A DNA stretch of 33,121 bases from contig JAPOWL010000513.1 of the NCBI GenBank assembly GCA_026707615.1, positions 1 through 33,121 on the forward strand, given 5' to 3'. Shown here piece by piece: positions 1 to 33,121 of the stretch (position 1 is its first letter; each line of letters begins with the position of its first letter). Below the pieces are notes generated by a model. That model had not been told where the DNA came from, ran no database searches, and saw only the letters and a program-made list of their open reading frames with translations. The position numbers and the translations under genes were made by a program. Source of the DNA: Acidobacteriota bacterium. Lineage in GTDB: Bacteria > Acidobacteriota > Vicinamibacteria > Vicinamibacterales > UBA8438.

Positions 1-335
1 GCCGGCAGGGCGGGAAGCAGGTGCAAGGTGGCGTACCCGGCCAGCGCCCCGCCCGCGATGACGGCCGCCAGACGGCCTTGTAGCGCCGGGGGCTCCACGC
101 CCCTGGCCGCCCATCGCGTCCCGAGCGCGGCGCCGGCGGCCAGACCCGCCAGGAACGTCGCGAGCATCACGGTGAAGGCGTAGACGGACGACCCGAGGAC
201 GAGGCCGAGCAGGCGGGTCCAGGCCACCTCGTAGGTCATCGCAATGGCTCCGGAGACGCCGACGACCAGCCGCGGGAACGGACCCGGGTCCGGGTCGGGA
301 GGCGGGATCGGATCGGCGGCCGGCTATGCGACCGG
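1..335 (-). pseudogene. Second membrane half of a spermidine-synthase-type protein, cut off by stops and by the window edge
   Basis: Read leftwards, this is in the same frame as the 336-989 reading frame but lies beyond two in-frame stops, TGA at 336-338 and TAG at 324-326. From about 280 down to 1 it encodes a clean membrane segment. It contains GAIAMTYEVAWTRLLGLVLG and then TFLAGLAAGAALG. This repeats the first-half motif found at the start of the upstream fragment, as expected for the fused MFS/spermidine-synthase membrane proteins whose N-terminal region is an internal duplication. Between the stops and this segment there is a Pro/Asp-rich linker that is open in a neighbouring frame. Either two compensating indels or real decay explains this. 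An internal ATG at 237-239 could restart translation, but no ribosome site is obvious. The gene continues past position 1. Confidence 0.5.
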
Positions 336-989
336 TCACGCCCGGGAGGCCGCTAGCGACGGGAGGGCGTGCGGCACGTTGACCGCTGCGGCGGCAGTCC
401 TGGTCAGCGCGGCGCCGGCGAGCGGGAGCACGACGAAGCCGGTGACCACGACCCCGAGCACCGCGCCGGCCACGTTCACCGCATAGAGCCCCCCCACGCC
501 GGCCCCGGCACTGCCCACGCTGCCGCGGACCAGCCGGCTCAGGACCGGCAGGGTGCCGCCGAGGAGCGTCGTCGGCACGAGCAGGACGGCCAGCGCCAGC
601 AGGAAGCGGAGGAGGCTTTCCGTGTAGAACGAGGCGCCGAGCGCGTCCGGGAGGGCGGCCAGGACCGGCCGGATGCCGCCGACGAGCATGGGCACGGTCA
701 GGGCACTCGCACCCACGCCGATCTCGAGGACCCCGTAAACCGCCAGCGGATGGTGCGGCGTCCGGTCGACCCAGCGACCGATGACGAACGCGCCGAGCGC
801 GAGGCCGGCCATGAACGCGGTGAGGATGGCCGTGACGGCGAAGTGGGCGGATCCGAAGACGAGCACGAGCAGACGCAGCCAGACGACCTCGTACACGAGC
901 CCGGCCGCCCCGGACAGGAAGAAGAGGCCGATCGCGACTCGCCGCAACGAGGTTGTGCCCGACTCCGCGCCGCCGCTCGTCCCCCGCAT
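336..989 (-). CDS. N-terminal membrane half of a fused spermidine-synthase/MFS-like protein (probably interrupted)
   Basis: This encodes 217 residues that are mostly hydrophobic helices. After a short Arg-containing N-terminus comes FFLSGAAGLVYEVVWLRLL, then TAFMAGLALGAFVIGRW. These are the signature motifs of the polytopic domain of spermine/spermidine synthase-like membrane proteins. Later helices include LLVPTTLLGGTLPVLSRL and GLYAVNVAGAVLGVVVTGF. The family normally continues with a duplicated membrane half and a cytosolic aminopropyltransferase-like domain, but here the frame ends at TGA 336-338 in an atypical tail. The matching second half follows in the same frame below position 300, so this looks like a broken or mis-sequenced gene, not a short natural protein. 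The ATG at 989 has GGAG five bases upstream. The substrate of such fused proteins is generally unproven. Confidence 0.6.
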   Translation of the reverse strand: MRGTSGGAESGTTSLRRVAIGLFFLSGAAGLVYEVVWLRLLVLVFGSAHFAVTAILTAFMAGLALGAFVIGRWVDRTPHHPLAVYGVLEIGVGASALTVPMLVGGIRPVLAALPDALGASFYTESLLRFLLALAVLLVPTTLLGGTLPVLSRLVRGSVGSAGAGVGGLYAVNVAGAVLGVVVTGFVVLPLAGAALTRTAAAAVNVPHALPSLAASRA

Positions 990-1137
990 CGCCGCTCCAG
1001 TCTACGGGCGTACGGGGCCGGGACGGTCCGGCGGCGCCCGGGCGCGGCAGGCGGGCCAGAAGGGAACCCCTGCCCGGGGCCGCCGGCGCCCGGGTTCCGG
1101 CCTGCGGCCCCACGCCCGGCCGGCAGTGGTCGCTCCT

Positions 1138-1145
1138 GCTATGAT
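1138..1145 (+). promoter_or_regulatory. Extended -10 element (TGCTATGAT) upstream of the small peptide and cytochrome c
   Basis: TATGAT at 1140-1145 is preceded by TG plus one base, matching the extended -10 pattern. It is an AT-rich island in GC-rich surroundings, about 30 bases upstream of the GTG at 1176. No convincing -35 hexamer is seen, which is tolerated by extended -10 promoters. Confidence 0.4.
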
Positions 1146-1175
1146 TGCGCGGTCCGATTCAGAACGGAGGCCGAC

Positions 1176-1262
1176 GTGAACCCCCTGCTCGCCATCATCA
1201 TCACTGCCGTGCTTGCCTTCGGCGCCCACGTGCTGCTGACGCTGGCCCTGCGCTCGAAGTAG
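1176..1262 (+). CDS. 28-residue single-pass membrane peptide
   Basis: GTG at 1176 is preceded by GGAGG at 1166-1170 with a 5-base spacer, a near-ideal ribosome site that marks this short frame as real. The product is essentially one hydrophobic helix (NPLLAIIITAVLAFGAH onwards) ending in Arg-Ser-Lys. That predicts a single inner-membrane segment with a positively charged cytoplasmic tail. It ends eight bases before the ATG of the cytochrome c gene, so the two are probably co-transcribed and may be functionally linked, for example as a small anchor or respiratory accessory peptide. I do not recognise a family; the function is unknown. Confidence 0.5.
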   Translation: MNPLLAIIITAVLAFGAHVLLTLALRSK

Positions 1263-1270
1263 CCTCCGCC

Positions 1271-1765
1271 ATGGCGCGCGCCGCCACCGCCCTCGTCGCG
1301 CTGGCTGCGCTCCTCGCCGGTCCGGGCGTGGGGGCGGCGGTTTCCGGCGTCGCCGGGGCAGCACCCTCCGGCCGGGCCACGGGTCCGCCCGCCACCGGAA
1401 CGACCCAGGCTCCACTGTCCGTCTGGAGCGGCGCCTACACCTCGGAGCAGGCAGACCGCGGGGCACCGTTGTATGAGGCGCAATGCGCGGAGTGCCACGG
1501 CCCTTCGCTGGAAGGCGGGGAGACGGCGCCGCCGCTCGCGGGCGCCGACTTCCGCTGGGCGTGGAACGGCCTCTCGGTGGGCGACCTCTTCGAGCGGTTG
1601 CGCGTCTCGATGCCGGAGGGCCGCCCGCGGGCCCTGACCCGCGCCCAGAAGGTCGACGTCCTCGCCTACATGCTGCGAGAGAACGCCTTCCCGGTCGGCG
1701 ACACGGAGTTGCCGAGCCGCAGCTCCCGCCTCGACGCCATCGCCTTCGAGGCGCTCCAGCCGTAG
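1271..1765 (+). CDS. Exported mono-haem c-type cytochrome
   Basis: The product has 164 residues. A hydrophobic Ala/Leu-rich export signal covers roughly residues 3-30 and is followed by a Pro/Thr/Gly-rich linker. The class I cytochrome c fold then starts at YTSEQADRGAPLYEAQCAEC. The haem site CAECH is at residues 72-76 and the likely distal ligand is Met114 in SMPEG, followed by a C-terminal helix (QKVDVLAYMLREN). This arrangement is typical of small periplasmic cytochromes that accept electrons from quinoprotein dehydrogenases; several PQQ-type propellers lie nearby. The start is the only ATG ahead of the signal, and it follows the 28-residue membrane peptide after 8 bases. The electron donor here is inferred from context, not shown. 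Confidence 0.85.
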   Translation: MARAATALVALAALLAGPGVGAAVSGVAGAAPSGRATGPPATGTTQAPLSVWSGAYTSEQADRGAPLYEAQCAECHGPSLEGGETAPPLAGADFRWAWNGLSVGDLFERLRVSMPEGRPRALTRAQKVDVLAYMLRENAFPVGDTELPSRSSRLDAIAFEALQP

Positions 1766-1774
1766 CCACGCAGT

Positions 1775-1795
1775 CCTGCCCTCGGCCGAGGCAGG
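1775..1795. terminator. Candidate bidirectional hairpin between convergent genes
   Basis: CCTGCC (1775-1780) pairs with GGCAGG (1790-1795) around a 9-base loop that itself is largely self-complementary. It lies between the convergent stops of the cytochrome c gene (1765) and the LVIVD gene (1827). There is no U-tract, so it is a positional call only. Confidence 0.35.
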
Positions 1796-1826
1796 GCGTC
1801 CTCCCGCGGTTGAAGCGCGCGGACTC

Positions 1827-2891
1827 CTAGCGTCTCTCCAGCAGCACCACCCAGCGATCGTGCCCCTCGCGCTCGCTGTCGCCCACCACGACCGCCACGA
1901 GCGAACCGTCCGCCGAGACGTCGCGCGTCGGCCGTGGCGTCGGGAACGTCCCAACCAGGGCCGAGCCGCCCGGATCGGAGACGTCCACGACCGAGACGCC
2001 GGCCTCGTTGTCGGCCACGAACACCTCGTCGCCGTTCATCGAGACCCGCGTCGCGCGGCCCGGTGTCGCGACGCTGGCCACCTTCTCCGGCGCCGCGGGG
2101 TCGGACACGTCGTACACCTGGACGTCGCCGCCGCCCGCGCCGACGATGAGCGTCGGCCGCTCGGCCGTGCCGGGCGACACGTCGATGTCGCGCGGGGCGT
2201 TCGGCGCATGGAGAACCCCCACCGGCTCCGGCATCCCGGACCGCGCCAGATCGAAGACGTACAGGCCGGACGGCGAATCGGTCGCGAAGGCCAGCGTGCC
2301 GTCGGTGACGACGTCGCGCGCGTAGCCGTCGAGGAAGAACGAGCCGATGCCGGCCGGCGCCGTCTCGTCGGAGATGTCGACCAGCACGAAGCCTTCCATG
2401 TGATCGATGATCCCGACCTTGCCGCTGGCCGTCGCCCCGATCTTCGCCTGCCCGAGCGTCTTGTGCTGGCCGAGAAGCACCGGGCCGCCGGGACCGGAGA
2501 TGTCGAGGATGCCCAGACCGAAGAAGTTGGCGCCGACGTAGGCGCGGTCGCCGGTCAGACGGAAGCCCCAGATCTCCTGCGGGAAGGTGTGCGACCCGAG
2601 CGCGACGGGGCTGGCCGGATCGGAGACGTCTTAGATGGTGAACACGTGCCCGCCCGAGACGTAGGCCCGGGCGCCCCGCACGCGGACCAGCTCCGCCGGC
2701 CCGGGGATCTCCCCCACCGCCTCCAGCGCAAGGTCCTGTGCCGAACCCGGCGCGGGCACCAGGGCAAGGCCGAGCAGGGCCGCAAGAGCGCACGACGCCG
2801 CCCCGCTCGTCGTTCGAGCGCGTGCGTGCCGCCCCAGCCTCGCCCGCAGGTCGGCGAGCGCGCCCGCCAGGAAATCCATCGAGAGCGTCAC
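1827..2891 (-). pseudogene. LVIVD-repeat beta-propeller protein with an in-frame TAA stop
   Basis: The full frame spans about 354 codons. GTG at 2891 is chosen as the start: GGGAGG lies six bases upstream, and the GTG overlaps the TGA of the upstream PQQ-propeller gene as GTGA. A signal peptide follows (SCALAALLGLALVPAPGSAQ). The remainder shows recurrent blades of the LVIVD type, such as GILDISGPGGPVLLG, GFVLVDISDETAP, VQVYDVSDPAAPEKV and VSVVDVSDPGGSALVG. These proteins are extracytoplasmic propellers of unknown ligand. Codon 87 is TAA (2631-2633) in the context FTI-stop-DVSDP, where the family repeat normally has YDVSDP. A single TAC-to-TAA change therefore explains it and the frame is otherwise undamaged. 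It could be a recent nonsense mutation or a sequencing error. Confidence 0.75.
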
Positions 2892-4330
2892 TGGGCGCCT
2901 CCCTTCGCGATGCGGTAGAGCTTCGACTGCGTCCGGATGAAGAGACTGCCGCGGGCGATGGCCGGGGTGGCCAGCGTCATCTCGTCGAGCTGGTTCTTGT
3001 GGAGGATCCGGAACTCCGGCCCGGCCTCGACCACGTAGGTTTCCCCGTCCTCGCTCAGCAGGAACAGCTTGCCGTTGTAGGCCCAGGGCGACGCGGTGAA
3101 GCCATTGCCGATCTCCAGGCGCCGGCGCCCGTAGATCTCCTCTCCGGTCCGCGCGTCGTGGGCCACGAGGAAGCCGCGGTCGAGCAGCGTGTAGTAGGTG
3201 TCGCCGTAGACGATCGCCGTCGTGTTGTACGTGCCGAGCAGCGGGTAGGACCAGGCGATGTCGTCCGACGACGTCAGGGGCCCCGGGAAGCCCGACCGGA
3301 TGCCGCTCCGCATCTGCTCCTCGGTGAAGATGGAGATGTCGCCCGACGCGCCCGGCCGGACCGCGTACACGGGACGCAGCCCGCCGCCCGGATAGCCCGA
3401 GCTGATGTAGACGAGACCGTGGCTCGTGAACGGCGTCGGGATGGTCAGGCCCGACATCCCGTGGAGCTCCCAGAGGAGCTCGCCGTCGAGATCGTACGAC
3501 CGGACCCCCTGCGTGCCGGCCGTCACCAGCTCCGTGCGCAGATCGTGCTCCCAGACGAACGGCGTCGACCAGTTCTGGCCCCGCTCGTCGCGCTCGACCT
3601 GCCAGATCTCGTGGCCCGTGTCCTTGTCGTAGGCGGCCACGAACGAGCGCGTCGTGTTGTCGTTGACGATGTAGACGCGGTCGCCGTGCACGATGGGCGA
3701 CGCCCCCGTGCCCATCTCCAGCGTCGTGTTGTAGGCGTCGAGCTCGGTGAACCAGACGGCCTCGCCGCTCATGTTGAAGGCGGCGAGCTGTCCGATGGCA
3801 CCGAAGTAGACGTAGACGCGGCGGCCGTCGGTGACCGGAGTCTCCGAGGCGAAGGTGTTCTTGAGGTGCCGCTTCCCCGGCGGGATCGCCCGATGGAGCT
3901 CCCGCGCCCAGCGGATCTGCCCGGTGTGGAAGTCGCGGTCGTAGAGCACCCAGCGGTGCTGGTTCGACGTGGCCTCCGAGCCGTTCTCCATCCCCGGGTC
4001 GTAGAGCCCCTTGATCGGGTCGGGCTCGTCGCCGGTGCTGATCGCCGTCGTGACGAAGACATGATCGCCGGCAATCACCGGCGAGCTCCAGGCGAGGCCG
4101 GGGATGTCGGTCTTCCAGACGACGTTCTCGGTCTCGCTCCAGACCTCGGGCAGGTTCGGATCGTCCGGGACCACGCCCGCCGCCGGCCCGCGGAACTGCA
4201 GCCAGTCGTCCTGTCCGGCCGACGCCGGCCGGGCGGCAGCACCCGCGACGACGCCGACGGCCAGGATGCCGACCGCCCATGGCGCGGCCACCCGCGGCGC
4301 GCTCCGGATCGCCCTCATCACTCGACGCAT
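2888..4330 (-). CDS. Exported PQQ-like beta-propeller protein (paralogue 1)
   Basis: The product has 480 residues if the ATG at 4330 is used; a second ATG at 4318 is also possible, and a GGGGGAGG purine run precedes both. The signal peptide runs to about residue 39 (VGVVAGAAARPASA). The mature part begins DDWLQFRGP, the usual opening of these eight-bladed quinoprotein-like propellers. Blade motifs include IPGLAWSSPVIAGDHVFV, FASETPVTDGRRVYVYFG, AAYDKDTGHEIWQVERDE and FTASPWAYNGKLFLLSED. It has close paralogues at 8789-10144 and 30067-31419, with shared motifs such as YAVRPGASGDI and LLDRGFL. No PQQ-ligand set characteristic of true dehydrogenases is evident, so catalytic activity is uncertain. 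It is translationally coupled to the LVIVD gene downstream by a 4-base overlap and is divergent from the SGNH fusion gene. Confidence 0.85.
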   Translation of the reverse strand: MRRVMRAIRSAPRVAAPWAVGILAVGVVAGAAARPASAGQDDWLQFRGPAAGVVPDDPNLPEVWSETENVVWKTDIPGLAWSSPVIAGDHVFVTTAISTGDEPDPIKGLYDPGMENGSEATSNQHRWVLYDRDFHTGQIRWARELHRAIPPGKRHLKNTFASETPVTDGRRVYVYFGAIGQLAAFNMSGEAVWFTELDAYNTTLEMGTGASPIVHGDRVYIVNDNTTRSFVAAYDKDTGHEIWQVERDERGQNWSTPFVWEHDLRTELVTAGTQGVRSYDLDGELLWELHGMSGLTIPTPFTSHGLVYISSGYPGGGLRPVYAVRPGASGDISIFTEEQMRSGIRSGFPGPLTSSDDIAWSYPLLGTYNTTAIVYGDTYYTLLDRGFLVAHDARTGEEIYGRRRLEIGNGFTASPWAYNGKLFLLSEDGETYVVEAGPEFRILHKNQLDEMTLATPAIARGSLFIRTQSKLYRIAKGGAQ

Positions 4331-4471
4331 GCGCCTCCCCCATTCCTCCGCGGACAGTCCGTGTTTCGCGAGCTCGCTCGACAGCGGCGCGACCGGCCCG
4401 ACCGCCCACCGTCGCGGATTGGCGTTCCGGGCCGGGTCCGTCACGCACACACTGCACGGTTCGCGAATCGC

Positions 4472-4500
4472 CTGTCAAGGCTGCGCGAATCGCGCATAAT
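4472..4500 (+). promoter_or_regulatory. Sigma-70-type promoter for the SGNH fusion gene
   Basis: CTGTCA at 4472-4477 and CATAAT at 4495-4500 are separated by exactly 17 bases. They match the -35/-10 consensus at 4 and 5 of 6 positions. The element lies about 100 bases before the ATG at 4600 in the divergent intergenic region. The overlapping sequence reads TTGACA on the opposite strand (4478-4473), but I see no matching -10 for the divergent gene at a good distance. Confidence 0.5.
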
Positions 4501-4599
4501 GGGGGACGCGCCGAACGCCGGCCACCGCCCAGCGACGGGGCGCCGGCGCGGGAACCAACGCAGCACGACGGCCGGCCCGCGGCCGGCAGGAGACGGAAC

Positions 4600-6906
4600 A
4601 TGCAACCAAGCAGAGGAATCGCGGTCCTGACGCTCATCGGACTGCTGGCCGTCCCCGTCCTGGCCGGCGCCCAGGGCGACGACGGCCGCTGGATTGGCAC
4701 CTGGAGCACGGGCCCCCTCGCCCTCGACCCGCCGGCGTCGCCCGAAGCCGGCGAGGCCGCGGCGGGGCTGCCGTTCGGCGCCCCGGTCCGCCAGGCCGAC
4801 CAGACGCTGCGGCAGGTGGTGCGCACCAGCATCGCCGGCACCGAGGTGCGGGTGACCGTCAGCAACGTCTTCGGGAGCGAGCCGCTGGCGATCGGCGCCG
4901 CCCACGTCGCGCTGCGGGACGAAGGCTCGCGCATCGGCGACGGAGCTCCGCTCACGTTCGGGGGCAAGGCCTCCGTCACGATCGAGGGCGGCTCGACGGT
5001 CCTGAGCGACCCGGTGGAGCTCGAGGTGCCGGCGCTCGGCGATCTCGCGGTCGATCTCTACCTCCCCGGCGACACGTGGGGAACCAGCTCGCCCGCCACC
5101 GTCCATTCGACCGGCCTGACCACGAACTACGTCTCCGCGAGCGGCAATCACGCCGGGGCGGCGGAGCTGCCGGTCGAGTCGACGCTGCAGCAGTGGTTCT
5201 ACCTCACCCGCGTCGACGTGCGGAGCGCCACCGCACCGGGGGCCGTCGTGACGCTCGGCGACTCGATCACCGACGGCACCGGTGCGACCCCCGATACGAA
5301 CAGCCGGTGGCCGGACTTCCTGGCCCGACGGCTCGCCGAAGCGTACGGCGAGCGGGCGCCCGGCGTCCTCAACGTCGGGATCGCCGGCAACCGGGTGCTC
5401 AGCGACAACCCGGGCTTCGAGTTCCTGCGGCAGGCGGGCCTCCCCGTTCCCGAGTCGGACGGGCCGCCGAACCCGAACGCGATGTTCGGGCCGAAGGCGC
5501 TCGACCGCCTCGACCGCGACGTGCTCCTGCAGACCGGCGTCACCCACGTCATCGTGCTTGAGTCGATCAACGACATCGGAATGGCGTTCGCCGCCGCGGA
5601 GCCGACCGCCGAGGACATCATCGCGGCCCACCGGGCATTGATACAGCGCGCGCAGGCGCAGGGCCTGACGATATACGCCGGCACGCTGACCCCGTTCGAG
5701 GGCGCGCTCTACTGGACGCCGGAGGGCGAGGCGAAGCGGCAGGCGGTGAACACCTGGATCCGGACGAGCGGCGAGTACGACGGCGTCTTCGACTTCGACG
5801 TCGCCGTCCGCGACCCGGACGCGCCGACGAAGTTCCGGGCCGACTTCCACGCCGACGACTGGCTGCATCCCAACGACGCCGGCTACGAGGCGATGGCGGG
5901 GGCCATCGACCTCGCGCTCTTCGACCCCGAGAAGCCGGGGCCGCCGGTCTCGGTGGCGCCGCGCACCGCCTGGGGCGCCCCCGACCTCGGCGGCGTCTGG
6001 GACTTCCGCACCATCACCCCGCTGGAGCGCCCCGCGGAGCTGGGCGACCGGGCCGTGCTGACCCCGGAGGAGGCGGCGGCGTTCGCGGAGCAGGCGATCG
6101 CAGGGCTCAACGCGGATCGGCGCCCCGACGACGCGGCGCAGGACGTCGAGCGCGCCTACAACGACTTCTGGTGGGATTGGGGCGACTCGCTGACCGAGGA
6201 CCTGCGCACCTCGCTCATCGTCGATCCCCCCGACGGCCGCATCCCGGCCCGGGTCGTCGGCGTCGACGAAGCGGACCAGGCGCGGCGCGCCGGGTGGCAC
6301 CGGCCGATCCGCGAGCGGGTCGTCTTCTACGGTCCGGCGCGGGGACCGGAGGATCTCGGGCTCTCCGAACGGTGCATGCTCGGCTTCAACGCGGGACCGC
6401 CGCTGCTCCCGAGCGCCTACAACAACAACCTGCAGATCTTCCAGACCCCGGACCACGTAGTCATCTACAGCGAGATGGTGCACGACGCCCGCATCGTGCC
6501 CCTCTCCGAGGACCATCCCCACCTGCCGGAGTCGATCCGCCAGTGGATGGGCGACTCGCGCGGCCGCTGGGACGGCGACACGCTGGTCGTCGAGTCGACG
6601 AACTACACCGACAAGACCGGCAGCTTCTACACGATCATCGACTCCTACGGCTCGGGCGAGACGCTCCGGCTCGAGGAACGCTTCACGCGCGTCGACGCCG
6701 ACACCCTGCTCTACTCGTTCACCGTCGACGATCCGGCGACGTTCACGCGACCCATCACGGCCGAGATCCCGATGCAGCGGAGCGACCTGCCGCTGTTCGA
6801 GTACGCCTGCCACGAGGGCAACTACGGCATGACCAACCTGCTCGCCGGCGCGCGCGTGCAGGAGCGCGAAGCCGCCGAGGACGAAGGTGGCGCGGACGGA
6901 CGGTGA
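4600..6906 (+). CDS. SGNH/GDSL esterase fused to a C-terminal YACHEGN-family domain
   Basis: The product has 768 residues. The ATG at 4600 is supported by AGGAG at 4588-4592 and a clear signal peptide (VLTLIGLLAVPVLAGAQ). Residues about 30-200 form a beta-rich N-terminal module. The SGNH hydrolase core follows, with block I LGDSITDG (nucleophile Ser222), GIAGNRV, the Asn block SINDIG, and the DWLHPND block giving Asp420/His423. It should hydrolyse ester groups on an extracellular substrate. From about residue 455 a second domain begins (APDLGGVWDF) and runs to the end, with ERC (Cys592), WMGDSRGRWDGDTLVVES and EYACHEGN (Cys737). That domain is otherwise encoded as a separate protein, for example by the next gene. 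The fusion physically links the esterase to the paralogous family. The substrate cannot be read from sequence. Confidence 0.88.
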   Translation: MQPSRGIAVLTLIGLLAVPVLAGAQGDDGRWIGTWSTGPLALDPPASPEAGEAAAGLPFGAPVRQADQTLRQVVRTSIAGTEVRVTVSNVFGSEPLAIGAAHVALRDEGSRIGDGAPLTFGGKASVTIEGGSTVLSDPVELEVPALGDLAVDLYLPGDTWGTSSPATVHSTGLTTNYVSASGNHAGAAELPVESTLQQWFYLTRVDVRSATAPGAVVTLGDSITDGTGATPDTNSRWPDFLARRLAEAYGERAPGVLNVGIAGNRVLSDNPGFEFLRQAGLPVPESDGPPNPNAMFGPKALDRLDRDVLLQTGVTHVIVLESINDIGMAFAAAEPTAEDIIAAHRALIQRAQAQGLTIYAGTLTPFEGALYWTPEGEAKRQAVNTWIRTSGEYDGVFDFDVAVRDPDAPTKFRADFHADDWLHPNDAGYEAMAGAIDLALFDPEKPGPPVSVAPRTAWGAPDLGGVWDFRTITPLERPAELGDRAVLTPEEAAAFAEQAIAGLNADRRPDDAAQDVERAYNDFWWDWGDSLTEDLRTSLIVDPPDGRIPARVVGVDEADQARRAGWHRPIRERVVFYGPARGPEDLGLSERCMLGFNAGPPLLPSAYNNNLQIFQTPDHVVIYSEMVHDARIVPLSEDHPHLPESIRQWMGDSRGRWDGDTLVVESTNYTDKTGSFYTIIDSYGSGETLRLEERFTRVDADTLLYSFTVDDPATFTRPITAEIPMQRSDLPLFEYACHEGNYGMTNLLAGARVQEREAAEDEGGADGR

Positions 6907-6949
6907 TCCGCACCGCCCGTCGACAGCGGATCAGCAAGGAGCATTCCCG

Positions 6950-7987
6950 ATGCATACACGGACCGACCGGCGCTTCGTCGCCCTGGCCGCGCTTGCGCTG
7001 GCCGGCACTCTCGCCGCCGCCCCCGCGGCGACGGCGCAGCTCGAGCGCGTGGCCGACCCCGACTGGACGATGCCGCGCACGCCCGACGGCCAGCCCGACC
7101 TGCAGGGGATGTGGGGCAACAAGACCCTCACCCCCATGGAGCGGCCCGCCGACGTCGAGGGCCGAGCGTTCCTGACCGACGAGGAGATTGCGCGCATCAA
7201 CCAGCAGCGCGTCATCGACGAGCAGGCGCGGGACGAGGCCCCGGCGCAGCGCTACCAGGCCGGCGGCAACGTCGGCGGCTACGGCAGCTACTGGCTCGAC
7301 GCCGGCGACACGGTGCTCTCGACCGGCCAGACGTCGCTGATCGTGGATCCGCCTGACGGGCGCGCCCCGATCAAGCAGTGGGCGCTCGACGCCAAGGCCT
7401 ACAACCTGGCCCACAACGGCGACCACTACCGCCACATGAGCGTGTGGGACCGCTGCGTGTCGCGCGGCGTCCCCGGCTCGATGCTCCCCGCGGGCTACAA
7501 CAATGCCTATCGCATCGTGCAGACACCCGACCACGTCGCCATCCAGCACGAGATGATCCACGACGTGCGGATCATCCCGCTCTCCGACAAGCCTTTCGTC
7601 GACTCCGACATCCGCCAGTGGATGGGCGATTCGCGCGCCCACTGGGACGGCGACACCCTGGTCGTCGAGTCGCGGAACTTCCACAACCGGGGCTGGATCG
7701 CGTCGAGCGGCGCGGGGCGGCGGCTGAAGGGCATCCCGACCAGCAAGGCGCTCGAGGTCGTCGAGCGCTTCCGCCGCGTCTCCGAGGACACGATCATCTG
7801 GACCGTGACCATCGACGACGCCAACGTCTACGACCGGCCGTGGACGATCTCGATGCCCCTCACCCAGGACCCGGACTACGTCATCTACGAGTACGCCTGC
7901 CACGAGGGCAACTGGGCCGTCCGCAACGCCCTCAGCGGCCAGCGCGCCGTCGACGCCCGCACCGCCGCCGCGACGAACGAGCAGTAG
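6950..7987 (+). CDS. Secreted YACHEGN-family protein (stand-alone copy 1)
   Basis: The product has 345 residues. The ATG at 6950 follows AAGGAG (6936-6941) with an 8-base spacer. A signal peptide runs to about residue 30 (LAAAPAATAQ). The mature protein has the motifs shared by all copies here: PDLQGMWGN near residue 50, TSLIVDPPDGRAP near 128, a Cys in WDRC (169), QTPDHVAIQHEMIHDVRIIP, QWMGDSRAHWDGDTLVVES (224-241), VVERFRRV and EYACHEGN (Cys317). The cysteine pair is conserved across the copies and is probably a disulfide. I know this pattern as an uncharacterised secreted protein of Acidobacteriota-like genomes and cannot assign an activity. It lies 43 bases after the SGNH fusion gene, probably in one operon. 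It lacks the GMEGI-type ending of the other copies and has NWAVRNALSG instead. Confidence 0.82.
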   Translation: MHTRTDRRFVALAALALAGTLAAAPAATAQLERVADPDWTMPRTPDGQPDLQGMWGNKTLTPMERPADVEGRAFLTDEEIARINQQRVIDEQARDEAPAQRYQAGGNVGGYGSYWLDAGDTVLSTGQTSLIVDPPDGRAPIKQWALDAKAYNLAHNGDHYRHMSVWDRCVSRGVPGSMLPAGYNNAYRIVQTPDHVAIQHEMIHDVRIIPLSDKPFVDSDIRQWMGDSRAHWDGDTLVVESRNFHNRGWIASSGAGRRLKGIPTSKALEVVERFRRVSEDTIIWTVTIDDANVYDRPWTISMPLTQDPDYVIYEYACHEGNWAVRNALSGQRAVDARTAAATNEQ

Positions 7988-8100
7988 GGGCATCCCTCTT
8001 GCGGCACCCCTTGCCTCCGGAGAGCGCGGGATCGGGAACACCCCGGTTCCGCGCAGCCGGAGAGCGCGGCACCGCCCGCAGGTTCGGCGGTCCAGGCATC

Positions 8101-8117
8101 GCCCGCCCATGGCGGGC
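8101..8117 (+). terminator. Candidate hairpin downstream of the first YACHEGN gene
   Basis: GCCCGCC (8101-8107) and GGCGGGC (8111-8117) form a perfect 7-bp stem with a CAT loop, 114 bases after the stop at 7987. No T-run follows. The interval also holds two copies of CCGGAGAGCGCGG (about 8017 and 8059) and a GGAAC/GTTCC inverted repeat at 8035-8051. Confidence 0.3.
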
Positions 8118-8144
8118 CGTGCAGTGCAGCCCGAACCGCCCCGG

Positions 8145-8356
8145 ATCCCCGGCTTGACCTCGTCACTCGAAGCGGGCCTTACGCTCGTGTAAGGAATCAA
8201 GATCGACTTCCTCGTGGACGCCGAAGGCAACTTGCGTGTCGTGCCGGTAACGGCGCCGGTCACCGCGCTGAGGGCATGCTGCCGAAGCCGGAAGTCCCGG
8301 TCACCCTCGAGGACATGGACAGGGCCATCGCACAGGCAGCCACCCGCCGGTCGTAG
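8145..8356 (+). pseudogene. Decayed AbrB/VapB-type antitoxin
   Basis: The remains read IPGLTSSLEAGLTLV, then TAA at 8190-8192, then GIKIDFLVDAEGNLRVVP in the same frame, matching the swapped-hairpin DNA-binding domain of AbrB-like antitoxins (L-G-L...G.KIDF..D..G). After CTG at 8268-8270 the frame shifts by one missing base in a G run (AGGGC where AGGGGC would restore it). It then continues as GMLPKPEVPVTLEDMDRAIA to TAG at 8354-8356, the typical toxin-binding tail of VapB antitoxins. No in-frame start is seen. It ends four bases before the VapC start, the usual toxin-antitoxin spacing. At least one nonsense change and one frameshift make it a pseudogene unless the assembly is wrong. Confidence 0.65.
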
Positions 8357-8360
8357 GCCG

Positions 8361-8759
8361 ATGATCCGCCTCGACACCAACGTCCTCGTCCGCTACATCG
8401 TGCAGGACGACCCGGCGCAGGGGGCCGCCGTGACCCGGCTCATCGAGGATCGATGCACGGCGAAGTCTCCCGGATACGTCAGCGTACCCGTCCTGTTGGA
8501 ACTGGTATGGGTTCTGAAGAGCGCCTACGGACATGAGAAGGCGACCGTCATTCCCGTGGTACGTCAACTCCTGCGCACGGCGGAGCTCGCCGTCGAGGAC
8601 CGCGAGACGGTCTGGACCGCCCTACGCGCGTTCGAGGCCGGGACCGCCGACTTCGCTGACCACCTGATCGCCCATCGCAGCCACGCGCGCGGCTGCACGC
8701 GAACCTATACGTTCGATCTCCGGGCCGCCCGCGGAGGCCACTTCGCACTCCTGACGTGA
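8361..8759 (+). CDS. vapC: PIN-domain ribonuclease toxin, VapC family
   Basis: The product has 132 residues, the normal size for VapC. It starts MIRLDTNVLVRYIVQDDPAQ with the first catalytic acid Asp5, then SVPVLLELVWVL with Glu47, then TADFADHLIA with Asp97 and Asp100, and TFDLRAAR with Asp119. The four-acid PIN site that binds Mg2+ for RNA cleavage is therefore complete. VapC toxins cleave tRNA or rRNA when not held by their VapB partner. The cognate antitoxin directly upstream is a pseudogene as read here, so either the toxin is neutralised in another way, is poorly translated (no strong ribosome site precedes this ATG), or the antitoxin defect is an artefact. The pair's wording (LDTNVLVRY, EDMDRAIA) fits the AbrB-antitoxin/VapC class. 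Confidence 0.88.
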   Translation: MIRLDTNVLVRYIVQDDPAQGAAVTRLIEDRCTAKSPGYVSVPVLLELVWVLKSAYGHEKATVIPVVRQLLRTAELAVEDRETVWTALRAFEAGTADFADHLIAHRSHARGCTRTYTFDLRAARGGHFALLT

Positions 8760-8788
8760 CCGGATGCACGCGCCCGGGGAAACAGCCT

Positions 8789-10144
8789 TCACCGCGCGTC
8801 GTTCGTGATGCGGTAGAGCTTCGACTGCGTGCGCAGGATGAGGCTGCCGCGCGCGATGGCCGGGGTCGCGAGCGTCATCTCGTCGAGGTCGTTCTCGCGC
8901 AGGATGCGGAACTCGGGACCGGCCTCCATCACGTAGGTGATGCCGTCCTCGCTCAACGCGAATACCCGGTCGTTGTAGGCCCACGGCGAGGCGGTGAAGC
9001 CGTGTCCGGGCGCGATGCGGCGTCGGCCGTAGATCTCCTCGCCGGTGCGCGCGTCGTGGGCGAGCAGGAAGCCTCGGTCGAGCAGCGTGTAGTAGGTGTC
9101 GCCGTAGACGACGGCCGAGGTGCTGTAGGTTCCGAGCAACGGCTGATACCAGGTGATGTAGTCGTTGGCGGTCTCGTCCTCGCCGAGCGAGATGTCGCCC
9201 GACGCGCCCGGGCGGACGGCGTAAACCGGCCGCGGGAAGCCGCCCGGATAGCCGGAGCTGAGATACAGGAGGCCGTGAGCCGTGAACGGCGTCGGGACGA
9301 CGTTGACGGTCATCCCGCCGAGCTCCCAGAGCTGGTTGCCGTCGAGGTCGTAGGAGCGGATCAGCCGCCGGCCGGTTGTCACGATCTCCGTCCGCAGCTC
9401 GTTCTCCCAGACGAACGGGGTCGACCAGTTCTCCGTCTCGTCGCGGTCGATGCGCCACCGCTCCTCCCCGGTCGCGGTGTCGAACGCGGCCAGGAACGAC
9501 CGGGGCGTGTTGTCGTTGACGAGGTAGAGCACGCCGTCGTGGAGCGCGGGCGAGGCCGCGGTGCCGAACTCCTGTCCCCCGTTGAAGGCGCCGACGCTCG
9601 CCGTCCAGACCGTCTCGCCGCTCAGGTTGAGAGCGGCGACCATCCCGATCGCACCGAAATAGACGTACACGCGCCGCCCGTCGGTCACCGGGGTCTCCGA
9701 GGCGAAGCTGTTCTTGATGTGCTTGAGCTGCGGCGGCGCCAGGGCCTCCAGCTCCCGCGCCCACCGGATGCGGCCGGTGTGGAAATCGACGTCGTAGACC
9801 ACCCAGCGGTGCTCCGCCGTCGACCGCTGCTTGCCGAACTCGTCGCCGGGGTCGTAGAGCCCGGGCACGGGCGCCAGCTCCTCGCCGGCGCTGATGGCCG
9901 ACGTGATGAAGATGTGGTCGCCGGCCACGACCGGCGAGCTCCAGCCGAGCCCCGGGATCTCGACCGACCACGCCACGTTCTCCGTCGCGCTCCAGGTTTC
10001 GGGCAGGGCCGGATCGTCGGCCACCGAGCCCGCGCCGAAGCCTCGGAATCCCGGCCACTCCGGGCCGCCCTGCGCCGCCGCCAGGGCGGGCGCCGCGAGC
10101 GCGATCAGGGCCAACCCCGCGGTCCGGGCCATGCGTGCCTGCAT
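8789..10144 (-). CDS. Exported PQQ-like beta-propeller protein (paralogue 2)
   Basis: The product has 451 residues. The ATG at 10144 has GGGGGAGG six bases upstream, and a signal peptide follows (LALIALAAPALAAAQ). The mature part starts EWPGFRGFG and carries the same ordered motifs as the 2888-4330 protein: NVAWSVEIPGLGWSSPVVAG, FASETPVTDGRRVYVYFG, FVWENELRTEIVT, VYAVRPGASGDI, LLDRGFLLAHDARTGEE and FTASPWAYNDRVFALSED. Even the DNA is nearly identical over short stretches near the 3' ends of the two genes, pointing to relatively recent duplication. It stands alone on the minus strand, converging on vapC and divergent from the esterase gene. It is predicted to be a periplasmic propeller; cofactor binding is not demonstrable from sequence. 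Confidence 0.85.
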   Translation of the reverse strand: MQARMARTAGLALIALAAPALAAAQGGPEWPGFRGFGAGSVADDPALPETWSATENVAWSVEIPGLGWSSPVVAGDHIFITSAISAGEELAPVPGLYDPGDEFGKQRSTAEHRWVVYDVDFHTGRIRWARELEALAPPQLKHIKNSFASETPVTDGRRVYVYFGAIGMVAALNLSGETVWTASVGAFNGGQEFGTAASPALHDGVLYLVNDNTPRSFLAAFDTATGEERWRIDRDETENWSTPFVWENELRTEIVTTGRRLIRSYDLDGNQLWELGGMTVNVVPTPFTAHGLLYLSSGYPGGFPRPVYAVRPGASGDISLGEDETANDYITWYQPLLGTYSTSAVVYGDTYYTLLDRGFLLAHDARTGEEIYGRRRIAPGHGFTASPWAYNDRVFALSEDGITYVMEAGPEFRILRENDLDEMTLATPAIARGSLILRTQSKLYRITNDAR

Positions 10145-10230
10145 CAGGTGCCTCCCCCTCTCCGCCAACGGACCCGCGCGCCCGCGCAGCCGGGACCGGC
10201 CTGCGGGCGTGCTCCGGGCGTCCGGAATGC

Positions 10231-10239
10231 TGCTATGGT
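10231..10239 (+). promoter_or_regulatory. Extended -10 element (TGCTATGGT) upstream of the esterase gene
   Basis: TATGGT at 10234-10239 preceded by TGC matches an extended -10, like the one at 1138-1145. It directly abuts the first of two direct repeats (10240-10276), so the repeats would sit in the transcribed leader, or act as an operator just downstream of the start point. No clear -35 is seen. Confidence 0.35.
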
Positions 10240-10348
10240 AGACGCGTCGGGCGTCTGCCGGAAGCGTCGTTTCGACACGCTGCGTCAGAGATGGCCCGCG
10301 AGAGCGCGCGACAGACGCGTCGGGCGCCTGCCGAATGCCTCGTTCGAC
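10240..10348 (+). repeat. Pair of about 37-bp imperfect direct repeats in the leader of the esterase gene
   Basis: Copy 1 (10240-10276) begins AGACGCGTCGGGCGTCTGCC. Copy 2 (10313-10348) begins AGACGCGTCGGGCGCCTGCC. Both continue with a similar GAA-GC-TCGTT-CGAC tail. The spacing from start to start is 73 bases. Within copy 1, GACGC and GCGTC form an inverted repeat around GTCGG. The arrangement resembles tandem operator sites or paired RNA hairpins ahead of the gene at 10457. Confidence 0.55.
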
Positions 10349-10456
10349 GGCCGCGACGCCGGCGGGCCTGCGCGAGGCGCGAGAGGCGGCCGGGCCCATC
10401 AGCAGGATCGCCGGAGGCACGAAGCCCGAGAGCGCGATCCCGCAAGGAGAGACACC

Positions 10457-11323
10457 ATGCCGAACCGTACTTCGACCCGTACCCGGATGCTGACCGGCCT
10501 CGCGGCAGCGGCGCTCCTGGCGATGGCCCCGGCGTCCGCCGCCGGCGCCGACGGGTTCGCGATCGTCGAGCATCGCGACGTCGACTACATCGCCGGGAAG
10601 GACCACGCCGAGAACAAGGACAAGCTGGACGTCTTCATGCCCGAGGGCGTCTCCGACGCACCGGTCGTCGTCTACTTCCACGGCGGCGGGCTGCAAGCCG
10701 GGACGAAGGCGATCGGCGAGGGCCTGGCGAGGCAGCTTGCCGCCCGCGGAATCGGCCTCGTGACTGCCAACTACCGGCTCTCCCCCGCCGCAATGCACCC
10801 GGCCCACATGGAGGACGCCACAGCGGCCTTCGCGTGGACGAAGAAGCACATCGCGTCGTATGGCGGAGACCCGGATCGCGTCTTCCTTTCCGGGCACTCG
10901 GCCGGCGCGTACCTCGCGGCCCTGATGGCCCTCGACCCGTCGTACCTCGAGGCGCACGGACTCAAGCTCTCCGACGTCCGCGGCGTCATTCCGATCAGCC
11001 CGTTCCTCTACGTCGAGGATCCCGACGTCGCCCCGCGCCGGCCGAAGACCGTGTGGGGCACCGACCCCGACGTCTGGCTCCAGGCATCGGTGACCCCCTA
11101 CGTCGGCGCCGACAAGCCGCCCATGCTCTTCATCTACGCCGACGGCGACGACGCCTGGCGGCGCGAGCAGAACCAGCGCCTCGCCGCGGACCTGAAGGCC
11201 AAGGGCAACAAGGCGATGGCGATCGAGATCGGCGACCGGACGCACGGCAGCGTCAACTCGAAGATGGCCGACGACGACGACCCCGGCATGCTGAAGGTGG
11301 CCGACTTCGTCGAGCGGCACTGA
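10457..11323 (+). CDS. Secreted alpha/beta-hydrolase (HSL/BD-FAE-type esterase)
   Basis: The product has 288 residues. The ATG at 10457 follows AAGGAGA with six bases between, and a signal peptide runs to about residue 30. The oxyanion-hole motif HGGG is at residues 75-78, the nucleophile elbow GHSAG at 146-150 with Ser148, an acid region YADGDD near 228-232, and His263 in RTHGS. These give a complete Ser-Asp-His triad of the hormone-sensitive-lipase-like esterases. It should cleave short acyl or aryl esters outside the cytoplasm. It is followed by a hairpin and then by a run of YACHEGN genes and a sulfotransferase, suggesting a shared catabolic role. The exact substrate is unknown. Confidence 0.88.
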   Translation: MPNRTSTRTRMLTGLAAAALLAMAPASAAGADGFAIVEHRDVDYIAGKDHAENKDKLDVFMPEGVSDAPVVVYFHGGGLQAGTKAIGEGLARQLAARGIGLVTANYRLSPAAMHPAHMEDATAAFAWTKKHIASYGGDPDRVFLSGHSAGAYLAALMALDPSYLEAHGLKLSDVRGVIPISPFLYVEDPDVAPRRPKTVWGTDPDVWLQASVTPYVGADKPPMLFIYADGDDAWRREQNQRLAADLKAKGNKAMAIEIGDRTHGSVNSKMADDDDPGMLKVADFVERH

Positions 11324-11339
11324 CACCACTGAGTGAGGG

Positions 11340-11363
11340 CGCGGGCGGCCGCATCCGCCCGCG
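11340..11363 (+). terminator. Hairpin after the esterase gene
   Basis: CGCGGGCGG (11340-11348) and CCGCCCGCG (11355-11363) form a 9-bp GC stem with a 6-base loop, 17 bases after the TGA at 11323. No T-run follows. It could be a terminator or simply a read-through attenuator ahead of the 11400 gene. Confidence 0.45.
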
Positions 11364-11399
11364 GCCGTACGGTCACGAATGTTCGCAAGGAGGTGTTCC

Positions 11400-12431
11400 G
11401 TGACTCACGTTCGTCTCGCCTTCGTCGCGACGGCCGTCCTGGCCGTCTTCGTGCTGGCGACGGGCGCCGCCGGCGCCCAGGGCTCCGCCGCCGAGCCTGC
11501 CGATGACGCCTGGACGGCGCCGCGCACGGCGTTCGGCCACCCCGACCTGCAGGGGGTCTGGGCCAACAACAACGCCACGCCGCTGCAGCGTCCCGAGATC
11601 CTCGGCGACCGCGAGCGCCTCACCGACGAGGAGCTGGCCGCCATCCGTTCGCACGCCGAGGAGCTGTTCGCCCTCGACGCCGGGGACGCCGCGTTCGGCG
11701 ACTCGGTCTTCACCGCGGCGCTGAACGAGGTGGCGAGCTTCAGCTCGCGCGACACCGCCACCGGGAACTACAACCAGTTCTGGATGGTGGAGCGCGACTG
11801 GGACAACCGGACGTCGCTCATCGTCGATCCGCCGAACGGCCGGATTCCGGAGCGGACCGAGGCGGCCCGGATGCGCGCCGAAGCGGCGTCCATGAAGCGG
11901 CAGCGGCACGCGGTCTGGACCGACGACCGCAGCCTCGGGGAGCGGTGCCAGAGCTTCGGCGCGCCGCGCCTGGGCGCCGGCTACAACAGCTACTACCAGC
12001 TCTTCCAGACGCCCGACCACGTCGTCATCCTCATGGAGATGGCGCACGACGCGCGGATCATCCCCCTCGACGGCCGCCCGCACCTCGGCGACGGCGTGCG
12101 CCAGTGGCTGGGCGACTCGCGCGGCTACTGGGACGGCGACACCCTCGTCGTCGAGACCCGCAACTACTCGCCCTACGCCAACACCATGGGCGCCGCCGAG
12201 CACCTGGAGGTGACCGAGCGCTTCACCCGCACCAGCGAGGACGTGCTGCAGTACGAGGTGACGCTCAACGACCCGACGACGTGGGTCAGCCCCTGGACCG
12301 CGATGATCCCGCTGCGGGCCAGCCAGGACGCGCTCTACGAGTACGCCTGCCACGAGGGCAACATCGGCATGGAGGGCATCCTCGCCGGTGCGCGCCGCAA
12401 GGAAGCCCAGGAGGCCGCCGCCGCCCGTTGA
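11400..12431 (+). CDS. Secreted YACHEGN-family protein (stand-alone copy 2)
   Basis: The product has 343 residues from GTG 11400. AAGGAGG at 11387-11393 lies exactly six bases before this GTG; an upstream in-frame ATG at 11379 would place the ribosome site inside the gene, so GTG is the start. The signal peptide is VLAVFVLATGAAGAQ. Family landmarks are PDLQGVWANN (48-57), NYNQFWMVERDWDNRTSLIV (123-142), DPPNGRIP, ERC (Cys183), QTPDHVVILMEMAHDARIIP, QWLGDSRGYWDGDTLVVET (235-253) and EYACHEGNIGMEGILAGAR (Cys317). It is closest to the next gene, with which it shares the NYNQFW segment that copy 1 lacks. The role is unknown and a disulfide between the two conserved Cys is likely. Confidence 0.84.
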   Translation: MTHVRLAFVATAVLAVFVLATGAAGAQGSAAEPADDAWTAPRTAFGHPDLQGVWANNNATPLQRPEILGDRERLTDEELAAIRSHAEELFALDAGDAAFGDSVFTAALNEVASFSSRDTATGNYNQFWMVERDWDNRTSLIVDPPNGRIPERTEAARMRAEAASMKRQRHAVWTDDRSLGERCQSFGAPRLGAGYNSYYQLFQTPDHVVILMEMAHDARIIPLDGRPHLGDGVRQWLGDSRGYWDGDTLVVETRNYSPYANTMGAAEHLEVTERFTRTSEDVLQYEVTLNDPTTWVSPWTAMIPLRASQDALYEYACHEGNIGMEGILAGARRKEAQEAAAAR

Positions 12432-12453
12432 CGGTCGGTGACGGCGCGGTGAC

Positions 12454-12488
12454 CGAGGGCGCGCCGCCGCGAGGTCGGCGCGCCCTCG
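12454..12488 (+). terminator. 13-bp perfect hairpin after YACHEGN copy 2
   Basis: CGAGGGCGCGCCG (12454-12466) pairs perfectly with CGGCGCGCCCTCG (12476-12488) around a 9-base loop, 22 bases after the stop at 12431. There is no U-tract. The remaining interval to 12621 has no gene; a weak AT-rich island (TGATAGG, near 12574) may be a -10 for the next gene. Confidence 0.55.
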
Positions 12489-12620
12489 CCATGTACGGCG
12501 CCCGCCTGGCCCAGGCGTCGGCCGCCACCCTGGCCGCGGGCGCCCGAGGGCCCGGCGCCGGCAGGGCGGGCCGTGATAGGCTGCGGAATCAGAGGCTCCA
12601 CGAGTCCGAAGGAGAAACCG

Positions 12621-13631
12621 ATGACGAACCTTCGTCCCGGTCCCGTACGGTACGCGACCGCCCTGCTGGCGCTCGTCCTGCTGCTACCGGTCGCGGCCTC
12701 CGGCCAGGCGGCCTACGAAGTGCCGCGAACCGGCGCCGGACACCCGGATCTGCAGGGCATCTGGGGCAACAACAGCATCACGCCGCTGGAGCGTCCCGAT
12801 TCGCTGGGCGACCGCGAGACCCTGACCGACGAAGAGCTGGCGCAGGTCGAGGAGACCGCCAACCGCCTCTTCGGGCAGGACGCCGGCGACGCCGCGTTCG
12901 GCGATCAGTTCTTCAACGTGGCGCTCACCAACCCGGACGCGTTCACGTCCAGCGACGGCGGGACCGGCAACTACAACCAGTTCTGGCTCGTCGAGCGGGA
13001 CTTCAACGACCGGACCTCGCTGATCGTCGACCCGCCGAACGGCAAGCTGCCGACGACGACGTCGGCCGCGCGGATGGCAGCCGCCACCGCAGCGGCGGGA
13101 CGCGGGCGCCCGGCCGCCTGGACCGTCGACCGCGGCCTGAGCGAGCGCTGCATCACGTTCGGCCTGCCGAACCTGCTGGCCGGCTACAACAGCTACTACC
13201 ACATCCTGCAGACGGCCGACCACGTGGTCATCGAGCAGGAATTGATCCACACCACGCGCATCATCCCGCTCGACGGGCGGCCGCACGTCGACGAGGACAT
13301 CCGGCAGTGGCACGGCGACTCGCGCGGCTACTGGGACGGCGACACCCTGGTCGTGGAGACGCGGAACTTCTCGCCGCAGAGCGACTTCCGGGGCTCGCGC
13401 GAGCACCTGCACCTCGTGGAGCGGTTCACGCGCGTGGGTCCGGACGAGATGCACTACCAGTTCACGGTCAACGACCCGACCACATGGACGGAGCCGTGGA
13501 CGGCGCTCGTTCCCTGGACGCGCACGGACGAGCCGCTCTTCGAGTACGCCTGCCACGAAGGGAACATCGGCATGGAGGGCATCCTCGCGGGCGCGCGGGC
13601 CGATGACGCGAAGGCCGCCGGTGCGCGCTGA
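12621..13631 (+). CDS. Secreted YACHEGN-family protein (stand-alone copy 3)
   Basis: The product has 336 residues. The ATG at 12621 follows AAGGAG with a 6-base spacer. The signal peptide ends at ALVLLLPVAASGQ. Landmarks are PDLQGIWGNNSITPLERPD (42-60), LTDEELAQVEE, NYNQFWLVERDFNDRTSLIV (117-136), DPPNGKLP, LSERC (Cys177), GYNSYYHILQTADHVVIEQE, IRQWHGDSRGYWDGDTLVVE (227-246), HLVERFTRV, PWTALVPW and EYACHEGNIGMEGILAGAR (Cys311). It is the most typical copy in the window and aligns end to end with copy 2, which suggests tandem duplication. The conserved WDGDTLVVE strand and the CHEGN motif could be ligand-binding, but no known catalytic set is recognisable. Confidence 0.84.
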   Translation: MTNLRPGPVRYATALLALVLLLPVAASGQAAYEVPRTGAGHPDLQGIWGNNSITPLERPDSLGDRETLTDEELAQVEETANRLFGQDAGDAAFGDQFFNVALTNPDAFTSSDGGTGNYNQFWLVERDFNDRTSLIVDPPNGKLPTTTSAARMAAATAAAGRGRPAAWTVDRGLSERCITFGLPNLLAGYNSYYHILQTADHVVIEQELIHTTRIIPLDGRPHVDEDIRQWHGDSRGYWDGDTLVVETRNFSPQSDFRGSREHLHLVERFTRVGPDEMHYQFTVNDPTTWTEPWTALVPWTRTDEPLFEYACHEGNIGMEGILAGARADDAKAAGAR

Positions 13632-13665
13632 CGCAAGGTCCGCGAGAGCGAAAGGCAGGAATCCG

Positions 13666-14643
13666 ATGCGAACGAAGCTTGCGCTCGTAGCGGTTGGCGT
13701 CAGCCTCGTGGGGGGCGTCGCGCTGCCCGCGCAGACCGCGGAGCAGTGGACGGCGCCCCGTACCGCCTGGGGCGTCCCCGACCTCGAGGGCATCTGGACC
13801 AACGCGACGCTGACGCCGATCGAGCGTCCCGAGGCGATGGCCGATCGGGAGGTGCTGACGGCCGAGGAGGCGGCGGCGTTCGAGACCGACTCGGCCGAGC
13901 GCCGGGCCGCCTCCGACACCTTCATCCCCGGCAACGTGGGCGCCTACAACCAGTTCTGGATGGACAGCGGGAAGAACGTCACCGGCGACCGGCGGACGGC
14001 CCTGATCGTCGACCCGCCCGACGGCCGGATCCCGTGGACGGAGGCGGGCCGCGCCCGGCTCGCCGTCGACTCGTCGAAGTACGGCGTGGGCCCGTTCGAC
14101 TCCTGGGAGGACGCCGACACCGGCGAGCGCTGCCTGACCGACGGGCTGCCGTTCGTGCCGCTCCAGGGCTACAACATGAACTACCACGTCCTGCAGGCGC
14201 CGGGGTGGGTGGCGATCCTCAACGAGATGTTCCACGAGTGGCGGATGATTCCGACCGACGGCCGCGCCCACGTGCCCGTGCACGTCGGCCAGTGGCTGGG
14301 CGACGCCCGCGGGCGCTGGGAGGGAGACACACTGGTCGTCGAGACGACCGCCTTCGCCGACAAGGGCCACTACCTGTGGCGGGCGACGTGGCGGGCGGCC
14401 CGCCCCGGCCTGCACCTCGTGGAGCGCTTCACCCGCGTCGACGAGGAGACGCTCGACTACACGTTCACCATGACCGACCCGGAGATGTTCACGCAGCCGT
14501 GGACGGCGCTGGTCCCGATGACGACGGACCACGAGTCGCGCGGCGTCACCTCCGGACCGATGTTCGAGTACGCCTGCCACGAAGGAAACTACGGCCTGCT
14601 GAACATCATGCGCGGCGCCCGCGCCGAGGACGCCGCGCCGTAG
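13666..14643 (+). CDS. Secreted YACHEGN-family protein (stand-alone copy 4, divergent)
   Basis: The product has 325 residues. The ATG at 13666 has AGGA five bases upstream, and a signal peptide (VGVSLVGGVALPAQ) follows. Landmarks are PDLEGIWTNATLTPIERPE (38-56), AYNQFWMDSGKNV, TALIVDPPDGRIP, TGERC (Cys156), GYNMNYHVLQAPGWVAILNE, QWLGDARGRWEGDTLVVET (209-227) and EYACHEGNYG (Cys304). It differs from copies 2 and 3: the otherwise invariant DSRG is DARG, and WDGD is WEGD. QTPDHV is replaced by QAPGWV and HDARIIP by HEWRMIP. These coordinated changes near the same region suggest a changed ligand or function. It starts 34 bases after copy 3 and ends 20 bases before the sulfotransferase gene, so it is probably in their operon. 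Confidence 0.82.
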   Translation: MRTKLALVAVGVSLVGGVALPAQTAEQWTAPRTAWGVPDLEGIWTNATLTPIERPEAMADREVLTAEEAAAFETDSAERRAASDTFIPGNVGAYNQFWMDSGKNVTGDRRTALIVDPPDGRIPWTEAGRARLAVDSSKYGVGPFDSWEDADTGERCLTDGLPFVPLQGYNMNYHVLQAPGWVAILNEMFHEWRMIPTDGRAHVPVHVGQWLGDARGRWEGDTLVVETTAFADKGHYLWRATWRAARPGLHLVERFTRVDEETLDYTFTMTDPEMFTQPWTALVPMTTDHESRGVTSGPMFEYACHEGNYGLLNIMRGARAEDAAP

Positions 14644-14663
14644 CCCGTCCCGCGACCGCTGCC

Positions 14664-16340
14664 ATGCGCCTGGGCGTTCCCGCGCGCCGCGCCGGACCGG
14701 CGTTCGTCGTCGCCGCCCTCGGAACGGGGCTGGGGGGGTGCGACTGGACGGCGCCGTCCATCACCCGGCTGAACGTCGCCGAGCCCGCGCGCCCCGAGGC
14801 CCCGCTCGGCGTCGCCGTCGAGGTCAACACGGACGAGCCGGCCCGGCTGTCCGTGGAGATTGCGGACGACGCAGGGGTGGATCGCCTGGAGCTCGACGGC
14901 GAGCCCGGGACCGAGCACGTCGTGCCGCTCGTGGGCCTGCGACCCGGGCGCACGCACAGCGTGACGTTCATCGCGACCGACGCGGCGGGCAACGCGGACC
15001 GCGCTCCCCCGCTCATCGTCGAGACCGACCCGCTCCCCGACGACTTCCCGCCGCTCGATACCACCGTCAGCCGACCGGAGCGGATGGAGCCGGGTTGGAC
15101 GCTCCTCAACGTCTACCGCTGGGGCGACGAGGGCAACGACCCGAACTTCGGCCTGCTGGTCGCGGTGGATGCGACGGGGGAGGTCGTCTGGTACTACCGG
15201 GCCGACCACACGATCATGCAGGCGATCCCGCTCGCGAACGGGAACCTCCTGTACATGGCGTCCCTGGACGGCGTATGGGGCATCCTCGTCGAGATCGACC
15301 TTCTCGGCAACGTCGTGCGCCGCTGGCACTCCCGCGCGGCCGCGGGGAGTGCTCCCGCGGGAAGCATCCTCGTCGACACCGACTCCCTGCACCACGAGAT
15401 CATCGAGCTTCCGTCGGGGAACCTCGTGGCGCTCAGCTCCGAGGTGCGCAGCTACGACGACTATCCCACGAGCGACGAGGACGCGGACGCGCCCCGCGAG
15501 ACCCGGGACGTCATCGGCGACGTCATCGTGGAGTTCACGCCCGACGGGACGATCCTGGCCGAATGGCCGCTCCTGGACGCAGTCGATCCGTACCGCATCA
15601 GCTACGGCTCACTCGGCACGGGGTTCTGGGAGGACACCTACCTCGCCCTCGGCCACCCGACCGGGGAGGCGGCCGACTGGGCGCACGCGAACGCATTCGC
15701 ACATGACCCGGCCGACGATGCGTTCGTCGTGTCGTTGCGCCACCAGGACGCGCAGGTCAAGGTGGACCGCAACGGCGCCGCGCGATGGATCCTCGGGCCG
15801 CACGGCGGGTGGAACGAGCCGTGGCACGACCGGCTGCTGGAACCGCAGGGCGACCTCGAATGGCCGTTCCACGGCCACGGGGTCGAGGTCACCCCCGACG
15901 GCTCGATCCTCCTGTTCGACAACGGGAACAACCGCGCCCTGCCGTTCGACGAGCCGATGGCGTCGGAGGACTCCTACAGCCGTGCCGTCGAGTTCGAGGT
16001 CGACGAGGAAGCGATGACCGTCCGCCAGGCGTGGGCGTATCCGGGAGCCGGCGCGGAGCGGTTCTACTCTTCCTTCCTCAGCGACGCCGACCGGCTGCCG
16101 CAGACCGGCAACGTCCTCATCACCGACGGCGCCCGCACCCGGCCGGTCGAGACGGAGGACGGCGAGACCGAGGACCGGCGCTGGGCCCGCATCGTCGAGG
16201 TGACGCGCGACGAGGCGGCCGAGGTCGTGTTCGAGCTCACGCTCGACGACGAGTCGCCCGTCGGCTGGCACGTCTACCGGGCCGGACGCTGGACTCCCAC
16301 CCGGGCGGCCGGGACCGCTGCGACGATCGACGTCCCGTAA
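14664..16340 (+). CDS. AssT-family arylsulfotransferase lipoprotein
   Basis: The product has 558 residues. It has a lipobox LGGC with acylated Cys26, so it should be membrane-anchored outside the cytoplasm. Residues about 35-125 form a beta-sandwich-like N-terminal domain, and a propeller follows. Candidate active-site residues fall where the PAPS-independent arylsulfate sulfotransferase AssT has them: HH243/244, His341 in ADWAH, Arg359 in SLRHQD, and HGHG (403-406). The 18-residue gap from His341 to Arg359 equals that between His356 and Arg374 recalled for E. coli AssT. It probably moves sulfate between phenolic compounds or releases it. There is no ribosome site before the ATG and the gene starts 20 bases after copy 4, suggesting translation depends on the upstream gene. 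Confidence 0.78.
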   Translation: MRLGVPARRAGPAFVVAALGTGLGGCDWTAPSITRLNVAEPARPEAPLGVAVEVNTDEPARLSVEIADDAGVDRLELDGEPGTEHVVPLVGLRPGRTHSVTFIATDAAGNADRAPPLIVETDPLPDDFPPLDTTVSRPERMEPGWTLLNVYRWGDEGNDPNFGLLVAVDATGEVVWYYRADHTIMQAIPLANGNLLYMASLDGVWGILVEIDLLGNVVRRWHSRAAAGSAPAGSILVDTDSLHHEIIELPSGNLVALSSEVRSYDDYPTSDEDADAPRETRDVIGDVIVEFTPDGTILAEWPLLDAVDPYRISYGSLGTGFWEDTYLALGHPTGEAADWAHANAFAHDPADDAFVVSLRHQDAQVKVDRNGAARWILGPHGGWNEPWHDRLLEPQGDLEWPFHGHGVEVTPDGSILLFDNGNNRALPFDEPMASEDSYSRAVEFEVDEEAMTVRQAWAYPGAGAERFYSSFLSDADRLPQTGNVLITDGARTRPVETEDGETEDRRWARIVEVTRDEAAEVVFELTLDDESPVGWHVYRAGRWTPTRAAGTAATIDVP

Positions 16341-16347
16341 GCGTCCA

Positions 16348-16377
16348 GCCTCCGTGGTCGGCAGACCCGCCGGAGGC
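16348..16377 (+). terminator. Candidate hairpin after the arylsulfotransferase gene
   Basis: GCCTCCG (16348-16354) pairs with CGGAGGC (16371-16377) over a 16-base loop, eight bases beyond the TAA at 16338-16340. No T-run follows, so this is a modest-confidence terminator. Confidence 0.35.
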
Positions 16378-16407
16378 GCTCCTGGAGGGGCGCCGGGGAC
16401 CCGGCGC

Positions 16408-16436
16408 GTGACTCCGGTTGCGCGGTGCGGTATAGA
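16408..16436 (+). promoter_or_regulatory. Promoter giving a possibly leaderless mRNA for the SMP-30-type gene
   Basis: GTGACT (16408-16413) and TATAGA (16431-16436) are separated by 17 bases and each match consensus at 4 of 6 positions. The expected start point lies around 16443, within about two bases of the ATG at 16445, and no Shine-Dalgarno is present. This predicts a leaderless transcript. Confidence 0.5.
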
Positions 16437-16444
16437 TCCCGGTC

Positions 16445-17545
16445 ATGCACATCGACCGCAACCTCCGCCTGTCGTCCCCCCGTGCGCGGCGCGGGATCGG
16501 TTCGCCCCTGACGCGGCGCGCGTTCCTCGGCGTGACCGTCACCTCGACGGCGATCGCGCCCCTGCTGGCCGCACAGCAGACCGCCCTCCCGCCGTACGTG
16601 CCGCGGGACTGGTCCGGGCAGACGCCGCTGCCCTACCCCGACCCCGACATCATCGCCCTCGACCCGCGGTTCCGGCCCTACATCCTCTTCAACACGCCGA
16701 TCCGGCGGCACTTCACGGGCACGCTGTGGGCCGAGGGCCCGGCGTGGAACGGCAGCGGCCGCTACCTCGTCTGGAGCGACATCCCGAACAACCGCCAGCT
16801 GCGCTGGCTCGAAGAGGACGGCCACGTCAGCGTGTTCCGGCAGCCGTCCGGTCACAGCAACGGCAACACGTTCGACCACGCCGGGCGCCAGCTCTCGTGC
16901 GAGCACGGAGGACGGAGGGTGGCGCGCTACGAGCATTCGGGCGCGGTGACGGTCATCGCCGACCGCTACGACGGCAGGCGCCTGAACTCCCCCAACGACG
17001 TCGTCATCCACCCGGACGGCAGCATCTGGTTCACGGATCCGCCTTACGGGATCCGGGGCAACTACGAGGGGCGGCCGGCGGAAACGGAGCTGCCGCTCTC
17101 GGTCTACCGCGTCGACGGCGCGACGGGGGCGATTGCGCGCGTCACCGACGAGATCGGCGCCCCCAACGGCCTCTGCTTCTCCCCCGACTACCGGCGGCTC
17201 TACGTCGCCGACACCGGGAGCGGCCGCAACGTCAAGGTGTGGGACGTCGACGGCGAGCGGCTGGTGAACGGGCGGGAGTTCGCGCGCCTCTCGCTGCCCG
17301 GCGACACGGAGTCGCTCTCCGTCGCCGACGGCATGCGGTGTGACGTCGATGGGAACGTCTGGGCGGGCGCGGCCCCCGGCGTGCAGATACTCGCGCCGGA
17401 CGGGGCCGCCATCGGCGTCATCCGCCTGCCGGAGCGCTGCGCGAACGTCTGCTTCGGCGGGACGCGGCGGAACCGGCTGTTCATGACCGCCAGCCAGTCG
17501 CTCTACTCCGTCTACGTCGGCACCCAGGGCGCCGGCATCGCCTGA
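16445..17545 (+). CDS. Tat-exported SMP-30/gluconolactonase/LRE-type propeller
   Basis: The product has 366 residues. A twin-arginine motif (LTRRAFLGV, Arg24-Arg25) precedes a hydrophobic stretch ending LLAAQQ, indicating export as a folded, metal-loaded protein. The six-bladed SMP-30 fold carries the expected divalent-metal ligands: Glu97 in WAEGPAW, Asn184 in NSPNDVV, Asn241 in APNGL and Asp295 in VADGMRCD. Such enzymes hydrolyse sugar lactones, and a lactonase would follow naturally after a quinoprotein dehydrogenase oxidising a sugar or alcohol; the PQQ dehydrogenase is the next gene. The ATG at 16445 sits almost at the predicted transcription start. The substrate is inferred from family only. 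Confidence 0.88.
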   Translation: MHIDRNLRLSSPRARRGIGSPLTRRAFLGVTVTSTAIAPLLAAQQTALPPYVPRDWSGQTPLPYPDPDIIALDPRFRPYILFNTPIRRHFTGTLWAEGPAWNGSGRYLVWSDIPNNRQLRWLEEDGHVSVFRQPSGHSNGNTFDHAGRQLSCEHGGRRVARYEHSGAVTVIADRYDGRRLNSPNDVVIHPDGSIWFTDPPYGIRGNYEGRPAETELPLSVYRVDGATGAIARVTDEIGAPNGLCFSPDYRRLYVADTGSGRNVKVWDVDGERLVNGREFARLSLPGDTESLSVADGMRCDVDGNVWAGAAPGVQILAPDGAAIGVIRLPERCANVCFGGTRRNRLFMTASQSLYSVYVGTQGAGIA

Positions 17546-17577
17546 CCGCAGCCTCGTCCGGACGCGTGGCGGCTGGC

Positions 17578-17583
17578 TATAAT
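17578..17583 (+). promoter_or_regulatory. Consensus -10 hexamer (TATAAT) before the PQQ dehydrogenase
   Basis: This is a perfect TATAAT in a GC-rich context, 30 bases ahead of the ATG at 17608 and followed by AGGAGG at 17597-17602. No good -35 is found at 16-18 bases. Its presence suggests the dehydrogenase can be transcribed separately from the SMP-30-type gene. Confidence 0.45.
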
Positions 17584-17607
17584 CCGTCCACGTCTCAGGA
17601 GGTCCGC

Positions 17608-19317
17608 ATGATGCCGCGCCCGCTCGCCAGCGTCGTTGCCTGCACCGTCGTCCCGCTCGTGCTCCTCGCCGCCGCACCGGCAGGAGCGCAGGACGAATCG
17701 TTCACGCCGGTCACCGACGCGGTCCTGCAGGACCCCGACCCGGCAGACTGGCTGAGCTGGCGGCGCACGCTCGACGGCTGGGGCTACAGCCCGCTGGACG
17801 AGATCGACAGCGGCAACGTGGGCGAGCTGCGGCTGGCGTGGTCGTGGGGTCTCGAGGCGGGCGTGTCGCAGACGACGCCGGTCGTCTACGACGGCGTCAT
17901 GTACATCGCCAACCCCGGCAACGTCGTGCAGGCCCTCGACGCCGCGACGGGCGACTTCATCTGGGAGTACCGCCGCGACATGGAGGAGCGGCGGCGCCCC
18001 GCGGCGCAGTTGCGCAGCCTCGCCATCTACGAGGACCTCATCATCCTGAACACCGTCGACGCGCACATCGTCGGCCTCGACGCCCGCACCGGCGAGGTGC
18101 GCTGGGACACCGACGTCGCGCCCGATCACGACGGCTACGGCTTCTCGAGCGGGCCCGTGATCGCCGACGGGACGGTAGTGGCGGGGCTCCGCGGCTGCGA
18201 GCGCTTCCGTGACGACACCTGCTACATCGTCGGCGTCGACGGGCGGACGGGACGCCTGGTGTGGCGCACCTCGACCATCGCGCGGCCGGGCGAGCGCGGC
18301 GGCGACACCTGGGGCGACCTGCCGCTCCTGTTCCGGGCCGGCAGCGACGCCTGGATCCCCGGCAGCTACGACCCCGTCAACCGCCTCGTCTACTACGGCA
18401 CGGCGCAGGCCAAGCCGTGGTCGCGGGACGCGCGGGGGACGGACGGCGACGCCCTCTACAGCAACTCGACGCTGGCGCTCGATCCGGCCACCGGCGAGAT
18501 GCGCTGGTTCTTCCAGCACATCCCCGGCGACAGCCACGACATGGACGAGACGTTCGAGCGCATCCTCATCGACTACGACGGCAAGCAGTCGGTGTTCAGC
18601 ATGGGCAAGCTGGCCATCCTGTGGGAGCTCGACCGCGCGACCGGCGCGTTCGTCAACGCCGTGGACCTCGGCTACCAGAACCTGGCCGACGTCGACACGG
18701 AGACCGGCGAGTTCACCTACCGCGAGGGAATGGTGTCGGGCGTCGGCGAGGAGCTCTTCTTCTGCCCCAGCACGGGCGGCTTCAAGAGCCTGCGGGCCAT
18801 GTCCTACCACCCGGACACCGGCGCCCTCTACGTCCCGCTCAACCTGCAGTGCGAGACCGCGGCCTTCGGGCCGGTCGAGCGCCGGCCGGGCGGCGGCGGG
18901 ACCGGCGGCGTCCGCGGGCGCCTGAACCACTTCCACCCCGACGCCCCGGACGTGCTCGGGGAGTTCCAGGCCCTCGACATCCGCACGGGCGAAACCCTCT
19001 GGAAGCACCGCCGCCGCGCGCCCTACAACACGGCGGCCTTGGCCACAGCGGGCGGCCTCGTCTTCATCGGCGACTGGGAGCGCCATGTCTTCGCCTACGA
19101 CGCGGCGAGCGGCGAGCAGCTCTGGCAGAGCCGCCTGACGACGATGGCGAACGGCTACCCCATCACCTACGCGGTCGACGGCAAGCAGTACATCGCCTTC
19201 GGCGCCGGCGGCCCGCTCGGCGGCTCGAGCTGGACCAGCATCATCCCCGCCGACCTGATCCCGGAGATGCGCAACCCCCGGTCGGGCAACGCCGTCTTCG
19301 TCTTCGCGCTGCCTTGA
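17608..19317 (+). CDS. PQQ-dependent alcohol/sugar dehydrogenase
   Basis: The product has 569 residues. AGGAGG at 17597-17602 supports the ATG at 17608, and the signal peptide ends PAGAQ near residue 28. It is a quinoprotein dehydrogenase of the methanol/ethanol dehydrogenase superfamily. N-terminal DWLSWRRTLDGWGYSPLDEI is followed by tryptophan-docking blades such as LDAATGDFIWEY, LDARTGEVRW, VDGRTGRLVW, LDPATGEMRW and LDIRTGETLW. DSHDMDE (309-315) lies where the catalytic Asp is expected, giving a D-x-D pair (Asp311, Asp313). Cys197 and Cys205 are near each other, but there is no adjacent Cys-Cys. There is no fused haem domain, so electrons would pass to a separate cytochrome such as the one at 1271. 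It probably works with the upstream lactonase-type protein. Confidence 0.85.
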   Translation: MMPRPLASVVACTVVPLVLLAAAPAGAQDESFTPVTDAVLQDPDPADWLSWRRTLDGWGYSPLDEIDSGNVGELRLAWSWGLEAGVSQTTPVVYDGVMYIANPGNVVQALDAATGDFIWEYRRDMEERRRPAAQLRSLAIYEDLIILNTVDAHIVGLDARTGEVRWDTDVAPDHDGYGFSSGPVIADGTVVAGLRGCERFRDDTCYIVGVDGRTGRLVWRTSTIARPGERGGDTWGDLPLLFRAGSDAWIPGSYDPVNRLVYYGTAQAKPWSRDARGTDGDALYSNSTLALDPATGEMRWFFQHIPGDSHDMDETFERILIDYDGKQSVFSMGKLAILWELDRATGAFVNAVDLGYQNLADVDTETGEFTYREGMVSGVGEELFFCPSTGGFKSLRAMSYHPDTGALYVPLNLQCETAAFGPVERRPGGGGTGGVRGRLNHFHPDAPDVLGEFQALDIRTGETLWKHRRRAPYNTAALATAGGLVFIGDWERHVFAYDAASGEQLWQSRLTTMANGYPITYAVDGKQYIAFGAGGPLGGSSWTSIIPADLIPEMRNPRSGNAVFVFALP

Positions 19318-19427
19318 CGGCCGATGGCATTTCCGTAGCGTCCATCCTCGCGCGGGAAGGGCCGGGAACGCCATCCCGACCAGGCGCTCTCGGCCGTCTT
19401 CGTCCGCTCCGCCCCACTCCGCCGCTC

Positions 19428-19785
19428 ACGTCGTGGACCAACGCGTTCGACGGGGGCGCCGGCGTCCGGGCGGGCGTCGCGCTCGGCTATGACTGGGGAG
19501 CCGTCCGGCTCGAAGGCGAGTACTTCCACCGCGTGACGGCCCACGGCGATCAATCCGACATCGACATCTTCGACGACGTGACGCTGGACAAGCGGGAGCA
19601 GGAGATCGAGCTTGCGGTCGGCGGCGTCGACGACTGTCGGTCGCACGCCGGCTTCGTGAACGCGTACTACGACTTCGCGCCAGCGGCGGCGTCCTGGACG
19701 CCGTACGTCGGGGCCGGGTTCGGCTGGGAACGGGCATCGATCGACTACGTGTCGGTGTGGTTGGGCTCCGAACCCTCGCCCTGCA
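19428..19785 (+). pseudogene. Truncated outer-membrane beta-barrel protein fragment
   Basis: One frame shows alternating amphipathic strands typical of OmpA/porin-like barrels: GVRAGVALGYDWGAVRLEGE, EYFHRVTAHGDQSDIDIFDD, and GFVNAYYDFAPAAASWTPYV followed by GAGFGWERASIDYVS. There is no start codon with a ribosome site, no signal peptide and no C-terminal aromatic strand. The similarity stops at about 19785, exactly where the opposite-strand gene ends, so the fragment was probably cut by a rearrangement there. It could also be a remnant of a gene disrupted when the 19786-21950 pair was inserted. The interval 19318-19427 shows nothing recognisable. Confidence 0.5.
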
Positions 19786-21069
19786 TCATCGATCGCGTCC
19801 GCTCAGCTCGGACGGCGTGATGGCTCCGAGGGCCTTCGACCGGGCCTCGTCCACCGCTCTCGCCAGCTCCGCCTTCATGGCCGCCTTCTGCTCGTCCACG
19901 AGCTCGATCAGCTCCCGTTCGAGGGCATCCCGGTTGAAGTGCTCGTCGACGACCAGAACGGCGACGTCGACGAGCAGCCAGGCGGCGGCGCCCGCGGCCA
20001 GGCCGCCCGCCGCGGCGCCGAGTGCGCTCGCCGTCCTGCCTGCGCTCCTGGTCAACAGTCTCGCGGACAGGCCCTTGATCAGCGTCCTCCCGGCGACCGC
20101 GCCGCGGGCGGCGGCACCGGCGGCCAGGATGCCGGTCGGCGGGGCGGAGGTAGTGAATCGACGCACCGCGTCCGGCATCGCGACGCTCAGCATGCTCTCG
20201 TACGCCGTGCGAAGTCCCGTCGTTCCGACCTCGGTGCAGGACGTGCCGGCCCCCGGGGGCGGGAGGGCGGGCAGCGTCCGCACCTCGTCGCGCATCCGCC
20301 GAGCGATCAGGTCCCGCATCTCCTCTCGCATGACCGTCTCGACGCCGGCAGACGCCTGCCGAACCCGATCGGGCAGGTCGGCGAACAACCGCGAGTCGGT
20401 TGCCTGTCTCAGTCGTTCCAGGTGATCGAGGGCCTCCGGCACGAGTTCCGAGTCGTGCCATCGTTCGAGGGCCGCCCGCGCGAGCTGCGACTCTCGCAGC
20501 CGATCGAGCGCGCCCTGCACCAGCCTCGAATCTTGCAGTCGTTCGAGGGCCGCCCGCGCGAGTTGCGATTGCAGGAGTTGATTGGGAATCGCCTGCGCCA
20601 GTTGCGCGTACTGCCCGGCCAGCGAATAGTGCCAGTCGACGAAGCCGGGAATGCGCGCGTAGACAGGCCCGAACGCCGCGTCCACGTTGTCCCGGAGCGC
20701 CCGCTCGGTCAGCGGCAGCGGCTCGCGGCTCAGACGTCCCGCCGCCGATGTCCACCACGCTCTTCCCAGCCGCTCCAACTCGCCGTCCCGCATCCGTTCG
20801 CACTCCGGCACGGGTGCGTCCGGAGGCCCCGGGGGCGTCGGCGCGTCCACGCGCAGGAGCAGGTCGATCGAGGCAGTCCCGACCACAATCGACAAGAGCG
20901 TCGCCGAGATCAGGACGAGGATCGTCCGCCCAGCCCACGCTGCCCGGCCCGCCCGCTTCCGGGGCGCCGCGGGCGCCACCCCCCACACGTCCGGCCGGTC
21001 CGGCGGTTGTCGGCCGGTCTCGAGCGAGTCTCTGTCCGTCATGCCGTCGCCGCCGTTGCTCGTCGACAT
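19786..21069 (-). CDS. Membrane protein with four 13-residue helical repeats, unknown function
   Basis: The product has 427 residues. The ATG at 21069 shares its A with the TAA of the upstream gene (TAATG), so translation is coupled. A soluble Pro/Arg-rich N-terminus is followed by one membrane helix (TILVLISATLLSIVVGTASI). A long periplasmic or cytosolic helical part comes next, with 13-residue repeats: SQLARAALERLQD, SRLVQGALDRLRE, SQLARAALERWHD and SELVPEALDHLER. A Gly/Ala-rich segment with glycine-zipper character (ALGAAAGGLAAGAAAWLLVD) is the second membrane region. It precedes a charged C-terminal helix (ALERELIELVDEQKAAMKAE), likely coiled. I do not recognise the family. The layout suggests a membrane-anchored helical spacer or channel-like subunit working with the protein encoded just upstream. 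Confidence 0.75.
   Translation of the reverse strand: MSTSNGGDGMTDRDSLETGRQPPDRPDVWGVAPAAPRKRAGRAAWAGRTILVLISATLLSIVVGTASIDLLLRVDAPTPPGPPDAPVPECERMRDGELERLGRAWWTSAAGRLSREPLPLTERALRDNVDAAFGPVYARIPGFVDWHYSLAGQYAQLAQAIPNQLLQSQLARAALERLQDSRLVQGALDRLRESQLARAALERWHDSELVPEALDHLERLRQATDSRLFADLPDRVRQASAGVETVMREEMRDLIARRMRDEVRTLPALPPPGAGTSCTEVGTTGLRTAYESMLSVAMPDAVRRFTTSAPPTGILAAGAAARGAVAGRTLIKGLSARLLTRSAGRTASALGAAAGGLAAGAAAWLLVDVAVLVVDEHFNRDALERELIELVDEQKAAMKAELARAVDEARSKALGAITPSELSGRDR
20423..20578 (-). repeat. Four tandem 39-bp coding repeats
   Basis: The units are 20423-20461, 20462-20500, 20501-20539 and 20540-20578. Units 2 and 4 are nearly identical at the left (CGTTCGAGGGCCGCCCGCGC). Each unit encodes 13 residues with the pattern S-x-L-x-x-x-A-L-E/D-R. 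The repeats keep frame, so they could change copy number without breaking the gene. Confidence 0.8.
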
Positions 21070-21950
21070 TACCCGGCCCCTCGATACGGTCCCGCGATCC
21101 TGCAGGCCAGCAACATGGACCCCTCCAGCCCGCGGACGAACGCGCCGAACACGACGGCGGCGTTCAGGAAGAAGCCGGTCCACAGGAGCAATCTCATCCC
21201 ATCCTGCATCCAGGGCGACGTCGCCGCGGTCGTGACGAAGTACCAGGACAGCCCCTCGACCTGCGCGGCGAACGGCAGCGTGTCGTCCACGACGGGGCAT
21301 GCGGAACGGCCACGGGCGGAGAACGCCTCCAGGGTCCGTTCCAGCGAATCGGGAAAGATGTCCTCCCCGGGTACGGGAATCAGGTAGTAGTTGGCGAGCA
21401 GGTAGGCGCCGGTGACTCCCACCAGCACCAGGGTCCCTGCGATGCGGGCGGCAAGGATGTCGGCGACCGTCGTGCGTCGTTCGGCGCCACCCGCGTCGCG
21501 CCGGAAATGGCGTCCCGGCCAGCAGGACAGAGCGTGGAACGCGAGCGGCGCAATGGCTGCCGCCGCCCCGAAGAACAACCAATCGGTTGGCCGCGCGAGC
21601 GCGGCGAAGACGACCAGGAACGCCGCCAGCGGGACCGCCGCGGCCAGGCTGATCGACCCGGGCAGCCATGTCCGCTGCAGCCGCCGGTGCAGGAACGATC
21701 GACGGTCGAGATAGTAGTCGACGGCGAAGCGTCTCCGCTCCAGCCGGTACTCCAGCAGCCCGCAGAAGATCGCGAGCGCGATCAGGGCCGGAAACGCGAG
21801 GGCCAGGCAGGAGCGCTCGTAGGAGCGATGCCAGAGGAACACGAGAGCGAGAAACAGCGCGCAGGCGAACAGCGAGTAAACGACGCGGTCGACGCTGCGA
21901 CCGCGGAGCGTCGTGTGCGCTCTCGGTTCGAGATCAGCGATCCGGCGCAT
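21069..21950 (-). CDS. Polytopic membrane protein of unknown function
   Basis: The product has 293 residues with about six predicted membrane helices, including VVYSLFACALFLALVFLW, LALAFPALIALAIFCGLLEY, ISLAAAVPLAAFLVVFAALA, WLFFGAAAAIAPLAFHALSC, AGTLVLVGVTGAYLLANYYL and LLLWTGFFLNAAVVFGAFV. Between the first and later helices lies an Arg-rich cytoplasmic-type loop (YRLERRRFAVDYYLDRRSF), and there is a soluble loop with one Cys (SACPVVDD) between the last two helices. No transporter or enzyme signature is visible. It overlaps the next gene by one base (TAATG), making a two-gene module. The ATG at 21950 has no strong ribosome site. Function is unknown. Confidence 0.75.
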   Translation of the reverse strand: MRRIADLEPRAHTTLRGRSVDRVVYSLFACALFLALVFLWHRSYERSCLALAFPALIALAIFCGLLEYRLERRRFAVDYYLDRRSFLHRRLQRTWLPGSISLAAAVPLAAFLVVFAALARPTDWLFFGAAAAIAPLAFHALSCWPGRHFRRDAGGAERRTTVADILAARIAGTLVLVGVTGAYLLANYYLIPVPGEDIFPDSLERTLEAFSARGRSACPVVDDTLPFAAQVEGLSWYFVTTAATSPWMQDGMRLLLWTGFFLNAAVVFGAFVRGLEGSMLLACRIAGPYRGAG

Positions 21951-22110
21951 CGCGAGAGTACGCTACTACGTTCGCCCGCGTCCCGACTCGCCGGTTGCGG
22001 CTCGGCCTGCCCACTTCGTCATCTCGACGGCGGCGGCGCGGTCCGGAACGGAATCGCAGCGGCGCACGCCGGGTTTCTCCCAGCACCGCGAGAAGGGCGC
22101 GCCGCCGGCG

Positions 22111-23439
22111 TCAGGTGGCGCGAGTCAGCCGCTGCAGACGTTCGGCCGCCGCCCCGAGGGTCGCCCGGCTGCGGCAGAAGGCGAACCGCAGGTACCGTGA
22201 GCCCTCGGCGCTCGCCCCGTAGAAGTTGTCCCCGGGGACCGCGGCCACGCCGACGCGTTCGATGACACGAATCGCGGCCGCCATCGGCTCCAGGTCCCCC
22301 AGGTCGGGCACGCCGCGGTAGTCGGCGAACAGGTAATAGGCGCCGCGCGGTTCGGTGAAGCGGAAGCCTGCGTCGCGCAGTGCCCCTCCGAGGAGCGCCC
22401 GCTTCGCGGCGTACCCCTCCGCGAGGCCGCGGAAGAACTCCGCGGGCATTTCCAGCAGCGTCACCGCCGCCTTCTGGAGCGGCGTCGGCGCCTGGATCAC
22501 GAGCGTGTCGTGGACGGCGCGAATGACCGGCGTCAGGTGCGGGGGCGCCAGCACCCAGCCCACCCGCCAACCGGTGGCGTTGGCCGTCTTGGAGATCGAG
22601 TTGACGACGACCGTCCGCTCTCGCATGCCGTCGAGCCTGGCCAGCGAACGGTGACGCGCGCCGTCGAAGACGATGTGCTCGTAGATCTCGTCCGTGATCA
22701 CGACGAGGTCGTGCGAACGCGCCACGTCCGCGACGAGCGCCAGATCCGCCGCCTCGAACACCTTCCCCGTCGGGTTGTGCGGCGTGTTCAGGATGAGGAA
22801 CCGGGCACCATCCGCGGCGCGCCGCAGCTCGTCGGGATCGAGCCGCCACCCCGACCCGTCCGCGCACTCCCGCAGGGTGACGTAACGCGGCGTCAGTCCG
22901 AACACCTCGGCCTGCGCGGGGTACATCTCGTGGAACGGCTCCGGCACGACCACCGCGTCCCCGCGGCGGCCGAGTGCGGCCAGCGTAGCGGCAAGCCCCT
23001 CGGTGGAGCCGAGCACGACCGTCGTCTCCGTCTCCGGGTCCGGCTCGAAACCGCTCCAGCGAGCCGTGTACGCGGCGATGGCGCGGCGCAGCTCCGGCAG
23101 GCCGAAGGGATAGGAGTACTGGTTCAGCTCGTCGGGTGCTCCCTGCAGGTGCCGCAGGGCGTCGCGCAGCGACGCCGCCGGAGCGCTGGCATCGTCGTCC
23201 GTCATGCCGGCCGTCCCGGGCGCGGCCTCGGCGCTTGACGGGCGAGTGCCGAATCCGGCCGCCGTGACCAGCTCGAGCCGACGAATGCCCGCGTCGCTCC
23301 CGCCGAGCAGCGCCGCCATCGCTCCCCAGACCAATGGATAGGCCGGGGGCTCGTCGGTGAATCCCTGCGCGAGGTTGATGGCTCCGTGCTCGTTCGCGAG
23401 CCGGGTCATTCGCCGAATGACCGATTCGCTGACCGGCAT
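22111..23439 (-). CDS. Class I/II PLP-dependent aminotransferase
   Basis: The product has 442 residues from ATG 23439 (MPVSESVIRRM). The PLP-lysine motif SISKTANATGWRVGW is present, as are NTPHNPTGKV, VVITDEIYEHIVFDG and NQYSYPFGLPELRRAIAAY. This is a fold-type I aminotransferase of the kynurenine/methionine/aspartate transaminase group, probably cytosolic since no signal is present. A segment of about 50 residues between GFTDEPPAYPLVWG and DELNQYSYPFG is longer than in short aspartate aminotransferases but is normal for this subgroup as I recall it. A longer start at 23508 would add a hydrophobic stretch and is less likely, because a -10-like TAGAAT sits between the two. The neighbours give no pathway clue. 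Confidence 0.87.
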   Translation of the reverse strand: MPVSESVIRRMTRLANEHGAINLAQGFTDEPPAYPLVWGAMAALLGGSDAGIRRLELVTAAGFGTRPSSAEAAPGTAGMTDDDASAPAASLRDALRHLQGAPDELNQYSYPFGLPELRRAIAAYTARWSGFEPDPETETTVVLGSTEGLAATLAALGRRGDAVVVPEPFHEMYPAQAEVFGLTPRYVTLRECADGSGWRLDPDELRRAADGARFLILNTPHNPTGKVFEAADLALVADVARSHDLVVITDEIYEHIVFDGARHRSLARLDGMRERTVVVNSISKTANATGWRVGWVLAPPHLTPVIRAVHDTLVIQAPTPLQKAAVTLLEMPAEFFRGLAEGYAAKRALLGGALRDAGFRFTEPRGAYYLFADYRGVPDLGDLEPMAAAIRVIERVGVAAVPGDNFYGASAEGSRYLRFAFCRSRATLGAAAERLQRLTRAT

Positions 23440-23447
23440 CGGCCGCC

Positions 23448-23453
23448 ATTCTA
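23448..23453 (-). promoter_or_regulatory. -10-like TAGAAT immediately upstream of the aminotransferase
   Basis: On the minus strand TAGAAT spans 23453-23448, with the ATG at 23439. The predicted start point would fall within a few bases of the ATG and no Shine-Dalgarno precedes it, so this could be another leaderless gene. No good -35 is present at 16-18 bases. Confidence 0.35.
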
Positions 23454-23553
23454 CGCCTGCGGAGACGCCCAGGTAGACAACGAAGAAGACGAGCACTCCG
23501 TGGGCCAACGGTCCTTCGTCAACGGACAGGCTCCGCGAAATCGACAGGAACAG

Positions 23554-23572
23554 GCCGCCGGCCGCCGGCGGC
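23554..23572. terminator. GC palindrome in the gap after the MbcA-like gene
   Basis: GCCGCCGGC (23554-23562) and GCCGGCGGC (23564-23572) are a perfect 9-bp inverted repeat with one central base, about 107 bases downstream of the stop at 23679 on the minus strand. It could be a terminator for the minus-strand island; there is no T-run and no real loop. The rest of 23440-23678 holds no gene I can support. Confidence 0.25.
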
Positions 23573-23678
23573 GCGGAGGCTCAAGCGAGTGGTCAAGGCG
23601 CGGCCAGCCGCGTGGCGGCCGATCCGGTCCGCGCCACAGGACAAAGGGCGGAGTTCGGCGTGCGGAAGTCAGACCCGA

Positions 23679-24065
23679 TCACGTGGAGGGCACCGCCGCC
23701 AGTGCGTGTGCCAAGCTGCTCACCAACTGCGCGTCCGCATCGTCCGGCCTCCAATCGGGAATCAGCACGTCGACGGGCGCACGATTGCCGAGGGCAGCCC
23801 GCGGCCGAATGAACCAGCGACGGATGCCGGCGTCGTTGTAGGCGCCGCCCAAGTCATCGACCATCAGCGCGAGCGCGTGCAGGCGGGCAGCGACGTCGAC
23901 CGGGATCCTCCGGGCGCCGGACGAATACCCGCGCACGCTGACGGCGGGCACTCTCAGCAGGCGAGCGAGCACGTCGGCGCCGAGCACGCGCTGCATCGCC
24001 CGCCATTCCGTGGCGGTGGCCGGCGACAGCGCGCATCTGGGTTCCTCTCGTTGAAAGTCCACCAT
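23679..24065 (-). CDS. Xre/MbcA/ParS-like antitoxin-type DNA-binding protein
   Basis: The product has 128 residues. Residues about 24-66 look like a helix-turn-helix (LGADVLARLLRVPAVSVRGY). The C-terminal half matches the MbcA/ParS toxin-binding region: DDLGGAYNDAGIRRWFIRPR, then ALGNRAPVDVLIPDW. Proteins of this type usually partner a RES-domain toxin (MbcT/ParT) encoded next to them. No RES-like frame is seen on either side, so this copy is an orphan or has a different partner. It lies 101 bases downstream of the three-gene NTPase operon on the same strand and could be its regulator or last member. The ATG at 24065 lacks a strong ribosome site. Confidence 0.65.
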   Translation of the reverse strand: MVDFQREEPRCALSPATATEWRAMQRVLGADVLARLLRVPAVSVRGYSSGARRIPVDVAARLHALALMVDDLGGAYNDAGIRRWFIRPRAALGNRAPVDVLIPDWRPDDADAQLVSSLAHALAAVPST

Positions 24066-24166
24066 CGTCCGAGACTACCCCCGCCACCGTCGCCGCCGGC
24101 CGGCCCGCGCGCCGACCGAAGCCGGGCCGGTCCGGTCCCGGAACGGGAACGGGCTTCGCCGACAGC

Positions 24167-25618
24167 TCATCGAATCGGCTTGACGCCGCCCTTTCGACCC
24201 AGACCGTAGCCGACCCGGTAGACGTCAGGAATGTTGACGCGTCCGTCCCGCATGCGGAAAAAGATGCCCAGGGATTCCAACGCTTCCCGAACGCCGTCCG
24301 CGCCCCGGTCGATACGGCGGGGCGGCAGCTTGACCTGATCTGCCTCCTCGACCAGCCGGTCCACCACCCGGGCGCTACGCCAGCGCTTCGCGATCTCCTC
24401 GAACCCGCACGGCACGACCATCCGCTCGAGCGAACCCATGGCCCGATGTACCCAGGGGTAGTCTTCCTGCACCTCCTGCACACGTATCCGCGATGCAGAC
24501 TGGACGCCCCGCTTGATGCCCTCGTAATGCAGTGCCGCCTTCCACTCCGGATATCGCTCCGAAGTATCCTCCGCCGCTGCCCTGAGGGCCGCCAGGAACG
24601 ATCGCGGGCTCACTCGTCCTTCGCTGTCCCCCAGGTGGTTCGGGATCCAGGTGTACGGGAAGCCGCGCCTGTGGTCCGTTCCCATCCATTCGCCGGCGAT
24701 CTTGTGGAATCTACCGCGTTGCAGTCCCCCGTCGCGAATCAGTGTCCTCGGCACCCACACTACGGAGCGTCCGTCTACCGGGGCGGCCGGCCAGTCCCCG
24801 GGCTGCAGGAACTCCCGAAAACTGCCACCGTCCGGCCCGTTCGCCAGCCGGTGCCACAGCAACCCGTACAGCTCGCGCCGCGGCCAGCTCAGTTCCACCA
24901 TCGACGACAGGACCTTCGACGCGTCCGGAAAGTCACCGACGTCAGCTTCGTTGAACTGGTCGGACCGCAGAAACACCTTCACCCGGAGGCGCCGGTAGGA
25001 CCGCATCTCCAGCGCGGTCTGCACCAACCCTCGAATCGCCCGGTACATCGCCTTCCAGTCATCGGCACTGCGATCCAGAGCGTCGAACAGAATGAGGAAA
25101 TAGACTCCCTGGCGATCGCACTCGGTATCCCGATCCACGAACAGTCGGTCGATAGCCTCCGGCTCGTCATCCACGTAGTCCACGCGCTTCGACCACGAAC
25201 CGCGCGCGCGTAGCGGATGATCGTCAGGCGCCATCTGCCAGGCCTGGACCGTCCGCCAGATCGTTCTCGGCTCGGCTCCCGCCCCCATCAGGCTTCGCAG
25301 GACGTCCTTGCCGGGGTACTGATCCGGCGCGGGCCTGACCCCGAACCCGATGCGGACCTGGGCTCCCTGGCTCCACTCCAACGTCGGGTCTTGGCGGCCC
25401 AGCAGCCCGCGCACGGCCTCGTCCTGCAGGGCACTCCACCAGAACGTCTTGCCCGCCCCCCGCATGCCGGTGACCAGGGAGCTGTTCGGATCCAGCGCCC
25501 TGAGATGGGAGCGCGGAAGGTATACGTGTTCAGGCGACGGGTCGTCACCGTGATGCGCCCCCTCCGGGAGAGCGCAGAACGCTGCGCGTGCTGCTTCGGC
25601 AGTGATGTCGCCTGTCAT
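24167..25618 (-). CDS. P-loop NTPase, third gene of the KGGVGR operon
   Basis: The product has 483 residues. The start is ATG 25618, which overlaps the upstream TGA as ATGA. Walker A is GMRGAGKT (51-58). A Walker B strand, LILFDALDR (175-183), ends in Asp179, and RLRVKVFLRSDQFN forms a following strand with a sensor-like Arg. The pattern FDALDR plus a later strand ending in Arg recalls STAND/KAP-type NTPases. No nuclease, protease or membrane segment is visible. The C-terminal third is mixed charged helix with a winged-helix-like end (ALESLGIFFRMRDGRVNIPD). It is presumably activated together with the MinD-like ATPase encoded just upstream. I do not recognise a characterised homologue. Confidence 0.78.
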   Translation of the reverse strand: MTGDITAEAARAAFCALPEGAHHGDDPSPEHVYLPRSHLRALDPNSSLVTGMRGAGKTFWWSALQDEAVRGLLGRQDPTLEWSQGAQVRIGFGVRPAPDQYPGKDVLRSLMGAGAEPRTIWRTVQAWQMAPDDHPLRARGSWSKRVDYVDDEPEAIDRLFVDRDTECDRQGVYFLILFDALDRSADDWKAMYRAIRGLVQTALEMRSYRRLRVKVFLRSDQFNEADVGDFPDASKVLSSMVELSWPRRELYGLLWHRLANGPDGGSFREFLQPGDWPAAPVDGRSVVWVPRTLIRDGGLQRGRFHKIAGEWMGTDHRRGFPYTWIPNHLGDSEGRVSPRSFLAALRAAAEDTSERYPEWKAALHYEGIKRGVQSASRIRVQEVQEDYPWVHRAMGSLERMVVPCGFEEIAKRWRSARVVDRLVEEADQVKLPPRRIDRGADGVREALESLGIFFRMRDGRVNIPDVYRVGYGLGRKGGVKPIR

Positions 25619-26901
25619 CGCCCGACTCCCCCGCCGCCGATGACCGTGTCGAACCGCATCAGGAAACCCGCATAGGCAGGGGCGACGGCCGCTTCCTCGC
25701 TGGGAAGGTCGCGCAGCGAGGCTCCCGCGGCCAGACCACGATTCCATAGTATGGGGACAGGGTGATGGGGAGCCTCGTCGTCATGCAGGTCGAACGAGTA
25801 TGCATCGCCCGCATCTTCGGCCGGAGGCACCTCGTCGTACACCGACCGAAAGAGGTCCCACGACCGTTCGCGGAACCCTTGCAGGTAACGTGCCGTGTCT
25901 CTTTCGGGAGTCAACGCGGATACGATCGACAGCCGCTCCCGGATCTCGGTCGCCAGACCGTAGCGCTCCCAGTGTCGGAAGAGAACGTCGTAGTCGGTCC
26001 ACGTGCTGTCGGAATCTGTGGCGAACAGAAGGACGTGAGCATCGAGGTCGGTCACCGTGGCCGCGGCGATGTCGTGCAATCCGCTGCGGCTTTCCATGAT
26101 GATCGCCGTCGGCCTGTGGTTCACCTCCAGTCGAGACAGCAGGCATTCCAGCCGTGCAGACCAGGTGTCACCGGTACTCATGTACACACGACCCAGCTTG
26201 GCCAGGTACTCGCCGGGGTCTCGGCCGTGCGCAGGCACGACACGGACGTCGCCCTCCAGATCGCGCGCCCACGCGGGCGCCGCGGTCATCTCTCCTATCA
26301 CGTACTCGCCTTGCCCGACGAGGTCCTCCACGAACCAATCGGTGACGCCAAACGAAGGAGACGCAGCTGCCTCCAGCATCGCCGACGACAGTCCCGGCGA
26401 CTCCAGGTCCAGATCGACCACGAGTACACGCTGGCCGCTGGACGCGAGATGCCACGCCAGCACGGCCGCGGTCGTGCTGCGCCCCACGCCGCCCTTGACG
26501 GAGAACAGCGTGTAACGACGCGCTCCAGTGGCCGCATGCGGCTTCCCGACCCTCCACCAATCGCCGCCCGTCACAAGGCGCTCTACCAGATAGACGCCGC
26601 GACGGACTTCGCGCGCGGTCTCGCGGGTGTTCCCTAGCAGTGAGGGCGTCACGAACAGGACGCCACCGTCGGCAGCGCCATGTGCACCCAGCACGCTGCG
26701 CAGGTGAGTGGCTAGACGGTCGAGTGCCTCCCGGGACGACACATCGGCTTCCACTTCCTCCGACACCGCGACCCGCACCTGGCCATGGAGATTCCGCACG
26801 AGGTAGATGGGCTCAGCCCTCTCCGGGATTGCTCCTGCCGACGCGACCGCGTCGACGACGCGCGCCCAGATTGCGTCGAAAGCGACGAACTCCGGTATCA
26901 C
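25615..26901 (-). CDS. MinD/ParA-like ATPase with variant KGGVGR P-loop
   Basis: The product has 428 residues. The start is GTG 26901, overlapping the TGA of the upstream gene as GTGA. Residues 1-125 form an alpha/beta domain of unknown type. A deviant Walker A motif then reads FSVKGGVGRST (133-143). The MinD/ParA signature lysine is kept (Lys136), but the P-loop lysine is arginine (Arg141). VLVVDLDLESPGL (159-171) and IIMESRSGLHDIA (267-279) are the switch/Walker B strands of the family. I recall NCBI naming such proteins KGGVGR-motif variant AAA ATPases. The Arg substitution may slow hydrolysis and favour a switch-like nucleotide state. The gene sits in the middle of three genes all joined by 4-base overlaps, so equal expression is expected. 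A role in plasmid partition is unlikely, with no ParB or centromere repeats seen. Confidence 0.83.
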   Translation of the reverse strand: MIPEFVAFDAIWARVVDAVASAGAIPERAEPIYLVRNLHGQVRVAVSEEVEADVSSREALDRLATHLRSVLGAHGAADGGVLFVTPSLLGNTRETAREVRRGVYLVERLVTGGDWWRVGKPHAATGARRYTLFSVKGGVGRSTTAAVLAWHLASSGQRVLVVDLDLESPGLSSAMLEAAASPSFGVTDWFVEDLVGQGEYVIGEMTAAPAWARDLEGDVRVVPAHGRDPGEYLAKLGRVYMSTGDTWSARLECLLSRLEVNHRPTAIIMESRSGLHDIAAATVTDLDAHVLLFATDSDSTWTDYDVLFRHWERYGLATEIRERLSIVSALTPERDTARYLQGFRERSWDLFRSVYDEVPPAEDAGDAYSFDLHDDEAPHHPVPILWNRGLAAGASLRDLPSEEAAVAPAYAGFLMRFDTVIGGGGVGR

Positions 26902-27320
26902 GCTCTCCGCTCCTCGGCCAGGCTCTGCACCATGGTTCGAACCGCCCGCGCCGCTTCCGCGTGCCGTTGGACACCCTCCTGCTTGAAGTGCCGCCGATGC
27001 GCGTAGCGGTCATGATGCGACCAGTCCGCGAACGGCTCGCCCTCCGGAAGCAATCTCAGATACCGCTGGCCACCGCGACCGGCAGCGAAGGCCGCGAACG
27101 CCTGCCATATGCGCGGGACGTGCTCCTGGTGTTCACGCTCTACGGGCTTGCCGGTTTCGTCGACCGGCATTCCGAGGCACTGCATCACCGCCTTCAGGCC
27201 GCACTCCGCGCTGAAACCGTACAACTGGTCGGCGTTCGCCCAGCGCTCCTCCACGACCATAAGCTGGGCATCCTCCCAACAGCGATGATGTGCGTCGACG
27301 AAATCGGCCGGATGCGGCAT
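26898..27320 (-). CDS. HEPN-like helical protein, first gene of the KGGVGR operon
   Basis: The product has 140 residues from ATG 27320. A TTG-initiated form from 27425 is possible but adds an unconvincing tail. The sequence is all-helical in character: RCWEDAQLMVVEERWANADQ, LYGFSAECGLKAVMQCLGMP, then HVPRIWQAFAAFAAGRGGQ. An Arg-His motif follows, DRYAHRRHF (104-112), with R105 and H111 giving an R-x5-H spacing. HEPN RNases use an R-x4-6-H motif and often start with a similar ANADxLYxxAAECxLKA helix, so a HEPN-type fold is plausible. It could be the effector RNase, or a sensor subunit, of the operon. There is no signal peptide. The family is not recognised by name. Confidence 0.65.
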   Translation of the reverse strand: MPHPADFVDAHHRCWEDAQLMVVEERWANADQLYGFSAECGLKAVMQCLGMPVDETGKPVEREHQEHVPRIWQAFAAFAAGRGGQRYLRLLPEGEPFADWSHHDRYAHRRHFKQEGVQRHAEAARAVRTMVQSLAEERRA

Positions 27321-27467
27321 CTGGGCTATTCGAGATCCAAGTATCGAGATGACCGCCGAGGTCGGGCCGTCAGTGGAACGTACGCCACCGACTCCACGGA
27401 GGCACACCGGGGATCCCTCGTGCAACGGGGCACTGTGACGTCAAGAACGGCGACCAGACGACCCGGT

Positions 27468-27503
27468 CCCGGCAGGGCGGCCCGAGACGGGCAGCCCGCC
27501 GGG
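27468..27503 (-). terminator. Long GC hairpin terminating the serine hydrolase gene
   Basis: On the minus strand, CCCGGC-GGGC and GCCCG pair with CGGGC, GCCC and GCCGGG around a TCT loop. The result is a 15-bp stem with one mismatch and one bulge. It begins 24 bases after the stop at 27527 and separates that gene from the NTPase operon, which therefore needs its own promoter in 27321-27467. No T-run follows. Confidence 0.55.
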
Positions 27504-27526
27504 ATCCGGGGACGAATCTGCGGGGG

Positions 27527-28831
27527 CTACTCGATCGCCTCGTAGACGAGGGTCTGGAACTCGCGCTCGAGGTCGTAGGCCGCGAACGGCATGAACTGGG
27601 TCCAGACCATGCCGACGAGCTCGTCCTCGGGGTCGATCCAGAAGAACGTGTTGGCGGCGCCGGCCCAGCGGTAGACGCCGTTGTTGTCGGGCTCCGGGGA
27701 GGCGTCCTCGTCCATCATGACCGCGAAGCCGAGGCCGAAGCCGTAACCGGGGCTCATGAACGTCCCGAGCTCGATCGGGACCAGCGCGTCCGGCAACCGG
27801 TTCTCGCGCATCTTGGCCACGGTGTCCGCGCCCAGAATGCGCACGTCGCCCAGGGTGCCTCCCTCGAGGAGCATCTGGGCGAAGCGGATGTAGTCGGACG
27901 CGGTCGAGGTCAGGCCGCCGCCGCCCGACGGGAAGTTGGGCGGGCTGGTGTACTCGCCCTCCGTCGGGGAGTCGGCGATGACCAGCGCGTCGTCGGCCTT
28001 CGCGTAGTTCGCCATGAAGCGGCCGCGCTTCTCCTCGGCGACCCAGAACGCCGTGTCGTCCATGTCGAGCGGATCCAGGATGCGCTTCTGGACGAACGCG
28101 TCGAACGGCTGCCCGGAGGCGACCTCTACGATGCGGCCCAGGATGTCGGTCGAGACGCTGTAGGTCCAGCGCGTCCCGGGGCTCGCGACCAGCGGCAGCT
28201 CGGCGATGCGCCGGGCGAAGTCGTCGAGACCCTCGGCCGCGGCGAGCGGGTTCGACTCGACGTAGAGGGCGTCGACGGCCGAGTCGCCGAAGAACCCGTA
28301 GCTGAGGCCCGACGTGTGCGTCAGCAGGTGCTCGACCGTGATCGGACCGTCCGCGGCGACGCGCTCGCCGCCCGCGGCGAGGACCTTGACGTCGCCGAAC
28401 TCCGGCACGAACTTCGACAGCGGATCGTCGAGCGCGACCTTGCCCTCTTCGACCAGGATCATCGTCGCGACGCTGGTCACCGGCTTGGTCATCGAGTAGA
28501 TGCGGAAGATGTCGTCCCGCTCCAGCGGGTCGCCGCTGGCCGTGTCGCGGGTCCCGACCGCCTCCCAGTGAACGACCTGCCCGCGGCGCGCGACCATGGT
28601 CATCACGGCGGCCAGCCGGCCGTCGTCGACGTAGGCCTGCATCGCCGGCGCGATGCGGTCGAGCGCGTCCGCGGACATCCCGACCGTGCCCGGGCTCGCG
28701 ACCGGAAGCCCGGCGTCCGTCCCGGCATCGTCCGGGGCGGTGGACTGGGCGAGGGCGGCCGGCGCGAGCGCCGCGGAGAACACGGCGGCCCCGACGAACC
28801 CGACCGCGAACCGTGTGGATCGACGAATCAT
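27527..28831 (-). CDS. Secreted beta-lactamase-fold serine hydrolase (class C/esterase type)
   Basis: The product has 434 residues. The ATG at 28831 has GGGAGG five bases upstream, and a signal peptide runs to about residue 29 (ALAPAALAQ). The SxxK catalytic motif is YSMTK (Ser113, Lys116). The second motif, usually YxN, is Tyr224 in TYSVSTDILG. HLLTHTSGLSYGF is the conserved loop and the last region has RWAGAANTFFWIDPE. These features place it with penicillin-binding/EstB-like serine hydrolases, not true cephalosporinases. Likely substrates are esters or D-amino-acid peptides in the periplasm. It is divergent from the 29306 gene and upstream of, but terminated before, the NTPase operon. Confidence 0.88.
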   Translation of the reverse strand: MIRRSTRFAVGFVGAAVFSAALAPAALAQSTAPDDAGTDAGLPVASPGTVGMSADALDRIAPAMQAYVDDGRLAAVMTMVARRGQVVHWEAVGTRDTASGDPLERDDIFRIYSMTKPVTSVATMILVEEGKVALDDPLSKFVPEFGDVKVLAAGGERVAADGPITVEHLLTHTSGLSYGFFGDSAVDALYVESNPLAAAEGLDDFARRIAELPLVASPGTRWTYSVSTDILGRIVEVASGQPFDAFVQKRILDPLDMDDTAFWVAEEKRGRFMANYAKADDALVIADSPTEGEYTSPPNFPSGGGGLTSTASDYIRFAQMLLEGGTLGDVRILGADTVAKMRENRLPDALVPIELGTFMSPGYGFGLGFAVMMDEDASPEPDNNGVYRWAGAANTFFWIDPEDELVGMVWTQFMPFAAYDLEREFQTLVYEAIE

Positions 28832-29305
28832 GAACGCCTCCCTTTCTGCTTCCCTATGTGCCTCTGAAACGAGTCTCTGACCTCAGCGTTCGACACGAGG
28901 CCGTTTCCGGCGCGGGACGGACTGGGCGCGGCGCAACGCGGAGTCCCGGCCCGTCTCCCGGGACGACCGGCCCGCCCCGCCCCGCAAGGCAACGCGCGAA
29001 GCTCCCCGTGGCCCATCTCGGGCGCGAGACGGCCTGCCCCGCGGCCCCGGGGTCGCGTACGCATCGTACCCCCTGTCGGCACGGGCGCGCCACGCGCCGA
29101 CGGCGGCACCCCGCGAGCGCGGCGGACCGCCGCGTCCCTTCGGCACGGTGCTCCCGCTCCGGGGGGTCGGCGGCGCGCCGGTGGGCGGCGCACCCCGCCC
29201 GGTCGGCACGGTGCTCCACTGTGCGATGATGTAAGGCGCAATCGCCGCGCCCGCCGGCCGCGCGACGCGCCGGCGGGGCGCAGGTCACGAAATGGAGGCA
29301 CTCAG
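28832..29305. other. Gene-less GC-rich divergent region with repeated 15-mer
   Basis: I find no coding sequence I would support here. Open frames on both strands have no ribosome site and Arg/Pro/Gly-rich, shadow-like composition. TCGGCACGGTGCTCC occurs exactly at 29140-29154 and 29203-29217, and its first nine bases also at 29076-29084, so starts are 63-64 bases apart. Promoters for both flanking genes should lie here; the only AT-rich islands are around 29219-29235 (plus strand) and 28843-28862 (minus strand). Confidence 0.4.
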
Positions 29306-29893
29306 ATGAAGCGGATAAAGCCCGCCCTCGACAGCCCGGCCGCTCTTGCGCTCGCCCTGCTCTGCCTTGTCCCGCTTGCGATCGGCTCGCCCGCCGCCCA
29401 GTCCGACGACGACGCGATCGCCACCGCTTTGATGGCGGCGCCGCCGGCCCTGGCCGGCAGCGCGATGGTCATCCGGCTGGACGACGCCGGCGAGTACGAG
29501 GTTCTCCGCGAGGGCGACAACGATCTCGTCTGCTGGGACCGTTCCGACCAGCCGAACATGTCGTTCAGCGTGCAGTGCACGAGCGTCGGCAACCTCCCCC
29601 GCATCCAGCAGAACCGCGCCTGGGCGATGTCCGGCCAGAGCGCCGAGGAGATCCGCGGGCTGCAGGATGCCGCCGAGGCGGACGGCACCCGCGAGGTGTC
29701 GGTCTACGGCAGCATGTACTACACCGTGGCAGGAGCCGACGCCGACTCCGCCGCCCTGCACATGACGATCGCCGTTCCGTTCGCCACCGGCGAGTCCCTC
29801 GGCCTTCCGGAAGAGGGAAGCTACACGCGCGCCGGCACCTGGGTCATGCAGGCCGGAACGTCGGCGGCGCACATCATGTTGCCGGGTCGCTAG
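29306..29893 (+). CDS. Small secreted protein of unknown function
   Basis: The product has 195 residues. The ATG at 29306 follows GGAGG (29294-29298) with a 7-base spacer. The signal peptide spans about 10-31 (LALALLCLVPLAIGSPAAQ). The mature part carries AIATALMAAPPALAGSAMVI, a charged strand (YEVLREGDNDLVCWD), two cysteines (76 and 91) that may pair, and ends AGTSAAHIMLPGR. I recall related secreted proteins of about 190-200 residues ending in a similar (Y/A)AHIM-P motif, usually annotated as hypothetical. No enzymatic motif is visible. It is followed by a strong hairpin, so it is probably monocistronic or attenuated from the propeller gene at 30067. Confidence 0.75.
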   Translation: MKRIKPALDSPAALALALLCLVPLAIGSPAAQSDDDAIATALMAAPPALAGSAMVIRLDDAGEYEVLREGDNDLVCWDRSDQPNMSFSVQCTSVGNLPRIQQNRAWAMSGQSAEEIRGLQDAAEADGTREVSVYGSMYYTVAGADADSAALHMTIAVPFATGESLGLPEEGSYTRAGTWVMQAGTSAAHIMLPGR

Positions 29894-29936
29894 AATCCGT
29901 CGTGGCGGCGGCCGTTGGCCCGCGCCATCCGCGACG

Positions 29937-29973
29937 ACGCCGCCCGATCGCCCGCCCGGCGATCGGGCGGCGT
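29937..29973 (+). terminator. 16-bp perfect hairpin between the small secreted protein and the next propeller
   Basis: ACGCCGCCCGATCGCC (29937-29952) and GGCGATCGGGCGGCGT (29958-29973) are perfectly complementary with a 5-base loop, 44 bases after the stop at 29893. It is the longest perfect stem I found in the window. No T-run follows, as for the other hairpins here. Confidence 0.6.
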
Positions 29974-30066
29974 GCGCTTGCAGCCGGCCTCGCCGCGGGT
30001 GACGCCCGCCCGCAGGCGCCGCCTCACCCGACTCCAACTTGCGCAGGCTCTGACGGAGGTAACCAG

Positions 30067-31419
30067 ATGAAGCGGATCGCACTCGTTCCAGGGCTCGTGG
30101 CGCTCGCCTCCGCCGTGGCTCTGGCGCAGCCGGCCGGCGACGGCGACAACTGGCCGCACTTCCGCGGCCCCACCATGAACGCCGCCGTCGCCGACAACCC
30201 GAACCTGCCCGAGACCTGGAGCCAGACCGAGAACGTCGAGTGGGTGACGGACATCCCCGGCCTGGGCTGGTCTAGTCCCGTCGTCTGGGGCAACAAGGTG
30301 TTCCTGACCACGGTGACCGCGATCGGCGACTTCGAGCAGCCGAAGCCCGGCCTCTACGCGCCGCGCGGGCGTCCGGATCCTCCGCCGATCGACCACGACT
30401 GGCTGGTCTACTGCCTCGACCTGGAGACGGGCGACATCCTGTGGCAGCGTTCGGTCGCCGAAGGGGTGCCATCGTTCCCGCGGCACCAGAAGAGCACCTA
30501 CGCGTCCGAGACCCCGACGACGGACGGCGAGCACGTCTACGTCCGCTTCGGCGACCTTGGCACCTACGCGTTCGACATGGACGGCAACGAGGTCTGGAGC
30601 GCCCTGACGCCGTATCGGCGCACGCGGTCCGAATGGGGCTCGGCCTCCTCCCCCGTCGTCCACGGCGACATGCTAATCGTCGTCTACGACAACGAGGAGG
30701 AGTCGTGGATCGCCGCGCTCGACAAGCGGACCGGCGAGGAGCTCTGGCGCCGGTCCCGCGACGAGGGCTCCACCTGGGCCACGCCCTTCGTCTGGGAGAA
30801 CGACCTGCGCACCGAGATCGTGACCTCGGGCGTGAGGCGCATCCGCTCCTACGACCTCGACGGCAACCTGCTGTGGGAGATGGACGGGCGGATGTCCTGG
30901 GCCGCGATCCCGACGCCGTTCGCCGCCCACGGCCGGGTCTACGTCAACTCCGGCTACTTCGGCGACAACCACCGCCCGGCCTACGCGATCCAGCCCGGCG
31001 CGAGCGGCGACATCACGCTCGCCGACGGGGCGTCGTCAAACGACTACGTCGCCTGGTACCAGCCGCGGGCCGGCAACTACAACACGTCGCCGCTGATCTA
31101 CGGCGACGTCTACTACAGCCTGCTCGACCGCGGCTTCTTCGAGGCCTACGACGCGCTGACCGGCGAGCCGGTCTACCCGCGCCGGCGGATCCGGGTGGGG
31201 GCCAGCTTCACCTCGTCGCCGTGGGCCTACAACGGCAAGGTCTTCGCGCTCAGTGAGCAGGGCGACACCTACGTCATCCGGGCCGGCCCGGACTACGAGG
31301 TCCTCGGCGTCAACCGCCTCGACGAAATGGCCATGGCCTCGCCGGCCGTCGTCGGCGACCGGCTGCTGATCCGGACGGCCACCAGGCTGTACAGCATCCG
31401 GAAGACGGCCACGGACTGA
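30067..31419 (+). CDS. Exported PQQ-like beta-propeller protein (paralogue 3)
   Basis: The product has 450 residues. The ATG at 30067 follows GGAGGT (30055-30060) with six bases between. The signal peptide ends near residue 20 (LASAVALAQ). The mature start is NWPHFRGPTM. Shared motifs with paralogues 1 and 2 include NLPETWSQTENVEW, IPGLGWSSPVVWG, YASETPTTDG, FVWENDLRTEIVTSG and SLLDRGFFEAYDALTGEP. It differs at several places: YAVRPGASGDI is YAIQPGASGDI, and the blade around 50-110 has a longer Pro-rich loop (APRGRPDPPPIDHDW). It is probably a periplasmic quinoprotein-like propeller; the cofactor is uncertain. The next propeller gene starts 16 bases after its stop, so the two probably form an operon. 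Confidence 0.85.
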   Translation: MKRIALVPGLVALASAVALAQPAGDGDNWPHFRGPTMNAAVADNPNLPETWSQTENVEWVTDIPGLGWSSPVVWGNKVFLTTVTAIGDFEQPKPGLYAPRGRPDPPPIDHDWLVYCLDLETGDILWQRSVAEGVPSFPRHQKSTYASETPTTDGEHVYVRFGDLGTYAFDMDGNEVWSALTPYRRTRSEWGSASSPVVHGDMLIVVYDNEEESWIAALDKRTGEELWRRSRDEGSTWATPFVWENDLRTEIVTSGVRRIRSYDLDGNLLWEMDGRMSWAAIPTPFAAHGRVYVNSGYFGDNHRPAYAIQPGASGDITLADGASSNDYVAWYQPRAGNYNTSPLIYGDVYYSLLDRGFFEAYDALTGEPVYPRRRIRVGASFTSSPWAYNGKVFALSEQGDTYVIRAGPDYEVLGVNRLDEMAMASPAVVGDRLLIRTATRLYSIRKTATD

Positions 31420-31435
31420 ACGCGGAACGAACGGA

Positions 31436-32845
31436 GTGACGGTCATCTCGCGGCGGGCGTTGCTCGGCGGCCTGCTGGCCCCGGCAGCGCTCGCCGCCCC
31501 CGCGCGTGCGCAGGCGGAGGCGGGCGAGATTCTCCTGCACGGCGCGCCCCGGCCGCTCGCCGGCGACGCGGTCACGCACGACTGGCCCTACTTCCTCGGA
31601 CCCACCCACGACGCCGTCTCGACCGAGACCCGGCTCAGCCGCACGCTCCCGCCTCCGCTTCTCTGGGAGCTCGCCAAGGGAAGCGGTTACGCCTCCCCAG
31701 CCATAGTCGGCGACCGGCTGGTCTTCATGCACCGTATCGGCGGGCACGAGATCGTCGACTGCCTGCACCCGGAGACGGGCGCCCGGCAGTGGACCTTCCG
31801 CTACCCGAGCGCCTACGAGGACCGCTACGGCTACAACAACGGCCCCCGCTCGAGTCCGGTCATCGATCCGGCCCGAGGGCTCGTGTACACGATGGGCGCC
31901 GAGGCGGTCCTCCACTGCCTGGCGCTCGCATCGGGCGCCGTCGTCTGGCGGCGTGACCTGCGCCGCGACTACGGCGTGCGGCAGGACTTCTTCGGCGTCT
32001 CGGCGACGCCCCTGATCGAGGGCGACCTGCTGATCGTCAATGCGGGCGCTCCCGACGGCGGTTGCGTCATCGCCTTCGACGCCGCCGGCGGCCGCGAGGT
32101 GTGGCGGGCCGGCACCTGGGGACCGAGCTATGCCTCACCAGTTCCCGGCGTCGTGCACGGGGCCCGGCGCGTATTCGTGTTCGCGGGGGGCGAGTCGAGC
32201 CCGCCGAGCGGCGGACTGCTCTCCATCAATCCGGCGAACGGGGCGGTCGACTTCGAGTTCCCCTTCCGCAGCCGCACCTACGAGTCGGTCAACGCCTCCT
32301 GCCCGGTGGTGTTCGACGACCGGGTGTTCGTCTCCGCCAGCTACCGCACCGGGGGCGCGCTCGTCGCGGTGCAGCCGGACTTCACGCACGAAGTGGTCTG
32401 GACGACACGGGAGTTCGCGCTCCACTACAACACCGCCATCCACCGCGACGGCCACCTCTACGGCTTCGACGGGCGGAACATGGGCGACTCGTCGCTGGCG
32501 TGCGTCGACGCGGCCAGCGGGCAGGTGGTCTGGCGCGCGGCGCCGACGTGGACCGAGACGTTCGAGATCGGCGGGCGCCGCGGCCAGCAGATCCTGGGCA
32601 CGGCCCGCGGCTCGCTGCTGGCCGCGGACGGGCAGTTCCTCTGCCTCGGCGAGCTCGGCCACCTGCTGTGGATGGACCTGACGCCGCGCGGCTACCGCGA
32701 GATCTCCCGGGCGTGGCTCTTCGCGGCCCGCGAGTCGTGGGCGCTCCCCGTGCTCAGCCGCGGCCTGCTCTACGTCGTGCAGAACGCCCGCGACCTCATC
32801 CGGGGAACGCCGCCGCGGCTGCTCTGCTACGACCTCCGCGCGTGA
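31436..32845 (+). CDS. Exported PQQ-like/BamB-like beta-propeller with twin-arginine-like signal
   Basis: The product has 469 residues from GTG 31436, 16 bases after the previous stop. The N-terminus VISRRALLGGLLAPAALAAP has an Arg-Arg before the hydrophobic stretch, resembling a Tat signal. The mature part starts DWPYFLGPTHDAVSTETRLS, similar to the openings of the other propellers but otherwise distinct. Blades include CLHPETGARQW, CLALASGAVVWRRD, AFDAAGGREVWRAG and CVDAASGQVVWRA. It lacks the YAVRPGASGDI and SPWAYNGK signatures of paralogues 1-3 and so belongs to a separate subfamily. It is convergent with the last gene, only three bases between stops. The catalytic role is unknown; it may be a partner of paralogue 3. 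Confidence 0.82.
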   Translation: MTVISRRALLGGLLAPAALAAPARAQAEAGEILLHGAPRPLAGDAVTHDWPYFLGPTHDAVSTETRLSRTLPPPLLWELAKGSGYASPAIVGDRLVFMHRIGGHEIVDCLHPETGARQWTFRYPSAYEDRYGYNNGPRSSPVIDPARGLVYTMGAEAVLHCLALASGAVVWRRDLRRDYGVRQDFFGVSATPLIEGDLLIVNAGAPDGGCVIAFDAAGGREVWRAGTWGPSYASPVPGVVHGARRVFVFAGGESSPPSGGLLSINPANGAVDFEFPFRSRTYESVNASCPVVFDDRVFVSASYRTGGALVAVQPDFTHEVVWTTREFALHYNTAIHRDGHLYGFDGRNMGDSSLACVDAASGQVVWRAAPTWTETFEIGGRRGQQILGTARGSLLAADGQFLCLGELGHLLWMDLTPRGYREISRAWLFAARESWALPVLSRGLLYVVQNARDLIRGTPPRLLCYDLRA

Positions 32846-32848
32846 TCG

Positions 32849-33121
32849 CTACCTCACTTCGTCGACGCGCTGGGTGTCCTTGCGGCGTGCGCCAGCCATG
32901 ATGCCGTGCATGCCGATGTTCCCCTCGTGGCAGGCGTACTCGAAGAGCGGGCCGTCGGTCCGCCGGAGCGGCATCATCATCGTCCACGGACGCGCGTAGT
33001 TGTTCGGGTCCTCCACCGTGAACTCGTACATCACGGTGTCGGGATCGACGCGCCGGAAGCGCTCGACGAGCTCCGTGTCGCGGCTGGAGCCGCGCAGGCT
33101 CGTCTCGGTGAGGAAGCTCGT
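32849..33121 (-). CDS. C-terminal part of another YACHEGN-family protein (cut by window edge)
   Basis: Only the last 90 residues are in the window. The frame reads in from the edge as SFLTETSLRGSSRDTELVER, then FRRVDPDTVMYEFTVEDPNN, PWTMMMPLRRTDGP, EYACHEGNIGMHGIMAGARR and a short charged tail to TAG at 32849-32851. This matches the final quarter of the stand-alone copies at 11400 and 12621 nearly motif for motif. It makes a sixth occurrence of the family in 33 kb (counting the SGNH fusion) and again lies directly beside a PQQ-like propeller gene. The start and signal peptide lie beyond position 33121. Confidence 0.85.
   Translation of the reverse strand, partial: TSFLTETSLRGSSRDTELVERFRRVDPDTVMYEFTVEDPNNYARPWTMMMPLRRTDGPLFEYACHEGNIGMHGIMAGARRKDTQRVDEVR

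Follow-up and report, generated by a model that had tools for sequence, protein, structure and literature searches.

Phage defence candidates in the PADLOC catalogue were recognised by where they sit within other immune systems, and experimental validation is still pending for most of them, as stated in the available part of PMC12988326. Standalone HEPN modules in BREX loci are mentioned in a BREX survey, whose main text, as far as available, contains neither 'MinD' nor 'three-gene' (PMC12839542), and HEPN effectors occurring with inactive STAND proteins have been reported in a paper whose available part does not describe a trio of the kind studied here (PMC8195603). According to section 6 of PMC3710099, the Ex3[KR] motif is a HEPN feature, and in AbiV and AF0298 (2hsb) it accompanies a layout in which the arginine is kept and a displaced histidine may serve. 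A further likeness is to PrrC-PrrI, where a HEPN back-up effector is tied to DNA-modification defence (partial text of PMC3710099). PrrC is a single protein that combines an ABC NTPase with HEPN, and its partner is a type Ic R-M, whereas the trio described below consists of three genes with other ATPases.

The three-gene locus and its catalogue status

We analyzed a 33,121-nucleotide stretch of DNA from an Acidobacteriota bacterium (the window), in which three overlapping genes had been proposed from the sequence alone to form an undescribed defence system. The genes, their stop/start overlaps and their motifs (FSVKGGVGRST, GMRGAGKT, LILFDALDR and DRYAHRRHF), together with the residue numbering (R105/H111, Arg141, Lys57), were all confirmed in the sequence (Table 1). 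The trio did turn out to have a name: all three proteins match the models of the PADLOC phage defence candidate PDC-M28, the genes lie adjacent, and at the level of these models no difference was seen. The trio is thus already catalogued, and since the public catalogue lists it as a defence candidate it is a lead to follow and no discovery. Our literature search found no paper naming or testing PDC-M28, and a search for the letters KGGVGR returned a single paper, on mushroom lectins.

Table 1. Features of the trio in the window, with conservation among relatives
Feature	Coordinates	Strand	Description
CDS1 (A)	26898..27320	minus	140 aa, predicted HEPN-fold protein, proposed effector; PADLOC PDC-M28A 6.9e-47; AlphaFold pLDDT 95.8
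CDS2 (B)	25615..26901	minus	428 aa, GTG start; putative ParA/MinD-like ATPase, KGGVGR variant; PADLOC PDC-M28B 2.1e-132
CDS3 (C)	24167..25618	minus	483 aa, predicted ORC/Cdc6-STAND-type AAA+ ATPase; PADLOC PDC-M28C 1.5e-173; model pLDDT 90.3; Foldseek ORC2, Cdc6, BrxC
CDS1/CDS2 stop-start overlap GTGA	26898..26901	minus	read from sequence
CDS2/CDS3 stop-start overlap ATGA	25615..25618	minus	read from sequence
CDS1 E39-x3-K43 motif	27192..27206	minus	E39 in 52/54 and K43 in 52/54 aligned rows
CDS1 H67	27120..27122	minus	lies N-terminally of the R motif; candidate for the catalytic His; 54/54 aligned rows
CDS1 R105-Y106	27003..27008	minus	52/54 aligned rows; the other two are L007 and L092
CDS2 P-loop KGGVGR, K136-R141	26479..26496	minus	Lys to Arg; KGGxGR in 58/58 loci with a B protein
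CDS3 Walker A GMRGAGKT, G51-T58	25445..25468	minus	G-x-[RPKQ]-G-x-G-K-[ST] in 60/61 loci with C

Homologues of the trio are present in several phyla, and dN/dS was 0.28 for CDS1 and 0.21 for CDS2 against relative L003, and 0.19 for CDS2 and 0.21 for CDS3 against L005 (CDS1 against L006 was saturated and the ratio has no value); the trio is therefore coding DNA and not a set of chance frames. The mechanical frames begin further upstream, at TTG 27425 for CDS1 and at 25747 for CDS3, but the relatives start near the positions originally predicted. The impression that the block is less GC-rich than its flanks was correct, as its GC content is 66.2% compared to 71.4% in the rest of the window and lies below that of all 474 overlapping stretches of equal length elsewhere in the window (minimum 68.9%). 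A pattern scan, which for promoters covered the sigma-70-like type, found no such promoter, and terminator-like sites in the pattern scan were no more frequent than in shuffled sequence.

The flanks of the trio in the window hold metabolic genes by Pfam, and no PglX/PglZ/BrxC-type gene was seen among the flank ORFs scanned, which were part of the total, with PADLOC run on one flank protein. An Xre/MbcA/ParS-like gene at 23679-24065 was considered as a fourth member, and a match to it occupies the same place beside the trio in L005, the sole other trio inspected; its membership is doubted since the gene stands in genome G774 without an adjoining trio.

Co-inheritance of the three genes

A, B and C were all present in 54 of the 61 loci kept, all of which had been collected through B or C. 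In these 54 loci the genes lie on one strand in every case and in the same order in 53, the exception being the broken locus L009. A was not found in the remaining seven (L023, L047, L049, L090, L101, L108 and L111). By eye, L047 has an A-like frame, and L049 is cut. Before the count 25 loci had been dropped: 18 were repeats, near-identical copies or fragments of kept places, and the other seven were real partial places, namely L034 (C only), L051, L054, L055, L057 and L058 (B-like only, several of them weak) and, from the genome that contains the window, L002 (a weak ParA). If these seven are counted, the full unit is found in 54 of 68. The near-identical pairs window/L003 and L016/L017 were kept in the count, and L009 stayed outside the residue counts.

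Pairwise distances were correlated between the proteins (A-B 0.76, A-C 0.76, B-C 0.88) over 44 of the 54 loci, fused, broken, cut and near-identical ones being left out, and none of 2000 permutations reached values as high. Taken together, the trio is one inherited unit, conserved in other genomes as the original prediction requires. B and C are fused into one open frame in seven loci, and in five loci C continues into a phosphoesterase-NACHT protein. Where a single gene is damaged (L007, L092 and L105) it is A each time, a pattern that is biased and post hoc as the loci were gathered via B and C.

Predicted folds and conserved residues

The predicted model of CDS1 has a HEPN fold, in agreement with the original prediction of a HEPN-like protein, and its nearest solved folds are HEPN proteins. 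The top seven Foldseek rows are all HEPN structures (probability 0.51-1.00), with a best E of 0.13 and none at 0.001 or better. This was further supported by VIA, with Z scores of 13.0 to 1ufb, 12.3 to 2hsb and 12.3 to sacsin 3o10, keeping in mind that helical bundles give high scores for general reasons. Searched by sequence, CDS1 has no match among solved structures.

The active site is a different matter. R105-x5-H111, put forward as the HEPN motif, was rejected on conservation as the catalytic motif of the family: H111 is seen in only 7 of the 54 rows of the alignment. Among the 52 rows having R105, 8, the window included, show a histidine at HEPN spacing (Rx4-6H) after it. The two rows without R105-Y106 come from broken copies that lack this part. 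No change was seen at E39, K43, H67, R105 or Y106 among 19 CDS1 sequences, whose identity to the window falls as low as 12%. On alignment these residues appear to match the AbiV/AF0298 layout (HEPN-T, PF05168), with which CDS1 shares the predicted fold, the kept arginine, the lost Rx4-6H histidine, a conserved histidine placed more N-terminally and the Ex3K motif. Profile matches to this group were marginal (E up to 0.1), 5 of 15 A proteins matching HEPN_AbiV and 3 of 15 PF05168, with the window's protein in neither, and unlike AbiV/AF0298-type HEPN proteins CDS1 is tied to two ATPases.

CDS2 scores 164.5 bits against NCBIfam NF047398, the KGGVGR-motif variant AAA ATPase family (curated cut-off 90), but the match spans only residues 128-312, and the part before residue 128 has no Pfam or NCBIfam match. 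The classical ParA/MinD lysine (KGGxxK[ST]) is absent and arginine stands in its place in all 58 loci, so that CDS2, judged by its sequence, is best described as a KGGVGR-variant ParA-like ATPase, as had been proposed.

The predicted model of CDS3 resembles ORC/Cdc6-STAND ATPases and BrxC, with both the ATPase core and the C-terminal region of the ORC/Cdc6-STAND AAA+ fold. Foldseek E values range from 9.6e-6 to 1.8e-4 (probability 1.00), with low TM-scores of 0.29-0.38 by query length in the top seven rows, and VIA gave Z up to 14.0. By sequence there is no match to solved structures, the best reaching only E 0.09. The sole Walker A exception is the fused L106, and a crude Walker B pattern was seen in 48 of 61 loci. 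BrxC belongs to BREX and is larger than CDS3, a compact 483-aa protein. The Sll1717 family P-loop ATPase (NF047389) was also tried for a trio protein and discarded, at 63.7 bits below its cut-off of 75.

Spread, neighbours and possible action of the trio

The cassette is thinly scattered over distant bacteria. Its spread is patchy, with the trio in 4 of 297 genomes of the phylum and in 19 of 398 and 2 of 64 genomes in further sets, each count including its starting genome or genomes; E. coli genomes searched with the Enterobacter trio gave nothing. CDS3 relatives were found in 21 of 72,556 plasmid records and also on viral contigs, while a search of phage records with CDS3, and one of viral contigs with CDS3 alone, returned nothing.

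Defence genes near the trio, in line with the original proposal, are a feature of some relatives. Three lie within BREX-2 (L015, L018 and L021), L111 adjoins PglZ, L008 DrmA-like and IetS-like genes, L108 a DrmD-like helicase, L109 a DUF1156 methyltransferase and L025 an HmaC-like gene. In L111 two frames stand upstream of B, one of them Schlafen AlbA_2 and the other RecG-C-like. A named defence gene was among the chosen neighbours in at least 9 of the 37 loci examined, a count that has no control set, and most loci thus showed none nameable. The scan covered 67 of 251 candidate ORFs, hand-picked as near, and drew on 37 of 55 loci. A further look at ten neighbours, one at a time, gave no match for four of them. 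PtuA and mad3 are among the neighbour matches listed (25 of 102 PADLOC families), with the locus untraced.

We consider it about an even bet (roughly 0.5) that the trio is a mobile three-component anti-phage system that provides back-up abortive infection, with a HEPN effector gated by two ATPases. CDS2 and CDS3 would jointly form an ATP-dependent sensor and switch. What CDS3 senses is probably nucleic acid or an invader complex; the Lys-to-Arg change in CDS2 probably tips the balance towards ATP binding and away from fast turnover. Produced from a single overlapping operon, they may hold CDS1 inactive within a complex. Infection or, in those relatives that have a BREX- or DISARM-type system next to the trio, the failure of that system would alter the nucleotide state of CDS2/CDS3 and free CDS1, which may then cut RNA via a non-canonical HEPN site (H67 and R105-Y106, with E39/K43 supporting) and halt the cell. 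More tentatively, the trio could be an immune machine of its own kind, which serves as fallback in BREX/DISARM operons and in which two proteins, the ParA-type switch with its Lys-to-Arg change and the ORC/STAND ATPase, jointly gate a displaced-His HEPN RNase. Phosphoesterase-NACHT (NLR-like) proteins would then have taken over its ATPase arm as their N-terminal module, signalling there to another effector.

With the canonical Rx4-6H motif not conserved, CDS1 may be non-catalytic. A somewhat doubtful alternative is accordingly a defence accessory without RNase, where CDS1 is a dead HEPN binding nucleic acid or nucleotides. The part of effector would fall to CDS2 and CDS3, assembled on DNA and driven by ATP, which would help to keep out DNA of phages or plasmids, or else serve BREX/DISARM. 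The likeness of CDS3 to BrxC and ORC and the close fold match of CDS1 to the sacsin HEPN are in line with this, as are two loci in which B-C without A adjoins a DrmD-like helicase directly (L108) or a PglZ gene (L111). However, the invariance of the five CDS1 residues exceeds what a mere scaffold needs, and the presence of A in 54 of 61 loci also speaks against this alternative. It is unlikely that the trio is mainly a toxin-antitoxin or addiction module maintaining mobile elements, with CDS1 as toxin and CDS2/CDS3 as controllers. Such a module, which would be compatible with a defence role as well, fits the CDS3 relatives on plasmids and viral contigs and the integrases adjoining L016, L017, L019 and L024, but not the insertion of relatives in BREX-2 operons and beside DISARM-type genes, and two large ATPases would be an unusual antitoxin. 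A ParA-type partition or other housekeeping machine, suggested by the ParA-like motifs of CDS2, is very improbable given the patchy spread, the arginine in the P-loop and the corresponding site in G774, which holds another gene and no trio at that place. None of the outcomes that the original prediction named as speaking against it (no conserved unit, no HEPN fold, a match to a housekeeping complex) was seen.

The trio now has a testable build, with H67, R105 and Y106 as the residues to mutate instead of H111 and with two probable regulators; among its natural variants are some that lack the effector or have another gene in its place. If the proposed reading is true, HEPN toxins would be controlled by two unlike P-loop ATPases, and modules embedded in BREX would be linked with NLR-like proteins.

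Identity and conservation of the three-gene unit

The three genes were matched by the models of the PADLOC phage defence candidate PDC-M28: CDS1 (A, 140 aa) by PDC-M28A at 1.5e-46 (or 6.9e-47 when the 140-aa form was used), CDS2 (B, 428 aa) by PDC-M28B at 2.1e-132 and CDS3 (C, 483 aa) by PDC-M28C at 1.5e-173. Our literature search for PDC-M28 returned no paper; the candidate is possibly described in the preprint by Payne et al. 2024, which PMC12988326 cites as the source of the PADLOC defence candidates. Both stop-start overlaps named in the original prediction, GTGA (CDS1/CDS2) and ATGA (CDS2/CDS3), are present, and the lower GC content that it had claimed for the block was borne out (66.2% vs 71.4% elsewhere in the window), as the trio lies below every one of 474 overlapping same-length stretches scanned outside it. 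The dN/dS ratio was 0.19-0.28 in the four pairwise comparisons that yielded one; the fifth, of CDS1 with locus L006, was saturated.

B or C served as the entry point for collecting every related locus, and 61 loci were kept (17 from viral contigs, 12 from plasmids and 32 others). The suggested three-gene unit held up across these, as A, B and C were found together in 54 of the 61, always on one strand and, in all but the broken L009, in order (53 loci). The distances of A, B and C increase jointly (r 0.76, 0.76 and 0.88; 44 loci, 0/2000 permutations), and B and C form a single open frame in seven loci. L101 has no full trio and holds the C-phosphoesterase-NACHT protein alone, L023 has C alone, and L108 carries a B-C fusion with no A. 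In L090 (5373-7909) an Abi_alpha gene (PF14337) occupies the usual place of A and B; after it come a faint trace of B and an intact C. Upstream of B-C, L111 (5748-8914) carries a Schlafen AlbA_2 frame and a RecG-C-like one, with PglZ downstream, which is possibly an effector swap. Also outside the 54 full loci are L047, where inspection by eye shows an A-like ORF, and L049, which begins right at the end of its stretch of sequence.

A is broken with B and C open in L007, L092 and L105, and both A and C are broken in L107 and L009, whereas a whole A with a broken B or C was seen in none of ten loci re-examined in six frames. Damage concentrated in A would fit a costly effector, but is a hint only, because the collection of loci went through B and C and assembly errors are possible.

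Coordinates of the three genes and of CDS3 homologues fused to phosphoesterase and NACHT domains
Feature	Location	Strand
CDS1	window 27320-26898	minus
CDS2	window 26901-25615	minus
CDS3	window 25618-24167	minus
CDS3 homologue-phosphoesterase-NACHT fusion	L093:9607-14979	
CDS3 homologue-phosphoesterase-NACHT fusion	L094:9157-13143	
CDS3 homologue-phosphoesterase-NACHT fusion	L098:10802-5478	
CDS3 homologue-phosphoesterase-NACHT fusion	L101:10219-5942	
CDS3 homologue-phosphoesterase-NACHT fusion	L104:7515-12590	

Fold and conserved residues of CDS1

Searched against the Pfam and NCBIfam profiles, CDS1 had no match; its relatives touched HEPN_AbiV (5/15) and PF05168 (3/15) at E up to 0.1. For the structure model (pLDDT 95.8, from 19 sequences), HEPN structures ranked first in both Foldseek and VIA. 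VIA aligned it with 1ufb (Z 13.0, rmsd 2.6, 116 aligned), which we take to be HEPN and which is also in the first seven Foldseek rows, with 2hsb (Z 12.3, rmsd 3.5, 123 aligned) and with sacsin 3o10 (Z 12.3, rmsd 2.9, 119 aligned), and lower down with Csm6 (9.4), HEPN-MNT (9.0) and AbiV (7.4). Those seven Foldseek rows had probabilities of 0.51-1.00 and E-values of 0.13 to 1.2, none reaching 0.001; five have HEPN in the title, and 2q00 is listed as HEPN in PMC3710099. VIA Z values of this size may be partly generic for helical bundles; the heads of the two lists concur.

The R105-x5-H111 motif first proposed for CDS1 is not a family feature, since H111 occurs in 7/54 aligned rows and any His at +5 to +7 after R105 in 8/52. 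Conserved instead are H67 (54/54), E39 and K43 (52/54), R105 and Y106 (52/54) and W100 (49/54). According to Anantharaman et al. 2013 (PMC3710099), HEPN proteins of the AbiV and AF0298 (2hsb) type typically miss the His of Rx4-6H and keep the basic residue, with a strongly conserved His N-terminal to it that could form an alternative site, and an Ex3[KR] motif is found in many HEPN families. CDS1 fits this layout, as published there, and the AF0298 structure ranks among the closest fold matches of its model.

The ATPases CDS2 and CDS3

CDS2 scores above the cut-off of the KGGVGR-motif variant ATPase model of NCBIfam, and ParA-like motifs with KGGxGR are present in all 58 loci having a B protein; the residues before 128 had no Pfam or NCBIfam match. 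In P-loops generally, a Lys-to-Arg change slows hydrolysis.

CDS3 matched the Sll1717 ATPase model below cut-off and had no convincing match to solved structures by sequence. With its structure model (pLDDT 90.3, from 18 sequences), Foldseek retrieved ORC2 of archaea, Cdc6 and BrxC, the ATPase of BREX (E 9.6e-6 to 1.8e-4, probability 1.00, TM 0.29-0.38 by query), and VIA retrieved STAND proteins, CED-4 and plant NLRs among them (Z about 12-14, rmsd about 6). In 5/20 regions fetched from a Pseudomonadota sample C runs on into a calcineurin-like phosphoesterase and NACHT, with a C-terminal region beyond the NACHT NTPase (domains by Pfam in L093, L101 and L098; judged by eye, L094 and L104 show the same sequence as these). 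These fused proteins are NLR-like, with the ORC/STAND module placed in front. In its C-terminal part, the L098 fusion has an extended run of low complexity with ARDWARDLARYW-like repeats, and similar, shorter runs occur in L093 and L104.

Distribution, genomic setting and proposed function

Among species genomes, seven loci were found, under the labels Acidobacteria, Bryobacterales, Vicinamibacterales, Latescibacteria and Pseudomonadales. Loci were found in 4/297 genomes sampled from the window's phylum (its own counted in), 19/398 in the phylum of the Pseudomonadales genome (starting genome counted in), 2/64 in the phylum of a Latescibacteria genome (both known beforehand), 21/72,556 plasmid records, including Streptomyces, Burkholderia, Enterobacter and Calothrix, and 0/50,697 phage records. 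Viral contigs gave 10 loci by the CDS3 profile and 23 by the CDS2 profile, in overlapping sets with several weak CDS2 matches. Metagenome-assembled genomes are among the sources of the relatives, and gene calls in relatives were mechanical. The sparse presence over several phyla fits horizontal transfer.

L003/L112, a close relative, has a collinear block at 82-96% identity (93-96% in the trio region). L005 (2606-5680) occupies the same chromosomal site as window 24167-27320, with flanks 91% and 94% identical and CDS2-CDS3 at 76%, and therefore the cassette has been replaced or is evolving faster. In genome G774 about 970 bases separate the same flank gene from the Xre-like gene; another gene lies in this gap, and the trio is absent from it. 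In genome G303 (L009) the trio is decayed. The site shared by L005 and the window is a variable slot. An orphan protein at 23679-24065 bears a weak resemblance, short of the cut-off (E 8e-4), to the C-terminal domain of Xre/MbcA/ParS antitoxins.

Judged by Pfam, the flanks in the window itself look metabolic; the PADLOC run covered one flanking protein. Several PQQ/beta-propeller frames occur in the window (2888-4450, 17566-19317, 29575-31419 and 31436-32845). Among relatives, the trio sits amid BREX-2 genes in L015, L018 and L021. Other loci have IetS- and DrmA-like genes at their flanks (L008), a DrmD-like helicase directly alongside (L108), a DUF1156 methyltransferase in front (L109), an HmaC-like neighbour (L025) or a TIR gene behind (L016); integrases adjoin L016, L017, L019 and L024. 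By chosen near ORFs, without a control set, at least 9/37 loci have a defence gene nearby (10 with Abi_alpha in L090). Such neighbours and the PDC-M28 label are only partly independent, because PADLOC candidates were discovered through embedding in other defence systems, as stated in PMC12988326.

Taken together, the fused B-C frames, the separately missing or replaced A, the conserved polar residues of A and the embedding in DNA-modification defence are best covered by a model in which CDS2 and CDS3 would act as a sensor-switch gating the HEPN effector CDS1. We put the probability of this model at about 0.5, in outline and not for each control or trigger step, and the chances that CDS1 is a catalytic effector are similarly balanced. 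That the trio serves as a defence of some kind is considerably safer, and we regard it as a probable, still putative, defence cassette.
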